From: Rhodospirillales bacterium
Lineage (GTDB): Bacteria > Pseudomonadota > Alphaproteobacteria > SP197
NCBI GenBank assembly: GCA_014323865.1
Contig: JACONG010000013.1
Location: 1 to 64,000, forward strand
DNA length: 64,000 nt
Reading direction: 5' to 3'
Shown: positions 1-64,000 of the stretch, piece by piece
Numbering within the stretch: the first letter of the stretch is position 1
Layout of the letters: every line of letters begins with the position of its first letter
Notes under the pieces: generated by a model
The model's database searches: none
What the model saw: the letters and a program-made list of their open reading frames with translations, nothing else
Told to the model about the DNA's origin: nothing
Translations under genes and position numbers: made by a program

Positions 1-510
1 CTCCAGCAAATCGACAATCTGAATTTTATCGCTGCAGCTGTCGAAGCCGACCGCCTCGAAGCCCCGGATGCTCTTCCGGCGGGGAGCGGCATCTTGAGGG
101 GATATGTCAGGGCTGACAATCTTGTCTCGGACCTTCCCATGATGGGCAATCTCGAAATCACGGCCAATTTCGATAATGGCAAGGTCAAAACAAAGGCAAG
201 AGGTTTTACCGGCCTTGCCAGCCGTGGTACGTCGTCGAGTTGGCAAGATAGACAAGGTACAAATGTGAATGGAAAGCTGCGTGGTAGAGGAACGATCACT
301 GCAACCGCGATTGAAAGCGCCCTGGCTGGGGACCTTACACTGGTCAGTAACGGCGTCGTCACCACAGTCGACGGGACCATTGCAGGTAACGTGTACCTTG
401 ACGGTCAGAATTTGCTGCTACACGGAGACCTGACAGGAACCCTTTCCAGATCCGGAGAAAGTGATAGCAATATCGAAGGTGGGGCGTTTTACGCTGTCGA
501 GAACCGCTGA
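1..510 (+). CDS. Surface-lipoprotein-like beta-barrel protein, C-terminal part (5' end outside window)
   Basis: The frame is open from the first base of the window to TGA at 508-510, so only about 169 C-terminal residues are seen. They share an order of motifs with each half of the lipoprotein at 14379-15896: an APDALP segment, then RGYVRADNL, GNLEITANFD, a glycine/threonine-rich strand region, GNVYLDGQNLLLHGDLTG, and a terminal GGAFYA motif. Such alternating short strands ending in FYA resemble the C-terminal barrel of TbpB-type surface lipoproteins; that family link is my inference. No enzyme motif is present. The last codons are duplicated just after the stop: the stretch coding IEGGAFYAV at about 471-503 recurs at 536-566. 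Two rho-independent terminators follow. Confidence 0.6.
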   Translation, partial: LQQIDNLNFIAAAVEADRLEAPDALPAGSGILRGYVRADNLVSDLPMMGNLEITANFDNGKVKTKARGFTGLASRGTSSSWQDRQGTNVNGKLRGRGTITATAIESALAGDLTLVSNGVVTTVDGTIAGNVYLDGQNLLLHGDLTGTLSRSGESDSNIEGGAFYAVENR

Positions 511-586
511 CGGTGTCGAGCGTTCGGCCCTTGAAGTATCGAGGGTGGGGCGTTTTACGCTGTCCATTACTGAGTACGGAATCAGG

Positions 587-625
587 ATTTCAGGCGGCCA
601 CGCCGCCTGAAATCTTCTGTTTCTT
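587..625 (+). terminator. Rho-independent terminator 1 after the lipoprotein gene
   Basis: A 12-bp stem (587-598 with 602-613, core tcaggcggc/gccgcctga) with a 3-nt loop is followed by a pyrimidine-rich tail containing ctgtttctt. It lies 77 bp after the stop codon. Confidence 0.65.
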
Positions 626-637
626 CCCGACATCGGG

Positions 638-677
638 ACCTCGGGCGGCATGGCCGCCTGAGGTTCTTTTGTCTTTA
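638..677 (+). terminator. Rho-independent terminator 2 after the lipoprotein gene
   Basis: A 12-bp stem (638-649 with 653-664, one G.U pair) closes a 3-nt atg loop and is followed by tcttttgtcttta. It is very similar to the hairpin after the paralogous lipoprotein gene at 15918-15950 (shared tcgggcgg ... ccgcctga core), so gene and terminator appear to have been copied together. Confidence 0.65.
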
Positions 678-681
678 TCCC

Positions 682-825
682 GCCCGTCTCCCCCCATGCC
701 GTGTGGCTGCGCCATGCCTGCCAGTAAAGGGTGCGGACAAGCTGGTTCGCGCTGATGCCCCTCTTGCTGGATGCCAGCAGGAACACGGTCTGGAACCACT
801 TGAAGCGCGAAACCTTGCTGCCCCC
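682..825 (-). pseudogene. IS1595-family-like transposase fragment
   Basis: Read on the minus strand this stretch gives a peptide containing SRFKWFQTVFLLASSKRGIS followed by ANQLVRTL, then loses similarity. The pattern (K-W, then hydrophobic helix, then KKGISA.QL..LG) is the conserved helix-turn-helix-like segment of IS1595/ISXO2-type transposases. Only about 45 residues remain; no DDE catalytic region or terminal inverted repeats are visible. It abuts the truncated acyl-CoA ligase remnant that begins at about 826 on the other strand, so insertion followed by deletion may have destroyed that gene. The family call rests on motif memory. Confidence 0.5.
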
Positions 826-1090
826 GAAGATCGTCAGCTGATGGAATCCGAAGGGGTCACCGTGACCCTGGGCGTGCCGACAATCTGGCTCGGCCTGCTG
901 ACCCATATGCGGGAGAGACCGGCAAGACGCTGACGAAGCTGGAGCGCCGGTTCTTCAGCGTGGAACTCCGACTGATCGATGACGCCGGCAACGAGGTTCC
1001 CTTCGACGGGGAATCGCAGGGCGAGCTGCAGTGCCGCGGCCCCTGGGTGGTCAACGGCTACTACAGCGACGACGACGCCACGGCCGCCGC
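826..1090 (+). pseudogene. Acyl-CoA synthetase (AMP-forming) remnant, frameshifted and internally deleted
   Basis: Translation from about 826 gives QLMESEGVTVTLGVPTIWLG, the stretch before the ATP loop in medium/long-chain fatty-acyl-CoA ligases. After LLTHMRE a 2-bp insertion (gagaga) shifts the frame; correcting it gives TGKTLTKLER. The sequence then jumps to VELRLIDDAGNEVPF and GELQCRGPWVVNGYYSDDDA, which in intact enzymes lies well downstream. The region with the adenylate-binding motif is therefore deleted, and nothing functional can be made. It is flanked by the transposase remnant and by a phosphotransferase remnant. Confidence 0.7.
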
Positions 1091-1093
1091 GTC

Positions 1094-1267
1094 TCACGCT
1101 TCGGCTGGTACGAGGTCTTCGGCCGCTTCAGGGTCGCGGCCATCCTGCAGCAGATCCACATCCGCTACCTGCGCGGCCAGACCCGGGATGAGCGGTTCGC
1201 AAGCCTCGGCAGACGTGTGAAGGCCCTGATCCACTGCTGCGAGGAGCTTGTTGCGCGCGGCTGGAAC
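1094..1267 (+). pseudogene. APH-family phosphotransferase C-terminal remnant
   Basis: A frame through 1100-1250 encodes RFGWYEVFGRFRVAAILQQI, then HIRYLRGQTRDERFASLG and RVKALIHCCEELV. This resembles the C-terminal helical tail of aminoglycoside-phosphotransferase-like proteins that are often encoded near acyl-CoA dehydrogenases and ligases. The kinase core and catalytic motifs are absent and there is no start codon. It directly follows the truncated acyl-CoA ligase, consistent with decay of one former lipid-metabolism cluster. The assignment is by motif resemblance. Confidence 0.5.
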
Positions 1268-1331
1268 GCATCCCGGCGCGCAGGTCGCCAGCCACCTTGT
1301 CACCGGGCACCTTGTCGCCGCCAGGAGCCTT

Positions 1332-1808
1332 TCAGGCGACCTTGAAGCCGAAGCGCCCGCGGCGCTTTTCCATGAAGCGCTGGTGATAGTCCTCGGCGCG
1401 CCAGAAGGTCGGCGCATCCTCGACCGCGGTCACGACGATGCGGTCATCGTGGCGTGCCGCCTGCTGAGCCTCCCTGGAGGCCTCCGCGGCGGCACGCTGC
1501 CCGTCGTCATGGGTATAGATGGCCGAACGGTACTGGGTTCCGACATCGGGGCCCTGCCGGTTCAGCGTCGTGGGATCGTGAATCTCCCAGAACACCTTGA
1601 GCAGTTCGTCATAGGAAACCTTGTCGGGGTCGTAGTCGACCTGGACCGCTTCGGCATGTCCGGTACGGCCTGTGCAGACCTCCTCATAGGTCGGGTTCTC
1701 CGCGGTTCCGCCGATGTAGCCCACGGCGGTGTCGGTCACGCCCTCGACCTTGCTGAAGACCTCTTCGGGGCTCCAGAAACACCCTGCGGCAAAGGTCGCC
1801 TTGGCCAT
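1332..1808 (-). CDS. msrA: Peptide-methionine (S)-S-oxide reductase MsrA
   Basis: Repairs oxidised methionine by reducing the S-epimer of methionine sulfoxide in proteins. The N-terminus MAKATFAAGCFWSPEEVF carries the GCFW catalytic motif. Further family signatures follow: VGYIGGTAENPTYEEVCTG, the HAEAVQVDYDP strand and WEIHDPTTLNRQGPDVGTQY. At 158 residues it is an average-length single-domain MsrA without an MsrB fusion. I chose the ATG at 1808 over an in-frame GTG nine bases upstream because a GGGAG Shine-Dalgarno sequence sits about 9 nt before the ATG and overlaps the GTG. It appears monocistronic; the codirectional SDR gene upstream starts at 2808 and ends 226 bp away. Confidence 0.93.
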   Translation of the reverse strand: MAKATFAAGCFWSPEEVFSKVEGVTDTAVGYIGGTAENPTYEEVCTGRTGHAEAVQVDYDPDKVSYDELLKVFWEIHDPTTLNRQGPDVGTQYRSAIYTHDDGQRAAAEASREAQQAARHDDRIVVTAVEDAPTFWRAEDYHQRFMEKRRGRFGFKVA

Positions 1809-2034
1809 GGTTCTCACTCCCGGATTTCACTGTTCTTCCGATGTGCTTCCGAAATGGGGGCGGCGCGGCCGTCTCGCAAGCGCGGGATGCCCGGCTGGCG
1901 CAATCGTTACTCCGCAGTGACCGGGCCGTGACTCCGCCACCTCCTTCCGGCGCAGCCCGGCGTTGAGGTGCCGGTGTTCCCCGGGCGCGCGCCAGAAACG
2001 GTGCGCGCCTGACGTGCCCCACCGGATGCGAGCG

Positions 2035-2808
2035 TCAAACCCCTTCGGCGACAAGTGTGCTGCCGCCATCCGCAACGATGGTCTGGCCGGTGATGTAGCG
2101 CCCCGCCCGGGATGCCAGGAAGACGGCAATGCCGGCAATGTCGTCGGGTTCGCCGATGCGGCGCAGCGGATACCGGGCCTCGACCTTGCCGAGGCGCTCG
2201 GCATTCTCCCAGAGCACCTTCGCGAAGTCGGTCCTGACAAGGCCCGGCGCAATCGTGTTGATGCGGATATTGTGTTCGCCCCAACGGACCGCGAGGTTGC
2301 GCGCCATCGCCATGGCGGCGGCCTTGGAGACACCGTACATGCCGATGTCGTCGGTGCCCCTGATACCGGCAATCGACGACAGAAGGATGATGGTCCCGTC
2401 CCTGCGTTCGGCCATCTGCGGCAGAACCATCCTCGAGAGCCAGAGATTCGCGCGAATGTTGCAGTTCACGATCTTCTCGAATGCCGATTCCCCGATGTCC
2501 GTCATCGGACCGTAGTGCGGATTGACGGCGGCGTTGCCGACCAGGCAGTCGACCTTGCCCCAGGCCGCCATGGTCCTGTCGACGAGGTTCCGGAGCTGAT
2601 CGATATGGCTGACGTTGCAGGCCACGGCCATCGCCTGGCCACCCTTCGCCCCGATCTCCCCGACAACCTCCTCGCAGGCGTCGGGCTTGCGGCTCGACAC
2701 CACCACCTTCGCGCCGGCTTCCGCCATGCGCGTGCAGATCGCGCGGCCAATCCCCCTGGACCCGCCCGTGACGATCGCCACCTGTCCCTCGAGGTCGAAC
2801 AGACCCAT
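2035..2808 (-). CDS. Short-chain dehydrogenase/reductase (SDR)
   Basis: An NAD(P)-dependent oxidoreductase of the classical SDR fold, 257 residues. Visible motifs are TGGSRGIG (cofactor loop), VGNAAVNP (the NNAG-type position), ILLSSIAG with the catalytic serine, YGVSKAAAMAMA (the YxxxK pair), and IAPGLVRTDF after the active site. The C-terminal GQTIVADGGST is typical of 3-oxoacyl-ACP-reductase-like members. The ATG at 2808 is preferred over one 21 nt upstream because AGGAG lies about 9 nt before it. The substrate cannot be named: neighbours msrA and the uronate-dehydrogenase-like gene do not define a pathway. The upstream spacer carries three copies of a 10-bp unit (2896-2925). Confidence 0.85.
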   Translation of the reverse strand: MGLFDLEGQVAIVTGGSRGIGRAICTRMAEAGAKVVVSSRKPDACEEVVGEIGAKGGQAMAVACNVSHIDQLRNLVDRTMAAWGKVDCLVGNAAVNPHYGPMTDIGESAFEKIVNCNIRANLWLSRMVLPQMAERRDGTIILLSSIAGIRGTDDIGMYGVSKAAAMAMARNLAVRWGEHNIRINTIAPGLVRTDFAKVLWENAERLGKVEARYPLRRIGEPDDIAGIAVFLASRAGRYITGQTIVADGGSTLVAEGV

Positions 2809-2895
2809 GAGATGCACTCCTGATGCCATGAATTGCGCGGGCGCACACTAGCATCGCGTGCGCCATGCCGCACGGACGCAGTAACGGCGGGGAAG

Positions 2896-2925
2896 CGGGT
2901 TTATTTGGGTTTATTCGGGTTTATC
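2896..2925. repeat. 10-bp tandem repeat x3 in a divergent intergenic spacer
   Basis: Three consecutive units of the form [c/t]gggtttat[t/c] lie between the minus-strand SDR gene and the plus-strand uronate-dehydrogenase-like gene. Nothing else is evident in this 214-bp spacer. Confidence 0.8.
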
Positions 2926-3022
2926 GGGGTCTCAGGCGATGGCGGCGGCTTGCCTTGCCGGAGGTTGGGGGGCATGGTGGCCCGTGCGGTGGAATCCGGG
3001 AAACAGGGAAAGGGAGAACGGG

Positions 3023-3838
3023 ATGAAGGTGCTTGTCACGGGTGCGGCCGGTGCGATCGGTCGCGTCCTGCGCGAAGGTATCAGGGGGCGCTACGGGCTG
3101 GTGCGCCTGACGGACAGGGTTGCCATGGACCCGGCGGGCGACGGCGAGGAGACGGTTCAGGCCGACATGACCGAGCTCGATGCCGTCTCGGCCATGGCCG
3201 AGGGCATGGATGCCGTCGTTCATCTCGCGAGTATCGCCTTCGAGGACAGTTGGGAGAACATCCTGCCCAACAACATCGTCACCATGTACAACGCCATCGA
3301 GGCCGCACGGCGTGCCGGGGCGCGGCGCTTCGTGTTCGCAAGTTCCAACCATGCGGTCGGTTTCTACCCGCGGAGCGCGTTCATCGACCACAGGGTGGAA
3401 CACCGTCCCGACACACGGTATGGCGTCGCCAAGGCGTTCGGCGAGGATCTCGGAAGCCTCTATGTCGACAAGCACGACATGGAGTTCTTCAGCATGCGCA
3501 TCGGCTCGTTCCAGCCCGAGCCGAAGGACGTTCGTATGCTCTCGACCTGGCTGAGCCACGGCGATCTCGTGCGCCTGGTCGTCACGGGTCTGGAGGCGCC
3601 CGACATCGGTCATGCGCCGGTCTACGGTATCTCGCGCAACACACGCTCGTGGTGGGACAACAGCCTGGCCTTCAGCCTGGGCTACGATCCGCAGGACAAC
3701 GCCGAGGACTGGGCCGACAGGCTGCTCGCCGTCGAGCCCCCGGAGGCGGGCGGCGAGGTGGCGCAGACCTTCTGCGGCGGCATCTTTCCGGAAATGGAGT
3801 TCGACGGCGACCTGCCGACGGTCCGCAAGCGCATCTGA
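3023..3838 (+). CDS. NAD-dependent epimerase/dehydratase family, uronate-dehydrogenase-like
   Basis: A 271-residue extended-SDR protein. It begins MKVLVTGAAGAIGRVLREG, a Rossmann GxxGxxG loop. It then has VVHLASIAFED, a serine-containing FASSNHAVGFYP segment, YGVAKAFGEDL (YxxxK catalytic pair), RIGSFQPEPKDVRMLSTWLS and WWDNSLAFSLGYDP. This order and length match uronate (glucuronate/galacturonate) dehydrogenases that oxidise hexuronates to aldarolactones; I infer that activity from family resemblance. The ATG at 3023 has GGGAG about 8 nt upstream; a longer in-frame reading from 2939 lacks the Rossmann start. No uronate transporter or aldarate gene is adjacent. Confidence 0.75.
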   Translation: MKVLVTGAAGAIGRVLREGIRGRYGLVRLTDRVAMDPAGDGEETVQADMTELDAVSAMAEGMDAVVHLASIAFEDSWENILPNNIVTMYNAIEAARRAGARRFVFASSNHAVGFYPRSAFIDHRVEHRPDTRYGVAKAFGEDLGSLYVDKHDMEFFSMRIGSFQPEPKDVRMLSTWLSHGDLVRLVVTGLEAPDIGHAPVYGISRNTRSWWDNSLAFSLGYDPQDNAEDWADRLLAVEPPEAGGEVAQTFCGGIFPEMEFDGDLPTVRKRI

Positions 3839-4031
3839 CGCCTTGCCACCCGCCGGGCCCGCGCCCTCGCGTTCGGTCGTCACGGCAGGCCGCGCAAGCC
3901 TCGCCCGCATCGACCGGCATGGCGAGGAGCCCGCTGCGTTTGTGCAGGATCAGCCGCAGGATCAGCCTGTTCATGTCTCCGATACGATAGGGTTATTTTA
4001 TGAGGTATGGTTATTTGATGAAGTGGAATGT

Positions 4032-4535
4032 TCATTCCGAACCGGACACCGCATCCCTTATCTGCTTCAAATGCTCGGGCAGGATTTCATCCCTGTTCCT
4101 GTCGCTTCGACTCCGATAGACACCCCGCAGCAATATCGACATCAGAAAAACCGAGCCGCCACCACAGGCAATGAGGAAAGGCACTTTTACCGATCCATCG
4201 AGCGCGACAAACCACTCTGGCGCAAATGCAACGCAGTAACCAATCAGGAGAAAAAGGAGCCAAGACATGACGACAGAGAAAACAGTCGTCCAAAGGCGGA
4301 AACGTTTCAGGTCCTTGAGTTCCTCACGAAGGTCCTCAACGTAACGCGATACAGATCTGTGGAGTTCTTTCGCCTGAAAAACCTCTTCAACCAACAACCC
4401 AACATCGTCCAGGCGTTGGCGAAGCTCGCCCATCTCGTTATCAGGGTCTTCGGGGGATAGTGAAGCTGCTTCCCGATCGATGTCGGACTCGGGCCCTGCC
4501 AGATCAGGCTGCGGCGGGTTTTTGTCTGAGGCCAT
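4032..4535 (-). CDS. Two-TM coiled-coil protein, candidate toxin partner of a Panacea antitoxin
   Basis: A 167-residue protein with an acidic, disordered N-terminus. A probable coiled coil spans residues 35-80 and includes MGELRQRLDDVGLLVEEVF. Two transmembrane helices follow (about 82-104, TVFSVVMSWLLFLLIGY, and 117-138, PFLIACGGGSVFLMSILL), then a short basic tail. It starts inside the 3' end of the upstream Panacea gene with a 32-bp overlap, so the two are translated together. Panacea-domain antitoxins are known to neutralise unrelated toxins, including small membrane proteins; by that logic this is the candidate toxin. No enzymatic motif is present. The segment is visibly richer in A/T than the flanking metabolic genes, as expected for transferred defence DNA. 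Confidence 0.6.
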   Translation of the reverse strand: MASDKNPPQPDLAGPESDIDREAASLSPEDPDNEMGELRQRLDDVGLLVEEVFQAKELHRSVSRYVEDLREELKDLKRFRLWTTVFSVVMSWLLFLLIGYCVAFAPEWFVALDGSVKVPFLIACGGGSVFLMSILLRGVYRSRSDRNRDEILPEHLKQIRDAVSGSE

Positions 4536-4989
4536 CGAAATGCTTGCGGATCATGTCATGTTCAATCGGTGCATAGTAACCACGCTTTTCTACGGTGACT
4601 GACCACGGTCCTGCCGGCTTGTTCGTCGATTTGGAAAGAGTGAAGGCGTAGTGCTTTCCGTATGAAGACACGATGTGCTCGAGCAGATGTTCAACCTCTT
4701 CTGACATGTCCTCACGATACTCATAGCCGGTTGCCCCGTCTACCGCCCGTCCAATGACAGGACCTCTGCCATACCGGATAAACGCGTTGTAAACGTCGCG
4801 GTAGACGGGGCCGTACCTCCAGGCTTCCGGTTTTGCGGTCGTCAGTGGCGAACCGTTCGAGAAGGTCAGCCACCACCCATGCGCCAGATAGACGAGCTTC
4901 AGAAGATGCATCACAGTAAGGTGCAGACCCTGTTGCTCCGCATAGTCCAACATCCTGTTCGCAATCGTTCGCGGGTCAAACGGGCCCAT
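4504..4989 (-). CDS. Panacea/SocA-like (DUF4065) antitoxin-type protein
   Basis: From ATG 4989 the product is 161 residues: MGPFDPRTIANRMLDYAEQQ, then the family core LLKLVYLAHGWWL, AWRYGPVYRDVYNAFIRYG and a C-terminal GPWSVTVEKRGYYAPI. The L-KL-Y-AHGW and W-YGPV signatures are those of SocA/Panacea (DUF4065) proteins. SocA is a proteolytic adaptor antitoxin in Caulobacter, and Panacea proteins form a promiscuous antitoxin family. An in-frame ATG at 5127 has a stronger Shine-Dalgarno (GGAGG), which would add a 46-residue low-complexity extension; the true start is open. The two-TM gene overlaps its 3' end. A perfect 7-bp inverted repeat at 5222-5238 upstream could be its autoregulatory operator. 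Confidence 0.75.
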   Translation of the reverse strand: MGPFDPRTIANRMLDYAEQQGLHLTVMHLLKLVYLAHGWWLTFSNGSPLTTAKPEAWRYGPVYRDVYNAFIRYGRGPVIGRAVDGATGYEYREDMSEEVEHLLEHIVSSYGKHYAFTLSKSTNKPAGPWSVTVEKRGYYAPIEHDMIRKHFDGLRQKPAAA

Positions 4990-5127
4990 CAGCGCCACCT
5001 TGTCGCTGCGGCCTTCCCTGCGATAGCCTTGCGCTCCCTCGCGGTCGGGGATTCGGTGCGCAGCTTCGCGCCCGCCCGACCACTCTTTTGCCTGGCTGCC
5101 TGCCTGAACCTGTGCTCCTCCCGGCAT

Positions 5128-5417
5128 CGCGATCTTTTCCTCCGTTTTACCGAGTAACTTTACCGAGTAACCCGTTGTTCTTTCGACATTTTCCTGAGAG
5201 CAACGGAATATGGTTCCGCAGAGAATGTAAGACATTCTGTCTACCGATGCCAAGCCTTTCCGGTAACAGGATCGTGATGCTTGCGGCCCGCCAAGCCTGT
5301 GCCCCGGGCCTGTGCGCGGTGTTTTGCGGGTGGGGGGTTCGGGTGGTATTGTGGGGCGGGGGACGACAGGATGGGTGACGGAACGATGGGCAAGGTAAGG
5401 ATGGGCTGGAGGCGGTT
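5128..5417. other. Divergent intergenic spacer between Panacea gene and methyltransferase operon
   Basis: This spacer holds a tandem duplication of ttaccgagtaac (about 5149-5173) and the inverted repeat at 5222-5238. The strand toward the methyltransferase gene is G-rich in its last 100 bp. No protein-coding signal is convincing here. Promoters for both directions must lie within it, but I see no strong -35/-10 pair. Confidence 0.5.
5222..5238. promoter_or_regulatory. Perfect 7-bp inverted repeat (candidate operator)
   Basis: agaatgt-aag-acattct is a perfect dyad with a 3-nt centre, sitting between the divergent Panacea and methyltransferase transcription units. It is a plausible repressor site for one or both units, though no DNA-binding protein is encoded nearby except possibly the Panacea protein. 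Confidence 0.4.
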
Positions 5418-7109
5418 GTGAATGTTGTCGAGATCGAGGAGGCGGTTTCCGGGCTTGCGGGGCGGGATTTCGACGGTGAGGCGTTTCCGTTCTCGTTTCT
5501 TGAGGCCTTCGGGAACAAAGCCACGACAATCAAGCGCCTGCGCAGCGGGGAAACGAACAGGTCGGACCTGTCGGACCGGGGCGCTGTCCTGCAAACCAAC
5601 AATATCCATCTGAAGGTGTGCGCGCCGGGGGAGGTTACGGCCACACTGGCGCAACTCAGGGCCAGCCCGGCGACCGCGAAGGCCAAAGCCAGGTTCGTTC
5701 TGGCGACCGATGGCACCGATCTGGAAGCCGAGGACCTGACAAGCGGCGAAACGATCGCCTGCGCCTATGGCGAGATGCCCGATCACTTCTGGTTCTTCCT
5801 GCCCCTTGCCGGCATCCGCATGGTCAGGCAAATCCGCGAGAATGCGTTCGACATCAGGGCGACGGGACGGCTCAACAAGCTCTATGTCACGCTTCTGAAG
5901 GACAATCCCGAATGGGGGAGCGAGGCGCGCCGCCATGACATGAACCGCTTCATGGCGCGGCTGATCTTCTGCTTCTTTGCGGAAGACACCGGCATCTTCG
6001 CCGAATCCGATCTCTTCACCGACACGGTCGCGCGGATGAGCGAACGGGACAGTTCGAACACCCATGAGGTGATCGCGATGCTCTTCCACGCCATGAACAC
6101 CGGGGCTATGAACACCGGGGCCATGAACACCGAAGGCGGTGCGCGCGCGGCTGCCGGCCTTCCCCGCTGGGCCAATGTCTTCCCTTACGTCAATGGCGGG
6201 CTGTTTTCGGGCGGGACAGAGGTGCCGCGCTTTTCCAAAATGGCGCGTTCCTACCTGCTGCACATCGGCGGGCTCGACTGGACGAGGATCAACCCCGATA
6301 TCTTCGGCTCGATGATCCAGACCGTGGCCGACGAGGAGGAACGCGGTGCCCTAGGGCTGCATTACACCTCGGTGCCGAACATCTGCAAGGTGCTGGATCC
6401 GCTGTTTCTCGACGATCTGCGCGCAACGCTGGACGAGGCGGGCGACAACGCCCGCAAGCTGCTCAACCTGCGCAACCGCATGGCCAGGATCAGGGTTTTC
6501 GATCCCGCCTGCGGATCGGGCAACTTTCTGGTGATCGCCTACAAGGAAATGCGCGCCCTCGAGGCCGTGATCAACAGGCGGCGCGGCGAGGCCGAGCGGC
6601 GCAGCGACATCCCGTTGAGAAATTTTCGCGGGATCGAGCTGCACGACTTCCCCGCCGAGATTGCGCGGCTGGCGCTGATCATCGCGGAATACCAGTGCGA
6701 TGTGCTGCATCGTGGACAGAAAGAGGCGCTTCACGATTTCCTGCCGCTCGATGCCGGAAACTGGATCGCCTGCGGCAATGCCCTGCGGCTCGACTGGCTC
6801 AGCATCTGCCCGCCGGCCGGCACAGGCGTGGAGCACCGTGCCGAGGATCTGTTGCTGTCGCCGGTCGATCGGGCCGGGATCGATTTCGACAACGAGGGCG
6901 GGGAAACCTATATCTGCGGGAACCCGCCCTATCTTGGGAAAAGATGGCAATCCGCAGAGCAGAAAGACGACCTGAAGCACGTCTTCGGGGAACGGGCCAG
7001 AAGCTGGAAATCGCTCGACTATGTGGCGGGCTGGTTCATGAAGGCGGCCGATTACGGGATGCACACGAAGAGCAGCGCGGCTTTCGTGGCCACCAACTCG
7101 ATCTGCTAG
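5418..7109 (+). CDS. Type IIG/YeeA-like DNA adenine methyltransferase, N-terminal part ended by amber codon
   Basis: A 563-residue product with an N-terminal domain containing FLEAFGNKATTIKRL and DHFWFFLPLAGI. A helical region, the SAM-binding motif FDPACGSGNFLVIAY (about residue 361) and the catalytic motif GNPPYLG (about residue 500) follow. These are motifs I and IV of gamma-class N6-adenine methyltransferases. The frame stops at TAG 7107-7109 after FVATNSIC; homologous proteins usually continue with Gln (CAG), so this looks like one C-to-T change. The same frame resumes at once and carries the target-recognition part (7119-8204). An in-frame triplicate 15-bp repeat at 6090-6134 encodes AMNTGAMNTGAMNT. 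It is the first gene of the defence operon running to 13935. Confidence 0.85.
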   Translation: MNVVEIEEAVSGLAGRDFDGEAFPFSFLEAFGNKATTIKRLRSGETNRSDLSDRGAVLQTNNIHLKVCAPGEVTATLAQLRASPATAKAKARFVLATDGTDLEAEDLTSGETIACAYGEMPDHFWFFLPLAGIRMVRQIRENAFDIRATGRLNKLYVTLLKDNPEWGSEARRHDMNRFMARLIFCFFAEDTGIFAESDLFTDTVARMSERDSSNTHEVIAMLFHAMNTGAMNTGAMNTEGGARAAAGLPRWANVFPYVNGGLFSGGTEVPRFSKMARSYLLHIGGLDWTRINPDIFGSMIQTVADEEERGALGLHYTSVPNICKVLDPLFLDDLRATLDEAGDNARKLLNLRNRMARIRVFDPACGSGNFLVIAYKEMRALEAVINRRRGEAERRSDIPLRNFRGIELHDFPAEIARLALIIAEYQCDVLHRGQKEALHDFLPLDAGNWIACGNALRLDWLSICPPAGTGVEHRAEDLLLSPVDRAGIDFDNEGGETYICGNPPYLGKRWQSAEQKDDLKHVFGERARSWKSLDYVAGWFMKAADYGMHTKSSAAFVATNSIC

Positions 7110-7118
7110 GGGCAGCAT

Positions 7119-8204
7119 GTGCCGATCCTGTGGCCGCTGATTTTCCAGACCGGGCACGAGATCGCCTTTGCTCACACGAGCTTCAAATGGGCGAATCTTG
7201 CCAGCCACAACGCGGGCGTCATCGTTGCGATCATCGGCATTTCAAACCATGCCGGACCCGTGCGACGGCTCTATGCGCCCGACGACCGGGGCAAGACAGT
7301 CTTGCAGGAGACGGCCAACATCAACGCATATCTTGCTGCCGCGCCCAATATCATTGTCACCAAATCCGGCAAACCGCGCACGGGCGTGGCGGATATGAGC
7401 TTTGGCAACATGCCCAGGGATGGCGGTCATCTGCTTCTCGAACCTTCCGACGTGGCCAGGCTGGAACTTTCCGAGGCGCAGAGGAAACAATTCGTCAGAC
7501 CCTTTGTCGGCTCTCAGGAATTTATCCGGGGGCAACAACGTTATTGTCTCTGGATCAAGGATGAGGATGTTGACGAAGCCCTGTCCATAGACAGCATAGG
7601 CAAGAGAATTGACCTGGTACGACAAGAGAGACTGTCCAGCAGAGACAAAGGCGCGCGGGACATGGCAGAGACTCCCCACAAATTTCGAGAGCAATTTGAA
7701 GGTAAAGATATGACCATCGTTGTGCCGGGCGTAAGCTCCGAGAACAGGGATTTTCTTCCCGTTGGCGTGGCTGCACCCGGGGTCATTGTAAGCAATCTTG
7801 CTTTTGCCCTTTACGATGCGCCGCTCTGGAACATGGCGCTGATCGCATCGCGGCTGCATCTGGTCTGGATCGCGACGGTATGCGGCAGGCTGGGAACCGG
7901 TTATCGCTATTCCAACACCCTCGGCTGGAACACCTTCCCCATCCCTAAGCTCACGGGCAAGAACAGGGACGACCTGACCCGTTGCGCCGAGGATATTCTT
8001 CTGGCACGGGAGGCGCATTTCCCTGCGACCCTTGCCGATCTCTACGACCCCGAAACAATGCCCGACAACCTGCGCACCGCCCACGAGCGCAACGACGAGA
8101 CCCTGGAGCGCATCTATATCGGCCGCCGCTTCCGCAACGACACCGAACGCCTGGAAAAACTCTTCACCCTCTACACACACATGACCGGGAAGGAGGCAGC
8201 ATGA
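7119..8204 (+). CDS. DNA methyltransferase C-terminal part (target-recognition region), possible restart product
   Basis: This is the continuation, in the same frame, of the upstream methyltransferase after a TAG codon; readthrough would give one 928-residue protein. Its 361 residues contain FAHTSFKWANLASHNAGVIV and IGISNHAGPVRRLY. Later come GYRYSNTLGWNTFPIPKL and a C-terminal helical stretch (FRNDTERLEKLFTLYTHMTG), all typical of the region after motif VIII and the specificity domain in type IIG-like enzymes. Restart from GTG 7119 is credible: AGGGG, which includes the last bases of the stop codon, lies 6 nt upstream. The stop TGA overlaps the ATG of the next gene (ATGA at 8201-8204). Confidence 0.75.
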   Translation: MPILWPLIFQTGHEIAFAHTSFKWANLASHNAGVIVAIIGISNHAGPVRRLYAPDDRGKTVLQETANINAYLAAAPNIIVTKSGKPRTGVADMSFGNMPRDGGHLLLEPSDVARLELSEAQRKQFVRPFVGSQEFIRGQQRYCLWIKDEDVDEALSIDSIGKRIDLVRQERLSSRDKGARDMAETPHKFREQFEGKDMTIVVPGVSSENRDFLPVGVAAPGVIVSNLAFALYDAPLWNMALIASRLHLVWIATVCGRLGTGYRYSNTLGWNTFPIPKLTGKNRDDLTRCAEDILLAREAHFPATLADLYDPETMPDNLRTAHERNDETLERIYIGRRFRNDTERLEKLFTLYTHMTGKEAA

Positions 8205-9319
8205 AGAAATGGCGGCCAACAATCGCGACTTTTCTTTTCGCAGTGGTGGCAACCGGTGTTTTGTTTGACTGGGGACACACCGACGTCACGATGGATGAAC
8301 GGACGCAATCAAGAAGTGAAATCATCCAGAATTACGGCGCTCTGATCGCTGCTTCATGGGCGGCTTTTCTGGCCGTCTGGCGTGGCCAGACGGCCTCACA
8401 TCAAGCAGAAATTGCTTCCAAGCAGGTTCAGCAATCCGACAGGCAGCACCGCCAGTCCCTTTCCCAGACACGTTTTTCTCAAGCGGTCGAACATTTGAAA
8501 GACGAGGACCCGGTGGTGAAGCGTGGCGGCATCATGGCGCTTGCGAGGCTGGTCCATGATCAGGATTATCCGAACCGCCAGGATGTGCTTGACATGCTGT
8601 CACAGTTTATCCGCGCACAGCCTCTCCGGGTAACGGAGGAGGAAGAAAGGATTGATCCTCTCGCGGAAATCGCCCTCAAGACTGTGATAGGTGACGATCT
8701 GGACAAGAAACTTGGTTTCGATCTTTCCGGCGCAAAGCTTGTCGGAGTGAACCTGGAAAACAAGCGCCTCATAAATTTGGTTCTCAGAAATGCGAATCTC
8801 GCCCAGGCGAATCTGTGCGACGCGGAAATCGTCGGCACGGATCTCCAACATGCCAACCTCTCCGGCGCGTACCTTATTGGCGTGCAGATATCTCAAACCT
8901 CCCTTTCGGATGCGAACCTCACCGATACACGTCTCTGGCGTGCGTGTTTGAAAGGTGTGGACCTTTTATCAGCCAAGCTCGAAAGCGCGGACCTTACGCA
9001 GGCGAACCTTGCGGATGCGGACCTTAGGAAGGCGAACCTTACGAATGCGAACCTTGGGAATGCGAACCTTGGGAATGCGAAACTTACGGATGCGGACCTT
9101 ACGGATGCGAACCTTACGGATGCGAACCTTACGGATGCGAACCTTACGGATGCGAACCTTACGGGTGCGAACCTCATCGGTGTCATAGGTGTCACACAAG
9201 ACCAACTTGATCAGGCAACCCAACATCCGGATGGGGGACCGCCAAGGAATCTGCCTGACGGTTTGACATGGGATGAGGATGGTGCCAAGAAAAGGTGGAG
9301 AAGCCCTCGGCATGCGTGA
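8201..9319 (+). CDS. Two-TM pentapeptide-repeat protein inserted in the defence operon
   Basis: A 372-residue protein that starts with two hydrophobic helices (about residues 6-24, TIATFLFAVVATGVLF, and 45-65, IIQNYGALIAASWAAFLAVW). A helical linker follows (residues 70-150), then a right-handed pentapeptide-repeat domain (about 175-345) of A[N/D]L-type units such as ANLTDANLTDANLTD. In DNA, 15-bp units of the form ttacggatgcgaacc repeat almost identically at about 9048-9170, a sign of recent unit duplication. The start ATG overlaps the methyltransferase stop with AAGGAGG upstream. A membrane-anchored pentapeptide solenoid could be an effector or scaffold; no catalytic motif is seen. The gene is bracketed by duplicated methyltransferase 3' sequence (8115-8204 and 9335-9415). 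Confidence 0.8.
   Translation: MKKWRPTIATFLFAVVATGVLFDWGHTDVTMDERTQSRSEIIQNYGALIAASWAAFLAVWRGQTASHQAEIASKQVQQSDRQHRQSLSQTRFSQAVEHLKDEDPVVKRGGIMALARLVHDQDYPNRQDVLDMLSQFIRAQPLRVTEEEERIDPLAEIALKTVIGDDLDKKLGFDLSGAKLVGVNLENKRLINLVLRNANLAQANLCDAEIVGTDLQHANLSGAYLIGVQISQTSLSDANLTDTRLWRACLKGVDLLSAKLESADLTQANLADADLRKANLTNANLGNANLGNAKLTDADLTDANLTDANLTDANLTDANLTGANLIGVIGVTQDQLDQATQHPDGGPPRNLPDGLTWDEDGAKKRWRSPRHA
9048..9170 (+). repeat. 15-bp coding minisatellite in the pentapeptide domain
   Basis: Roughly eight consecutive 15-bp units related to cttacggatgcgaac encode near-identical pentapeptides. The copies are more alike at the DNA level than a pentapeptide fold requires, suggesting slippage-driven unit gain or loss. 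Confidence 0.85.
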
Positions 9320-9415
9320 GATGCAAGAGCGGGCTACTATCGGTTGCCGCTTCAATGAACGCCTGGAAAAACTCTTCACCCTCACCACACACATGACCGA
9401 TAAGGAGGCAGCATG
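9306..9415 (+). pseudogene. Fused remnant: helicase N-terminal motif joined to duplicated methyltransferase C-terminus
   Basis: One continuous frame reads LGMREMQERATIGCRFNER, then LEKLFTLTTHMTDKEAA and stop. The second half copies the last residues of the methyltransferase (RLEKLFTLYTHMTGKEAA at 8150-8204), including the AAGGAGG site and the ATGA junction. The first half, GMREMQERA, is the same nine residues found near the start of the helicase at 10695-10721, with only synonymous differences. This looks like a scar left by recombination or gene insertion in the operon rather than a functional gene. Confidence 0.6.
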
Positions 9416-9937
9416 ACACACCCAACTGCGCCATTGGCGCTTCAGAAGGTGAACTCCGAGGAGCTGTCACCGCAGCAGAAGAGAGCCCATGACTCTCACA
9501 AGGAGAAGGCAGCGGCATGGGTGCTTCAGAAGGAGAACTACAGGAAGCTACCATTGCACCAGAGGAGAGCCTATAACTTTTCCATGGTGGCGGCAAAGCT
9601 GGCCGACTATGGATACGACAGTGTTCCGTCGTCACCTGACTTGCGCGGGCATGACACGAATTTCATAGCCCGTCATATCGATGGAAAATCCTGTCTCGTG
9701 AGGCTCAAAACCCGTGCGACCATCGATCACAAACGTGTGGGCCAGGGGCTCTACATCGCTTTCAGGGATGAGGAGACAGACAAGGTCTATGTCTATCCCC
9801 ATGACGAGATGGAGAGGCGGATCGTCAAGACCGGTGAAGTCGGCGATAACGAGGCATGGAAAGGGCCTCGATCATATAATTGGCCGACGCCTCCAAAATG
9901 GTTGCGCGGTTTGCTTCAGGAATACGAGGTCCGATGA
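9413..9937 (+). CDS. Small PD-(D/E)xK-like protein, copy 1
   Basis: A 174-residue protein of a recurrent uncharacterised type. A helical N-terminus is followed by TNFIARHIDGKSCLVRLKTR (residues 82-101), QGLYIAFRDEETDKVYVYPH, and a C-terminal W-P-P-W-L region. A (D)xhA...hxVxLK layout recalls the nuclease core of PD-(D/E)xK proteins, but the usual first Asp position is Asn83 here, so it may be inactive. The N-terminal helix is duplicated (LQKVNSEELSPQQKRA, then LQKENYRKLPLHQRRA), and the DNA copies are still similar. The ATG has AAGGAGG upstream, copied from the methyltransferase/pentapeptide junction. The stop overlaps the next start (ATGA, 9934-9937). Nuclease assignment is inference only. 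Confidence 0.65.
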   Translation: MTHPTAPLALQKVNSEELSPQQKRAHDSHKEKAAAWVLQKENYRKLPLHQRRAYNFSMVAAKLADYGYDSVPSSPDLRGHDTNFIARHIDGKSCLVRLKTRATIDHKRVGQGLYIAFRDEETDKVYVYPHDEMERRIVKTGEVGDNEAWKGPRSYNWPTPPKWLRGLLQEYEVR

Positions 9938-10572
9938 CCATGCCATCCGTCTCCCATGACGCTCCCGATGCGCAGGCTTATGGCGATCTCACGTCGCGCG
10001 AGAGGGAAAACCACAACTTCAACAGGATTGCCGCGCGCCTGAAGCAGGGCGGCTTCACATGCCATTGGCGGCTCGCTGACGACGGCAGGTGGGCGGATTT
10101 CATGGCCAGCCGGATCGACGGCGAGACCTTCCACGCGCTGTCAGCGGCGTCGCCATATACCGACTTCATTGCCTGCCACGACGATGGCAAGAGCTTCCTG
10201 AAGGTGCAGCTCAAGGGAGGGCTGGCCGTCAACCGCAGGTATCTGGGAAAGGGCATCCGCATCGCCTTCATCCTGCACGAGCGTGGCCGTGGCGAGCGCG
10301 ATCGTCGCGAGCACGTCTATGGCGAACAGGGCTGGGGCAAGCATGGCTGGGGCGAGCGCGGCGGTGGGAAGCACGGCGGTGAGGAGACGGAAACAATCTA
10401 TCTCTACGACCACGACCGGCTTGTCGACCATGTGGAAGCCAGGGGGCTCATCGGTGCCGGAAACCTGGGCTGGCACAGGAAGGGGCTTTGCCGCTGGAAC
10501 AGGCCGCCCGGCTGGGCAAGACATTATCTGAAAGAGCACAATCTTCTGGAGGCGTTGACGGTTCGACGATGA
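9934..10572 (+). CDS. Small PD-(D/E)xK-like protein, copy 2
   Basis: A 212-residue paralogue of the preceding protein. It shares NFNRIAARLKQGGF, YTDFIACHDDGKSFLKVQLK (Asp77, Gln92, Lys94, a more canonical D...QxK core than copy 1), GKGIRIAF, TIYLYDHDRLVDHV and a C-terminal W-PPGWARHYL. Two changes are local duplications: a copy of the beta-hairpin (WADFMASRIDGETFHAL before YTDFIACHDDGKSFLKV), and a Gly/His/Arg-rich insertion at about residues 117-151 (GEQGWGKHGWGERGGGKHGG). The tandem pair may work as a heterodimer with one active and one degenerate subunit; this is inference. The start overlaps copy 1 and the stop overlaps the helicase ATG by 4 bp. Confidence 0.65.
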   Translation: MTMPSVSHDAPDAQAYGDLTSRERENHNFNRIAARLKQGGFTCHWRLADDGRWADFMASRIDGETFHALSAASPYTDFIACHDDGKSFLKVQLKGGLAVNRRYLGKGIRIAFILHERGRGERDRREHVYGEQGWGKHGWGERGGGKHGGEETETIYLYDHDRLVDHVEARGLIGAGNLGWHRKGLCRWNRPPGWARHYLKEHNLLEALTVRR

Positions 10573-12707
10573 GCAAGAGCAATCATGTCCCCCCGGTGCA
10601 TGTCCCCCCGGTGCGTGTCCCTTCGGTGCGTGTCCCTTCGGTCTCCGTGACCTATGCCCGGAACGGCAGGTCCACAAGGGCGAACGAGTTCGGTATGCGG
10701 GAGATGCAGGAGCGGGCCTATGAGAGGCGGGGCGAGCGGTATCTTCTGATCAAGTCGCCGCCGGCCTCGGGCAAGAGCCGGGCGCTCATGTTCATCGCGC
10801 TCGACAAGCTCGCGAACCGGGATGTCAGGCAGGCCATCGTGACGGTGCCCGAAACCTCGATCGGATCGAGCTTCGGCGACGAGCCGCTGAGCGAGGCCGG
10901 CTTCCATGCCGACTGGACCGTCGCGCCGCAATGGAACCTGTGCAATTCACCGGGCACGGAGGGCGGCAAGGTCAAATCCGTCAGCGCGTTTCTGGCAAGC
11001 GGCGATGCGGTGCTTGTCTGCACACATGCGACCTTCCGTTTTGCCGTCGAGAAGCTGGGCGTGGAGGCCTTCGACGGGCGTCTGATTGCCGTGGACGAGT
11101 TTCATCATGTCTCGGCGAGCGAGGACAGCATTCTCGGCACGCAGATCAACGCGCTGATCGCGCGCGACCGGGTCCATGTCGTGGCGATGACGGGAAGCTA
11201 TTTCCGGGGCGATGCCCTGCCGATCCTGACGCCGGAGAACGAGGCCCGGTTCGATACGGTGACCTATACCTATTATGAGCAGCTGAACGGATACAGCTTT
11301 CTGAAAAGGCTCGATATCGGGTATTTCTTCTATGCCGGTTCCTATGCCGACCACATTCTCAAGGTGCTCGATCCGCAGGAGAAGACGATCGTGCATATTC
11401 CGAATGTGAATTCGCGCGAAAGCACCAAAGACAAGCACAGGGAGGTCGAGCACATCATCGACTCCCTGGGCGCGTGGCAGGGGACGGACCCGGCCACGGG
11501 TTTTCAGCTTGTGAAAACGGCGGACGGGCATGTGCTCAAGGTTGCCGACCTGGTCGACGACGAGGCGGCGAAGCGCGACAGGGTGTCGGCGGCGCTCAAG
11601 GACCCGGCCAACAGGGACAACCGGGACCATGTGGATATCATCATTGCCCTGGGCATGGCCAAGGAGGGGTTCGACTGGATCTGGTGCGAACATGCCCTGA
11701 CGGTCGGCTATCGCGCGAGCCTGACGGAGATCGTGCAGATCATCGGCCGCGTCACGCGCGATGCCGAAGGCAAGGAGCGGGCACGTTTTACCAATCTGAT
11801 CGCCGAGCCGGACGCCTCGGAGGCCGCCGTCACGGAGGCGGTGAACGACACGCTGAAAGCCATCGCCGCGAGCCTGCTCATGGAGCAGGTGCTTGCGCCA
11901 AGGTTCAGTTTCACGCCGAAGACGACCGAAAGCGGGCCGGTCGAGGGGTTCGACTACGGCGAAGGCGGCTACGACCCGAAAAAGGAGAACATCGGGTTCG
12001 ACGAGGAACGCGGACAGTTCCGGATCGAGATCAGGGGGCTGACCCCGCCCCGGAGCAGGGAGGCCGAACGTATATGCCGGGAAGACCTGAACGAGGTGAT
12101 CGCCGACCTTGTCCAGGACAGGACGGCCACCGAGCGCGGGCTTTTCGATGACGAGCTTGTGCCGCAGGAACTGACCCAGGTGCATATGGGCAGGATCGTC
12201 GCCGACCGATATCCCGACCTCGATGACGGGGATCGGGAAGCCGTGCGCCAGCACGCGATTGCCGCGCTGACTCTGACGCAGAAGGCGAAGGCTGCCGCCC
12301 TTTCGCCTGCCGACGACTCCGCTTCCGACGATGGGACAGGCGCCAACACGGCGCTGATCGACGGGGTGAGGAGGTTTGCCATGGATGTGCGCGAGCTCGA
12401 TATCGACCTGATCGACAGCATCAACCCCTTCGGGGAAGCCTATGCGATCCTCGCCAAAAGCATGAATGAGGACAACCTCAGGCAGGTCGCCAAGATTGTA
12501 TCGGTCAGAAAGCTGCGGCTCACGCCGGACGAGGCCCGCGACCTGGCGCGCCGCGCCCTGATGTTCAAGCAGGAGCGGGGGTGGTTGCCGACCCTCAAGT
12601 CTGCCGACCCCTGGGAAAGGACGATGGCCGAAGGCGTGGCGTTCCTGGAGAGTATGCGGCAGGAGGCCATGCAGCAGGAGGCGGGCAATGGCGAGACGGT
12701 TGGCTGA
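10569..12707 (+). CDS. SF2 DEAD/DEAH-like helicase of the defence operon
   Basis: A 712-residue protein. Visible motifs are Walker A SPPASGKSRALM (about residues 62-73), the DExH-like Walker B VDEFHHV (about 174), TGSYFRG as motif III, and IIGRVTRDAEGK as the motif VI arginine region (about 392). A C-terminal region of about 270 residues has no recognised motif. In restriction systems such motors translocate DNA for a partner nuclease; here the partners would be the methyltransferase and the GIY-YIG protein, an arrangement recalling yeeA-yeeB-yeeC of Bacillus subtilis (from memory). The N-terminus encodes VPPVHVPPVRVPSVRVPSV from four 15-bp tandem units. ATG 10569 overlaps the previous stop; restart inside the protein is possible. 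Confidence 0.85.
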   Translation: MSKSNHVPPVHVPPVRVPSVRVPSVSVTYARNGRSTRANEFGMREMQERAYERRGERYLLIKSPPASGKSRALMFIALDKLANRDVRQAIVTVPETSIGSSFGDEPLSEAGFHADWTVAPQWNLCNSPGTEGGKVKSVSAFLASGDAVLVCTHATFRFAVEKLGVEAFDGRLIAVDEFHHVSASEDSILGTQINALIARDRVHVVAMTGSYFRGDALPILTPENEARFDTVTYTYYEQLNGYSFLKRLDIGYFFYAGSYADHILKVLDPQEKTIVHIPNVNSRESTKDKHREVEHIIDSLGAWQGTDPATGFQLVKTADGHVLKVADLVDDEAAKRDRVSAALKDPANRDNRDHVDIIIALGMAKEGFDWIWCEHALTVGYRASLTEIVQIIGRVTRDAEGKERARFTNLIAEPDASEAAVTEAVNDTLKAIAASLLMEQVLAPRFSFTPKTTESGPVEGFDYGEGGYDPKKENIGFDEERGQFRIEIRGLTPPRSREAERICREDLNEVIADLVQDRTATERGLFDDELVPQELTQVHMGRIVADRYPDLDDGDREAVRQHAIAALTLTQKAKAAALSPADDSASDDGTGANTALIDGVRRFAMDVRELDIDLIDSINPFGEAYAILAKSMNEDNLRQVAKIVSVRKLRLTPDEARDLARRALMFKQERGWLPTLKSADPWERTMAEGVAFLESMRQEAMQQEAGNGETVG
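10584..10643 (+). repeat. 15-bp tandem repeat x4 at the helicase N-terminus
   Basis: Four in-frame units of c[a/g]tgtccc[c/t][c/t]cggt[g/c] encode a VPP/VPS collagen-like leader just after the start codon. The units differ only at two or three positions. Confidence 0.85.
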
Positions 12708-13935
12708 GGAAGACCGGTTCACCGAGGAAGACGCGGCGCTTCTGACCGCGCTTGGAATCGAGGGCGAGCCCGGGAAGGCGGTCACGCGCACGGCGTGCGA
12801 GGAGCGTATCGTCGCGGGGTTCGAGGAGATCCAGCGCTTTGTCGAGGAACACGGGCGTGCGCCGCAGCATGGCGGGGACAGGGATATTTTTGAACGCCTT
12901 CATGCGGTTCGGCTCGATCGCATCCGCGCGCTGCCGGAATGTCGGGACCTGGTCGCGCCGCTGGATACGCCCATCGACGACATGGGAGGGCTCACGGGCG
13001 CGGCCCCGGCGGCCCAGGCGGATGGGGCGGCGTATGATGGGGCGGATGCGGAGGAGCTCGATGACGATGAACTTCTGGCCGCGCTTGGAATCGCGACGGA
13101 AGCGCCAGCCATCGCGGAACTCAAGCATGTGCGTTCGAGCGCAGAGAAGAAGGCCGCCGAAGAGATCGCCAGCCGCGAGCGATGCGAGGACTTCGCGACC
13201 TTCAGGCCGCTCTTCGAGCAGGTGCAAAAGGAGCTCGACAGCGGTTTGCGCGAGGCGCGGCCTTTCGAGATGAAGGCGGAGATCGAGCAGGGGCGCTTCT
13301 TCATCGTCGGCGGTCAGAAGGCCTATGTCGCGGAGAAGGGCGAAACGACGCTCAACGACCAGGGGCGCACCGATGCCCGCCTTCGCGTGATCTTCGACAA
13401 CGGCACCGAGAGCGCCATGCTCATGCGCTCGCTCCAACGGGCCCTGAACAGGGACGAGGCCGGGCGACGGCTTACCGAGCCGGCCGCCGGTCCGCTGTTT
13501 TCCGACCGAACGGTCGAGGGCGACGAGGCAAGCGGGACGATCTATGTCCTGCGCAGCGGGTCCGATCATCCGCTTGTGGCGGAAAACCGGGAGCTTGTGC
13601 ACAAGATCGGCGTGACGACCATGAGTGTCGAAAAGCGTATCGCGGGCGCGCATCTTCAGCCGACATTCCTGATGGCCAGTGTCGAGATCGTGGCGAGCTA
13701 TGCGCTCTACAACATCAACCGGACGAGGCTGGAAAACCTCATCCATCGCATCTTCGAGCCCGCCCGCCTCGAGATCGAGGTCATGGACCGTTTCGGGAAA
13801 CCGGTTGTCCCGCGCGAGTGGTTTCTGGTGCCCCTGTTCGCAATCGGGGACGCTGTGGAACGGATCAGGGACGGGACGATTGGCGACTATGTCTACGATC
13901 CCGCCGGGGCTTCGCTGAAAAAACGGGCGCACTGA
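12688..13935 (+). CDS. GIY-YIG nuclease (T5orf172-like) of the defence operon
   Basis: A 415-residue protein. The first 280 residues are mostly helical with acidic stretches and no motif I recognise. From about residue 284 the GIY-YIG fold is legible: GTIYVLRSGS (GIY), HKIGVTTMSVEKRIAGA (YIG variant KIG plus the conserved Arg), then NRTRLENLIHRIFEPARL containing the catalytic Glu at about residue 349. This is the T5orf172-like branch seen in phage and defence loci. It overlaps the helicase end by 20 bp and ends the operon, so the motor and nuclease should be made together. As the only clear nuclease in the cluster it is the likely DNA-cutting effector against DNA lacking methylation by the upstream enzyme. 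Confidence 0.85.
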   Translation: MARRLAEEDRFTEEDAALLTALGIEGEPGKAVTRTACEERIVAGFEEIQRFVEEHGRAPQHGGDRDIFERLHAVRLDRIRALPECRDLVAPLDTPIDDMGGLTGAAPAAQADGAAYDGADAEELDDDELLAALGIATEAPAIAELKHVRSSAEKKAAEEIASRERCEDFATFRPLFEQVQKELDSGLREARPFEMKAEIEQGRFFIVGGQKAYVAEKGETTLNDQGRTDARLRVIFDNGTESAMLMRSLQRALNRDEAGRRLTEPAAGPLFSDRTVEGDEASGTIYVLRSGSDHPLVAENRELVHKIGVTTMSVEKRIAGAHLQPTFLMASVEIVASYALYNINRTRLENLIHRIFEPARLEIEVMDRFGKPVVPREWFLVPLFAIGDAVERIRDGTIGDYVYDPAGASLKKRAH

Positions 13936-14378
13936 AACGGCAGAGCCCCGGCGGATCGCTGCGTTGTCGATCCTCAGGGTTGTCGATCCCCGGCAAGGTC
14001 CATCCGCCCCCACCGTCCGGGGGCAGCCGTCGGTGTGGCAGCGGGCCGGGGGTGAGATGCGGGACCGCCATGAGCGATTTCTTGTGAGAAGGGTGTAAAA
14101 TTCTCTTGACGCTCGGAGCATCCGGGGGCAAATACGAGGCAACAGACCCGCCACGCCTCTCGACGACTGCGCAAAACCTCTTGACAACCCGCAACGGGTC
14201 TGTCATGTGCTTTCCAGGTTGTCGATGCGCAACAGGCAGGTTTTGTGCTTGGCGAGACAGGTGTCCGGCGCAATGGGAGCGGCCAGAAAAAGCCCGGAAA
14301 ACGCCTTGACAGCCAGCGCCTGAATGTGGACCGTGAGCCACGAACAATCACCTGAGACCATGGAAGATCGAACAGATC
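13936..14378. other. Intergenic spacer between defence operon and lipoprotein gene
   Basis: No coding signal. It contains a tandem gttgtcgatcc duplication near 13965-13995, a 9-bp inverted repeat (acagacccg at 14142-14150 with cgggtctgt at 14195-14203), and three TTGAC[A/G] hexamers (14105, 14181, about 14304) that could be -35 elements for the lipoprotein gene. None has a good -10 partner. Confidence 0.4.
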
Positions 14379-15896
14379 ATGAACAAACTTCTGAATGTTG
14401 CCGCAGGCATGTTCCTGCTTGCAGCGGTTTCCGCGTGCAGTTTTTCCGGTTCGAACAACAACAGTCCCACTCCAGAGACCGAGACGACCACTCCAGAGCC
14501 CGCGCCCACTCCAGAGACCGAGCCCGTCACTGTCTCCCTTGGGGCGATCCCGCCCGGTGCAGATAATGATGTAACAATCGGCCTGTCACAATACAGCACG
14601 GCCGACGATGCGTTGAAGGCGATTGAAGAGGCTATCGGCGACGGTCTCGCAGCCCCGGACGCTCTCCCGCCGATGCAAGGAACCTTGAAGGGGTATGTCA
14701 GGGTCGACCTGCCCGACGATCGTGTCCTTGGCAATCTCACAATCGATGCCAATTTCGATCAGAAGACGCTCACAACAAAGGCAAGCGATTTCGTCAGGTT
14801 CGACGTTTCCGGCCCGACCCCGGTGGTGTTCAACAAGGAGCTTACGATCATAGAAGCCTCTGGTGAAGGCTCTGATATGCTTACGGGTATGTTCGGACAT
14901 GAGTTGGATGGGTCTCTCAGCGGTACGGGAACGATCGATTCCACTGCGATGACCATGACAGGCACCTTGGACGGCACCCTGAGTGAAGCCGTCGAGCTTA
15001 GCGGTACGCTTGGTTCAGCCGAAGTTAATTCCGTACCTGCTACTTTGGAACACAAGGCCGACCTCACGTTGGAAGGTAACGTGTACGATAACGATGGCCC
15101 CTTGCTGGTACACGGAGGCGTTACAGGAAATGTTGTAACAACCGCAAAGGGTGTCACACCCTCCACTGATATCCCAATACGTAGACAACAGATTGAAAGC
15201 GACTCTGCTTTCTATGCCACGCAGGATTCAACAATCGGCCTGCCAGAATACAGGATGGCCGACGATGCGTTGAAGGCGATTGAAATGGCTATAAGCGACG
15301 GTCTCGCAGCCCCGGCCGCTCTCCCGCAGGGGCGAGGAACCCTGACGGGGTATGTCAGGGTCGACCTGCCCGGCAATCGTGTCCTTGGCAATCTCACAAT
15401 CGATGCCAGTTTCGATGACGCGACGTTCACAACAGAGGCAAGCAATTTCGCCAGGTTTGACGTTTCCGACCCGGCTGCCCCGACGTTGTTCAACAAGGAG
15501 CTTACGATCATGGCAGGCTCTGATATGGTCACGGGTGCCTTCCAACATGTGTTGCAGGGGTCTCTCACCGGTACGGGAACGATCGATTCCACTGCGATGA
15601 CCATGACAGGCAAGCTGGAAGGCACCCTTCGTGAGCCTGAAAAGATCCGTCTTGACGGTGATCTTCCCAGTGCATTCTCTCCCTCTGCCATCATTAACTT
15701 ACCCTCTGATGTCGAACACAAGGCCGACCTCATGTTGGAAGGTAAGGTGTACGATAACCAGCGCATGTTGCTTGTACACGGAGGCGTTACAGGAAATGTT
15801 GAAACAACCATACGAACACCTGACGCCGGCAAAATAACACAACAGATTGAAAGCTCCTCTGCTTTCTATGCCTCGGCCCCGGCCCCGACTAACTGA
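14379..15896 (+). CDS. Outer-membrane lipoprotein with two duplicated beta-barrel-like units
   Basis: A 505-residue lipoprotein. Residues 1-20 form a type II signal peptide with lipobox LAAVSAC, followed by a Thr/Pro/Glu-rich linker. Two units of about 215 residues (roughly 65-280 and 285-500) are near copies: each has ADDALKAIE, GLAAP.ALP, GYVRVDLP, RVLGNLTIDA, a GTIDSTAMTMTG strand and a terminal QQIES.SAFYA. DNA identity between units is obvious, so the duplication is recent. The layout resembles TbpB-like surface barrels; the ligand is unknown. It is a paralogue of the truncated gene at 1-510, and both end in similar terminators. Together they bracket the defence island. Confidence 0.7.
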   Translation: MNKLLNVAAGMFLLAAVSACSFSGSNNNSPTPETETTTPEPAPTPETEPVTVSLGAIPPGADNDVTIGLSQYSTADDALKAIEEAIGDGLAAPDALPPMQGTLKGYVRVDLPDDRVLGNLTIDANFDQKTLTTKASDFVRFDVSGPTPVVFNKELTIIEASGEGSDMLTGMFGHELDGSLSGTGTIDSTAMTMTGTLDGTLSEAVELSGTLGSAEVNSVPATLEHKADLTLEGNVYDNDGPLLVHGGVTGNVVTTAKGVTPSTDIPIRRQQIESDSAFYATQDSTIGLPEYRMADDALKAIEMAISDGLAAPAALPQGRGTLTGYVRVDLPGNRVLGNLTIDASFDDATFTTEASNFARFDVSDPAAPTLFNKELTIMAGSDMVTGAFQHVLQGSLTGTGTIDSTAMTMTGKLEGTLREPEKIRLDGDLPSAFSPSAIINLPSDVEHKADLMLEGKVYDNQRMLLVHGGVTGNVETTIRTPDAGKITQQIESSSAFYASAPAPTN

Positions 15897-15917
15897 ACCA
15901 ATAGGCAGGAATGGGAC

Positions 15918-15960
15918 AAGGCTTCGGGCGGTCCTGCCGCCTGAAGCCTTCCCTTTCCTC
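15918..15960 (+). terminator. Rho-independent terminator after the lipoprotein gene
   Basis: A 14-bp stem (15918-15931 with 15937-15950, one G.T pair) with a 5-nt loop is followed by ccctttcctcc. It shares its core with the hairpin at 638-664. Confidence 0.7.
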
Positions 15961-16036
15961 CCGACGGCCTCCCGACGGCCTCCCGAGGACCGGGAACGCT
16001 CGCCCGGTGCGTCGCGTCCGGTGAGGGGCCGGACCG

Positions 16037-18016
16037 TCATGCGCCGATCGCCATGCCCGCCTTGAGACCGTCGAGAACGGCTTCTTCGGCCGTGCGCGGC
16101 GACAGGGCGTCGCCGATGACATGACGCTCGCCGGGCCAGTCCGCAAGCGCGACCGCGAGGCTGTTCTCAGCTGCCGTGCCCTGCGACAGCACCAGAGTCT
16201 CGACGTCCTCGCAGATGACAGGTTCGTCGGTGACCGTGTGCTGAAGATAAACAGTGTCGCGGTCGGCACCGAACAGCCGGGCATAGGGAATCATCTCGAC
16301 GCCGAGGCGTGAGAGCTGGCCGATCCAGTGATCGCGCACACTGTCCGGAAGGTTCTGGCCGGGCACGATGCCGGTGACCGCCAGGCGCACACGGCAACCG
16401 TCGCGCGCGAGCTTTTCGGCAAGGCCGGGACCGATCCAGTCGTTCTTCCAGTCGGCAATGACCACGGAACCGCCGACATTGGCCTCGCCCCGGATGACCG
16501 ACCAGGCCTCGACGACATGCGCCTCGTCCTCGCCCTCAACCGCCGGACGATAGGGTTGTCCGCCGGTGGCGAGCACCACGGCGTCGGGACCGGCGGCGCG
16601 CACCATGGCCGCATCGACCGCGGTGTTGCGGACCACGGCGACACCGGCAAGCGCCATCTCGCGGGCGAGGTTGGTGACGATGCCACCGAACTCGGCGCGT
16701 CCCGGCAGGGCCTGGGCCAGAAGGGCCTGCCCGCCAAGCTGCCCCGCCTTCTCGTAAAGCGTGACCGCGTGTCCGCGCTCGGCCAGGACCGCGGCGGCCT
16801 TCATGCCGCCGGGGCCGCCACCGACAACCCAGACAGATTTCTTCTGCGCCGCCGGGGCCTTCACGTGATCGAAGGCAAGCTCGCGGCCGGTTTCGGGATG
16901 CTGGATGCAGGACACGGGGAAGTACTGCAACCGGTGGGCGACACAGGCCTGGTTGCAGGCGATGCAGGCACGAATGTCGTCGGGGCGGCCATCCCGCGCC
17001 TTGGCGGCGAAGAACGGGTCGGCAATCTGCGCACGCACCATGCCAACCATGTCGGCCGCACCGGAGGCCAGGATCTCCTCGGCGCGCTGCGGCTGGTTGA
17101 TGCGGCCCGTGACCAGCACCGGAACGGAGAGCGCCTGTTTCAGGGCAGCGGCATGGCTTGCGACATGACCGGGTTCGACCGCCATATGCGGAAAGACGTC
17201 GATCCAGCCCCGGGCGGTGGCCGTGTTGCCGCCGATGACACTGACGTAATCGGGCAGGCCGAGGGTTTCGAGGTGGCGGCAGATCGCGAGCACCTCGGAC
17301 GACGCCATCGCGCCGGGTGTCCCGTCGCCATCGGTGATGCGGATGCCGAGGATGGGCGCCGCGCCGATACGGGCACGGACCGCCCGGAGGATCTCGACCA
17401 GAAAACGGCAGCGGTTCCCCAGACTGCCGCCATAGTCGTCCTCGCGCAGGTTGGTCCGCGGGTTGAGGAACTGGGCGATGAGGTATCCCATGCTGGCGAG
17501 AATCTCGACGCCATCGAGGCCGCCCTCGACGATATGGCCGGAGGCCAGCGCATAGGCCTCGACGAACCCGGCGATCTGTTCCCGGGTGGCCGGGCTCGGC
17601 ATCAGGCTGTAACGCTCGAACGGCACCGCCGAGGCCGAAATCGCGGGCCGCCGCGAACCGTCGAGGGTGCCGCGCATGGCGGCACCGGGATGGAAGAGCT
17701 GCCCCACGATCGTCGTGCCATGGGCGTGGATGCGCTCGGCCAGACGCCGGAAGCCGGGCACGATTTCCGGCCTGTCCGCCAGCAGGTAGCCCGATGCGAT
17801 GCCGAAGCTGGGATGCATCGACATGCCCTCGACGACAATCATGCCGACGCCGCCCCGGGCGCGGGCCTCGTGATAGGCAATCAGCGGCTCGGCCACCATG
17901 CCGCCCTCTCCCATCGACGTCCCGTGGGGCGGAAAGAAGAGCCGGTTGGGGATGGTGTGACCGCGAATCGCGATGGGTTCGAAGAGGTGCGGGAACGGTG
18001 TCGCGGTGCGCGTCAT
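16037..18016 (-). CDS. TMADH/OYE-type flavin oxidoreductase with FAD/NAD domain
   Basis: A 659-residue protein in three parts. An FMN TIM barrel (about 1-370) has LFEPIAIRGHTIPNRLFF, GGLDGVEILASMGYLIAQFL and DDYGGSLGNRCRFL. A 4Fe-4S site follows, CIACNQACV with a later Cys in FPVSCIQHP. Finally there is an FAD/NAD(P)-binding region starting SVWVVGGGPGGMKAAAVLAE. This is the architecture of 2,4-dienoyl-CoA reductase, trimethylamine dehydrogenase and N-demethylases of betaine or proline-betaine catabolism. The divergent Rieske oxygenase gene makes an N-demethylation pathway attractive but unproven. I chose ATG 18016 because upstream codons encode only polar filler. The upstream spacer carries five 13-bp repeats. 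Confidence 0.8.
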   Translation of the reverse strand: MTRTATPFPHLFEPIAIRGHTIPNRLFFPPHGTSMGEGGMVAEPLIAYHEARARGGVGMIVVEGMSMHPSFGIASGYLLADRPEIVPGFRRLAERIHAHGTTIVGQLFHPGAAMRGTLDGSRRPAISASAVPFERYSLMPSPATREQIAGFVEAYALASGHIVEGGLDGVEILASMGYLIAQFLNPRTNLREDDYGGSLGNRCRFLVEILRAVRARIGAAPILGIRITDGDGTPGAMASSEVLAICRHLETLGLPDYVSVIGGNTATARGWIDVFPHMAVEPGHVASHAAALKQALSVPVLVTGRINQPQRAEEILASGAADMVGMVRAQIADPFFAAKARDGRPDDIRACIACNQACVAHRLQYFPVSCIQHPETGRELAFDHVKAPAAQKKSVWVVGGGPGGMKAAAVLAERGHAVTLYEKAGQLGGQALLAQALPGRAEFGGIVTNLAREMALAGVAVVRNTAVDAAMVRAAGPDAVVLATGGQPYRPAVEGEDEAHVVEAWSVIRGEANVGGSVVIADWKNDWIGPGLAEKLARDGCRVRLAVTGIVPGQNLPDSVRDHWIGQLSRLGVEMIPYARLFGADRDTVYLQHTVTDEPVICEDVETLVLSQGTAAENSLAVALADWPGERHVIGDALSPRTAEEAVLDGLKAGMAIGA

Positions 18017-18055
18017 GGTGCCATTCCTGTCTTTTCCCTCATCTCCGGTCACTCC

Positions 18056-18120
18056 CTCATTTCCTCCCCTCATTTCCTCCCCTCATTTCCTCCCCTCATT
18101 TCCTCCCCTCATTTCCTTAT
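18056..18120. repeat. 13-bp tandem repeat x5 in a divergent promoter region
   Basis: Five units of ctcatttcctccc (last imperfect) lie 40 bp upstream of the flavoprotein gene and about 60 bp before the Rieske gene start region. Read on the minus strand the unit is gggaggaaatgag, which contains GGAGG, so repeated Shine-Dalgarno-like motifs precede the flavoprotein gene. Confidence 0.85.
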
Positions 18121-18182
18121 TGTGTCGTCCTCATCCTGTCATGTACCAATCTGCCGAACGCCCTCTTTTTCGGGATCGGGCC

Positions 18183-19451
18183 ATGATGCCATCCGCGTGG
18201 ACTTCAACATCGACCGGGCTAACATCGAATGGGCTGGCATCGAATGGGCTGGCATCGAATGGGCTGGCATCGAATGGGCTGGCATCGAATGGGCCGGCAT
18301 CGACATGGAACGACGTCGCCGCCATGCTCGGCGAGGACGCGCTTGCCGCCCTCGCAAGGCCCGTCGGCGAGGCCTCGGCCCTGCCCAACGCCTGCTACAC
18401 GACCGAAGCCTGGCAGCGGCTGGAGTACGAACGGTTGTTCGCGCGCAGCTGGTTCGTCGCGGGGTTCACCCAGGATGTGCCGAACGCGGGCGACGTTCTC
18501 CCGATCGAGGCCGCGGGCATGCCGCTTGTCATCCTGCGCGACCACAACGGCAGGATCCGCGTCTTCCACAATGTCTGTCGTCATCGGGGCACCGTCCTCG
18601 TGCCGGAGCGGTGCAGCGGTCAGCGTCTTCTGACCTGCCCCTATCACGCCTGGACCTACGGCCTTGACGGCAGCCTGCGAACCCGCCCCCATTTCCACGG
18701 CGGCGACAGGCACGACACCGCACCGGGGCCCGATGCTCCGGGCCTCTTTCCGGTGCGCACGGAGGTCTGGCACCACTGGATCTTCGTCAATCCCGACGGC
18801 AAGGCGCCGCCGCTGGACGACTGTCTGGCACCGGCACGCGCGCTGATCGGCGACTACGACCTCTCGGCGACACGTTATGCCGGCACGGTCCACTTCGAGG
18901 CCCGGGCCAACTGGAAGTTCGCGCTGGAGAACTACATCGAGCCCTATCACGTGTTCGCCGCGCATCCCCGGCTCCACGCCTTCGTGCCGATGGCCGAACG
19001 CCAGCCGAGCCGGATCAGCGACCATATCATGTGGAACTGCTATCGCTTCAGGAAGGCCGAAGCGGGCCGCGGCGCAGGCCTGCCGCATTTCCCCGGTCTC
19101 ACGGACGAGGCCGCGCACAAGTGGTTCTGGTTCATCCTGCCCACTGCCTTCGGCTTCGAGGTCTACCCCGATCATGTGGCGAGCTTTCACGTGACACCGC
19201 TGGCACCCGACCGGTGCCGTGAACGGATCGACATCTATCTCATCGGCGATGCCGCGGATTCACCCGACCGGGCCGGGCAACGCCAGGCCGTGCTCGACAT
19301 GTGGAACGATCTGAACCACGAGGACATCGGCCTGATCGAGGGCCTGCAGAAGGGCCGGTCGTCACCCCTGTACGACGGTGGCCGCCTCTCGCCCTACTGG
19401 GATGCGGCACCGCTCCACCTCGCCCGCATGATTGTCGAAGGCATGCGCTGA
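18183..19451 (+). CDS. Rieske non-haem iron oxygenase, alpha subunit
   Basis: A Rieske 2Fe-2S site is visible as CRHRG plus CPYHAWTYG. The mononuclear iron site is ENYIEPYHVFAAHPRLH (His and His, with a later Asp in WNDLNHEDIG). C-terminal features fit the aromatic-ring-hydroxylating/quaternary-amine mono-oxygenase family (for example stachydrine, carnitine or glycine-betaine demethylases). From ATG 18183 the product is 422 residues and includes a TSNGLASNGLASNGL stretch coded by a 15-bp tandem repeat; from ATG 18324 it is 375 residues and starts at MLGEDALAALARP. Neither has a strong Shine-Dalgarno, so the start is uncertain. It needs an electron-transfer reductase, which is not in the window. 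Confidence 0.85.
   Translation: MMPSAWTSTSTGLTSNGLASNGLASNGLASNGLASNGPASTWNDVAAMLGEDALAALARPVGEASALPNACYTTEAWQRLEYERLFARSWFVAGFTQDVPNAGDVLPIEAAGMPLVILRDHNGRIRVFHNVCRHRGTVLVPERCSGQRLLTCPYHAWTYGLDGSLRTRPHFHGGDRHDTAPGPDAPGLFPVRTEVWHHWIFVNPDGKAPPLDDCLAPARALIGDYDLSATRYAGTVHFEARANWKFALENYIEPYHVFAAHPRLHAFVPMAERQPSRISDHIMWNCYRFRKAEAGRGAGLPHFPGLTDEAAHKWFWFILPTAFGFEVYPDHVASFHVTPLAPDRCRERIDIYLIGDAADSPDRAGQRQAVLDMWNDLNHEDIGLIEGLQKGRSSPLYDGGRLSPYWDAAPLHLARMIVEGMR
18228..18302 (+). repeat. 15-bp tandem repeat x5 at the Rieske gene 5' end
   Basis: Five units of aatgggctggcatcg (one T-to-C change in the last) lie between two possible start codons of the Rieske gene. They are in frame and would encode SNGLA units if translated. 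Confidence 0.9.
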
Positions 19452-19466
19452 CCGCCGCGATCCGCT

Positions 19467-20537
19467 TCAGCCGCATTGGGCCCTGTGGCGCAGCAGGTGG
19501 TCGGCGAGGACGCAGGCCATCATGGCTTCGCCCACCGGGACGGCGCGGATGCCGACACAGGGGTCGTGGCGGCCCCCGACCCGGACGGTCGTGTCGTTGC
19601 CGTCGCGGTCGACCGAGCGGCGTTCGTGCAGGATGGAGCTTGTCGGTTTTACCGCAAAGCGCACCACAACGTCCTGGCCGGTCGAGATGCCCCCCAGCAC
19701 GCCGCCCGCCCTGTTCGAGAGGAAACGCGGGCCGTCGTCACCCATGGCCATCTCGTCGGCGGCGGTCTCGCCGGGTTCGGCGGCAAGGGCAAAGCCCGCG
19801 CCGATCTCGACACCCTTCACGGCATTGATCGACATCATCGCGGAGGCCAGATCGCTGTCGAGCTTGCCGTAGATCGGGCTGCCGAGCCCGACCGGAACGC
19901 CCGAGGCCTGTATCTCGATGACCGCGCCGACGCTTGCGCCCCGCTTGCGCACGCCGTCGAGGAGGCCTTCCCATCGTTCGGCCATGGCCCTGTCGGGACA
20001 CCAGAAGGCGTTCTGCCCGACCTGCTCCCAGTCCCACCTGGCGCGGTCGATGGCGCAGGAGCCGATCCGGATGACCGCGCCGCGGATGACGATGCCGTCG
20101 CCCAGCAGCTTGCGCGCGACGGCACCGGCGGCGACCCGCATGGCGGTTTCGCGCGCACTGGAACGGCCCCCGCCCCGGTGGTCGCGGATGCCATATTTGG
20201 CGTCATAGGTGTAGTCGGCATGGCCCGGACGGTATGTCCCCGCGATCCCGCCGTAGTCCCTGGAACGCTGATCGACATTGCCGACAACCATGGCGAGCGG
20301 CGTGCCGGTGGTCTGGCCCTCGAACCAGCCCGAGACGATCCTGACCGTGTCGGGTTCCCTGCGCTGGGTCGTGAAGCGCGACTGGCCGGGCCTGCGCCGG
20401 TCCATCCAGTGCTGGATTTCGGCCTCGGTCAGCGCAATGCGCGGCGGTACGCCGTCGATCACGCAGCCGATCTCCGGCCCATGGCTCTCGCCCCAGGTCG
20501 TGACCCGAAAGAGATGTCCGAAACTGTTCCCGGCCAT
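19467..20537 (-). CDS. aroC: Chorismate synthase
   Basis: Last shikimate-pathway enzyme, converting 5-enolpyruvylshikimate-3-phosphate to chorismate with reduced FMN. At 356 residues it is full length. Signatures are [20 protein letters not shown] at the start, [38 protein letters not shown], and GEPGET-like and [15 protein letters not shown] segments. It lies only 6 bp downstream of fabI on the same strand and is probably cotranscribed with it. It converges tail to tail with the Rieske gene (15 bp apart) with no obvious terminator between. Confidence 0.96.
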
Positions 20538-20543
20538 GGCCCG

Positions 20544-21356
<813 letters not shown>

Positions 21357-21557
21357 GCGTCCTCGCGTGCGATGTGCCGGGAACCGATGGGAAACCGGCC
21401 CCCGCGTTCACCTATCCTACACATTTGCCCATCCTGCACAAAAGCCGGAAACGGGCCAACGAGGAAGCTGGCGGGAAGCCAGCGACGAAGCCGGGGGAAG
21501 CCGGTGCGATGCTGCCGGAGTTGCCGGAGTCGGGGTTCCGGCGCGTCCTGCCCGGGC

Positions 21558-22085
21558 TCAGCCGGGCGTGTTGACGACCTGCCAGGAACCGTCGGGCTGG
21601 CGGCACGCGGTGCCATAGGCCTGCTGCGACTCGCCGTTCACGGTCACCTCGGTCTGGTATTCGCGGCAATAGTTGCCGGCCTGGTCCCTGCCCTCGCGGG
21701 TCGGCGTGAAACTGCCGTGGTTGCCGGAGTCGGGATTGTTCCACGTCACGGTCCGACCGACCGGAGCGCTGTGGGCGGCCGCCTGGGCCTGCGAGGCATG
21801 GGCGCGATCGGCCCGGTCGAGCGACTGGCCGATCTCGTTGCCGAGATAGGCACCCAGAAGACCGCCGGCGACCGACGCCAGGACCTGGCCCGACCCGTCG
21901 CCGACCTGTGCGCCCAGCAGCGCACCACCGGCTGCACCGAGCAGGGTGCCCACGGTTTCCTTGCCGCCCGCGCTGTCCGAGCAGGCAGAGAGTGTGAGGG
22001 CACCGGCAACAGCCAGCGCGGCGATTCCCGAGGTCGCCATGTGCTTCGACTCCATGTGCTTCGACTCCATGTTCCCCGATCCCAT
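21558..22085 (-). CDS. Glycine-zipper outer-membrane lipoprotein (17-kDa antigen-like)
   Basis: A 175-residue lipoprotein. The signal peptide ends in LTLSAC, and mature residues then form two glycine-zipper helices (TLLGAAGGALLGAQVG and VAGGLLGAYLGNEIG). A C-terminal domain has YCREYQTEVTVNGESQQAYG and RQPDGSWQVV, the layout of Rickettsia 17-kDa surface-antigen-like and RT0821/Lpp0805 proteins that associate with the outer membrane. ATG 22085 has AAGGGGAAG upstream. The first residues carry MESKHMESKHM, coded by a 15-bp tandem duplication at 22039-22068. It stands alone, divergent from pdxH. Confidence 0.8.
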   Translation of the reverse strand: MGSGNMESKHMESKHMATSGIAALAVAGALTLSACSDSAGGKETVGTLLGAAGGALLGAQVGDGSGQVLASVAGGLLGAYLGNEIGQSLDRADRAHASQAQAAAHSAPVGRTVTWNNPDSGNHGSFTPTREGRDQAGNYCREYQTEVTVNGESQQAYGTACRQPDGSWQVVNTPG

Positions 22086-22334
22086 TGCTCTTCCCCTTTG
22101 CATGATGTGCATGAACTGTAACCCTTTCATCGGCTTCGTCGTCAACTGTGGCCCTTCTGTGACAGGCCGGAGGTCGGACCATACACGATTTTCGGTTCCG
22201 GAACACGGCCCGGGACACAGATTAGAGACAGATATGGATGGGAACGACCGGCGTATCTATAAGTATAAGTGGACAATGAAGACACCGACGACGCAGGCAA
22301 CGACGACCAACCCTGTGCATCCCGGAGCGCGACG

Positions 22335-22967
22335 ATGACACCTGTCGACGAGCGACATCCCCTCGACGTCTTTTCGGAATGGTATGGCGAGGCCGCCAAC
22401 TGCGGCTTGCAGGAACCGACGGCCGTTGCGCTGGCGACCGCCGACAGCGACGGCCAGCCTTCGCTGAGGATGGTGCTGCTCAAGGGTTTCGGACCCGACG
22501 GTTTTGTCTTCTACACGAATTGCGAGAGCCGCAAGGGCCGCGAACTGCTCGCAAATCCGAAGGCCGCGCTCTGCTTTCACTGGATGCCGCTGGAACGTCA
22601 GGTCCGCGTCCAGGGCCGCGTCGAGCAGGTCAGCGACGGGGAAGCCGACGCCTATTTTGCGTCACGGGCGCGCGCGAGCCAGATCGGTGCCTGGGCGAGC
22701 CGGCAATCGCGGCCCATGGCAACGCCCCGCGAGCTTGAGAAAAACGTCGCCAGGATGGCGCTCCGGTTCAACCTCGGGAGCGTGCCGCGTCCGCCCTGCT
22801 GGTCGGGTTTCCGGATCGTGCCGCATCTGATCGAGTTCTGGACAGGGAAGCCGTTTCGCCTGCACGAGAGAATCGTCTTCTCACGCGACGGCGCCCGTGA
22901 CGGCACACGCGACGGCGCACATAATGGTGACGGGGCGTCATGGACCGCCGAACGGCTGTTCCCCTGA
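22335..22967 (+). CDS. pdxH: Pyridoxamine 5'-phosphate oxidase
   Basis: FMN-dependent oxidation of pyridoxine/pyridoxamine phosphate to pyridoxal phosphate. The 210-residue product shows PTAVALATADSDGQPSLRMV, LLKGFGPDGFVFYTNCES, RKGRELLANP, FHWMPLERQVRVQGRVE and the C-terminal WSGFRIVPHLIEFWTG, followed by RLHER-like residues (FRLHERIVFS). A Shine-Dalgarno GGAG precedes ATG 22335. The C-terminus has an unusual insert of DGARDGTRDGAHNGDG before the terminal WTAERLFP, another short-repeat expansion. The next gene starts 1 bp after the stop, so the two are coupled. Confidence 0.95.
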   Translation: MTPVDERHPLDVFSEWYGEAANCGLQEPTAVALATADSDGQPSLRMVLLKGFGPDGFVFYTNCESRKGRELLANPKAALCFHWMPLERQVRVQGRVEQVSDGEADAYFASRARASQIGAWASRQSRPMATPRELEKNVARMALRFNLGSVPRPPCWSGFRIVPHLIEFWTGKPFRLHERIVFSRDGARDGTRDGAHNGDGASWTAERLFP

Positions 22968-22968
22968 G

Positions 22969-23985
22969 ATGACCGAACACGGCGAACACGGCGAACACAG
23001 CGGGGGCGGGGGCGGGACAGGCCGCGTCGACGCTTCGGGCGCACGGCTGATGCGCCTCGCAACGGGGGCGTCGGTCTCGGTGGCCTGCATCCTGATCGTC
23101 GCCAAGCTGGCCGCGGCGCTGATGACGGGATCGGTCAGCCTGCTGTCCTCGCTTGTCGATTCGCTGCTCGATGCCTTTGCCTCGGCGGTCAATTTCATCG
23201 CGGTCCGCCACGCCCTGCAGCCGGCCGATCGCGAACACCGCTTCGGGCACGGCAAGGCGGAGCCCCTGGCGGGCCTGGCCCAGGCGGCCTTCATCGCCGG
23301 ATCCGGCGTCTTCATCGTGGTCGAGGCGCTGTATCGCCTGAGCGACGGTCACAGGGTCGGAAATGGCGAGATCGGTATCGCCGTGATGGTGCTCTCGATT
23401 CTGCTCACGCTGGCCCTGGTCGCCTTCCAGAGCGTCGTGGTGAAACGCACGGGCTCGGTCGCGATCAGCGCCGATGCGCTGCACTACCGGATGGATCTCC
23501 TGCTGAATGCCGGCGTGATCGCCGCCCTCGTCGCAACGACGCAGCTGGGCCTCTGGTGGGTCGACGCGGTCGTCGCCATCGCGATTGCCGTCTCCATCGC
23601 GGTCAGCGCGTGTAAGGTCGCGATGCGCTCGCTCGATCTCCTGATGGATCGCGAGTTTCCCGACGGGGAACGCGAGCGGATCAAGTCCATCGTGTGGAGC
23701 CACCCCGAAACCCGCGGGATGCACGATCTGCGAACCCGCAGTTCGGGGGTGCAGCCCTTCATCCAGCTTCATCTCGAGCTTGAGCCGGACCTGTCGCTCG
23801 TCAGGGCCCACGCGATTGCCGACGATGTCGAACGCCTGATCGTGAAGGCGTTTCCGGGTGCCGAGGTCATCATCCATCAGGACCCCGCCGGCCACGAGGC
23901 ACCGCATTCGCCAGTCCAGAACCTCCAGAGTCCGGACCCCCGGAGTCCGGAACCACCGGATCGTGAATGGCCGGGTCGTGGATGA
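22969..23985 (+). CDS. Cation diffusion facilitator (FieF/CzcD-type) metal exporter
   Basis: A 338-residue inner-membrane Zn2+/Fe2+/H+ antiporter of the CDF family. The N-terminus is His/Glu-rich (MTEHGEHGEHSGGGGG, coded by a 9-bp tandem unit). About six TM segments follow, with the metal-site motifs SLVDSLLDAFAS and ALHYRMDLLLN (Asp/His pairs), and HRFGHGKAEPLAGLAQ between TM2 and TM3. The cytoplasmic domain begins near GMHDLRTRSSG and contains the LHLELE strand. A low-complexity Ser/Pro tail ends the protein. The start is 1 bp after the pdxH stop. Confidence 0.9.
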   Translation: MTEHGEHGEHSGGGGGTGRVDASGARLMRLATGASVSVACILIVAKLAAALMTGSVSLLSSLVDSLLDAFASAVNFIAVRHALQPADREHRFGHGKAEPLAGLAQAAFIAGSGVFIVVEALYRLSDGHRVGNGEIGIAVMVLSILLTLALVAFQSVVVKRTGSVAISADALHYRMDLLLNAGVIAALVATTQLGLWWVDAVVAIAIAVSIAVSACKVAMRSLDLLMDREFPDGERERIKSIVWSHPETRGMHDLRTRSSGVQPFIQLHLELEPDLSLVRAHAIADDVERLIVKAFPGAEVIIHQDPAGHEAPHSPVQNLQSPDPRSPEPPDREWPGRG

Positions 23986-24067
23986 ATGCCGCCGGGCGTA
24001 TGGCCCGGGGCCGGCAAAGGTGCCAGGATGATGCCAGATGAACGGAACCGGGGGAGTGAACGCAACG

Positions 24068-24931
24068 ATGACCATCGCCAGGATTCTGGTGGCCGCCTCA
24101 GGCACGCCCGAGGGACGGGGTGCGATCGAGAGCGCCCTGCTTCTGGCCAAACGGTTCGACGCCCATGTCGAGGCCGTCAATGTCCGGCGCAATCCGCGCG
24201 ACGCCGTCGCCTTCATGACCGAAGGCATGACCGGTGCCGTCATCGAGGACATCATCGTCACCGCCGAACAGGATATCGAGCGGAGGGCCGACAGCGCCTC
24301 GGCCGACCTTCATGCCATCGCCGGACGCCTCGGCGTCGCGCTGACGCGGCAACCTGCCCATGGCCATGCCTCGGTAACATTCCGGCAGGACGAGGGCCGC
24401 GAGGATGACGTCATCGCCGAACGCGGCCGGCTCTCGGATCTCGTCGTGGCCGCACGCCCCACCGCCGACGGCGACGCGAAGGAAGAGGTCGTGGCCGAGT
24501 CCGTGCTGATGGAGTCGGGCTCGGGCCTTCTGCTGGTGCCGCCGGGCATTGTCTCCGACCTCAGCGGCAATGCCGCGATTGCGTGGAACGGCAGTGCGGA
24601 GGCGGCCCGTGCCGTCCACCGTGCGATGCCGCTGCTGCAGAAGGCCAGGGAGGTCGCCATCATGGCACCCGAGGAGGGTTCGATGCGCGGCCCCGGACCC
24701 GATTCGCTGGCGGGCTATCTGGCGCTCCACAACATCGACTGCCATGTCCACAACCTGCCGACAAACTGGACGAACATCGGCGAGGCGCTGCTCGGGATCG
24801 CCCACAACGAGGCGGCGTCCTTCATCGTCATGGGCGCCTTCAGCCAGGGCAAGCTGCGCCAGCTCATTCTGGGTGGCGCAACGCGATTCATGCTCAACCA
24901 CGCCGACCTGCCCGTTCTCCTTACCCACTGA
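24068..24931 (+). CDS. Universal stress protein (two UspA-like domains)
   Basis: A 288-residue cytoplasmic protein. The first domain starts MTIARILVAASGTPEGRGAI and includes LLLAKRFDAHVEAVNV. The second is about residues 160-285 with NAAIAWNGSAEAARAVHRAM and ends with MGAFSQGKLRQLILGGATR and LPVLLTH. The G-(2)-x-G-(9)-S/T ATP-loop of Usp proteins is present near the end (GAFSQGKLRQLILGGATRFM). It follows the metal exporter in the same direction after an 82-bp spacer. A GGGGGAG element precedes the chosen ATG. Confidence 0.85.
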   Translation: MTIARILVAASGTPEGRGAIESALLLAKRFDAHVEAVNVRRNPRDAVAFMTEGMTGAVIEDIIVTAEQDIERRADSASADLHAIAGRLGVALTRQPAHGHASVTFRQDEGREDDVIAERGRLSDLVVAARPTADGDAKEEVVAESVLMESGSGLLLVPPGIVSDLSGNAAIAWNGSAEAARAVHRAMPLLQKAREVAIMAPEEGSMRGPGPDSLAGYLALHNIDCHVHNLPTNWTNIGEALLGIAHNEAASFIVMGAFSQGKLRQLILGGATRFMLNHADLPVLLTH

Positions 24932-25071
24932 CGACAGTCTGGCACCCCCGCACGGTGTTGAACGCGCGGTGTCGAGATCGTCAACATCCTGTTGAATCCA
25001 GCCCCATCCAGCCCCATCCCCAAAAAAATGCGCAACGAGTTTCGGAGGACCCGACAGACACGAAGGCGGAC

Positions 25072-25800
25072 ATGAAGACCGTGGTGATCACCGGGGCCAG
25101 CCGGGGCATCGGCCACCGGACAGTGATTCGCTTCGTGCGCGAGGGCTGGCGGGTCATCAGCTGCTCACGCGACGACATCCCGCCCGATCGCAAGGTCACC
25201 GACTCGCCACACCGCCACATCCCGACGGATCTCGCCGACCGGAAGAGCATCGACGCCTTCGTCACGGAGGCCAACGACTTCATCGGCAGCGGACCGGTCC
25301 ACGCCCTGGTGAACAACGCCGGGGTGTCGCCGAAAACCAGCTTCAGGGAACGTCTGGGCACGCTCAACGGCGGTCTCGATCACTGGCGCGAGGTGTTCGA
25401 GCTCAACTTCTTCGCACCGCTCGTTCTGGCGCGCGGGTTCGCGGCGGCCCTGCATCGCGGCGAAGGTGCCATCGTCAACGTCACCTCGATCGTCGGGCAT
25501 CGGGTCCATCCCTTCGCCGGCAGTGCCTATGCCTGCTCGAAGGCCGCGCTGTCGGCCCTCACCCGCGAGATGGCGTCCGAATTCGCCCACTTGAGCGTGC
25601 GCGTGAATGCCATTGCACCCGGCGAGATCGAAACCGCGATGCTCTCGCCGGAATACGACGATCTCGTCCCGCGCATCCCTCTGGGCCGCATGGGCACGCC
25701 CGAGGAGGTCGCCGGAACCATCTTCTACCTCTGCGGTCCCGACAGCACCTATGTCTCCGGGACCGAGATCATGATCACCGGCGGCCAGCATCTGATCTGA
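25072..25800 (+). CDS. SDR family oxidoreductase (3-oxoacyl-ACP-reductase-like)
   Basis: A 242-residue classical SDR. Motifs are VVITGASRGIGHRTVI (cofactor loop), LVNNAGVSPKTSF, IVNVTSIVGHRVHP with the catalytic Ser, SAYACSKAALSALTREMA (YxxxK) and VNAIAPGEIETAM. The C-terminus is SGTEIMITGGQH. An AAGGCGG element precedes ATG 25072. It converges with the LysR gene 38 bp away and has no clear operon partner; substrate unknown. Confidence 0.85.
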   Translation: MKTVVITGASRGIGHRTVIRFVREGWRVISCSRDDIPPDRKVTDSPHRHIPTDLADRKSIDAFVTEANDFIGSGPVHALVNNAGVSPKTSFRERLGTLNGGLDHWREVFELNFFAPLVLARGFAAALHRGEGAIVNVTSIVGHRVHPFAGSAYACSKAALSALTREMASEFAHLSVRVNAIAPGEIETAMLSPEYDDLVPRIPLGRMGTPEEVAGTIFYLCGPDSTYVSGTEIMITGGQHLI

Positions 25801-25838
25801 GACCCGGCACGGTCTTCAGGCCCGTCATGGCTGGCCCG

Positions 25839-26795
25839 TCATGGCAGGGAGGGTGGAGCCCCTGGTGCTGCTGGGCCTGCCGTCTGCTCCGCGAGGAGAT
25901 CCGGCAGGTGTTCGCGGCAGATTCGGGCGAAGGCGAGGCCCATGCGGGTCGGGCGCGAGGCGGTGAGCCGGGCGAGGCCCATATGCATCGCGCGCCGGGG
26001 ACGGTCGAGCGGCAGGCAGACGAGCGACGAGCCGTCGAGCGCACGATGATGCGGCGCACGCGAGTGGAGCAGGCTGTAGCCGTAGCCGTTGGCGACCAGC
26101 CCGCGCACCATCTCGAACGAGCTGGTCTCATAGGCGATCCGGGGTTCGATGCCCGCCTCGGCGAAGACCGAAAGGAAATGGCCCCGACTCTCGGGCAGGC
26201 CCAGCAGCACCAGGGGCTCCTCCGCGAGGTCCTCCAGGCGAATGCCGCTGCGTGACGCAAGGCGATGACCGGACGGCAGGGCGATGTAGATCGGCACCGT
26301 CACAACCGGCTCGAAGGCGATATCGGCGGCGAGGTTCAGATCGTATGTCAGGGCCACCTCGAAACGGCCCCGGCGCAAGCCGTCCTGCAATGCCCTGAGA
26401 TCGTTCTCATGCGGCCTGACCCGGATCGCCGGGTGTTCGGCAGCCAGCACACGAAGCAGGCGGGGCAGCACAATGGGCGCGAAGGTGACGAAGCAACCGG
26501 CGTCGAAGTCACCCTCCAGACCGTCGGCCAGACCACGCGCGTCCTGTGCCAGTTCCTCGGCGTGAACCAGCAGATCGCGCGCCGCGGTGTGCAGGCGACG
26601 CCCCGCCGGCGTGAGCGCAAGCCCCCGGGCATGGTGGCGAACGAAGAGCTGGACGCCGAAGACGTCCTCAAGATGCGCCACGGCCGCCGAGACCGAGGGC
26701 TGCGAGACATGGCAGACCTCCGCGGCGGCGTTGACACGGCCCGCATCGGCGGCGGCGACAAAATAGCGCAGGTGTTTCAGTGTGAAGTTGATCAT
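25839..26795 (-). CDS. LysR-family transcriptional regulator
   Basis: A 318-residue LTTR. The winged-helix N-terminus runs NFTLKHLRYFVAAADAGRVN, AAAEVCHVSQPSVSAAVAHL and FVRHHARGLALTPAGRRL; the effector-binding domain follows (LPRLLRVLAAEHPAIRV onward). It is divergent from the HpaB-type mono-oxygenase gene, the classic layout for an LTTR and its target. A candidate LTTR box (CTAT-N11-ATAG, 26890-26908) lies between them. The start codon lies inside an array of five perfect 11-bp units, each of which offers an ATG on this strand in a rotating frame. Its ribosome-binding site is therefore hard to define. Confidence 0.9.
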   Translation of the reverse strand: MINFTLKHLRYFVAAADAGRVNAAAEVCHVSQPSVSAAVAHLEDVFGVQLFVRHHARGLALTPAGRRLHTAARDLLVHAEELAQDARGLADGLEGDFDAGCFVTFAPIVLPRLLRVLAAEHPAIRVRPHENDLRALQDGLRRGRFEVALTYDLNLAADIAFEPVVTVPIYIALPSGHRLASRSGIRLEDLAEEPLVLLGLPESRGHFLSVFAEAGIEPRIAYETSSFEMVRGLVANGYGYSLLHSRAPHHRALDGSSLVCLPLDRPRRAMHMGLARLTASRPTRMGLAFARICREHLPDLLAEQTAGPAAPGAPPSLP

Positions 26796-26877
26796 CGGTG
26801 GATCATCGGTGGATCATCGGTGGATCATCGGTGGATCATCGGTGGATCGGCGGTGGATCGGCGGTCAATCGGCAGTG
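26790..26877. repeat. 11-bp tandem repeat (5 perfect + 3 degenerate units) at the LysR start codon
   Basis: gatcatcggtg is repeated exactly five times (26790-26844), then gatcggcggt[g/c] twice and aatcggcagtg once. On the minus strand each perfect unit contains an ATG. The last unit supplies the likely LysR start codon, so changes in unit number alter the leader between promoter and start by about one DNA turn per unit. Confidence 0.95.
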
Positions 26878-26889
26878 AATCATCGAAAG

Positions 26890-26908
26890 CTATGCAATAC
26901 GTCGATAG
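26890..26908. promoter_or_regulatory. Candidate LysR binding box
   Basis: CTAT-gcaatacgtcg-ATAG has the T-N11-A geometry of LTTR sites. It is flanked by atcatc (26879-26884) and gatgat (26908-26913), which extend the dyad. It lies between the divergent LysR and mono-oxygenase genes. Confidence 0.55.
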
Positions 26909-27044
26909 ATGATATTTTCCTGTTGCGGGAAGAACAGTCAATCCTGTTCTCATCCTGTTTTCGATTCCTGAGTTCGATTGTGCGTTCGTTTCCAAGTCCG
27001 ATTGCGGGCCGGATCCGCCGGCCCGACTTCCCGGGAGACACACC

Positions 27045-28490
27045 ATGCTCATGACGGGCGAGCAGTACCGCGAGTCGATCCGTGACGGCCGCGAGGTCTT
27101 TATCGATGGCGAGCGCGTCGCCGACGTGCCGAACCATCCCGCGTTCAAGCCGATTGTCGACGTGCGCGCGCGCATCTACGACATGGCGCATGAGGACAGC
27201 TTCAGGGATGTCATGGCCTGTCGGAAGGACGGCGAGAGCTGTGCCACCGCCTGGCAGCCGCCCCGCACCCGGGACGACTGGTGGGCCAAAAAGGACTGGG
27301 TCCGCATGGTCATGCACGAGATCGGCGGCGTTGTAACCCGCGTCGGCGACGAGACCGTGGGCGAAATGTGGTCGCTGGCCGACGGCAAGGACATCCTGAA
27401 CCAGGTCGACAACCAATGGGCGTCGAACATCGACAACCATATCGACAAGGTTCTGAAGAACGACATCTTCCACGTCTCGGCCAACACCGATCCGAAGGGC
27501 GACCGCTCCAGGGCACCGCAGGATCAGGATCCCGACATGCTGCTCCATGTCGTCAGGGAGACCGACGAAGGCATCGTCGTGCGCGGCGCGAAATACGAGA
27601 CCGCCGCGGCCTATGCCCACCAGGCCTTCGTCAAGCCGACCATCGCCAACTGGGGCGATGCCAAGCTCTCCGACTATGCCCTGGGTTTCATCTGCCCGAT
27701 GAACGCGCCGGGCTTGAGGCACATCTGCCGCAACGGCTTCGCCGGCGTGAAGCCGAAGGACGACTATCCGCTGTCGAACGGCTTCGACGAGGTCGATACC
27801 CTGCTGGTCTTCGACAACGTGCTGGTGCCCTGGGAGAACCTCCTGTTCTACCGCCACACGGCCGCCGCCACCTTCATCCGCGGCACGCTGCACCGCTACA
27901 GCGCCTATATGTTCACGCTGCGCATCATGCACATGGCCGACCTGATGATCGGCACCGCGCTGTTCAACGTGAAGCAGACCGGCCTCGACAAACAGCAGGC
28001 CGTGATGGAGAAGCTGGCGCAGCTGGCCTGCTACCGCGAGGGCATCAACGCCCATCTGACCGGCGCCATCGCGACGGCGGAAGAGAGCCCCGGCGGCTTC
28101 CTGATGCCGAACCAGTCGCTGCTCTACACCGGCCGCGTGCTGGCCTGCAGCCAGCTGCCGGCCATGATGCACCTCACGCGTGAACTGTGCGGCGGCCAGA
28201 TCTGCGTCACGCCCGACAGCCAGGCCTTCGCCTCGCCCGAGACACAGGCCTGGATGGAGAAGTTCTACAGCGTCAACGACAACTGGCAGGCCGAGGACCG
28301 GCGCAAGCTGCTGGCGTTCGGACGCGACCTCGTGAACTCGGACTACGCCGGCCACAAGGTGACGTTCCAGCTCTTCGCGCAGTCGCCGCCGTTCGCCCAT
28401 CTGGGCGCGGTCTACCGCAACTTCGATTTCAACGGCCCGATGAATTTCGTGAAGAAGGCCGCAGGCCTTTCCGACAACGTGATGCCGTAA
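27045..28490 (+). CDS. 4-hydroxyphenylacetate 3-monooxygenase (HpaB) family flavoenzyme
   Basis: A 481-residue FADH2-dependent oxygenase-type protein. It has MTGEQYRESIRDGREVFIDG at the start, RVGDETVGEMWSLADGKDIL and VRGAKYETAAAYAHQAFV. It also has the conserved VFDNVLVPWENLLFYRH near the flavin/substrate site, and GGQICVTPDSQ in the C-terminal helical domain. Family members hydroxylate phenols using flavin supplied by a separate reductase (HpaC type), which is not seen here. Divergent LysR control is likely. A GGGAG element lies 7 nt before ATG 27045. Neighbours RidA and DUF1028 suggest a nitrogen-containing or enamine-forming substrate, which is inference. Confidence 0.85.
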   Translation: MLMTGEQYRESIRDGREVFIDGERVADVPNHPAFKPIVDVRARIYDMAHEDSFRDVMACRKDGESCATAWQPPRTRDDWWAKKDWVRMVMHEIGGVVTRVGDETVGEMWSLADGKDILNQVDNQWASNIDNHIDKVLKNDIFHVSANTDPKGDRSRAPQDQDPDMLLHVVRETDEGIVVRGAKYETAAAYAHQAFVKPTIANWGDAKLSDYALGFICPMNAPGLRHICRNGFAGVKPKDDYPLSNGFDEVDTLLVFDNVLVPWENLLFYRHTAAATFIRGTLHRYSAYMFTLRIMHMADLMIGTALFNVKQTGLDKQQAVMEKLAQLACYREGINAHLTGAIATAEESPGGFLMPNQSLLYTGRVLACSQLPAMMHLTRELCGGQICVTPDSQAFASPETQAWMEKFYSVNDNWQAEDRRKLLAFGRDLVNSDYAGHKVTFQLFAQSPPFAHLGAVYRNFDFNGPMNFVKKAAGLSDNVMP

Positions 28491-28602
28491 CCTGCCGCTC
28501 GATTGCAGAGCCCCGGCCTGCTAATCGTGATTCATGGGCCGTGATTCATGGGCCGGGCCTCATGGCGGGAGGGCGGCACACCGGTTCACGGGGCCGGTTC
28601 AT

Positions 28603-28638
28603 GACGCAATTCCCGACGCAATTCCCGACGCAATTCAC
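28603..28638 (+). repeat. 12-bp tandem repeat x3 upstream of ridA-like gene
   Basis: Three units of gacgcaattccc (last imperfect) end 16 bp before the start codon of the RidA-family gene, immediately before its GGGGGAGAGG Shine-Dalgarno. A 14-bp duplication of gtgattcatgggcc lies about 60 bp further upstream. Confidence 0.9.
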
Positions 28639-28654
28639 AGGGGGAGAGGACACC

Positions 28655-29068
28655 ATGGCGCACCAGCGCTTCCGCAGGTTCAACACGAAGGACATGTATC
28701 CCGAACAATCGCTCGACAACGATCTCTGCATGGTCGTGCGCGCCGGGAACCACATCTTCATGCGCGGCCAGACCGGCTTCGATCTCGACGGCAACTTCCA
28801 CGGCGTCGGCGATGCCGCGGCCCAGGCCGAGACGGCGATGCGCTGCGTCAGGCACTTGCTGGAAGAGGCCGGCGGGAAGATGGAACATATCTGCAAGGTC
28901 ACGATCTACCTCACCGACCCGCGCTGGCGCGAGCCCGTCTATAACGTCATCGGCACATGGCTGAAGGGCATCTATCCCTGCTCCACCGGTCTGGTCGTCC
29001 AGGCGCTTGCCCGGCCCGAGATGCTGATGGAGATCGACGTCGACGCCGTCGTTCCCGACGAAGCGTAG
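28655..29068 (+). CDS. RidA/YjgF-family protein
   Basis: A 137-residue trimer-forming deaminase-like protein; RidA members hydrolyse reactive enamine/imine intermediates. Visible features are FRRFNTKDMYPEQSLDNDLC, IFMRGQTGFDLDGNFHGVGD (the G-Q-x-x-x substrate loop), AAAQAETAMRCVRHLLEEAG and KVTIYLTDPRWREPVYNVIG, ending in EIDVDAVVPDE. The usual active-site Arg before TIYLTD is replaced by Lys/Cys context (ICKVTIYL), so deaminase activity is uncertain. A GGGGGAGAGG ribosome-binding site precedes ATG. It is 16 bp upstream of the DUF1028 gene, an association seen repeatedly in bacteria. Confidence 0.85.
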   Translation: MAHQRFRRFNTKDMYPEQSLDNDLCMVVRAGNHIFMRGQTGFDLDGNFHGVGDAAAQAETAMRCVRHLLEEAGGKMEHICKVTIYLTDPRWREPVYNVIGTWLKGIYPCSTGLVVQALARPEMLMEIDVDAVVPDEA

Positions 29069-29084
29069 AGACGGGGCGCAGACA

Positions 29085-29759
29085 ATGACGTTTTCCCTCA
29101 CCGCGCGCTGCGCACGCACCGGGATGTTCGGTGTGGTCGTCACATCGTCGAGCCCCGCCGTTGCCGCGCGCTGCGCCTGGGTGCGCGGCCATGTCGGTGC
29201 CGTCGCCAGCCAGAACATCACCGATCCCGGTCTCGGCCTCATGGGCCTCGATCTGCTCGGGCAGGGTTACGGTGCCCGCAAGGCCATGGAGATCATGGTG
29301 GCTGCCAGGGAGTACAGCGAGGCCCGCCAGCTCGCGATTGTCGACCGGCTGGGCCACACAGCCCATCATTCCGGCTCCGGTACGCTTGGCACCAACAACG
29401 TGGCGCAGGGCGAGAACGCTGTCGCCGCGGGCAATCTGCTCTCGACCCCGAAGGTTCCCGTCGCGATGGTCGAGGCCTTCGAAGCCCATGCCGACGATCA
29501 TCTCGCCGAACGCCTGCTCAAGGGCGTCGAAGCCGGTCTCGATGCCGGCGGCGAAGAGGGCGACGTGAAGTCGGCCGGCGTGACGGTCTGCCACGAACAC
29601 GACTGGCCGATCTGCGACCTCCGCGTCGACTGGCACGACGAACCGATCGCGGCGTTGCGCCGCGTCTGGGACGTCTACCGTCCCCAGATGGACGCCTACA
29701 TCATGCGCGCGCTCGACCCACGCGACACACCGAGCTACGGCGTCCCGGGCGATCCCTGA
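29085..29759 (+). CDS. DUF1028 family protein (Ntn-hydrolase-like fold)
   Basis: A 224-residue protein with the family start MTFSLTARCARTGMFGVVVT. SSSPAVAARCAWVRGHVGAV, SQNITDPGLGLMGLDLLGQG and a C-terminal RVDWHDEPIAALRRVWDVY region follow. DUF1028 proteins are thought to have an N-terminal-nucleophile hydrolase-like fold, and several sit next to amidohydrolase or RidA genes. The reaction is unknown. It is likely cotranscribed with the mono-oxygenase and RidA genes. Confidence 0.85.
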   Translation: MTFSLTARCARTGMFGVVVTSSSPAVAARCAWVRGHVGAVASQNITDPGLGLMGLDLLGQGYGARKAMEIMVAAREYSEARQLAIVDRLGHTAHHSGSGTLGTNNVAQGENAVAAGNLLSTPKVPVAMVEAFEAHADDHLAERLLKGVEAGLDAGGEEGDVKSAGVTVCHEHDWPICDLRVDWHDEPIAALRRVWDVYRPQMDAYIMRALDPRDTPSYGVPGDP

Positions 29760-29847
29760 CCGGCTCTGCCGACGGGCGCAACATCCGACCCGAGGCCCGG
29801 AAAACCGCACCGGAGCGGCCATGCGCCCGGCCGCCCTCCCGGAGTCG

Positions 29848-30423
29848 TCAATTGTCGGGGTGTCCTGCCGGGTCACGGCGATGGCGGGCACGCCGGACGG
29901 CGGCCAGCTCCTGACGCACCCGGTCGATATCGCGGTCGAGCCAGGCGAGGAAGTCGGGGTGTTCGCCGGCCATGCGCCGGCGCAGGTCCAGCAGGCGGGC
30001 GCGTTCGCCCTCAAGGCCCTCGATCAGAAGCTCGACCTGAAGGGCGCGCCGGTCCTCGTCGAGCAGGTGGATGAAGCGCATCCTGAGCGCCATCAGAAGC
30101 CTGGCATATGCGCCCGAGGGTTTCACGGCTGTCTGCAACAGACGCCAGAGCTCGCTGCGCCCCTCGTCGGTCGGCACGATAACGACATCTCCGGGCACAT
30201 CTTCGGGGTCGTCGGCCTGTTCGGCTATCGCGATCAACCCTTCAAAGCGCAGGAGTTCGATCGACGACGACATGACGTCGACCGGTGAGCCGCCGTAACT
30301 CGCCGTGAACAGGCGGACCTCGGTGGCGAGCGCGCCATAGGTCATGCGCCCGCGGCAGACCAGAATGCCGAGCGCGGCCAGGCGCAGGGCTTCGGCGGGC
30401 ATGAGGGTGCGGTCGCGCTGCAT
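29848..30423 (-). CDS. PadR-like winged-helix regulator (uncertain family)
   Basis: A 191-residue protein. It has a helix-rich N-terminus (ALRLAALGILVCRGRMTYGA, LATEVRLFTASYGG, SSSIELLRFEGLIAI) that reads as a winged-helix domain, then a beta-wing (GDVVIVPTDEGRSELWRLL). A long C-terminal helical region (residues 105-185) with heptad-like leucines resembles the dimerisation domain of PadR-family repressors. I cannot exclude another wHTH family. It converges with the DUF1028 gene and is divergent from the ccr-like gene, which it could regulate. Confidence 0.65.
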   Translation of the reverse strand: MQRDRTLMPAEALRLAALGILVCRGRMTYGALATEVRLFTASYGGSPVDVMSSSIELLRFEGLIAIAEQADDPEDVPGDVVIVPTDEGRSELWRLLQTAVKPSGAYARLLMALRMRFIHLLDEDRRALQVELLIEGLEGERARLLDLRRRMAGEHPDFLAWLDRDIDRVRQELAAVRRARHRRDPAGHPDN

Positions 30424-30727
30424 GACGCCATCCTAGCGCGAGGCCCCCGCCAGTCTCAACTGACAGTCTCAACTGACAGTCTCGACGCCGGGCTGGCGAA
30501 TCGTTTCACCGGAGAGCGGGGCGAAGAGCGGCCGGAGGACAGGGCGGCTCCCATCCGCCTCCGGCACCGGCCTGCCGGGACATGTCCACGGCGCGGGAGA
30601 TGTTCGCGACGTGTTGACGACTTGACGGAGCCCGTCCGGTCCGGACATATGCGCCAGCTGCCTGTGCACGGCAAGACGGCAGTGCGGCCCCGTATGCCAT
30701 CCCCAAACCGCCCAAGGGAGACCATCC
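30424..30727. other. Divergent intergenic region upstream of the ccr-like gene
   Basis: It holds a 13-bp duplication (cagtctcaactga at 30451-30476, plus a partial third copy) and a palindrome gtccg-gtc-cggac near 30634-30646. A candidate promoter for the ccr-like gene is TTGACG (30622-30627) and CATATG (30646-30651), spaced 18 bp, with the palindrome between them. A repressor bound there would block it. The regulator encoded on the left is a natural candidate. Confidence 0.4.
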
Positions 30728-31960
30728 ATGGACATCTGTGCGCTCGGCGAACGTCCGCCGCTCGGCGAGGTTCCGGAGAAAATGCACGCCTTCGCCGTGC
30801 GCCAGAACCGCTTCGGCGAACCGAGGGACGCCTGGCAGCGCGAGATCCTCGACGTTCCCGACATCGGGCCCGGCGAGGTCCTGATCTACAACATGGCGAC
30901 CGGCATCAACTACAACAACGTCTGGGCCGCGCTCGGCATCCCGCTCGACGTCATCGCCGTGCGCCAGAAGCAGGGCGAGCCCGAGGACTTCCACGCCGGT
31001 GGCTCGGACTGCGCGGGCATCGTCTGGAAGGTCGGCCCGGAGGTGACCGAGGTGAAGCCCGGCGACGAGGTTGTCGTCCACTCCGGCTGGTGGGAGCCCG
31101 ACGATCCCTGGGTTGTCGCGGGCAAGGACCCCATGCTGGCCGAGAGCACCCGTATCTGGGGCTACCAGACCAACTACGGCAGCTATTGCCAGTTCGCCAG
31201 GGCGCAGGCCCATCAGTGCCAGCCCAAACCCCGGCACCTGTCCTGGGAGGAAGCGGGCTGTTACCTGCTTTGCGCGTCGACGGCCTATCGCATGCTGATG
31301 GGCTGGGCGCCCAACACGGTCAGGGAGGGCGATGTCGTCCTTGTCTGGGGTGCGGCCGGTGGCCTCGGCAGCTATGCCATGCAGATCACGAGGGCGCTCG
31401 GCGGGCGCGCCGTCGCCGTGATCTCCGACGAGGACAAGCGGCAGTTCTGCCACGATCACGGCGCGGTCGGCGTGATCAACCGCAACGACTTCGATCACTG
31501 GGGCAGAATGCCCGATACCGACAGCCCGGAATACGGCACCTGGATGAAGGGCGCGCGCGCCTTCGGCAAGGCGATCCGGGACGCGGTCGGCGAGCGTGTC
31601 AGCCCGGAGATCGTCTTCGAACATCCCGGCGAGTCGACACTGCCGACCTCGGGATTCGTCGCCTCGACCGGCGGCATGGTGGTGATCTGCGCCGGCACCA
31701 CCGGCTACAACATCACCATGGACCTGCGTTATCACTGGATGCGCCAGAAGCGCCTTCAGGGCAGCCATCTCTCGAACGACGAGCAGGCCGCAGCGGTCAA
31801 CCGGATGATGATCGAGGGGAAGATCGATCCCTGTCTCTCGGCGACCTACAGCTTCGACGAGATCGGCCACGCCCATCAGCTGATGCGCGAGAACAGGCAC
31901 CCCTATGGCAACATGGCCTGCCTTGTGAACGCGACGGAAACCGGACAGGGCCGTTCCTGA
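30728..31960 (+). CDS. Crotonyl-CoA carboxylase/reductase-like enoyl-CoA reductase
   Basis: A 410-residue MDR-superfamily protein. Family landmarks are [20 protein letters not shown] near the start, [40 protein letters not shown], the cofactor loop [47 protein letters not shown] and [14 protein letters not shown]. These are specific to Ccr, the ethylmalonyl-CoA-pathway enzyme that reductively carboxylates crotonyl-CoA. The Asn in NYN and the His in GSH of the CO2 pocket are kept, but the Glu expected after WGY is Gln here, so carboxylation may be weak or absent. No other ethylmalonyl-CoA gene is adjacent. Confidence 0.82.
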
Positions 31961-32086
31961 TCCGGGAATCCGTCAGTTTTCACGCTCGTGCGATAACATC
32001 GCTGCGCAATTTTTTTGCACCGGGGTGCCGCCCTTTTTCGCATCGGGCCAGAGTCCGGATCGTCCGACCGTCATGAACCGAAACCC

Positions 32087-33523
32087 ATGAACCGATACCC
32101 GGTGAACCGACATCCATTGAACCGACATCGGGGCCTTGCCATCGCTCTTGCGTTGCTTTTCGGTGCGGCGGAGGTCCGTGCCGATCATCTCTCGGGCTGG
32201 CAGGCGATCGGTGAAGGAGCCTATGCCGCGGCGCGGGCGGCCTGGCTCGACGATGCCCATGCCGGCGATATCGACCTGCAGTTCAACATCGGGCTGCTGC
32301 ATGAATCCGGTCTCCTCGGCGAGGTCGATCACGAGGCGGCCGTGCGCTGGTACCGCGCCGCGGCAGCGCGCGGCCTGCCTGCCGCGCAGGACCGTCTAGC
32401 AGGCCTTGCCATGCGCGGCGCGGGCATGGAAGCCGACGCCGCCTTCGCGGTCGATCTGCTCACGAAGGCGGCCGAGGCGGGTTATGCGCCGGCACAGAAC
32501 AATCTCGCCGTCGCCCACGAGCTCGGACTGCACCTGCCGCAGGACGCCGATCTGGCCGCGCTCTGGTATCGCCGGGCCGCGGCCCGGGGGTTGCCGGAAG
32601 CGCAATACGCTCTGGGGCGCCTCCTCATGGCCGGCGGGCACGGCTCTGGCAGGCGCGACTTTGGTGGGCGCGACTTTGGTGGGGGCGCGCCTGGCGGGCG
32701 CGGCTTTGGTGGGCGCGACTTTGGTGGGGGCGCGCCTGGCGGGCGCGACACCGAACAGGCGCTCGCATGGTATCGCGCCGCCGCGGACGCCGGCCTGGCC
32801 GAAGCGGAAAACAACCTGGCGCTGATGTACGAACGTGGCGAAGGCGTGCCCAAGGACCTCGCCACCGCCGTTTCCTGGTACAGGCGCGCCGCCGACAAGG
32901 GGCTTGCGGTCGCCCAGAACAATCTCGGCATCATGCTGCAGTACGGCAGGGGCGTGGCAGTCGACCCGGTCGCCGCGGCCATGCGGTATCGGGCGGCCGC
33001 GATGGGCGGCGATCCCTTCGGGCAGATCAACCTCGCCAATGCCTGCGCGAACGGTCTCGGCGTCGCGCAGGACTTCGCCGAAGCCTATGCATGGATTCTG
33101 CTCGCCCGGATATCGGACGACGCGGAGGCGCGCGCGACCGCCGCCGAATACGGCCGCCGCCTGTCCCCACGGCTGACCGCCGACACGCATCGCGAGGCCA
33201 TCGCGCGGGCCCAGGCACTGCGCGACGCGGTGGCCGACGAGGCACTGCGGCGAAGCGGCGAACGGCTGTGGCCGATGGCCGTGGAGGACATGGGCTCGCC
33301 TGCGGCCGCAGCGCAACGCCTGCTCAAGGTTCTGGGGTATCTCTCGGGGCCGGTCGATGGCATCGCCGGCCCGGCGACGCTGGCATCGGCACGATCGTTT
33401 CAGCGCGACCGGGGTCTTGAGGCCGACGGTCGGATCGGTGACGATCTTGTTGCCGCGCTCGCGGAGGTTGCCGCCCGGCGCGCACCGCGGGGCGTCGCGC
33501 CCGACAACACATCCGGGGGATAA
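32087..33523 (+). CDS. Exported Sel1-repeat protein with C-terminal peptidoglycan-binding domain
   Basis: A 478-residue secreted protein. The signal peptide includes LAIALALLFGAAEVRAD. About six Sel1/TPR-like repeats follow, with unit forms such as AVRWYRAAAARGLPAAQ, ALAWYRAAADAGLAEAENNLA and AVSWYRRAADKGLAVAQNNLG. A PG_binding_1-type module ends the protein (RLLKVLGYLSGPVDGIAGPA, SFQRDRGLEADGRIGDDL). Such proteins often scaffold cell-envelope complexes. Between repeats sits a Gly-rich insert of about 36 residues (RRDFGGRDFGGGAPGG, twice) coded by 15- and 45-bp tandem repeats at about 32645-32750. Upstream, tgaaccgatacc-like 15-bp units recur around the start, so ATG 32087 is one of several near-copies. 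Confidence 0.8.
   Translation: MNRYPVNRHPLNRHRGLAIALALLFGAAEVRADHLSGWQAIGEGAYAAARAAWLDDAHAGDIDLQFNIGLLHESGLLGEVDHEAAVRWYRAAAARGLPAAQDRLAGLAMRGAGMEADAAFAVDLLTKAAEAGYAPAQNNLAVAHELGLHLPQDADLAALWYRRAAARGLPEAQYALGRLLMAGGHGSGRRDFGGRDFGGGAPGGRGFGGRDFGGGAPGGRDTEQALAWYRAAADAGLAEAENNLALMYERGEGVPKDLATAVSWYRRAADKGLAVAQNNLGIMLQYGRGVAVDPVAAAMRYRAAAMGGDPFGQINLANACANGLGVAQDFAEAYAWILLARISDDAEARATAAEYGRRLSPRLTADTHREAIARAQALRDAVADEALRRSGERLWPMAVEDMGSPAAAAQRLLKVLGYLSGPVDGIAGPATLASARSFQRDRGLEADGRIGDDLVAALAEVAARRAPRGVAPDNTSGG
32645..32750 (+). repeat. Nested 15-bp/45-bp coding repeats in the Sel1 protein gene
   Basis: Units of ggcgcgactttggtg alternate with ggggcgcgcctggcg. The larger block recurs once. They insert a glycine-rich loop between Sel1 repeats without shifting the frame. 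Confidence 0.9.
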
Positions 33524-33565
33524 CGGCACGATCCACCCGGCGATCCGCTCCGGACGCCGGCGACA

Positions 33566-33597
33566 CCGGAGACCGCGATGCCCGGAGACCGCGATGC
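33566..33597 (+). repeat. 16-bp duplication containing Shine-Dalgarno and ATG
   Basis: ccggagaccgcgatgc occurs twice in tandem (33566-33581 and 33582-33597). Each copy carries GGAG followed 6 nt later by ATG. The first ATG (33578) is out of frame with the gene and opens a short frame, while the second (33594) starts the ornithine-cyclodeaminase-like gene. Confidence 0.95.
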
Positions 33598-34595
33598 AAG
33601 ACATAACCCTGCGCTATCTCAGCGGCCATGACGTCGCCGCGCTCGCGCTGACCTGCGACGAGATCCTCGATGCCATCGAGGCCAGCCTCGCCGCCCAGGG
33701 CCGCGCGGAGACCGTCGTGGAGCCCCGTATGCACCTGGTCGCCGACAAGGCGTTTCGCGGCCATTTCAACGTCCTGCGCGGCTATATCGCGCCGCTCGGC
33801 GTGGCCGGCGTCAAGGTCGTGAGCGACTATATCGACAACTGGCAGCACGATCTGCCCTCGGAGATGGCGCTGGTGAACCTGTTCGATGCGAGGACCGGCA
33901 CCCCGCGCGCCGTCGTGGACGCCACGGCGATAACAGAGATGCGCACCGGCGCGGTCACCGCGATCGGCGCAAGGTATCTCGCCCCGTCCAGGCCCAAGCG
34001 GCTGGGCCATATCGGTGCGCGCGGCACCGCCTACTGGAATGTGCGCCTGCTCGACCACCTGTTCGATTTCGAGGAGATCCGGGTTCATTCGCGGCGTCCC
34101 GAGAGCCGGAACGCTTTCGGCAAACGGCTCTCGAACGAGCTCGGCAAACCGGTGATCGTGACCGACGACTGGCAAAGCTGCCTGGAAGGTGCCGACATCA
34201 TGGTCGAAGCCTCCCGCCTCGACGCACCGCAGCCGCTCTTCCGGACATCGTGGATCAGACCCGGCGCGCTGGTCATCCCCTATGGCACGGTCAGCGCCGT
34301 CGAGGACGACCTGACGGATGTCATGGACAGGATCGTGGTCGACGACTGGGGGCAGTGCCTGATCGGGCCGTTCGGCTGTCTCAGACGCCACATCGACTCG
34401 GGCAAGGTGACGCAGGAGACCATTCACGGCGAACTCGGCCAGATCTGCGCCGGCCTCAGGACCGGCCGCGACAGCGACGACGAGACGATCCTTCTGTGGC
34501 ACCGGGGGCTCTCGACCTCGGACATCGCCCTGGCCTGCGCCATGCTGGAGAAGGCCGAACGTCTCGGGATCGGCCACACCCTGCCCTATGCCTGA
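33594..34595 (+). CDS. Ornithine cyclodeaminase/mu-crystallin family protein
   Basis: A 333-residue NAD(P)-binding protein. An N-terminal substrate domain has VVEPRMHLVADKAFRGHFNV and VKVVSDYIDNWQHDLPSEMA. It is followed by GTPRAVVDATAITEMRTGAV, the typical (V/L)DAxxITxxRTGA signature, and a Rossmann region (RLGHIGARGTAYWNVRLLDH) in which the usual GxGxQ motif is altered to GARGTA. Members act on ornithine, imino acids or opine-like compounds, so the substrate is open. Start choice is the second of two tandem SD-ATG copies. It follows the Sel1 gene by 70 bp. Confidence 0.8.
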   Translation: MQDITLRYLSGHDVAALALTCDEILDAIEASLAAQGRAETVVEPRMHLVADKAFRGHFNVLRGYIAPLGVAGVKVVSDYIDNWQHDLPSEMALVNLFDARTGTPRAVVDATAITEMRTGAVTAIGARYLAPSRPKRLGHIGARGTAYWNVRLLDHLFDFEEIRVHSRRPESRNAFGKRLSNELGKPVIVTDDWQSCLEGADIMVEASRLDAPQPLFRTSWIRPGALVIPYGTVSAVEDDLTDVMDRIVVDDWGQCLIGPFGCLRRHIDSGKVTQETIHGELGQICAGLRTGRDSDDETILLWHRGLSTSDIALACAMLEKAERLGIGHTLPYA

Positions 34596-34613
34596 TCGCC
34601 CGGCGCCTGCGGT

Positions 34614-35684
34614 TCACGCCCTGCCCTCGCCTCCGTCGTCCTCGAGATGCGACACATTGCCATCGGCCGACAACAGGATCGCGACGGGCCGGGTCGCCTC
34701 GAACTGTGCCATCACGATCATGGCGATCACGGTGATCGGCACGCTCAGGAACATGCCGATGACACCCCAGATGCTGCCCCAGAGCGCGAGCGAAATCACG
34801 ATGACCACAGGGCTGATGCTGAGCGAACGGCCCATCATCCGCGGTTCCACCACGTTGCCCGTGACGATCTGCGTGGCACCCAGAAGGCTCGAGACGACGA
34901 TGAAGGGCACCCAGGGATCGGCGAACTGCACCAGGGTCAGCAGGGCCGGGAAGACGATGCCCAGAATCGAGCCGATGGTCGGAATGAAGTTGAGCAGGAA
35001 GATCAGAACGGCCCAGAACTCGGCCAGATCGACACCGACAGCGATCATGACGAGGTAGGAGATGCCGCCCGTGGCGGCCGACATCAGCGTCTTGACCCGG
35101 ATGTAGGTCCTGACGTCGGCGTTGATGCGGTCGAGGATGCGGCGGACACGCGCCACCCTGGCCGGATCGCCACCGACGAGCGCGTCGATCTTGGCGCCGA
35201 AACCCTTCTGCTCGACCAGCAGGAAGATGACATAGACCAGGATGATGCCGACATTGCCTGCGAAACCGGCCACGCCGGAAGCGAGCTGTCCCGCAATGTT
35301 CCCGAGGTCGATCTGTTCGCGAAGCTGCTCGACGGAGGGCAGCCGATTGACCCCGAGGAACGCGATGAGCTCTCTGAAGACCCGCTCGAGATTGGCCTGA
35401 TAGAGAGGGGCCGCCCCGACCACGTCGTTGATGTTGCTGCGCGTCAGGTCGACGAAGGCCGCCAGGACCGCGACAAAGGTCAGGATGGCGAGGGTCATGC
35501 CCATCCAGCCGGGCACGCGGTAACCCCATGTCCCCAATTGGCCGTAAATACGGGCCAGTGTCGCGATGAGATACCAGAAGACCAGCGCCACGACGAAAGG
35601 CAGGATCAGCGCCCGACCGACAATCAGAAGGTAAAGGGTCAATCCCGCGATGGCGGTGTAGAGCGTGAAGCTCAGGAGATTCAT
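34614..35684 (-). CDS. AI-2E/PerM-family transporter
   Basis: A 356-residue inner-membrane protein with about eight TM segments, including LYTAIAGLTLYLLIVGRALI, IILVYVIFLLVEQ, and a C-terminal block FWAVLIFLLNFIPTIGSILG. The last is the most conserved motif of the family, with LVQFADPWVPFIVV after it. A periplasmic or cytosolic loop of about 70 residues (NINDVVGAAPLYQANLERVF) sits between TM3 and TM4. Family members export autoinducer-2 or act as Na+/H+ antiporters, and the substrate cannot be told from sequence. It converges with the cyclodeaminase-like gene. Confidence 0.88.
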   Translation of the reverse strand: MNLLSFTLYTAIAGLTLYLLIVGRALILPFVVALVFWYLIATLARIYGQLGTWGYRVPGWMGMTLAILTFVAVLAAFVDLTRSNINDVVGAAPLYQANLERVFRELIAFLGVNRLPSVEQLREQIDLGNIAGQLASGVAGFAGNVGIILVYVIFLLVEQKGFGAKIDALVGGDPARVARVRRILDRINADVRTYIRVKTLMSAATGGISYLVMIAVGVDLAEFWAVLIFLLNFIPTIGSILGIVFPALLTLVQFADPWVPFIVVSSLLGATQIVTGNVVEPRMMGRSLSISPVVIVISLALWGSIWGVIGMFLSVPITVIAMIVMAQFEATRPVAILLSADGNVSHLEDDGGEGRA

Positions 35685-36028
35685 GACGTGTCCGTGCGGC
35701 CCCCCGTGCGGCTCCCGAAAACCACCGTGCCCGAAAAACCCTCGCGACCGAAAATCGTGATGTCATCATCCCCCAGGGATCGCGTGCCCGCAACGTGCGT
35801 CTTCGGCGGGCGTCTTCGGCGGTCCCGCACCGGTCGACGTCGATTCCGGGGCTTCGGAATGACACCGGGCGGAATGACGTGACGGGCGCGGCATTTGCGT
35901 AACACGGTTGACATGAGGCGACATGCTGAAAGAATGGGGGTCAAGGACAGTCTCGGTCCTGCGCCGGGGCGGTTCGCAACCAAGGGGCAAAAACGCCAAA
36001 CGGAACGCCAAACGGGAGGAGTAACCTC
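35685..36028. other. Intergenic region upstream of the peptide-type binding protein gene
   Basis: No coding signal. A TTGACA hexamer at about 35908 has no good -10 partner. Tandem duplications occur at gtgcggc (near 35694-35712), gcgtcttcggcggg (near 35796-35823) and aacgccaaacgg (35992-36003 and 36004-36015). The last directly precedes the GGGAGGAG Shine-Dalgarno of the binding-protein gene. Confidence 0.45.
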
Positions 36029-37669
36029 ATGGCAGAGCATACCTATTTCAAGACGCTGCAGGAGCAGCTGGCCTCCGGCCGGCTCGATCGCCGCGAATTC
36101 GTACGTTATTCGGCCCTTCTGGGTGTGTCGGCCACCGCAGCCTACGCGGTTGCCGGCCGGATCGTCGGCGAGGACTTTGCGCCGAAGGCCCAGGCTCAGG
36201 ACATGCCGATGGGCGGCACGATGCGGATCGCGATGCGCGTCTACGTTGTCGACAGCCCGCACACCTTCTCTTGGATCATCGACTCCAACATCGCCCGCCA
36301 GGTCTGCGGCTATATGACCCGTACCGGCACCGACAACGTCACCCGCCCCGACCTGGTCGAGAGCTGGGAGGCCAGCGACGACCTGATGACCTGGACGCTG
36401 AACGTGCGCCCGGGCGTCAAGTGGCACAACGGCCGCGCCTTCACGGCCGAGGACGTCGCCTGGAACCTGAAACGGGTGCTCGATCCGGAGACCGGTTCGT
36501 CGGTGCTCGGCCTGATGAAGGGCTACATGATGAACGATGACGGTTCGGCGATGTGGGACGCGAACGCCATCGAGCTCGTCGATGACACCACCGTGCGGCT
36601 CAACACCCGCTCGGCCAACGTCGCGATCCCCGAGCATCTGTTCCACTATCCGCTGATGATCATCGATCCGGCCGAGGACGGCGTCTTCGGTGTCGGTTCG
36701 AACGGCACCGGTGCCTACACGCTGGTCGAGCACGTCGTCGGCGAGCGCTCGGTTCTCGAGAACGCCAACAACGCCACCTGGCACGGCGAAGGTCCGTTCC
36801 TGGATCGGATCGAGTTCATCGATCTCGGTGACGATCCCTCGGCCGCCATCGGTGCCATTGCGTCGAAGCAGGTTCACGCGGTCTATGAGGGCGACATCAT
36901 CCAGCTCGATGCCTACAAGGCCATGCCGCACGTGGATATCAACCCGGCCACCACGGCGCAGACGGCCGTTGCGCGTATCCAGGTCGACACCGCGCCGTTC
37001 ACCGACCCCCGCGTTCGCAAGGCCATGCGTCTGGCGATCGACACGCCGTCGATACTCGAGGCCGCCCATCGCGGTCTTGGCTCGGCTGCCGAGCATCATC
37101 ACGTGGCCCCGATCCATCCCGACTATGCGCAACTGCCCTTCATGGCCCGCGATGTCGAAGCCGCGAAGGCGCTGCTTGCCGAAGCCGGCCATGCCGACGG
37201 CATCGATGCCGAGATCACCTGCAAGAAAGACCCGGCCTGGGAGCTTCTCGCGGTTCAGGCCCTGGTCGAGCAGTGGAAGGAAGCCGGCATCAACGTGGAC
37301 ATCAACGTTCTGCCGTCCGACCAGTTCTGGGAGAGCTGGGACAAGGTGCCGTTCGGCTTCACCCCCTGGACTCACCGTCCGCTCGGCTTCATGGTTCTCG
37401 GCCTCGCCTATCGCAGCGGCGTGCCGTGGAACGAGACGCACTATGCCAACCCCGAGTTCGACGCCAAGCTCACGCAGGCTGAAGGCCTCCTGGATATCGA
37501 CGCCCGCCGCGAGGTGATGGCCGAGCTCGAAACGATCATGCAGGAAGACGGCCCGATCGTTCAGCCGCTGTGGCGCGCGATCTACAACGTCTCCGACAAG
37601 CGTGTTCAGGGATACATCATGCATCCCACGAGCTACATCTTCGGTGAGACCCTGGCGATCGATTCCTGA
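36029..37669 (+). CDS. Extracellular solute-binding protein, peptide/nickel ABC type (family 5)
   Basis: A 546-residue periplasmic binding protein. A Tat-like signal (DRREFVRYSALLGVSATAAY, cleavage near AQA) precedes the SBP_bac_5 fold. Landmarks are LVESWEASDDLMTWTLNVRP, GVKWHNGRAFTAEDVAWNLK, RVLDPETGSSVLGLM, GTGAYTLVEHVVGERSVLE and VRKAMRLAIDTPSILEAAHR. The usual partner permeases and ATPases (dppB/C/D/F-like) are not adjacent; a tandem ABC ATPase at the right window edge belongs to another locus. A strong GGGAGGAG ribosome-binding site and a downstream terminator suggest a highly expressed single gene. Confidence 0.88.
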   Translation: MAEHTYFKTLQEQLASGRLDRREFVRYSALLGVSATAAYAVAGRIVGEDFAPKAQAQDMPMGGTMRIAMRVYVVDSPHTFSWIIDSNIARQVCGYMTRTGTDNVTRPDLVESWEASDDLMTWTLNVRPGVKWHNGRAFTAEDVAWNLKRVLDPETGSSVLGLMKGYMMNDDGSAMWDANAIELVDDTTVRLNTRSANVAIPEHLFHYPLMIIDPAEDGVFGVGSNGTGAYTLVEHVVGERSVLENANNATWHGEGPFLDRIEFIDLGDDPSAAIGAIASKQVHAVYEGDIIQLDAYKAMPHVDINPATTAQTAVARIQVDTAPFTDPRVRKAMRLAIDTPSILEAAHRGLGSAAEHHHVAPIHPDYAQLPFMARDVEAAKALLAEAGHADGIDAEITCKKDPAWELLAVQALVEQWKEAGINVDINVLPSDQFWESWDKVPFGFTPWTHRPLGFMVLGLAYRSGVPWNETHYANPEFDAKLTQAEGLLDIDARREVMAELETIMQEDGPIVQPLWRAIYNVSDKRVQGYIMHPTSYIFGETLAIDS

Positions 37670-37711
37670 TCGACAGCTCTCTGCTCGACAGATCGAAGAC
37701 ACACCGTTGCC

Positions 37712-37745
37712 CGGAGGGAGCCGCAAGGCTCCCTCCGTTGCTTTC
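37712..37745 (+). terminator. Rho-independent terminator after the binding-protein gene
   Basis: A perfect 11-bp stem (cggagggagcc/ggctccctccg) with a GCAA tetraloop is followed by ttgctttc. It separates this unit from the convergent alkyltransferase-like gene. Confidence 0.85.
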
Positions 37746-37747
37746 GG

Positions 37748-38062
37748 TCAGGGGATGTGGCGACAGGTGTCGAGATCGATCCGCCCTTCCGGATCGATGG
37801 GGACATCCTCGGCCTCAAGCAGGTCGCGCTGTCGATCGGCGCTTTCCGGTGCCCGGCCGCCACCCTTGCTGATCATTCCCTGCGCGTTGACGACCCGCCA
37901 CCACGGTACGCCGGGATCGTTGCAGGACGACAGCGCATAGCCGACCCGGCGCGCCCGGCGCAGGTAGCCCGCCGTCTTCGCGACATCGCCATAGGTCATG
38001 ACCGACCCGGGCGGAATGGCCCGGATCACGGCGTAGTAGGCCTCGTACTCCTCGCTCGCCAT
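37748..38062 (-). CDS. Alkyltransferase-like protein (ATL), MGMT fold without catalytic Cys
   Basis: A 104-residue protein matching the DNA-binding domain of O6-alkylguanine-DNA alkyltransferases: FYAVIRAIPPG-like start (YYAVIRAIPPGSVMTYGDVA), RRARRVGYALSSC and VPWWRVVNAQGMIS. In active MGMT the motif is PCHRV; here it reads PWWRVV, so no methyl acceptor is present. ATL proteins bind alkylated guanine and flag it for nucleotide-excision repair, which is the expected role. It is 4 bp from the ccdA-like gene and probably cotranscribed with it. Confidence 0.85.
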   Translation of the reverse strand: MASEEYEAYYAVIRAIPPGSVMTYGDVAKTAGYLRRARRVGYALSSCNDPGVPWWRVVNAQGMISKGGGRAPESADRQRDLLEAEDVPIDPEGRIDLDTCRHIP

Positions 38063-38065
38063 GGC

Positions 38066-38803
38066 TCAACCGATCGTCGCCAGGACCGGGAAGGTCTCCA
38101 GCAGCCGGAAGGCAAGGTCGGACAGATAACCGGTCAGCATCGCGATGCCCATCAGCACGAGAATGACGCCGGCCCCAATCTGAAGGCGATGGCCGATCCT
38201 GCCCAGACCGCGCATGTGACGCAGGAAGAAGCCGGTGAAACCGGCGGCGAGCAGGAAGGGCACGCCGAGGCCCAGCGAATAGATCGCCAGCAGCGCCATA
38301 CCGCCACCCACGGTGTTGTTGACGGCGGCGACCGTGAGGATGCTGCCCAGGATCGGCCCGATGCACGGTGTCCAGCCGAAACCGAAGGCGGCACCGAGAA
38401 CACAGGCGCTGACCGGCCTGCCGCCCGGCACATTGAGGTGGAAGCGCATGTCGCGCTGCAGAAACGGCAGCCGGAAGACGCCCATCGTCACGAGCCCGAA
38501 CAGGATCACCACCACACCGGCAATCTGCAGCAGGAACTGGCCGTTGCGATGAAGCAGGCCGCTGACGGCCGTGGCGCTGGCACCAAGCAGAATGAAGACG
38601 GTCGAGAAACCGAGCACGAAGAGGCTGCTCAGGGTCAGCACCATCATGCGGCGCTTCGCCGCGGCCTCGGACTTCAGATCGTCGAGCGATTCGCCGGCGA
38701 TATAGGACACATAGGCCGGGACCAGCGGAAGAACGCAGGGCGAAAGAAAGGAGATGACTCCCGCGGCAAACGCGGCGGTGATCTCGATGCCGTGGATCTC
38801 CAT
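38066..38803 (-). CDS. ccdA: CcdA/DsbD-type transmembrane thiol-disulfide carrier
   Basis: A 245-residue, six-TM protein that passes electrons from cytosolic thioredoxin to periplasmic thiol proteins. Redox cysteines occur in the two half-repeats: FLSPCVLPLVPAYVSYIAGE in TM1 and FGFGWTPCIGPILGSILTVA in TM4. I start at ATG 38803 (MEIHGIEITAAFAAGVISFL); an upstream in-frame reading adds non-membrane residues. Downstream of TlpA- and CcmG-like genes it forms a thiol-redox operon in which it would re-reduce both partners for cytochrome c maturation. Confidence 0.9.
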   Translation of the reverse strand: MEIHGIEITAAFAAGVISFLSPCVLPLVPAYVSYIAGESLDDLKSEAAAKRRMMVLTLSSLFVLGFSTVFILLGASATAVSGLLHRNGQFLLQIAGVVVILFGLVTMGVFRLPFLQRDMRFHLNVPGGRPVSACVLGAAFGFGWTPCIGPILGSILTVAAVNNTVGGGMALLAIYSLGLGVPFLLAAGFTGFFLRHMRGLGRIGHRLQIGAGVILVLMGIAMLTGYLSDLAFRLLETFPVLATIG

Positions 38804-38816
38804 GCAACAGCCCGCG

Positions 38817-39389
38817 TCAGTCGGCGGATGCCTGCTCCACCGGATCCAGGCGTGCCCGACGCGCCGCATCGGCGAGCGGCAGGATCACGGCCAGCGCGGC
38901 CTCGCCGTCCCATTCGGCATCGCCCACGAGATGGGCCAGGATCCGGCCCTCGTGATCGATCAGCAGCGTGGTCGGGAGGCCGAAGACCCGCAGGGAGCGG
39001 GAAAAGTGCATCCGGGGATCGCGATACATCCCGAGATGCCGCAGATCGAGACGTTCGTAGAAGTCGGCAATCTGCTGCTCTCCGCCCCGGTCGACCGACA
39101 TGGTCACCACAACGAGGTCGTCCCCGCCGTAACCGGCAGACAGGCGATCGAGCGACGGCATCTCCTCGATGCAGGGCGGACACCATGTGGCCCAGAAGTT
39201 GAGCACCACGGCCCTGCCCTCGAACATCTCCATCGTCGCCAATTCGTCACCGGCCGTGAGAAACTGACCGTCCGACACCGCCCGTGGCGGGTCGAGCCAG
39301 ACGAGATCGGGCAGGGCCGCATCCTCGTCGGCAACGACGGGCGCCGTCATGAAGACCAGCGCCAGCGCAACATGAACCATCCGCATCAT
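38817..39389 (-). CDS. TlpA-like periplasmic thioredoxin
   Basis: A 190-residue exported protein. A signal peptide (VALALVFMTAPVVAD) is followed by a thioredoxin domain with FWATWCPPCIEEMPSLDRL (WCPPC active site), VVTMSVDRGGEQQIADFY and the cis-Pro loop VFGLPTTLLIDHEGRI. Such proteins reduce apocytochrome c or oxidase copper-site cysteines. Its first codons overlap the stop of the CcmG-like gene (ATGA, 39386-39389), and it ends 13 bp before the ccdA start. Confidence 0.88.
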   Translation of the reverse strand: MMRMVHVALALVFMTAPVVADEDAALPDLVWLDPPRAVSDGQFLTAGDELATMEMFEGRAVVLNFWATWCPPCIEEMPSLDRLSAGYGGDDLVVVTMSVDRGGEQQIADFYERLDLRHLGMYRDPRMHFSRSLRVFGLPTTLLIDHEGRILAHLVGDAEWDGEAALAVILPLADAARRARLDPVEQASAD

Positions 39390-39967
39390 GTCCTGAGCTC
39401 GTCGATCAGGGGCAGGATCGTCTGGCTCCAGCTCTCGGGCGAGATCGGACCGATGTGTTTGTAGACCACCTTGCCGTCAGGCCCGACGACGAAGGTCTCG
39501 GGCACACCATAGACGCCCCAGTCAATCCCGGCGCGCCCGGCGATATCGGCGGCCGTGGCATCGAACGGATTGCCGTGACGCGCAAGCCAGTTCGCCGTGT
39601 CCTGCGGATCGTCCTTGTAGGCGAGCCCGAAAAGCGCAACGTCCGTGTTCGCGGCAATTTTCATCAGCAGCGGATGTTCGTCGATGCAGCTTGTGCACCA
39701 CGACGCAAAGACATTGACCAGGGTCACCTGGCCTTCGAAATCCGCCGCCGAGAAGCCGGGGCCATGGCCGTCAACAGGCGGCAGGGCGGTCTCGGGCGCC
39801 GGAGCGCCGATCAGGACCGACGGCACCAGGCCCGGATCGCGGCCGAGGCCAAGTGCCAGCGCAACGGCCAGCACGACAAACCCGATCACGGGAACGGCAA
39901 AAAGGAGGCGTCGGCCGCCTTTGCCCGTCGTCTGCCGTCTGGTTGCCGAACCGGTGGTCTCGCTCAT
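39386..39967 (-). CDS. ccmG: CcmG/DsbE thiol-disulfide interchange protein
   Basis: A 193-residue membrane-anchored thioredoxin-like protein. One N-terminal TM (LLFAVPVIGFVVLAVALALG) precedes NVFASWCTSCIDEHPLLMKI (WCTSC active site), ALFGLAYKDDPQDTANWL and the cis-Pro VYGVPETFVVGPDGKVVYKH. The GVPETF loop is diagnostic for CcmG/DsbE, which reduces the CxxCH motif of apocytochrome c. It leads the ccmG-tlpA-ccdA-ATL unit. The rest of the ccm genes are not in the window. Confidence 0.92.
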   Translation of the reverse strand: MSETTGSATRRQTTGKGGRRLLFAVPVIGFVVLAVALALGLGRDPGLVPSVLIGAPAPETALPPVDGHGPGFSAADFEGQVTLVNVFASWCTSCIDEHPLLMKIAANTDVALFGLAYKDDPQDTANWLARHGNPFDATAADIAGRAGIDWGVYGVPETFVVGPDGKVVYKHIGPISPESWSQTILPLIDELRT

Positions 39968-40067
39968 ATGTCCCTGCCTGTCGGAGCGATAACGTGGCGT
40001 TCGGTCTTCCGCAATGCAAGGCCATGACGCCGGCCTGACACGAAGGTGATGCCGCGCCCGGCGCCCG

Positions 40068-41246
40068 TCAGGTCCTGAGGCTCCCGGTAAACCGGTTGAT
40101 GCGGCGGCAGGCCTCGGCCAGGTCCGCGTCGGGTGCGGTCAGCGACAGGCGCACGAAGCCCGTTCCACCGCTGCCGAAGCCCTCACCGGCCAGCAGCGAG
40201 ACGCCGGCCTCTTCCAGCAGGCGGAACGAAAAATCCTGCGACGACAGCCCGCTCGCGCGGATATCGATCATCAGGAAGCAGGTTCCCTGCGGACGGATGA
40301 CACGAAGCCGGGAATTGCCCTCAAGCACGTCGCAGACACTGTTGCGGCGGGCCTCGTAGTGCGCTCGCATCGCATCGATCTCGGGGAAGTCGTCCGTGAA
40401 CGCCGCTGCCACCGAGGACTGGATGAAGGTCGGGGGGCCATAGTGGATCGCCAGGCCCAGGTGGTACATGTGACGGGTGAAGGCTTCGGGTCCGACGGTC
40501 CAGCCGACGCGCCAGCCTGTCATGGCATGGGACTTGGACAGGCTGTTGACCACGATGGTGCGCTCCGCCATCCCCGGCAGGGCCGCCGGCGAGACATGCT
40601 CGCGACCGTCGAAGAGCGTGCGGCTGTAGACCTCGTCCGAGATCAGCCAGAGATCGTGTGCCTTGCAGATCTCGCCCAGTGCCTCAAGCTCCTCGCGCCC
40701 GTAAGCTGCGCCCGTCGGGTTGTGCGGTGTGTTGATCATGACGGCCCGGCTCGCCGGTGTCACCGCGGCCTCGATATCGGCCGGATCGAGATGGAAATCG
40801 CGCTCCGCACGCAAGGGCACATCGACCAGTGTCGCGCCGGTCGCATGAACCACCGATTCATAAGTCACGTAGACCGGCTGCGGCACGATCACGGCGTCAC
40901 CGGGCTCGGCAACGCACATCGCCGCACCGAACAGCCCGCCCTGCGCACCAAGTGTGACGGAAATGTTCCCGGGCCCGACCTGCTGGCCGGCGTGGCGGGT
41001 GTGGTAGGCCGCAATCGCCGCCTTGAGCGCCGGTCCGCCGTCGGTCGGACCGTAGTGCGTATCGCCGGCGCGAACCCGGTCGAACATGGCATCGACGATC
41101 GAGGGCGGCGTAGCGAAATCCGGGTCGCCGATGCTGAGGATGACGACATCGTGCCCCTCGCGTCGACGCTGCATGGCGCGGGCATGGATTTCCCAGGCGC
41201 GTGCGCCTTCGTTGGCGAGACGATCGACGATGGCGGCGTAGCGCAT
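40068..41246 (-). CDS. Class I/II PLP-dependent aminotransferase
   Basis: A 392-residue fold-type I enzyme of the AspC/DAP-aminotransferase group. Signs are VILSIGDPDFATPPSIVDAM near the start, VTLGAQGGLFGAAM, INTPHNPTGAAYGREELEAL, the Asp region WLISDEVYSR, and the Schiff-base Lys in VNSLSKSHAMTGWRVGW. The C-terminal Arg (FVRLSLTA) binds the substrate carboxylate. It is codirectional with the polyamine transporter genes upstream after a 97-bp gap, so it may be read with them and act on a polyamine- or amino-acid-derived substrate; this link is inference. Confidence 0.88.
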   Translation of the reverse strand: MRYAAIVDRLANEGARAWEIHARAMQRRREGHDVVILSIGDPDFATPPSIVDAMFDRVRAGDTHYGPTDGGPALKAAIAAYHTRHAGQQVGPGNISVTLGAQGGLFGAAMCVAEPGDAVIVPQPVYVTYESVVHATGATLVDVPLRAERDFHLDPADIEAAVTPASRAVMINTPHNPTGAAYGREELEALGEICKAHDLWLISDEVYSRTLFDGREHVSPAALPGMAERTIVVNSLSKSHAMTGWRVGWTVGPEAFTRHMYHLGLAIHYGPPTFIQSSVAAAFTDDFPEIDAMRAHYEARRNSVCDVLEGNSRLRVIRPQGTCFLMIDIRASGLSSQDFSFRLLEEAGVSLLAGEGFGSGGTGFVRLSLTAPDADLAEACRRINRFTGSLRT

Positions 41247-41343
41247 GAAACCCCGGAAAGACGAGACCCCGGAAAAGGAAGGCCCGGAAGGAGAAAGCGC
41301 GCGACACCAGAGGCCCCACGCGCGACATTGTAACCGGTTGGAC

Positions 41344-42441
41344 TCAGGCTGTCAGCAACAGCGCCGAATCGTCGTCCCACGTCAGCCAGACCTTGTCCTG
41401 CCTGTCGGCGTCGACCGCACTGAGCTGCCGCTGGGCATTCTGCGCGGCAACCGCAATCGGGGCATCACGCCCGTCGACATGCACATAGTAATGGCTGCGA
41501 TCGCCGAGATAGGCCGTCGCCTGCATCGTGCCCTCGACCACATTGGTCGGCACGTTGGGCTGCCGGAAGGTCAGATTGAACTTCTCGGGCCGGATCGCCA
41601 CGGTCACCTGGCCCGAGCTTGGCGGCTCGGACGACGCCGTCGAGTGCACGGTCCCGAGACCCTCGGCATCGACGACCGTGCTCTCGCCTTCCCTGCCGCG
41701 GATGGAACCCTCGAAGAAGTTGATCGTGCCGATGAAGTCGGCCACTTCCTTGACCTGCGGAACCTCGTAGAGGCGGGTCGGGGAGTCGATCTGAAGCACC
41801 TTGCCGAGCGACATGACCGCGATGCGGTCCGACATCGTCATGGCCTCTTCCTGATCGTGGGTCACGAACACGAAGGTAATGCCGACATCGCGCTGCAGGG
41901 CGCGAAGCTCAAGCTGCATCTGCTCGCGAAGCTTCTTGTCGAGCGCACCGAGCGGCTCGTCGAGCAGCAGCACCTTGGGCTTCTTGATCAGCGCCCGGGC
42001 CAGCGCCACACGCTGCCGCTGGCCGCCGGAAAGCTGATGAGCGCCACGCGCGCCATAGCCCGGCAGCTTGATCAGCTCCAGCATCTCGTCGACCTTGCCG
42101 TCGACCTCGGCCTTGCTCAGGCCCGACTTGCGCATGCCATAGGCGATGTTCCTGTGAACGTTGAGATGCGGGAAAATGGCGTAGTTCTGGAACACCATGT
42201 TGACCGGCCGCTGATGCGGCGGCACACCGGCCTGCGGCTGGCCGTCGATGTAGATGTTGCCGAGCGTCGGCTGTTCAAATCCGGCCAGCATACGCAGAAG
42301 CGTGGTCTTGCCGCAGCCCGAGGCTCCCAGGAGCGAGAAGAACTCGCCTTCGCCGATGTCGAAGGAGATGTCGTCGACCGCCTTCACACTGCCGAAGTGC
42401 TTCGAGGTGTTCTTCATCGAAATATAGTCTTCACGCGCCAT
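41344..42441 (-). CDS. potA: Polyamine-type ABC transporter ATP-binding protein
   Basis: A 365-residue PotA/PotG-like ATPase. Walker A is LLGASGCGKTTLLRMLAG, signature motif is HQLSGGQRQRVALARAL, Walker B is KVLLLDEPLGALDKKLR and the switch His is in FVTHDQEEAMTMSDRI. A C-terminal TOBE-like regulatory region (about 290-365) follows. I start at ATG 42441 (MAREDYISMKNTSKHFGSVK). It ends the four-gene potD-potB-potC-potA unit and energises uptake of spermidine/putrescine-like substrates. Other PotA-type systems take up opines, iron or thiamine, so the symbol is provisional. Confidence 0.9.
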   Translation of the reverse strand: MAREDYISMKNTSKHFGSVKAVDDISFDIGEGEFFSLLGASGCGKTTLLRMLAGFEQPTLGNIYIDGQPQAGVPPHQRPVNMVFQNYAIFPHLNVHRNIAYGMRKSGLSKAEVDGKVDEMLELIKLPGYGARGAHQLSGGQRQRVALARALIKKPKVLLLDEPLGALDKKLREQMQLELRALQRDVGITFVFVTHDQEEAMTMSDRIAVMSLGKVLQIDSPTRLYEVPQVKEVADFIGTINFFEGSIRGREGESTVVDAEGLGTVHSTASSEPPSSGQVTVAIRPEKFNLTFRQPNVPTNVVEGTMQATAYLGDRSHYYVHVDGRDAPIAVAAQNAQRQLSAVDADRQDKVWLTWDDDSALLLTA

Positions 42442-42523
42442 GAGCACCCATGTCCACTGTTGTTGTTGCCACCGGTCCTGAACTGGTCTCCAGAGGTTTT
42501 GATCCGATCGGTTTTCGGGCCGA

Positions 42524-43426
42524 TCAGATTGCGGCACCGCTCTGCGGTCCCACACCGCGCCGGCGCACCACTTCGGCGAACGTCACGATAAAGAACGAGA
42601 ACACGAGGATACAGGCACCGAGCGACAGCACCATCGGCAGGCGGTTCGGGAAGCGCAGCTGGCTCCAGATGTAGATCGGAAGCGTGACCTCGTTGCCGGC
42701 CAGGAAGAAGGCCAGGATGAACTCATCGAACGAGATCGTGAAGGTCAGCAGCACACTCGCCAGGATACCGGGCCAGGCGAGCGGCAGGGTCACGCGCCAG
42801 AAGGTCTGGAACGCGCCCTCGCCCAGATCCAGCGACGCTTCTTCCAGGCTCTTGTCAAACCCTTCCAGGCGCGACATCAGAACCAGCATGGCGAACGGCA
42901 CACCGATCAGCGTGTGCGCGAGTCCGATCGTGAAGAGCGAAAGCGGGAGGCCGAGCAGGTTCGTGATGACCAGCAGCGCGATGCCCAGGATGATACCGGG
43001 AACGACCAGCGGAAGCATGATGAAGCTGGTGAGCGGACCCTTGCCGGGCATGTAGTAGCGCGTCATCGCCTTGGCTGCGAAGAGGCCCAGGAAGGTCGAG
43101 AGCAGCGCAACCGTGAGGCCGACCTTGACGCTGTTCTCCAGCGCCCGCAGGAGCGCCGGGTTGTCCATCATGTCGCCGTACCACGCAAGCGTGAAGCCCT
43201 TGAGCGGGAACGTGACATAGATCGAGTCGTTGAACGAGAACAGCGGCAGGAACAGCACCGGGATGTAGAGGAACGCGAGATACCACACCGCGTACAGGAA
43301 CATCGGCGCTTCCGAGGTCCAGTGGTAGCCCTCGTGCTTCGACTGGAAGAACTGCGGCGTCTCCTCGCCGCGCGTGTCTTCCGCGGCCTTCCGGGCCGTG
43401 ATGTTGGAGGCGGTTGCGTCGGTCAT
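42524..43426 (-). CDS. potC: Polyamine-type ABC transporter permease (PotC-like)
   Basis: A 300-residue permease. An N-terminal cytosolic stretch precedes six TM helices (FLYAVWYLAFLYIPVLFLPL first) and the coupling-loop motif EASLDLGEGAFQTFWRVTLP (EAA-x3-G type). The late TM region has LLTFTISFDEFILAFFLAGN, characteristic of PotC/PotI. Start overlaps the potB-like stop by 4 bp (43423-43426), so the two permeases are translated together. Confidence 0.92.
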   Translation of the reverse strand: MTDATASNITARKAAEDTRGEETPQFFQSKHEGYHWTSEAPMFLYAVWYLAFLYIPVLFLPLFSFNDSIYVTFPLKGFTLAWYGDMMDNPALLRALENSVKVGLTVALLSTFLGLFAAKAMTRYYMPGKGPLTSFIMLPLVVPGIILGIALLVITNLLGLPLSLFTIGLAHTLIGVPFAMLVLMSRLEGFDKSLEEASLDLGEGAFQTFWRVTLPLAWPGILASVLLTFTISFDEFILAFFLAGNEVTLPIYIWSQLRFPNRLPMVLSLGACILVFSFFIVTFAEVVRRRGVGPQSGAAI

Positions 43427-44358
43427 GACGATTTGGCCCTCGCGCGGGTCGTCGAGACAATGAAGGTGACCACCAGGAGTGCAATGAGCATCATCGAGAT
43501 CACCGAGAGCGCGGCACCCATGGGCCAGTTGTTGGCCTTGCCGAACTGCGACTGGATGATGTTGCCAATCATGATGCCTGTCGTTCCGCCCACCAGTCTT
43601 GGCGTCACGTAGTCACCCACGGTCGGAATGAAGACGAGCAGTCCGGCGGCAATCACGCCAGGCAGCGAGAGCGGCCACGTGATCCGCCAGAAGCGTTCCG
43701 TCGGGGTATCGCCGAGGTCGGTTGCCGCTTCGAGCAACGATCTGTCGATCTTTTCCAGCGATACGTAGATCGGGAGAATCGCGAAGGCGGCCCAGGCGTG
43801 CGCCAATGTGAGCACCACCGCCGTCGGATTGTAGAGCAGGAACTGCAGGGGCTCGTCGATGATACCCATGCTGATCAGGCCGGAGTTGATCACGCCGTTG
43901 AAGCCAAGGATGACCTTCCACGCGAAAACGCGAAGCAGATAGCTCGTCCAGAACGGAACCGTGATCAGGATCAGCCACACCAGCTTGTTTTTCGTCACCT
44001 TGAAGGCGATGAAATAGGCCATGGGGTAGGCTAGGAGCAGCGTGATGAAGGTGCAGAACAGGGACATCCTGATCGACTTCATCATGAGCGCGATATAGAT
44101 CGGCTTCTGGAAGAAGGCCTCGTAGTTGGCCAGCGTGAACGTCTTGTCGATGTCGAGATAGTTCTGCGTCCAGAAGCTGTACGAAAACAGCATGAACAGC
44201 GGCAGACACATCAGGCAGATCATGCACAGCAGCGTCGGCGTCATCAGCGTGTAGCCGCGCACCCATTCGTGTTTCAGGAACAGCGCGCGGGCCCTGAAGC
44301 CCGGCGACATCTGCTGTTCCGCATAGCCTGCGCTGACGCCCCGCGTTTGATCGGTCAT
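43423..44358 (-). CDS. potB: Polyamine-type ABC transporter permease (PotB-like)
   Basis: A 311-residue permease with six TM helices, beginning about residue 35 (YTLMTPTLLCMICLMCLPLF). The coupling loop is LLEAATDLGDTPTERFWRIT and the C-terminal part contains VFIPTVGDYVTPRLVGGTTG, a PotB/PotH landmark. It forms a heterodimeric channel with the PotC-like protein. A tandem 15-bp duplication (catcatgtccccggc, about 44369-44398) lies directly upstream of its start. Confidence 0.92.
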   Translation of the reverse strand: MTDQTRGVSAGYAEQQMSPGFRARALFLKHEWVRGYTLMTPTLLCMICLMCLPLFMLFSYSFWTQNYLDIDKTFTLANYEAFFQKPIYIALMMKSIRMSLFCTFITLLLAYPMAYFIAFKVTKNKLVWLILITVPFWTSYLLRVFAWKVILGFNGVINSGLISMGIIDEPLQFLLYNPTAVVLTLAHAWAAFAILPIYVSLEKIDRSLLEAATDLGDTPTERFWRITWPLSLPGVIAAGLLVFIPTVGDYVTPRLVGGTTGIMIGNIIQSQFGKANNWPMGAALSVISMMLIALLVVTFIVSTTRARAKSS

Positions 44359-44549
44359 GCCCCTACCCCATCATGTCCCCGGCCATCATGTCCCCGGCCG
44401 GTCGAGCGGTGACGTGCAGACCTCCCGAACGCCTGTCGTCCCGCACATCCCGGATCGTCTCTCTTACACAGCAGACCTCCATATGGAAAGCATGTTGACA
44501 GCCTGGCGCACGGTTGTGATCGCCATTGATTGTCAGACTGGGCAGAAAC

Positions 44550-44583
44550 TGAACGGAGCGCGGCATCGACCGCGCCCCGTTCA
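44550..44583 (-). terminator. Intercistronic hairpin between potD and potB
   Basis: A 14-bp stem with one mismatch (44550-44563 with 44570-44583) and a 6-nt loop sits about 40 bp after the potD-like stop. Read on the minus strand only a weak T-run (gttcagtttc) follows. It may be a partial terminator or RNA-stability element that keeps binding-protein mRNA in excess over permease mRNA. Confidence 0.5.
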
Positions 44584-44619
44584 TGTCCATACGACTGCTG
44601 TCCATACGACGATGAGCGA

Positions 44620-45735
44620 TCAGAGACCGATCTTCACCTCGTCGAACATGTTGACCATGTTCTCCAGCACCTGCGGGTCGTAGGGCTGGAACATGATGCC
44701 CTTGTCGAGCATCTCGATCGGGTTGCCCGGGAAGCCGAGCGACGCGACCTTGTCCGGATCGGAGATCTCGAACGCCACGCTGTTCGAGTGACCGTAACCG
44801 TATTCCTCGATAAGGAAACGGCCGGCCTCGGGGTCGAGCCAAGCATCGAGGAACGCGTAGATCAGATCCTCGTCGGCCTCGCCGCCGGCGACGATCGAGA
44901 GACCGCACAGCCAGTTCAGGATGCCTTCCCTGGGCACGGCATAGGCCACCGGAACGCCCTGATCGAGCAGGGTCTTGACCGCCGCGTTCCAGGCATAGGC
45001 CGCGACCAGCTCGCCCGTGGCCATGGCGTTCTCGATCTCCGTCTGGTCGTTCCAGTAGAAGCGGACCATACGGGCCTGCTTCTCGACCAGCGGCCGAATC
45101 TCGGCCAGCATCTCATCGGTCATGTTGAAGCTGTCTTCACCGAAGCCGTGGCAGAGGCCGGCAACCAGGACCGAGACCTCGGAATCGACGCTCGAGAGAC
45201 GGCCCTCGTAGCGCTCATCGAAAAGCATGCACCAGCTTTCCTCACCCTCGTAGAGATCGGTGCGATAGATGATCGAGCTGTTGCCCCAGTCGACCGGCAG
45301 CATCATCGTCTCGCCGGCAGCGTTGACGGTGGAACGATGGCCGCGCAGACCCTCGAACACGTTCTCCCAGTTCGACAGGCGCGACGTGTCGATCGGCCGG
45401 AGAAGTCCGCCATCGGCCATACGGCCCCAGGTGTCGGCGCAGGGATGCGTGATGTCGGCCGGGAAACCGGCACGGATCTTGACCGCCATTTCCTGCTCGC
45501 TGGCGAAGAACGAAAACACGGGTTCGCCATGTTTCTCGAAATACGACGGATAAAGCTCCGGAATTTCGTAGCCGGACCACTCAAGGACCAGCGGCTGCTG
45601 TTCTGCGCGCAGGCCCCGCGGCGACACGCTCATCGCCGCGACACCCATCGTGCCCATCACGCCCAGGGCCTGACGCCGGCTCAGTTGGCCGGTGAACAAC
45701 TTGTCCTGGAACTCGTTGATACCCATGCGCTTCAT
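44620..45735 (-). CDS. potD: Polyamine-type periplasmic binding protein (PotD/PotF-like)
   Basis: A 371-residue exported binding protein. The N-terminus has a Tat-type signal (GQLSRRQALGVMGTMGVAAM, cleavage near RGLRAEQQ). Mature landmarks are LEWSGYEIPELYPSYFEKHG, IRAGFPADITHPCADTWGRM, MLPVDWGNSSIIYRTDLYEG and NWLCGLSIVAGGEADEDLIY. It captures the substrate for the PotABC components encoded downstream. The family also includes binding proteins for other polycationic or opine-like substrates, so polyamine is the most likely ligand rather than proven. Confidence 0.88.
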   Translation of the reverse strand: MKRMGINEFQDKLFTGQLSRRQALGVMGTMGVAAMSVSPRGLRAEQQPLVLEWSGYEIPELYPSYFEKHGEPVFSFFASEQEMAVKIRAGFPADITHPCADTWGRMADGGLLRPIDTSRLSNWENVFEGLRGHRSTVNAAGETMMLPVDWGNSSIIYRTDLYEGEESWCMLFDERYEGRLSSVDSEVSVLVAGLCHGFGEDSFNMTDEMLAEIRPLVEKQARMVRFYWNDQTEIENAMATGELVAAYAWNAAVKTLLDQGVPVAYAVPREGILNWLCGLSIVAGGEADEDLIYAFLDAWLDPEAGRFLIEEYGYGHSNSVAFEISDPDKVASLGFPGNPIEMLDKGIMFQPYDPQVLENMVNMFDEVKIGL

Positions 45736-46025
45736 GATTCACTCCCCGGAAGTTGACGCCACAGGGCGTCCATGATCGTTACGAACACGTGGATCGTTAC
45801 GAACGCGGGCGCATGAAACGCTCACGTACGGAACATGATCTCATCCTTGCAGCATTCCCGCACGAAGGAAAGCGTCGCCGCGATCACAATTCCGCAACGG
45901 CATCAGGCGCAATGGCATCGGAGAAAAAGCGCTCGTGGTCGGCGCGTGTCGCGGCAGCGACACATTGAGGATGATCTCCGATTCGCGGAGATGAGGAATT
46001 TCTGCCTGATTCCGGCTTTGTCGGG
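45736..46025. other. Intergenic region between potD and groES promoters
   Basis: Divergent spacer with no coding signal. An 18-bp unit gatcgttacgaac[a/g]cg[t/g]g is duplicated in tandem at about 45774-45809. The remainder holds no feature I can name. Confidence 0.5.
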
Positions 46026-46053
46026 TTGACAGTCGCAACACGGGCGACCATCT
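46026..46053 (+). promoter_or_regulatory. Probable heat-shock-type promoter of groESL
   Basis: GTTGACA (-35, hexamer 46026-46031) and CCATCT (46048-46053) are spaced 16 bp, resembling the CTTGAA / CCATnT pattern of RpoH promoters better than a sigma-70 -10. The predicted start falls at the CIRCE element. Confidence 0.5.
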
Positions 46054-46056
46054 GGA

Positions 46057-46081
46057 TGGCACTCGTTGCCACAGAGTGCCA
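46057..46081. promoter_or_regulatory. CIRCE operator (HrcA site) upstream of groES
   Basis: TGGCACTC-N9-GAGTGCCA is a perfect 8-bp dyad with the 9-nt spacing of the CIRCE element (consensus GCACTC-N9-GAGTGC core intact). HrcA binding here would repress groESL under non-stress conditions. It lies 51 bp before the groES start. Confidence 0.9.
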
Positions 46082-46132
46082 GCACATTCCGGCAACGTTG
46101 TTGAAAACCGCCAGTTCGAAGGAGAGTGGCTC

Positions 46133-48164
<2,032 letters not shown>

Positions 48165-48191
48165 AGACCAGCCGATCTCCCACGGTGACCC

Positions 48192-48228
48192 GAAAGGGCC
48201 GCGGTTCACGCCGCGGCCCTTTCTTTTC
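48192..48228 (+). terminator. Rho-independent terminator of groESL
   Basis: A perfect 13-bp stem (48192-48204 with 48211-48223) with a 6-nt loop is followed by ttttcc. It isolates groESL from the CRISPR locus. Confidence 0.92.
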
Positions 48229-48267
48229 CGTTCGTCCCGGCTTACGGCAGAATCCCACAGAATTCCC

Positions 48268-48295
48268 TTGACGATCCACTTTTGGAGCGTATATG
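48268..48295 (+). promoter_or_regulatory. Promoter of the predicted tracrRNA
   Basis: TTGACG (48268-48273), a 16-bp spacer and TATATG (48290-48295) place a transcription start at about 48302, which is exactly where the anti-repeat begins. The fit between promoter and anti-repeat is the main support. Confidence 0.65.
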
Positions 48296-48301
48296 TTGGG
48301 T

Positions 48302-48386
48302 TCGTTCAGAATTCGTGGTCGAGCGGTTAACAAGCACTCGATTGCACCACATTGAAGCGCGTCCTACGGGGCGCGTTTCCTTTTTG
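48302..48386 (+). ncRNA. Predicted tracrRNA of the type II-C locus
   Basis: Bases 48301-48331 are the complement, with a few mismatches and G.U pairs, of the 5' part of the CRISPR repeat. Thirteen consecutive bases (cgttcagaattcg) match perfectly, followed by a gtc and agc match with wobbles. Downstream is a short linker (caagcactcgattgcac), then a 10-bp GC-rich hairpin (aagcgcgtcc with ggggcgcgtt, loop TACG) and a T-run at 48381-48385, a rho-independent terminator. The predicted RNA is about 85 nt, on the plus strand, the same strand as the array and opposite to the cas genes. It would pair with crRNA and load Cas9. Confidence 0.82.
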
Positions 48387-48507
48387 TCGCCTCGTGCCAG
48401 ACCAGCCTTGCGCCGGGTCCGCTGTCGGGACAACCTTTGCCGAGGTGACCGGGCACACAAAATGCCTGGACTCGTCAGTCCCCCCCCCCGCGCGACCCCG
48501 CCCGCGC

Positions 48508-48609
48508 GTTGCGGCTTGACCCCGAATTCTGAACGCCTAGACTGCATCAGTACGGCGGTCCTCGATCGACCATGTTGCGGCTTGACCCCGAATTCTGAAC
48601 GCCTAGACT
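48508..48609 (+). CRISPR. Minimal type II-C CRISPR array: two 36-bp repeats, one 30-bp spacer
   Basis: Two identical 36-bp repeats (48508-48543 and 48574-48609, beginning gttgcggcttgaccccgaat) flank one 30-bp spacer (48544-48573). Repeat and spacer lengths are those of type II systems. The repeat carries TTGACC (repeat bases 9-14) and TAGACT (bases 31-36) spaced 16 bp, a complete promoter-like element. Transcription from repeat 1 would start about 7 nt into the spacer and leave a 24-nt guide, as in Neisseria meningitidis, where repeats contain promoters. Orientation is set by the anti-repeat of the tracrRNA. A run of ten C lies 18 bp upstream. With one spacer the locus is eroded or newly established. 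Confidence 0.88.
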
Positions 48610-48613
48610 CCAT

Positions 48614-48660
48614 ACCCGGGTAAGCCCTTGATTTTACAGGAGCTTACCCGGGTTTGTTTT
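48614..48660 (+). terminator. Terminator downstream of the CRISPR array
   Basis: A perfect 12-bp stem (acccgggtaagc/gcttacccgggt, 48614-48625 with 48642-48653) is followed by ttgtttt on the plus strand. It would end the crRNA transcript before it runs antisense into cas2. Confidence 0.88.
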
Positions 48661-48682
48661 GCTCTGTTCCAGAATGAACCCA

Positions 48683-49027
48683 TCAAAACAGGACCAGTTG
48701 CTGGGGGTTTTTCCGAGGGCCCCTGCGGCCCTGATCCGAGAAGTGAACAATATCGCGATACTGCCGGTCGGTGAAGTTGAGGATCTGGACATCGCCGGCA
48801 GAAGGCAGGGAGCGCTCGATCCTGTTGACCCTTGCATGAAAGGCTTCCTTGCCATTGACGAAGCGGGCATAGACGGAAAACTGGCTTCGCTCGAAACCCT
48901 CGTCCAGCAGGAAGTGCCGAAACGTCGTGGCCGCCTTGCGTTGCTGTTTGGTCTCGATGGGAAGGTCAAACATCACAAGCATCCACATGAGACGATATCC
49001 TGACAGAATGTCGGACTTGCGGGTCAT
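48683..49027 (-). CDS. cas2: CRISPR-associated endonuclease Cas2 (type II)
   Basis: A 114-residue Cas2 with the ferredoxin-like start LMWMLVMFDLPIETKQQRKA (Asp of the first strand present). FRHFLLDEGFERSQFSVYAR and the C-terminal DRQYRDIVHFSDQ plus KNPQQLVLF, usual in type II-C Cas2, follow. It bridges two Cas1 dimers during spacer capture. Its ATG overlaps the cas1 stop (ATGA). It ends 23 bp before the array terminator. Confidence 0.93.
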   Translation of the reverse strand: MTRKSDILSGYRLMWMLVMFDLPIETKQQRKAATTFRHFLLDEGFERSQFSVYARFVNGKEAFHARVNRIERSLPSAGDVQILNFTDRQYRDIVHFSDQGRRGPRKNPQQLVLF

Positions 49028-49935
49028 CGTCCGAGCCCCGCCAGTGTGAGCGCGCCCGGTGGACTGGGGAGAACCAGCGCCAGTTTTCCGGTCTCGAAAC
49101 TCTGTCCCAGCGAGGTCGCCAGCTTTGTGAGCGCAAGCGAGACCGGTGTCACACCGTCGCCAAGCGGCAGATCCGTGCCGATCAGGCGTGCCAAAGCCTG
49201 CTTTGCCGCAGTGTCGACCTCGGTCCCACGGTCAAGCGCAAGATTCCGGGCGGCGCAATCCACCAATGGGCGGAAGGGTTCCATGAGATCGTCGGCCAGA
49301 GCAAACGCATTGCCTCTGTTTGCGTGGTGTATGCCGATGGATGGGTGCAGTCCTGCACCCACCACGGCACGGGCTGTGGCGGCGCGCAGGACGGTATAGC
49401 CATAATTGAGCAACGCATTGACGTCAGAGGCCCCTGGATCGCGCCGGAACGCCTTGCCCATCATGCACGGCCAATAGGTGCGGGCCGCCTGTGCTTCGAT
49501 ATTGGTGCTGTCGCCCGAGGTGACCTTGCGGACCATCATGCGCAGCGGGGCACCGGATTCTCCCATGGCTTCCAGGGCGGCGGCCTGCATCTCCACCTTC
49601 GCGATGATGACCTTCTTCCAGGCTTGTTTCATCAGGGGCAATCGGGCATGCCACTGAGCTCGTATCCGGCCACCTTGCGCATGGTGCCCTTCCAGAGGCA
49701 TGAGCACGGAACGCGGCGCATGATTGGAACCGCACAACACCACCGGCACGCCCCGGTCGGCCAGTTCCGTGAGCAGCGACGTGGACCAGGTGGTGCCATG
49801 CGCATGAACGATCACACCCGCGATCCGGTCGAGTGGGGTGCGCCCGATTTCAGCTCCTCCCTCCGAGACCGTCAGGAAGCCTCGCAGCCGCGCCAGGTGC
49901 CGTCCATCGGTTGCAATGTCAAGGATCTGATCCAG
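49024..49935 (-). CDS. cas1: CRISPR-associated integrase Cas1 (type II-C), non-canonical start likely
   Basis: The conserved Cas1 fold needs the segment ILDIATDGRHLARLRGFLTV upstream of the first canonical start (GTG 49815, before IVHAHGTTWSTSLL). The frame is open back to 50010 but offers no ATG, GTG or TTG there. A CTG at 49935, with GGGAG 6 nt upstream and 30 nt after the cas9 stop, gives a 303-residue protein of normal length. Catalytic residues are present: Glu in GDSTNIEAQAARTYW, His in GLHPSIGIHHANR, and Asp in FALADDLMEPFRP. Alternatives are an ATT start at 49917, or an inactive N-terminally truncated protein from GTG. Confidence 0.85.
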   Translation of the reverse strand: MDQILDIATDGRHLARLRGFLTVSEGGAEIGRTPLDRIAGVIVHAHGTTWSTSLLTELADRGVPVVLCGSNHAPRSVLMPLEGHHAQGGRIRAQWHARLPLMKQAWKKVIIAKVEMQAAALEAMGESGAPLRMMVRKVTSGDSTNIEAQAARTYWPCMMGKAFRRDPGASDVNALLNYGYTVLRAATARAVVGAGLHPSIGIHHANRGNAFALADDLMEPFRPLVDCAARNLALDRGTEVDTAAKQALARLIGTDLPLGDGVTPVSLALTKLATSLGQSFETGKLALVLPSPPGALTLAGLGR

Positions 49936-49964
49936 ATCGCGCTCCCGTGAACCTGAGAGAAGCC

Positions 49965-52900
49965 TCAGTCCATCGGATGCGTCGGTCCGGGATCCCGCAC
50001 GCGACCGATCTCATCGACAAGGACCCTGCGGAGGCGGGCTTTCAGAATTGAACTCGGACCCATTCGAATAAACCGGAAATCGTCATCCCTGTCACGATTT
50101 CGCGCATCCGCATTCGCTTCAAAATGGGCTGCGAGAACAACGCCATCGGAAAGATTGAATTGCTGAACATGGCAGATCAGCGTTTCTCCATTCCTTTCGA
50201 TGGCCACCATATCGCGTTTGAACAGTCGCAGGAGCCGCTTTGCCGCCGGGTGCGGGCGATCGACAGCGTCACCATGCGCCTCAAAGGTTGTGACGATCTT
50301 GGCCTTGGGTTTGCCGTCCGGCATTCTCCAGACTTCGTAACAGTGATTGCTGTCACCCTTGTAGGCCTTGTAGGGTTCTCCCTTCCTGTCCCTGATTTCT
50401 ACCCGCGCGGACGATTGCAGGCTTTCGATCAGACGGACATGACGGATTCCCCGATAGGGGTTGGGCTCGCCGTTCGGCAGGTGATCGGACGCGGCAAACG
50501 CCGCCAGCGCGGCCTCGATGTCCTTTTTGTCCTCCCTGCCCTTGATGACCTCGGAGAGCAGTGACTGCAAATAGGGGTCGCGGATGCGCTTGCCCATTGA
50601 TGTCCTGGCAATATCGTCGGACGTCAGCGACAGGAGTGGTTTGCGGCTGACCACGCTTTGCTCGTCCACGATACCGTAAGCGGTATCGTTGTGGAGTTGA
50701 CCGCTGGTGCTGTCTTGTCCCCGCTTTTTCGCCGAGGGATCAATACGCCCATGATCGGCGCGGTGGCTGACGATGATCCTGTTGAGCTGGTTGCGAACAT
50801 CCCCGCGAAAGCCCTCCCAGGGTTCGGGCGTGGTTCTTGCCACCTCTTCGGCGCTCAGGCCATCTCCTTCGCCACGCCTTGCCGCATCGCTGATCTGCTT
50901 GATCAGACCCCGATCCGTTGCGGCAATGACAGCCGCATCGATGGCATGATGTCGGTGATCGGTGCGGTTTTTGGCCTTGGCCGCGCCCTTGTTGTGATCC
51001 GGCAGCAGGCTGTTCAGGCCCCAATGCCGCCGCAGCATCTCGGTCAGCCCAACCCAGACATGCCCCCCTTCGGTATAGAGGGCATCCAGATAGCTTCTGG
51101 CAATGCGGGACAGGTACTGCGTATCCACCAGCGCCCGGTCAAGAAAGTCGTTTTCGCCCTCGAATCGTTCCATCGCGTCCGGAGCAAAGCGCCAACGCTT
51201 GTTTTTGGGCAGATGTTCGAGGTTGGCGGCGATCATGTCCCACCGTGGCGTTTCGCCCCAGACCTCCCATGGGGTTCTGTTCCCTTTCTCCCGGTTGGCT
51301 TCGCGCAGACACAGGGTCCGGTTGGCAACGCTGTCATCCAGCGTGCGGGAATAGGGCAGGATGTGGTCCACATCGCAGCTGCCGTCAAAGACCATGGTGA
51401 CACTGATCGGTTTCCCCGTGTAGGGGCAACAGCGCGGGCCGATTGCCGGCCCCAGCTCCTCATAGAGCCGTAACAGCATCCGATTGGCACCGCTATCCGC
51501 CTGGCCAAGCTCTTCTTCCAGCGTTTTGCTGCGCTTGCGGGCTGCCTCGGTGTTTGTCTTGATGCGGTTCTGTGTGTCCTTCTTCTGCTTGTCGGATTGT
51601 TTGAGGTCCCGGGCCAGTTCCACCACGATCTGATCGGGTTTCCCGTAGGTGGCGATGATCCTGTTCACCAATCGCCGCAACTGGTTGAGACCGATATGCA
51701 CGGTAGGATTGGTAATCCGCCCGAAGCGGGTGATGTCGTCATCCCCGGGCTGCCCCGAGCCAGGGATCACATGCCGATCAAGAATTTCCCCATAATAGGG
51801 CAATTCATCCAGAACCTCGCCTGTGCGGTGATCCGAGTGATGCCAGCCACAGGATTTGACAGCCTGATCATACGTCACCACATCGGCTTCCAGCGCACCC
51901 AGAATCTTCCGCGAAGCCGTTTCTCCCAGGCGTCCATATCCCTCCGGCAAGGGCGCATTTGCAGTGGCCGAGGCGTGCTCCTTCGTCAATCCATGAGTCT
52001 TGACCAGCCAGGCGACCAGACATTTGTGATCGGCCTCACTCTGCACCTCGCGAAGACGTCGGATCACCTCCCACTGCGCGTCCAGATCCAGGTCTGACCA
52101 CCTCGGTCCAAACCTGTCGGGGTGGCTGAGGCTGGCCCGCACCGGGTCACATGCAATGGCGTCACGTGCGATAGTTTCCAGCGTAAAGCGCTCATCTGGC
52201 GCAAGCTCGATGACCTTGCCGAGCTGATCGAGGGTCAACTTCATCGATTTCAGTGATTTCGTCGCCTTCCTGTTGTCCAGTGCGTGAATGATCCGATCGC
52301 GCTGTTCCAGTGTCAGGGACCGTTTCGCACGCCCGTCGGCCGTGACACGCAGGTTGTTCACCGTTTCATGGAGCACGCGCCGCTGGGTCAAGGGGTGTGC
52401 CTTGGGAAGCCGCCTCTCATCGGACGGAACACCATGCTGACCGGAAAAAAGGCACAGCCCGACAGCCGGCTTCTTCAGAGGGCGCTGATGGAAGATCGTC
52501 TTGAAGAGAGCTTTTTTCAGATCATCCGTCAGAACATCCGGATGATGTTTCACTTGCGCATCCCAGAGTTCCCTGAACTCCTCCTCCAGGTGCCGCCGGT
52601 CCGGATAGAAATCATAACCTTCTTCTTCTTTCTCTGCATCGCCCCGCCGAGCCATGCTCGACCGGGTACGCACGGATTTTGTGCGGCGGTCGTCAGGCCG
52701 GGTTCCGTCCTCGCCCGGTTCTTCTGGCTCTCCGCTGCGGCGCATGTGAAGGAACTTGCCATAGGTTCGGGCCTTATTTTTCTTTATCTCCTCATCCAGC
52801 CGCTTCGTGGCCGGCTTGATTTTGCCGCTTTCATTATCGCCCCGATCCGTCTTGCGGTTCGACTTGAAGCCACGTCTCTGATTGAGGTGAAAAAGCGCCC

Positions 52901-53480
52901 GGCCCAGATGTGCAAGCGGAAGCTTCTTGTCCAACCCCCAGGCGCGCAACGCGTAAGGGTCCAGCAACGCAAGAGCCTCAAGCGCCTTGGCCGCCTCCCC
53001 TCGGTCCGCGTCGCCAAGTTCACCATCAAGCGCCTCAAGCACCTCAAGCGCCTTGGCCGCCTCCGGGCCGTCAGGCATCAGCCCGGCCTCGGATAGTTTT
53101 CGCATGAGAGCCGCACCGCCCTCGGCGCCGGGGTAGAGTTGCATCGGTCCGGCCTTGGACAGTTTTCGCATGAGAGCCACGCCCTTCTTGACCCCCTCCT
53201 CGCTGATCGAGAAGGCCAGTCCGGCCTTGGACAGCTTTCGCACGAGAGCCGCACGGCGACGCAGATAGCGATCCCGCCTGCGTCGCATGGAGCGGGCTGC
53301 ACGCCGGTCAACAGCCAGTGACGCACCGGACTTCGGGTCACGACCGTCAGAGAAAATCCTCACACCCCCGTCCATGACGTCGGTTATGCGATTACCGTCG
53401 GTCGAATAAAGCCACCAGCCAATGGAATTTGTGCCAATGTCAAGTCCGAGACGGGTGAGGTTGTCGGTGTTCTGTTCCAT
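49965..53480 (-). CDS. cas9: Cas9 endonuclease, type II-C, with tandem insertions after the bridge helix
   Basis: A 1171-residue RNA-guided nuclease. RuvC-I is LGLDIGTNSIGWWLY (Asp14); the Arg-rich bridge helix is residues 59-76. RuvC-II has QIVVELARDLKQS (Glu621), and HNH has CDVDHILPYSRTLDDSVANR (His706, Asn720) with REANREKGNRTPWE. RuvC-III has DHRHHAIDAAVIAATDR (His845, Asp848). All catalytic residues are intact. Residues 78-134 contain three copies of A-L-[V/M]-R-K-L-S-[K/E]-A-G, coded by 30-bp units at 53221-53250, 53149-53178 and 53083-53112, then a duplicated EAAKALE block at 140-170. The Shine-Dalgarno (AAAGGG) abuts ATG 53480, so the exact start is uncertain. No csn2 or cas4, consistent with II-C. 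Confidence 0.96.
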   Translation of the reverse strand: MEQNTDNLTRLGLDIGTNSIGWWLYSTDGNRITDVMDGGVRIFSDGRDPKSGASLAVDRRAARSMRRRRDRYLRRRAALVRKLSKAGLAFSISEEGVKKGVALMRKLSKAGPMQLYPGAEGGAALMRKLSEAGLMPDGPEAAKALEVLEALDGELGDADRGEAAKALEALALLDPYALRAWGLDKKLPLAHLGRALFHLNQRRGFKSNRKTDRGDNESGKIKPATKRLDEEIKKNKARTYGKFLHMRRSGEPEEPGEDGTRPDDRRTKSVRTRSSMARRGDAEKEEEGYDFYPDRRHLEEEFRELWDAQVKHHPDVLTDDLKKALFKTIFHQRPLKKPAVGLCLFSGQHGVPSDERRLPKAHPLTQRRVLHETVNNLRVTADGRAKRSLTLEQRDRIIHALDNRKATKSLKSMKLTLDQLGKVIELAPDERFTLETIARDAIACDPVRASLSHPDRFGPRWSDLDLDAQWEVIRRLREVQSEADHKCLVAWLVKTHGLTKEHASATANAPLPEGYGRLGETASRKILGALEADVVTYDQAVKSCGWHHSDHRTGEVLDELPYYGEILDRHVIPGSGQPGDDDITRFGRITNPTVHIGLNQLRRLVNRIIATYGKPDQIVVELARDLKQSDKQKKDTQNRIKTNTEAARKRSKTLEEELGQADSGANRMLLRLYEELGPAIGPRCCPYTGKPISVTMVFDGSCDVDHILPYSRTLDDSVANRTLCLREANREKGNRTPWEVWGETPRWDMIAANLEHLPKNKRWRFAPDAMERFEGENDFLDRALVDTQYLSRIARSYLDALYTEGGHVWVGLTEMLRRHWGLNSLLPDHNKGAAKAKNRTDHRHHAIDAAVIAATDRGLIKQISDAARRGEGDGLSAEEVARTTPEPWEGFRGDVRNQLNRIIVSHRADHGRIDPSAKKRGQDSTSGQLHNDTAYGIVDEQSVVSRKPLLSLTSDDIARTSMGKRIRDPYLQSLLSEVIKGREDKKDIEAALAAFAASDHLPNGEPNPYRGIRHVRLIESLQSSARVEIRDRKGEPYKAYKGDSNHCYEVWRMPDGKPKAKIVTTFEAHGDAVDRPHPAAKRLLRLFKRDMVAIERNGETLICHVQQFNLSDGVVLAAHFEANADARNRDRDDDFRFIRMGPSSILKARLRRVLVDEIGRVRDPGPTHPMD
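53083..53250 (-). repeat. Three 30-bp repeat copies inside cas9
   Basis: Copies at 53083-53112, 53149-53178 and 53221-53250 differ from each other at about two positions. They are spaced 66 and 72 bp apart (22 and 24 codons), keeping frame. They duplicate the end of the bridge helix and the start of the recognition lobe. Confidence 0.93.
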
Positions 53481-53661
53481 CCCTTTACTCTATTGGCACG
53501 ACCTGATCGCCACAACCTGAAATGACAATCGAACAAACATGTCCGACGGCTCACGGCCGACGGACACAGCCCCGGCACCGCACGCTATCCCATAAACTCT
53601 TTCCGGAGAGCCGGAACCCGCCATGCCGCTTGTTACCCCCGAGACCCTCGACGGGACCCGC

Positions 53662-53682
53662 TGTGTTGATCATGTCAACACA
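53662..53682. promoter_or_regulatory. 8-bp palindrome upstream of cas9
   Basis: TGTGTTGA-tcatg-TCAACACA is a perfect dyad in the 284-bp spacer between cas9 and the dehydrogenase gene, both on the minus strand. It could be an operator for cas9 or the end of the upstream transcript; no T-run follows. A second imperfect dyad (gtccg...cggac) lies near 53539-53563. A possible cas9 promoter on the minus strand is TTGTGG with TAGAGT 17 bp downstream. Confidence 0.4.
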
Positions 53683-53764
53683 TCCCTGAAAAACCCGAAT
53701 AGACCCTGATCTGACCACCACTTTGCACAAAGAGTTTCGCATCTCTCAACGAGACGCTCTTCGC

Positions 53765-54634
53765 TCAAGGCGCACGCTTGAGCCGGTGCATCAGGCTCGA
53801 GGTGTCCCAGCGGCTGCCGCCCAGGCACTGGACTTCAGCGTAGAACTGGTCAACGAGGGCAGCGACAGGCAGCAGTGCGCCGTTGTTCCTGGCTTCGGTG
53901 ATGGCGATGCGGAGGTCCTTCCTCATCCAGTCGACAGCGAAGCCGAAGTCGTACTCGTCCCGGCACATGGTGGAGCCACGATTGACCATCTGCCAGGAGC
54001 CCGCCGCACCCTGTGAGATCACGTCGATCACCTGGTCGCCGTCGAGCCCTGCGCGCTGGGCGAAGTTGAGGCCCTCGGCGAGACCCTGGACGAGACCGGC
54101 AATGCAGATCTGGTTGGCCATCTTGCAGAGCTGGCCGGCGCCGACTGTGCCCATCAGCGTGACGGCCTTGCCGTAACACTCCATGACCGGCGCAGCACGG
54201 TCGAACTGGTCCCGGTCACCGCCCACCATGATGGTGAGCGCACCGTTCTCGGCGCCCGCCTGACCGCCGGAGACTGGCGCATCAAGGAAACCAATGTCCC
54301 TGGCGCTGAGCATCTCGGCCATCTCGCGCGCGATGTCAGCCGAGGCGGTGGTGTGGTCGACAAAAATCGCGCCGTCGCTCATGCCGTGCATGGCACCGCT
54401 CTCGCCCGCGATGATCTCACGCAGGTCCGGGTCGTCGCCGACGCAGGCAAAAACGATCTCCTGGCCCTCGGCGGCTGCAGCCGGTGTCGCCGCATGGCTG
54501 CCGCCGTGCTCCCCGCTCCACTGCTCGGCCTTGGCCGCAGTGCGGTTGTAGACCGTGACCTCATGCCCCTTGGCAGCCAAGTGGCCCGCCATCGGATAAC
54601 CCATTACACCCATACCCAGAAACGCCACCTTCAC
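53765..54634 (-). CDS. 3-hydroxyisobutyrate dehydrogenase family (beta-hydroxyacid dehydrogenase)
   Basis: A 289-residue NAD(P)-dependent dehydrogenase. The N-terminal Rossmann motif is VAFLGMGVMGYPMAGHLAAK, the substrate loop is DAPVSGGQAGAENGALTIMV, and the catalytic Lys is in GAGQLCKMANQICIAGLVQG. A C-terminal helix has FAVDWMRKDLRIAITEARN. This is the HIBADH/tartronate-semialdehyde-reductase/glyoxylate-reductase group. Exact substrate is not determinable; the nearby tartrate-dehydrogenase-like fragment (57890-58010) hints at hydroxy-acid metabolism but is distant. Confidence 0.9.
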   Translation of the reverse strand: MKVAFLGMGVMGYPMAGHLAAKGHEVTVYNRTAAKAEQWSGEHGGSHAATPAAAAEGQEIVFACVGDDPDLREIIAGESGAMHGMSDGAIFVDHTTASADIAREMAEMLSARDIGFLDAPVSGGQAGAENGALTIMVGGDRDQFDRAAPVMECYGKAVTLMGTVGAGQLCKMANQICIAGLVQGLAEGLNFAQRAGLDGDQVIDVISQGAAGSWQMVNRGSTMCRDEYDFGFAVDWMRKDLRIAITEARNNGALLPVAALVDQFYAEVQCLGGSRWDTSSLMHRLKRAP

Positions 54635-54786
54635 GGCTGATCTCCCCTCACGCGTGTCGGCGCTATCCTAACCATCAGGGCCGTGGATGACCACGGCGCC
54701 AGAACCTGGAATTGGGCGCCTCAGCCTTGCCTCAAGCGCCGTTCCGAGTATGCTCCGCGCAACGACGTTTCCGTGGAGACAGACTG

Positions 54787-54978
54787 ATGCTGGGTATGCT
54801 GGTTACCTCCCTTGCGTTTTTCCTGATGGGCCTGATGGGCCTGCTCATCGCAGCCGGAGCCAAGGACGGCCCGGCGCAGTTCATGGGCATCGGGCTGATA
54901 CTGTTCGCCTGGTTCTTCATGGTCGCTTATCACGGCAAGCGCGCCGAAGATCAGGTGCGCGCCAGGAACGGGCACTGA
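54787..54978 (+). CDS. Small two-TM membrane protein
   Basis: A 63-residue protein that is almost entirely two helices (LVTSLAFFLMGLMGLLIAAG and IGLILFAWFFMVAYHG) with a charged tail (KRAEDQVRARNG). GGAGAC precedes the ATG. No family is recognised. It is followed 13 bp later by a gene for an exported protein and may form a small envelope operon with the next two genes. Confidence 0.6.
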   Translation: MLGMLVTSLAFFLMGLMGLLIAAGAKDGPAQFMGIGLILFAWFFMVAYHGKRAEDQVRARNGH

Positions 54979-54991
54979 TTCCCGCGAGCCC

Positions 54992-55363
54992 GTGAGGCTG
55001 CACCGCCTCGCTTTCCACGTCGTCGTCGCAGCCCTTGTTGCCTGTGGGACACCTGTCGACGCGCAGGTGGATGAGACAGCCGCCCCGCAAGCCAACGAAA
55101 TCTACGTCGAGAACACGGCGACCCAACGCCTGACATTCGGCCTTTCCAACGACAACGAGGTCTGGAGCCGGTTCAAGCTCGACTCCGGCCAAGTCGCCGT
55201 GTTCAGCGGTGCGGCCGACTGGTACTTCCTGATCCTCACCGACGGCGTCGAACTGCGCTACCGCCTGAACGAAGCAGGCAGCTACCGCCTCTTCTGGAAC
55301 GAGATCGACACGCGCTGGGATCTGATGACCTGCTCGGAACCGGCTTGCGGCCACCTGCAATAG
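54992..55363 (+). CDS. Exported hypothetical protein, GTG start
   Basis: A 123-residue protein with a signal peptide (LAFHVVVAALVACGTPVDAQ; the AC could be a lipobox or simply part of the signal). A single beta-rich domain follows, containing NEIYVENTATQRLTFGLSND, WYFLILTDGVELRYRLNEAG and two C-terminal cysteines (TCSEPACGH). Unknown family. The GTG at 54992 is chosen because it precedes the signal peptide directly. Confidence 0.55.
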   Translation: MRLHRLAFHVVVAALVACGTPVDAQVDETAAPQANEIYVENTATQRLTFGLSNDNEVWSRFKLDSGQVAVFSGAADWYFLILTDGVELRYRLNEAGSYRLFWNEIDTRWDLMTCSEPACGHLQ

Positions 55364-55443
55364 GGCGGCACGCGGTCCAGCCGTCACAGGATCGCCGCAT
55401 TGCCGCCGCAACGTCAGCCCGACGCATGGACCGGAGACCGCCG

Positions 55444-55710
55444 ATGCCCCCGTTGAAGGGCTGCCTCATCGCAGCCGCTATCGCCTTTCCGCTTTCGTTT
55501 CAGCCGGCCCTGGCAGAAGAGGATGACCCCTTCGCCATGGCCAAAGAGACCATGAAGCGCCTGATGCTGACGCTTGAGCTGCTGGTCGCGGGGATCCCGC
55601 AGTACGAGATGCCTGAGGTTCTGGAAAACGGCGACATCATCATCCGGCGCGTGAATCCCGAGGCGACAGGCGACAGCAACGACGACGGCGTCACCGAAGA
55701 AGAGATATGA
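55444..55710 (+). CDS. Small exported hypothetical protein
   Basis: An 88-residue protein: signal peptide CLIAAAIAFPLSFQPALA, then a short mature part (EEDDPFAMAKETMKRLMLTL, YEMPEVLENGDIIIRRVNPE). This resembles the AA-proline-rich tail-less alphaproteobacterial proteins of the DUF-type 'ENGDIIIRR' kind, known to me only as hypothetical. It precedes the ABC-F gene by 44 bp in the same direction. Confidence 0.55.
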   Translation: MPPLKGCLIAAAIAFPLSFQPALAEEDDPFAMAKETMKRLMLTLELLVAGIPQYEMPEVLENGDIIIRRVNPEATGDSNDDGVTEEEI

Positions 55711-55754
55711 ACGCCCGATGACGCCGCTCGGCCTGGCGTGGTATCAGCCGCGCC

Positions 55755-57644
55755 ATGCTGACGATCTCCAACATCACGGTGCGGCTGGGCGGCAAGATTA
55801 TCCTCGACCGCGCCTCGGCTTCGATCCAGACCAAGAGCCGGGTTGGGCTGATCGGGCGCAACGGTGCTGGCAAGTCGACTCTGATGAAGGCGATCGCGGG
55901 TATCCAGGAGGCCGACGACGGTTCGATCGGGATTCCAAAGGACATGCGCATGGGCTATGTCGCCCAGGAATCGCCGGGCGGCCCGGACAGCCCGTTCGAG
56001 CGTGTTCTTGCGGCCGATACGGAACGCGCCCGGTTGCTCGCCGAAGAAGCAGAGACCGACGATAGCCATCGTATTGCCGAGATTCACGAACGCCTCAATG
56101 CGATCGACGCCCACAGTGCGCCGGCGCGCGCCGCCCGCATTCTGGCGGGTCTCGGTTTCGACGAGACTGACCAGCACCAGCCGCTCGACAGCTTTTCCGG
56201 CGGCTGGCGCATGCGCGTCGCACTGGCTTCGGCGCTGTTCTCGGGCCCGGAGCTTCTTCTGCTCGACGAGCCCTCGAACCACCTTGATCTTGAGGCGGCG
56301 ATCTGGTTCGATTCGTTCCTCAAGACCTACCGCGGCACGCTGCTGGTGATCAGCCACGAGCGGGACCTGCTCAACAATGTGGTCGATCACATCCTTCATC
56401 TGGAAGGCGGCAAGGTGACGCTCTACGCTGGCGGCTACGATGCTTTTGAACGGCAGCGTCGCGAGAGGCTCGACCAGATCGAGGCAATGCGCAGCAAGCA
56501 GGATCGCCAGCGCGCACATCTGCAGGCCTTCGTCGACCGTTGGCGCTACAAGGCTCACACCGCACGGCAGGCCCAGAGCCGTCTGAAGGCGCTGGTGCGC
56601 ATGGAGCCGATCGCCGCGGCAGTCGAGGATTCGAGCTTGTCGTTCGAGTTCCCTGATCCCGCCGAGCTCCGCCCGCCGCTGATCGTGCTCGACGGCGCCG
56701 CCGTCGGTTACGGCGACGGTCCCGTGCTGCAAGGGCTCAACCTGCGTTTCGACCCAGACGACCGCGTGGCGTTTCTGGGCCGCAACGGCAACGGCAAGAC
56801 GACCCTCGCGCGGCTGCTCTCCGGTCGCTTGGCCGCGATGACGGGCGGCATGAATGCGAGCGGCAAGCTGCGGGTCGGCTACTTTGCCCAGCATCAGGTC
56901 GAGGAGCTTGAACCGCAGGACACACCGCTGCAGCACATGACCCGGCTGATGCCCGACGCAAAGCCCGGCGCCGTCCGTGCGCAGCTCGGCCGCTTCGGCT
57001 TTTCCGGCGACAAGGCGGAACTTGCCGTACGCCACCTTTCAGGCGGCGAGCGGGCAAGGCTGGCACTGGCGCTGATCACGCGCGAAGCGCCTCACATGCT
57101 GATTCTCGACGAGCCGACCAACCATCTCGACGTCGATGCCCGCGAGGCCCTGGTGCAGGCGCTCGCCGGCTATGGTGGCGCGGTCGTGATCGTCAGCCAT
57201 GATCGCCATCTGCTGGAGCTGACGGCCGACCGGCTGGTGCTGGTGGCCGACGGCACTGCGAACGATTTCGGCGGCAGCCTCGACGACTACCGCAATCTCG
57301 TCCTCGGTCGTTCGGGTTCGAACGACAACACAGACACCTCCGACAAAGCGGCACCGAAGCTCAGTCGCAAGGATGAACGGCGACGCGCCGCCGAAGCGCG
57401 CGAGAAGACGCGCACTCTGCGCAAGGCGGTCGAAAAGGCCGAAAACGAGGTCACCCGGCTGACCGATCAGCGCAGCGATATCGACCGTGCATTGTTCGAT
57501 CCGGCCAACCACGATGGCCCCGAAACGAACCTTGCCATGACCGATCTGATGAAGAAGCGAGCGAGGATCGAAGAAGCTCTGAGCGCCGCCGAAGCTCGCT
57601 GGCTCGAAGCCCATGAAGCGCTCGAGGCAGCCGACGCCGCCTGA
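55755..57644 (+). CDS. ABC-F family ATPase
   Basis: A 629-residue soluble protein with two ABC domains. Domain 1: Walker A LIGRNGAGKSTLMKAIAG, signature SFSGGWRMRVALASALFSGP, Walker B LLLLDEPSNHLDLEAAIWF. Domain 2: FLGRNGNGKTTLARLLSGRL, HLSGGERARLALALITREAP, LILDEPTNHLDVDAREALVQ. The interdomain linker includes the Arg/Gln-rich helix (FERQRRERLDQIEAMRSKQD) of ABC-F proteins, and the C-terminus is a coiled coil (about 540-625). These proteins act on the ribosome, some giving antibiotic resistance; this one resembles the Uup-like group with its C-terminal coiled coil. It has no membrane partner despite the nearby ABC-2 permease. Confidence 0.93.
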   Translation: MLTISNITVRLGGKIILDRASASIQTKSRVGLIGRNGAGKSTLMKAIAGIQEADDGSIGIPKDMRMGYVAQESPGGPDSPFERVLAADTERARLLAEEAETDDSHRIAEIHERLNAIDAHSAPARAARILAGLGFDETDQHQPLDSFSGGWRMRVALASALFSGPELLLLDEPSNHLDLEAAIWFDSFLKTYRGTLLVISHERDLLNNVVDHILHLEGGKVTLYAGGYDAFERQRRERLDQIEAMRSKQDRQRAHLQAFVDRWRYKAHTARQAQSRLKALVRMEPIAAAVEDSSLSFEFPDPAELRPPLIVLDGAAVGYGDGPVLQGLNLRFDPDDRVAFLGRNGNGKTTLARLLSGRLAAMTGGMNASGKLRVGYFAQHQVEELEPQDTPLQHMTRLMPDAKPGAVRAQLGRFGFSGDKAELAVRHLSGGERARLALALITREAPHMLILDEPTNHLDVDAREALVQALAGYGGAVVIVSHDRHLLELTADRLVLVADGTANDFGGSLDDYRNLVLGRSGSNDNTDTSDKAAPKLSRKDERRRAAEAREKTRTLRKAVEKAENEVTRLTDQRSDIDRALFDPANHDGPETNLAMTDLMKKRARIEEALSAAEARWLEAHEALEAADAA

Positions 57645-57850
57645 GACGGAGCCTCCTATGGCCACAGTTGCAGTTCGCCGTGCCCTACATGCCGATCCAC
57701 AACCGTATGTGCATCCTCGGGTTCGTTGCCCGACGGCACCGAAGTGCAGATGCTCTTTACCCAGCGTCTCGTGCCCAACCTGCTCGGCAACGCCAGCGAG
57801 GTTGGCAAGCGTATGGTGCCGCCCCGGGCCGCGACGCCCTCGGCAGGAGG

Positions 57851-57888
57851 CTCTCTCCCGGGACCGGTAGAGGGTTGGGGTGAGGGTA
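57851..57888. repeat. Dispersed palindromic repeat (PHPNPLP-type) in a decaying region
   Basis: ctctctcccgggaccggtag followed by agggttggggtgaggg is the well-known proteobacterial intergenic repeat whose translations read LTPTL..RER or PHPNPLP. It lies at the break point of a tartrate-dehydrogenase-like fragment. The recognition is from memory of the motif. Confidence 0.6.
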
Positions 57889-57889
57889 G

Positions 57890-58010
57890 ACCTCGCACGA
57901 CCAGGCGAAGCTGAGTCCCTGCTGCGCACCGGCGGTCTCCACCGCCTGGATGCCTTCGGCCATCACCTCCTGCCCGATCCCGTCGCCGGGTATGGAGGCA
58001 ATCTTCAAAT
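57890..58010 (-). pseudogene. Tartrate/isopropylmalate-dehydrogenase-like N-terminal fragment
   Basis: On the minus strand about 40 residues read LKIASIPGDGIGQEVMAEGI then QAVETAGAQQGLSFAW, the start of TDH/IPMDH-type decarboxylating dehydrogenases. The reading then runs into the dispersed repeat and ends. The rest of the gene is missing. The remainder of the gap back to 57645 shows peptide-like frames on both strands (for example FTQRLVPNLLGNASEVGKRM on the plus strand) but I cannot assign them; they look like other broken genes. Confidence 0.6.
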
Positions 58011-58091
58011 CGCTCACGCCTGTCCCCCGCCTGTTCGAAACCTTCATAGCCCGTTCTTGCTCGCGCGTGCTTCCGGCGATAGAGCAGTACC

Positions 58092-58904
58092 ATGAGCGAC
58101 ACTCCGGTGATCAACCCTGATGCCACCCGTCCCATGCCACGTATCAACACCGTGGCGATGGCATCGCTCTATCGCTGGGAGGTGCGGCGTTACCTCAAGG
58201 GCTGGCAGCATTCGGTCGTCGGACCGGTGGGCACGACGCTGCTGTTTCTGGCGATCTTCGGGCTTGCACTCGGCGGACTGCGCGCCGACGTCCGCGGCAT
58301 CCCCTTCACGCACTACGTCGTCTCCGGTCTCGTCACGATGGTCACCGTCCAGACGTCCTACGAGATGACGGCCTGGGCGACGATCGACTCCAAGATCCGG
58401 GGAACGCTCGCAGCGCTGCTCGGGGCTCCGTTGCGTCCCATCGAGCTGACCGCTGTCTTGCTCGCCGCCGGCACAACAGCCGGCCTTGCGACAGGCACAC
58501 TGGCCTTGATCGGGCTCTCGCTCTTCATTCCGATCGTGCCGGCGTCAGTCGTTCTGATGATCGTCTACGGCGTGCCAGGCAGTGTTCTGGGGGCTGCGAC
58601 CGGCCTCGCGACCGGTTTCTGGGCCACCAGATTCGACCACGTCGGCAATATGGCGGGACTGGTTGTCGGACCCCTGATCTTTCTCTCCGGCGTCTTCTTT
58701 CCAATCACGGCCTACGGCTGGGGATTCGACACCCTGGCACGCCTGAGCCCGGCGTTCTGGATCATCGACGGTGTGCGCAACGGCCATGTCGGCGTCGCAG
58801 AGGGAACGGTTCTCTCAACGCTCCTGCCTCTGATGATCGTGACGGGACTGATGGCCTTGCTCTGCCAACGCATCGTCGCTACCGGCTACAAGGTCAAACA
58901 GTGA
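58092..58904 (+). CDS. ABC-2-type transporter permease
   Basis: A 270-residue membrane protein with six TM segments typical of ABC-2 permeases. Landmarks are YRWEVRRYLKGWQHSVVGPV, LLFLAIFGLALGGLRADVRG, MVTVQTSYEMTAWATIDSKI and the C-terminal GPLIFLSGVFFPITAYGWGF, LSPAFWIIDGVRNG, all as in NodJ/DrrB-like exporters. Its ATPase partner is not adjacent; the ABC-F gene upstream is not such a partner. The next gene starts 43 bp later in the same direction. Confidence 0.88.
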   Translation: MSDTPVINPDATRPMPRINTVAMASLYRWEVRRYLKGWQHSVVGPVGTTLLFLAIFGLALGGLRADVRGIPFTHYVVSGLVTMVTVQTSYEMTAWATIDSKIRGTLAALLGAPLRPIELTAVLLAAGTTAGLATGTLALIGLSLFIPIVPASVVLMIVYGVPGSVLGAATGLATGFWATRFDHVGNMAGLVVGPLIFLSGVFFPITAYGWGFDTLARLSPAFWIIDGVRNGHVGVAEGTVLSTLLPLMIVTGLMALLCQRIVATGYKVKQ

Positions 58905-58947
58905 CGTGATCGACCACGATGCGCGCGGGTTCGGAGGGGACAACGTC

Positions 58948-60990
58948 ATGAAACGCATTGTCGAACGGTTCTCCAATGCGGTGCGCGACATCGAGAACAT
59001 CTGGATTCCGCTGTCGGACGGCACACGGCTGGCCACGCGCATCTGGATGCCGGACGATGCCGAAAAGAGCCCGGTACCGGCCATCTTGGAATATATCCCC
59101 TACCGCAAGCGGGAGTCGACACGGTGCCGGGACGAGCCGATGCACCGCTACTTTGCGGGTCACGGCTACGCCTGCCTGCGTGTCGACATCCGCGGTGCGG
59201 GCGATAGCGAAGGTGAACTCAACGACGAGTATCTTCAGGTCCACGAACTCGACGATGCGCTTGAGGTCATCGCCTGGATCGCCACGCAGCCATGGTGTGA
59301 CGGCAACGTCGGCATGATGGGCAAGTCCTGGGGCGGGTTTAACGCACTGCAGACGGCAGCGCTGCAGCCCGAGGCACTGAAGACAATCATCGCCGTCTGC
59401 GCCACCGACGACCGCTATGCCGATGACGTGCACTACATGGGCGGCTGTCTGCTGGACGCAAACCAGATGTGGTCGGCGACCATGATGCTGTTCAACAACC
59501 GCCCGCCGGACCCCGAGATCGTCGGCGACCGCTGGCTCGACATGTGGAAGGAGCGCTTGGACCGCGACCAGCCCTGGGCCTTCGAATGGCTGCGTCACCC
59601 CAGGCGGGACGCCTACTGGAAGCATGGCTCAGTCTGCGAGGACTACGCCGCGATCAAGGTTCCCGTCTACACGATCGCCGGCTGGGCCGATGCCTACACC
59701 AATGCCATCCCCCGCCTCATGGCAGGTCTCGATGTTCCGCGCCGGGGCATCATCGGCCCTTGGGCCCACGTCTATCCGCAGGACGGCGCACCAGGCCCGG
59801 CGATCGGTTTCCTTCAGGACGCGCTGCGCTGGTGGGACCGCTGGCTTAAGGGCATCGAGAACGGCATCGAGAACGAACCCAACTACCGTGTCTGGATGCA
59901 GGAGAGCGTGAGACCCGCGACCGACTACGGGGAGCGCCCAGGCCGCTGGGTCGCCGAGGACACCTGGCCGTCGGCTCAGATCGAGCCCCGGACGCTCCAC
60001 CTGAACGGCGACCGGTCGCTGGCAGACAAGATGCGCAGGCGTGGTCCCATTGTCTTTTGCTCGCCGGCTTCGACCGGACTCGACGGCGGCGAGTGGTGCG
60101 CCTTCGGCATGGCAGCCGAACTGGCCGGCGATCAGCAGGCCGATGACGGCAAGAGCGTGTGTTTCGACAGCGAACCGTTGTCTGATCGTGTCGAGGTTCT
60201 CGGCCAACCCGTCGCAGTGCTGAAGATCGCCAGCGACAAGCCCGTGGCACAGGTCGCCGTGCGCCTGAACGACATCGCACCCGACGGTGCGTCGACGCGT
60301 GTGACCTATGGTGCGCTGAACCTGACGCACCGCGACAGCCACGAACGGCCCCGCAAGCTCAAACCCGGCAAGACCTACACGGTCCGTGTGGCGCTCAACG
60401 ACATTGCGCACGCCTTCCCCGCCGGTCATCGCATCCGCGTGGCGATCTCGTCGTGCTACTGGCCGATGATCTGGCCCGCGCCGGAAGCCGCCACCCTGAC
60501 GCTGCAGGCGGGTTCATCGCTGTTCGAGTTGCCGGTGCGCGCGCCCCGCGCCTCGGACGATGACCTGCCGGCCTTCGAAGAGCCCGAAACCGCGCCGGAT
60601 GTGCCGATCTCGCAGGTCAGCGACGGCCACTTTCACCGCTGGATCGAACGCAGCCTGATCACGGGCGAGATTTCATCGCATGTCGATGCTGACGGCGGGT
60701 TCTTCGGCAACGAGGGCACGATCCGTATCGATCCGATCGACACCGAGGTCTCGCATCAGCTGCGGCGGCGCTCCACGATCCATGACGGCGACCCGCTCTG
60801 CGCCAGTAGCCACCACGAACAGTCGACAACGCTCAAACGCGGCGACTGGGAGGTCAGAGTCGACATCCGGTCGCACCAGTGGTCGACGGCCGAGCACATC
60901 CATCACGAGGCCGAGGTCGATGCCTTCCACGGCGACAGAAAGATCTCCTCGCGCCGCTGGAGCCGCGGGTTCAGGCGCGACCTGCTCTAG
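58948..60990 (+). CDS. CocE/NonD family hydrolase (X-Pro dipeptidyl-peptidase S15 type)
   Basis: A 680-residue alpha/beta-hydrolase. The core has IWIPLSDGTRLATRIWMPDD, YACLRVDIRGAGDSEGELND and the nucleophile elbow VGMMGKSWGGFNALQTAALQ (GKSWGG, Ser nucleophile). Later segments AGWADAYTNAIPRLMAGLD and GIIGPWAHVYPQ carry the Asp and His of the triad. A C-terminal jelly-roll domain (from about 400) is typical of S15 enzymes that cleave acyl-peptides, cocaine esters or beta-lactam side chains. GGAGGGG upstream supports ATG 58948 rather than 58906. It converges with the aquaporin gene (4-bp overlap of stops). Confidence 0.88.
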   Translation: MKRIVERFSNAVRDIENIWIPLSDGTRLATRIWMPDDAEKSPVPAILEYIPYRKRESTRCRDEPMHRYFAGHGYACLRVDIRGAGDSEGELNDEYLQVHELDDALEVIAWIATQPWCDGNVGMMGKSWGGFNALQTAALQPEALKTIIAVCATDDRYADDVHYMGGCLLDANQMWSATMMLFNNRPPDPEIVGDRWLDMWKERLDRDQPWAFEWLRHPRRDAYWKHGSVCEDYAAIKVPVYTIAGWADAYTNAIPRLMAGLDVPRRGIIGPWAHVYPQDGAPGPAIGFLQDALRWWDRWLKGIENGIENEPNYRVWMQESVRPATDYGERPGRWVAEDTWPSAQIEPRTLHLNGDRSLADKMRRRGPIVFCSPASTGLDGGEWCAFGMAAELAGDQQADDGKSVCFDSEPLSDRVEVLGQPVAVLKIASDKPVAQVAVRLNDIAPDGASTRVTYGALNLTHRDSHERPRKLKPGKTYTVRVALNDIAHAFPAGHRIRVAISSCYWPMIWPAPEAATLTLQAGSSLFELPVRAPRASDDDLPAFEEPETAPDVPISQVSDGHFHRWIERSLITGEISSHVDADGGFFGNEGTIRIDPIDTEVSHQLRRRSTIHDGDPLCASSHHEQSTTLKRGDWEVRVDIRSHQWSTAEHIHHEAEVDAFHGDRKISSRRWSRGFRRDLL

Positions 60991-61655
60991 TCCTTGTCGG
61001 CCGGCGGTAGCAGCCAGCGGAAGAAATAGACCGCCATCACGGCACCCACGATCTGGGACACGATGAAGGCCGGCATGTGTGCGGGCACGATGCCCGAGAA
61101 CGTGTCGGTGAAGCTGCGCGCGATCGTGACGGCGGGGTTCGCGAAGCTGGTCGAGGACGTGTACCAGTAGCCCGCCGTGATCACGAGGCCGACGGCGTAC
61201 GGGATTGCCTCGGGACGCCAGCGCAGGCAACCCAGGATCGCCGCAAGCAGGCTGAAGGTCGCCACCAGCTCACCGACCCACTGGCTCGCACCGGTCCGTT
61301 CTGTCGTCGAGGCGAACAGCAACGGCTGTTTGAACATGATGTGCGCGACAATCGTGCCGACCAGGGCGCCGATGATCTGGACCACGATGTAGATTGCGCA
61401 ATCGCTCGGCGTGATTTCCTTGCGGATCGCAAAGGCGATCGTGACCGCGGGATTGAAATGCGCGCCCGAGACGGGGCCGTAGACCAGGATCAGAACGGCC
61501 AGGATGGCTCCGGTCGCAATGGTGTTGCCCAGCAGTGCCACGCCCGCGTTATACGGCGACTGCGTCTCGGCCATGATGCCCGATCCCACAACGGTCGCGA
61601 GCAGGAAGGCCGTACCAACGAACTCCGCCGCCAGCCTGCGTGTCAAATCGGTCAT
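60987..61655 (-). CDS. MIP/aquaporin family channel (AqpS-like)
   Basis: A 222-residue channel with six TM helices. NPA boxes are GAHFNPAVTIAFAIRKEI and TSFANPAVTIARSFTDTFSG. The N-terminus is LTRRLAAEFVGTAFLLATVV. This sequence type is common in alphaproteobacteria next to arsenic-resistance genes (AqpS-like arsenite channels), but no ars genes occur here, so glycerol, water or metalloid transport are all possible. Start at ATG 61655 is chosen because the residues upstream are not helical. Confidence 0.85.
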   Translation of the reverse strand: MTDLTRRLAAEFVGTAFLLATVVGSGIMAETQSPYNAGVALLGNTIATGAILAVLILVYGPVSGAHFNPAVTIAFAIRKEITPSDCAIYIVVQIIGALVGTIVAHIMFKQPLLFASTTERTGASQWVGELVATFSLLAAILGCLRWRPEAIPYAVGLVITAGYWYTSSTSFANPAVTIARSFTDTFSGIVPAHMPAFIVSQIVGAVMAVYFFRWLLPPADKD

Positions 61656-61809
61656 GCTTTGGTGTCCCCGCAAACAGCGCGCATCATGCAACGAAGACGC
61701 GACCGTTTCGTGACACATCAGCGTCCGCACCTCAACCATCCCCGGAATCCCGCCATGGCCAATCTCGACATCTGCTACCTGCCCGGAACTTGTCTGTCCC
61801 TGGACCTGC

Positions 61810-62496
61810 ATGACCAGACTGCACGGCACGACACGCAACCCCTGGAATCTCGACGTCACCTGCGGTGCCTCATCCGGCGGGGCCGGTGCGACCGTGACGG
61901 AGATCAAGACTCCTTGAGCGCCCGACCTGGCCCACGCCTACGGCACCTGGGGTGGGCTGATCTATGCCGACGAGTTCTCGGACGCCGCCAACAACCATCC
62001 CGATCTGGTCCGCGCCTACACGCCCGTCTTCGATCGCGAAAACGAGAGCGTGACCTCACGCATGTTCCATCACTGCGTTCAGACCATTGGCGAGAGCCGG
62101 GCCGCGTTCGGTCCCGAGATCGCACGGTTCGGCGCCTTCATCTGCTCCGCCATCGGCACGACGGAGATTCCCGCCGAGTGGCCGGATTGGGAGCAGCCCG
62201 TCATAGTCAACGGCAGAGAGGTGGAGATCCACGACACCGTCATGACCGCACTTCTCAACAGCTTCAGCCGTTGCCAGGCCCTCGCCGTGCTGTCGGGCTT
62301 CGCACCGAACGGCGTGCTCAACGGCGTTCAGCTCTTGGGCAATCCTTACGACGGCACGACGGTCTTTCGCGTGGCTGCTGCGCTTGAAAACACTCTGCCG
62401 CTCTTTGGCCGGGCGCACCTCGAACGGAACTCTGACGTTCAGTTCGCCGATGCGACCAGCGTGTCCCCGAAGATGCCCGGGATGCGCCAGTACTGA
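61810..62496 (+). pseudogene. Amidase-signature enzyme remnant
   Basis: One frame from ATG 61810 reads GTTRNPWNLDVTCGASSGGA, the start of the amidase signature (usually GTPGGSSGG), then hits TGA at 61915. The same frame continues after the stop with APDLAHAYGTWGGLIYADEF and, from about 62300, the C-terminal motif FAPNGVLNGVQLLGNPYDGTTVFRVAAALE split over 62293-62385. The catalytic Ser-cisSer-Lys region between is deleted or scrambled. It is therefore a dead gene with a nonsense codon and a large internal loss. Its 3' end overlaps the minus-strand gene at 62439-62864. Confidence 0.75.
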
Positions 62497-62864
62497 CGCC
62501 GAGCGCTGTCGACCGCCCCGTGGGAGGCGACAATCTCGGTGTAGCTGATCCTGTGAACGCATTCACCGTCCTGACCGACACCGAGAAACTCGACCAGCAT
62601 CAGACCGTGGGCCGTGCCCAGGTCCATCGTGTTGCTGATTGCCATGTCGCCGGCGAGATCATCGTCGAGCGGAACGGCAGGGAACAGGTTCACACCGTTC
62701 ATGTCCGCGCCCATCAACGCGCCCATTACCATCTGCTTGAGCTGCTCTTTGACCTGATCGTTCACGGGATCAAAGTCGCCATTGAACAGGATGTACGCAA
62801 AATTGCGCCGGTGATTCCTGTCGAACAGCCGGAACTGGACACCATGGCGAACCTCCGTCAGCAA
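62439..62864 (-). CDS. Hypothetical protein adjoining a peptide-ABC ATPase gene
   Basis: A 141-residue frame starting at TTG 62864, overlapping the ABC ATPase stop by 7 bp. The sequence looks protein-like (FNGDFDPVNDQVKEQLKQMV, AVPLDDDLAGDMAISNTMDL, GTAHGLMLVEFLGVGQDGEC) but I know no family. There is no good Shine-Dalgarno before the TTG. It runs antisense over the end of an amidase pseudogene, so annotation remains uncertain. Confidence 0.45.
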   Translation of the reverse strand: MLTEVRHGVQFRLFDRNHRRNFAYILFNGDFDPVNDQVKEQLKQMVMGALMGADMNGVNLFPAVPLDDDLAGDMAISNTMDLGTAHGLMLVEFLGVGQDGECVHRISYTEIVASHGAVDSARRQYWRIPGIFGDTLVASAN

Positions 62865-64000
62865 TCAGGCGTGCTCTGAGCCTTCAGGAGTTCTCGGTCG
62901 TTATGCTGGCAATAGATGACGTGACCGCTGCCCATTTGCTGGCGCGGCGCGGGCTGCGTGTCGCAGGTGCCGGGAATCATCATCGGGCAGCGCATACGGA
63001 ACGGGCACGGCTCGTCGTGCAGCATCACATTGCTGCGCATACCGGCCTCGGCCTCCTGGGTGCCGATGATTTCTTCGAGCCAGCCCTGCCGCAGTGCCGG
63101 AACCGAGTTGATCAGCAGCTGCGTGTAGGGATGGTGCGGCGGCGCGAAGACCTCCTTGGTCAGACCCGCATCAATGATGCGGCCAGCGTACATCACCGCC
63201 ACACGGTCGGCCAGTGAGGCGACCGTCGAGAGGTCATGGCTGATGAAGACATAGGCGACCTTGTGCTCCTCACGCAGCTGCTTCATCAGATCGAGTACGC
63301 GCGCGGCGACGACCGTGTCGAGCGCCGACAGCACCTCGTCGCACAGGATCACGTCAGGCCGGGCGGCGAAGGCGCGCGCGATCGAGACACGCTGGCGCTG
63401 ACCGCCCGAGAGTTCGGACGGGAACCGGCCGGCGTAGTCGGGATCAAGACCGACCATCTCGAGCAGTTCGGCAACACGGTCATGCTTCTCGGATCCGCGC
63501 ATGCCAAAATAAAGCTCCAGCGGGCGGCCGATGGCATCGTCGATCCGCTTCTCCGGATTGATCGACTGGTCCGGGCTCTGGAAGATGATCTGGATGCGGC
63601 GAAGCTGCTCCTTGGTGCGGGTGCGGGCATGGGTCGGCAGCGTCTCGCCCGAGAGCGTCACCTCGCCGGCGAGCGATGGATGCAGGCCCGCCATCACACG
63701 CGCGAGCGTCGACTTGCCACTTCCGGACTCGCCGACCACCGCCAGCACCTCGCGCGGGTAGACGCCGATGTCAATGTCGTGCAGCACGTACTGCTCGCGC
63801 TCAATCGTCTGGAACATCTTCGGGCGCTCGTAGGTCGCATCGACCTGCTTCACGGTCATGATCGGCATCTCATCGACGGCCGGGTCCCAATCGGACACCG
63901 CCGTCTCACGTGTGGGCTTGGGCTTCACGGCGCCCAGCAGCGTGCGGGTGTACTCTTCCTTCGCGTTGTTCAGGATGTTGCCGGTGTCGTTCTCTTCAAC
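62858..64000 (-). CDS. Tandem ABC ATPase (DppD-DppF-type), C-terminal half; 5' end outside window
   Basis: The visible 380 residues start inside an upstream domain (EEYTRTLLGAVKPKPTRET, the usual C-terminal end of an oligopeptide ATPase). They then contain a full second ABC domain: Walker A VVGESGSGKSTLARVMAG, RRIQIIFQSPDQSINPEKRI, signature ELSGGQRQRVSIARAFAARP and Walker B VILCDEVLSALDTVVAARVL. The OppF-type tail with the Cys-rich CPFRMRCPMMIPGTCDTQP loop, likely a 4Fe-4S site, follows. It would energise peptide or nickel uptake together with permeases beyond the window edge. The frame is open to 64000, so the protein begins further right. Confidence 0.9.
   Translation of the reverse strand, partial: VEENDTGNILNNAKEEYTRTLLGAVKPKPTRETAVSDWDPAVDEMPIMTVKQVDATYERPKMFQTIEREQYVLHDIDIGVYPREVLAVVGESGSGKSTLARVMAGLHPSLAGEVTLSGETLPTHARTRTKEQLRRIQIIFQSPDQSINPEKRIDDAIGRPLELYFGMRGSEKHDRVAELLEMVGLDPDYAGRFPSELSGGQRQRVSIARAFAARPDVILCDEVLSALDTVVAARVLDLMKQLREEHKVAYVFISHDLSTVASLADRVAVMYAGRIIDAGLTKEVFAPPHHPYTQLLINSVPALRQGWLEEIIGTQEAEAGMRSNVMLHDEPCPFRMRCPMMIPGTCDTQPAPRQQMGSGHVIYCQHNDRELLKAQSTPDC

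Follow-up and report, generated by a model that had tools for sequence, protein, structure and literature searches.

The bridge helix of Cas9 and the recognition (REC) lobe meet at a seam which adjoins the seed-reading part of the guide, and the REC lobe itself is thought to have arisen by insertion at this bridge-helix seam. Close counterparts of the Cas9 described here are the type II-C enzymes of Rhodobacterales, of which those from Aliiroseovarius sp. (L019) and Sediminimonas qiaohouensis (L006) are 73% and 71% identical to it, respectively. They share its domain order, catalytic residues and bridge-helix arginines, and their loci show the same cas9–cas1–cas2–array order together with similar repeat and tracrRNA sequences. 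On the other hand, they possess a 52-residue junction with a single LMRKLAEAGLMP-like unit, have kept a PGR loop and carry the tracrRNA upstream of cas9, all of which is different in our locus. Among solved type II-C enzymes, Nme1Cas9 and ThermoCas9 gave the best Foldseek matches to our predicted model (6jdv and 9ar4), with 9ar4 being also the best sequence match among solved structures, but both are about 20% identical and lack a duplicated bridge-helix end, and ThermoCas9 retains NGRIT at a loop that is shortened here. In SpCas9, domain insertions and deletions have been engineered, and these variants likewise carry added sequence, but the bridge helix was found to be poorly tolerant of insertions (PMC6098869; PMC8476515). 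The present protein, in contrast, naturally carries 71 residues directly after the arginine-rich part of its bridge helix, and the intolerance reported for SpCas9 makes it a useful test case for native activity (PMC8476515; PMC6098869).

This Cas9 is encoded in the window, i.e., the whole 64-kb stretch of DNA that was analysed, by the only cas9 copy of the genome. It matches TIGR01865 with 554.7 bits (cut-off 100) as well as the HNH_4 and RuvC_III domains. The features of the gene, with the core copies delimited by 30-bp repeat comparison, are as follows:

49965..53480, minus strand: cas9, 1171 residues, type II-C-like, one complete reading frame
53250..53318, minus strand: arginine-rich part of the bridge helix, residues 55–77 (invariant columns of alignment A1; helix 55–85 in the predicted model)
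53220..53249, minus strand: repeat core copy 1, ALVRKLSKAG, residues 78–87
53148..53177, minus strand: repeat core copy 2, ALMRKLSKAG, residues 102–111
53082..53111, minus strand: repeat core copy 3, ALMRKLSEAG, residues 124–133, ancestral-like (relatives carry, e.g., ALMRKLAEAGLMP)
52977..53063, minus strand: EAAKALE block present twice, residues 140–146 and 162–168, 66 bp apart, with a 9-bp repeat inside at 53026–53053

The RuvC and HNH catalytic positions D14, E621, H706, N729, H845 and D848 all fall within invariant columns of A1, an alignment of 28 Cas9 sequences, and so do the bridge-helix arginines R59, R60, R63, R66, R69, R71 and R75, meaning that the conserved arginines are all kept. 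The protein has also retained 149 of the 151 positions that are at least 96% conserved across the 27 other aligned Cas9s. Judged from its residues, it fits a type II effector, with RNA-guided DNA cleavage as its putative activity.

Counted from the RRRRDR motif of the bridge helix to the REC motif FHLNQRRGF in 63 distinct sequences fetched, the window's own included, the junction is 123 residues long in the window Cas9 and 52 residues long in 58 of the 62 relatives, the other four having 53, 54, 55 and 76. The excess of 71 residues equals 24 + 22 + 22 + 3, corresponding to tandem duplication of 72, 66, 66 and 9 bp, all in frame. It comprises two added bridge-helix ends (ALxRKLSxAG), one added EAAKALE block, whose copies are 85% identical over 39 nt, and one added three-codon unit. 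Since the one unit that relatives possess is similar to copy 3 (e.g., ALMRKLAEAGLMPADPVEAKALE in L089), copies 1 and 2 are likely the additions. Among the relatives, a clearly longer junction occurs only in the 76-residue case, L066, from a genome of the same class (G267), but its extra residues lie later, directly before GRALFH, and do not repeat the bridge-helix end. The single-copy junction is thus nearly constant among relatives, and the window departs from it, although such a junction does not define type II-C. A sequence-only reading of this DNA had described three 30-bp segments at 66- and 72-bp spacing at the bridge-helix/REC junction of a type II-C Cas9, about 46 extra residues and a duplicated EAAKALE block. 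All of these hold at the positions given above, with the two added core units contributing 22 + 24 = 46 residues, and its expectation that relatives are single-copy proved correct, as the triplicated form occurs in none of the 62. In the literature searched, the coverage of which is incomplete, tandem duplication of natural origin was not reported for this seam, and the window protein is a previously unreported natural variant of type II-C Cas9.

The repetition itself is far beyond chance, with 57 overlapping repeat pairs observed versus none in 30 codon-shuffled trials. A dispersed repeat element was considered and rejected, as neither the core nor the 331-bp region has a second place in the 2.8-Mb genome. 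A CRISPR-derived origin, in which the 66-bp period would equal repeat plus spacer, was rejected as well: the 36-bp CRISPR repeat of the locus matched only the two repeats of its array and the core does not match it, so we regard the shared period as coincidental. Cas9 relatives were not found in viral contigs; plasmids carry relatives at about 60% identity, but the insert region alone had no plasmid match.

The sequence-only reading had further taken high DNA identity as a mark of recent expansion, which our comparison does not bear out. The cores are 28/30 (copies 1 and 2), 27/30 (2 and 3) and 25/30 (1 and 3) bases identical, i.e., 83–93%, whereas the 36–42-bp tails that follow are nearly unrecognisable, with gapped alignments giving 19/45, 23/42 and 28/47 identical positions for the same pairs (42–60%) and exceeding codon shuffles only for 1–3 (p = 0.0085) and 2–3 (p = 0.046). 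Recency is weakened also by the core differences, which are synonymous as often as non-synonymous (three and two codons, respectively, for the pair 1–3); in the pair 1–2, core conservation extends to synonymous positions. With identity limited to the cores, the expansion can be called lineage-specific but not necessarily very recent. The contrast between cores and tails suggests something beyond simple neutral drift: the core helices may be under selection, gene conversion over short tracts may have occurred, or the core alone may have been duplicated, the counts being too small to choose among these. As judged from the sequences, the expansion is restricted to the window's lineage among the relatives examined. 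Among relatives whose N-terminus is intact, the closest are 71–73% identical over the whole protein (A1); the N-terminus of an 81% identical relative (L020) was looked for in its genome and was not found, which leaves only loose limits on when, and in what order, the events took place.

The surroundings of the gene are prone to duplications of this kind. The window contains 30 short tandem arrays. Further along the same contig, the adjoining 56 kb (64001–120000) contain none and the 60 kb after that contain 19; stretches of other contigs, 380 kb in total, contain 26. The genome was sampled as 25 stretches in place of the whole sequence. The idea of a slippage-prone genome therefore stands for the surrounding region, which is enriched in such arrays, but not for the genome as a whole. 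The Cas9 expansion fits this local tendency, though most arrays there have shorter units (9–23 bp). Arrays are dense in positions 1–60000 and again in 120001–180000 of the contig (G000:C13; L115–L117), at 2–7 per 10 kb versus about 0.7 on other contigs, and their periods are mostly 9–45 bp, with 15 bp being the commonest. One of them, at 8987–9174, repeats the 15-bp unit GCGAACCTTACGGAT (ANLTD) 12.5 times and looks like part of a pentapeptide-repeat protein.

The remainder of the locus lies next to cas9 as listed below, together with the second site at which the protein differs from its relatives:

51045..51065, minus strand: shortened loop before the RuvC-III helix, HVWV-G-LT(EML) (relatives: x-G-(R/K/Q))
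49024..49935, minus strand: cas1 (TIGR03639), CTG at 49935 being the sole possible start at the conserved position
48683..49027, minus strand: cas2 (TIGR01573), 114 residues
48508..48609, plus strand: CRISPR array adjoining cas2, two identical 36-bp repeats and one 30-bp spacer
48303..48390, plus strand: tracrRNA on the groEL side of the array, with anti-repeat, conserved stem, terminator hairpin and T run

With the operon cas9–cas1–cas2 followed by an array, without csn2 or cas4 and with a GroEL-like ORF beyond, and with a tracrRNA that is complementary to the repeat and ends in a terminator, the locus is type II-C in gene content and guide components. The tracrRNA is flanked by the GroEL-like gene and the array, as opposed to lying upstream of cas9 as in six relatives. 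Both its core and its terminator closely resemble those of relatives; the core pairs with the repeat and differs from those of L019 and L010 by one or two bases in the conserved stretch, so the guide scaffold is not visibly altered along with the protein, and a change of scaffold finds no support here. A phage search for the target of the spacer gave only one 18-base match, at chance level, in one phage. At the conserved cas1 position, ATG, GTG or TTG is found in 20 of 20 relatives read there (a 21st, L020, read one codon off, is left out of this count). In the loop before RuvC-III, a 9-bp in-frame shortening has removed three residues, the basic one among them; none of the 54 other distinct sequences lacks the x-G-(R/K/Q) loop, usually P-G-R, which is a conserved trait of relatives, not a formal criterion of type II-C. 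Every length change in this Cas9, namely the gains of 72, 66, 66 and 9 bp and this 9-bp deletion elsewhere, is a multiple of three. Five in-frame changes in succession would be rare for random indels (one in three each), which argues that translation of cas9 was maintained.

The window Cas9 was modelled by AlphaFold with the 28 sequences of A1 (mean pLDDT 76.6, pTM 0.53). After the bridge helix (55–85), the model places extra helices at 94–108 and 120–131, then helices at 139–151 and 161–171, among them a second EAAKALE helix, and pLDDT is mostly below 50 at residues 76–119 and 148–164. In the model of single-copy L019, the bridge helix (47–77) is followed by short helices at 85–91 and 96–102, with pLDDT block means of 77–94 over residues 61–120. 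Because of the low confidence, the position of the insert is not fixed by the model. From the nearly unchanged tracrRNA and the full set of catalytic residues we infer an insert that is looped out and tolerated rather than a new guide-reading device.

These observations can be accommodated in several ways. The reading that we favour, and regard as fairly probable, is that the insert represents slack, tolerated by a Cas9 that is under weak constraint in a little-used immune system and still uses a standard guide. In-frame tandem duplications arose in series at the bridge helix/REC1 seam in the window's lineage only, most likely as by-products of the local tendency to short tandem duplication, and would have persisted since the protein, weakly constrained yet still translated, can accommodate them. 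As one end of the seam keeps the arginine-rich stretch of the bridge helix and the other keeps its REC side, the 71 residues could bulge from the seam as a loop of short helices while Cas9 still loads an ordinary tracrRNA:crRNA. The duplications are thus probably without new function. Loss of the x-G-(R/K/Q) loop, the one-spacer array and a Cas1 with CTG as its only start are signs of weak constraint; the same signs can also be read as decay, in which Cas9 would have lost all or nearly all activity, the expansion would be just one degenerative change among several and spacer acquisition would have stopped. Several relatives have arrays of at least 13 repeats where the window has two, and broken Cas9 frames are common in the clade, with stops in G016, G018 and G020. 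The 1171 open codons, the exclusively in-frame length changes, the retention of nearly all conserved positions and of the catalytic residues, the identity of the two 36-bp repeats and the conserved tracrRNA make such decay rather unlikely, albeit to be taken seriously.

The favoured reading of tolerated slack is itself opposed by two points: the cores are far better conserved than the tails, which suggests a process not predicted by drift after duplication of whole units, and, by analogy, the intolerance of the SpCas9 bridge helix (PMC6098869; PMC8476515) would speak against toleration of such an insert. The first of these would suit an adaptive insert, whose lysine-rich helices would either make further contacts with the guide:target duplex or shield the bridge helix from AcrIIC2-type inhibitors, for which it is the binding site. 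The insert does adjoin the bridge helix, and the few codon differences between the cores of copies 1 and 3 include fewer amino-acid changes than neutral drift expects, but the codon numbers fall far short of what a selection test needs, the insert occurs in no second genome, and its predicted structure is of low confidence with no fixed place. We consider this improbable, and give an equally small chance to the related proposal that the repeated bridge-helix ends form a selected helical module on the guide-seed side, altering guide loading, mismatch tolerance or inhibitor sensitivity. An assembly artefact, i.e., a single-copy gene misassembled as three copies, is hardly credible: the copies differ from each other at 2–5 of 30 bases, their tails are very different, all junctions are in frame and the core has no second copy in the genome. 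Copies that differ in this way and have unlike tails make an assembly duplicate unlikely.

With a junction more than twice the near-constant 52 residues, this protein lets one probe directly how far Cas9 depends on the geometry of the seam. If the repeated ends were a selected helical module, they would represent present-day, small-scale growth at the very seam where the recognition lobe is believed to have been gained. An active native enzyme would mark an insertion site that engineering screens have written off; an inactive one would record the decay of a Cas9 with its reading frame unbroken.
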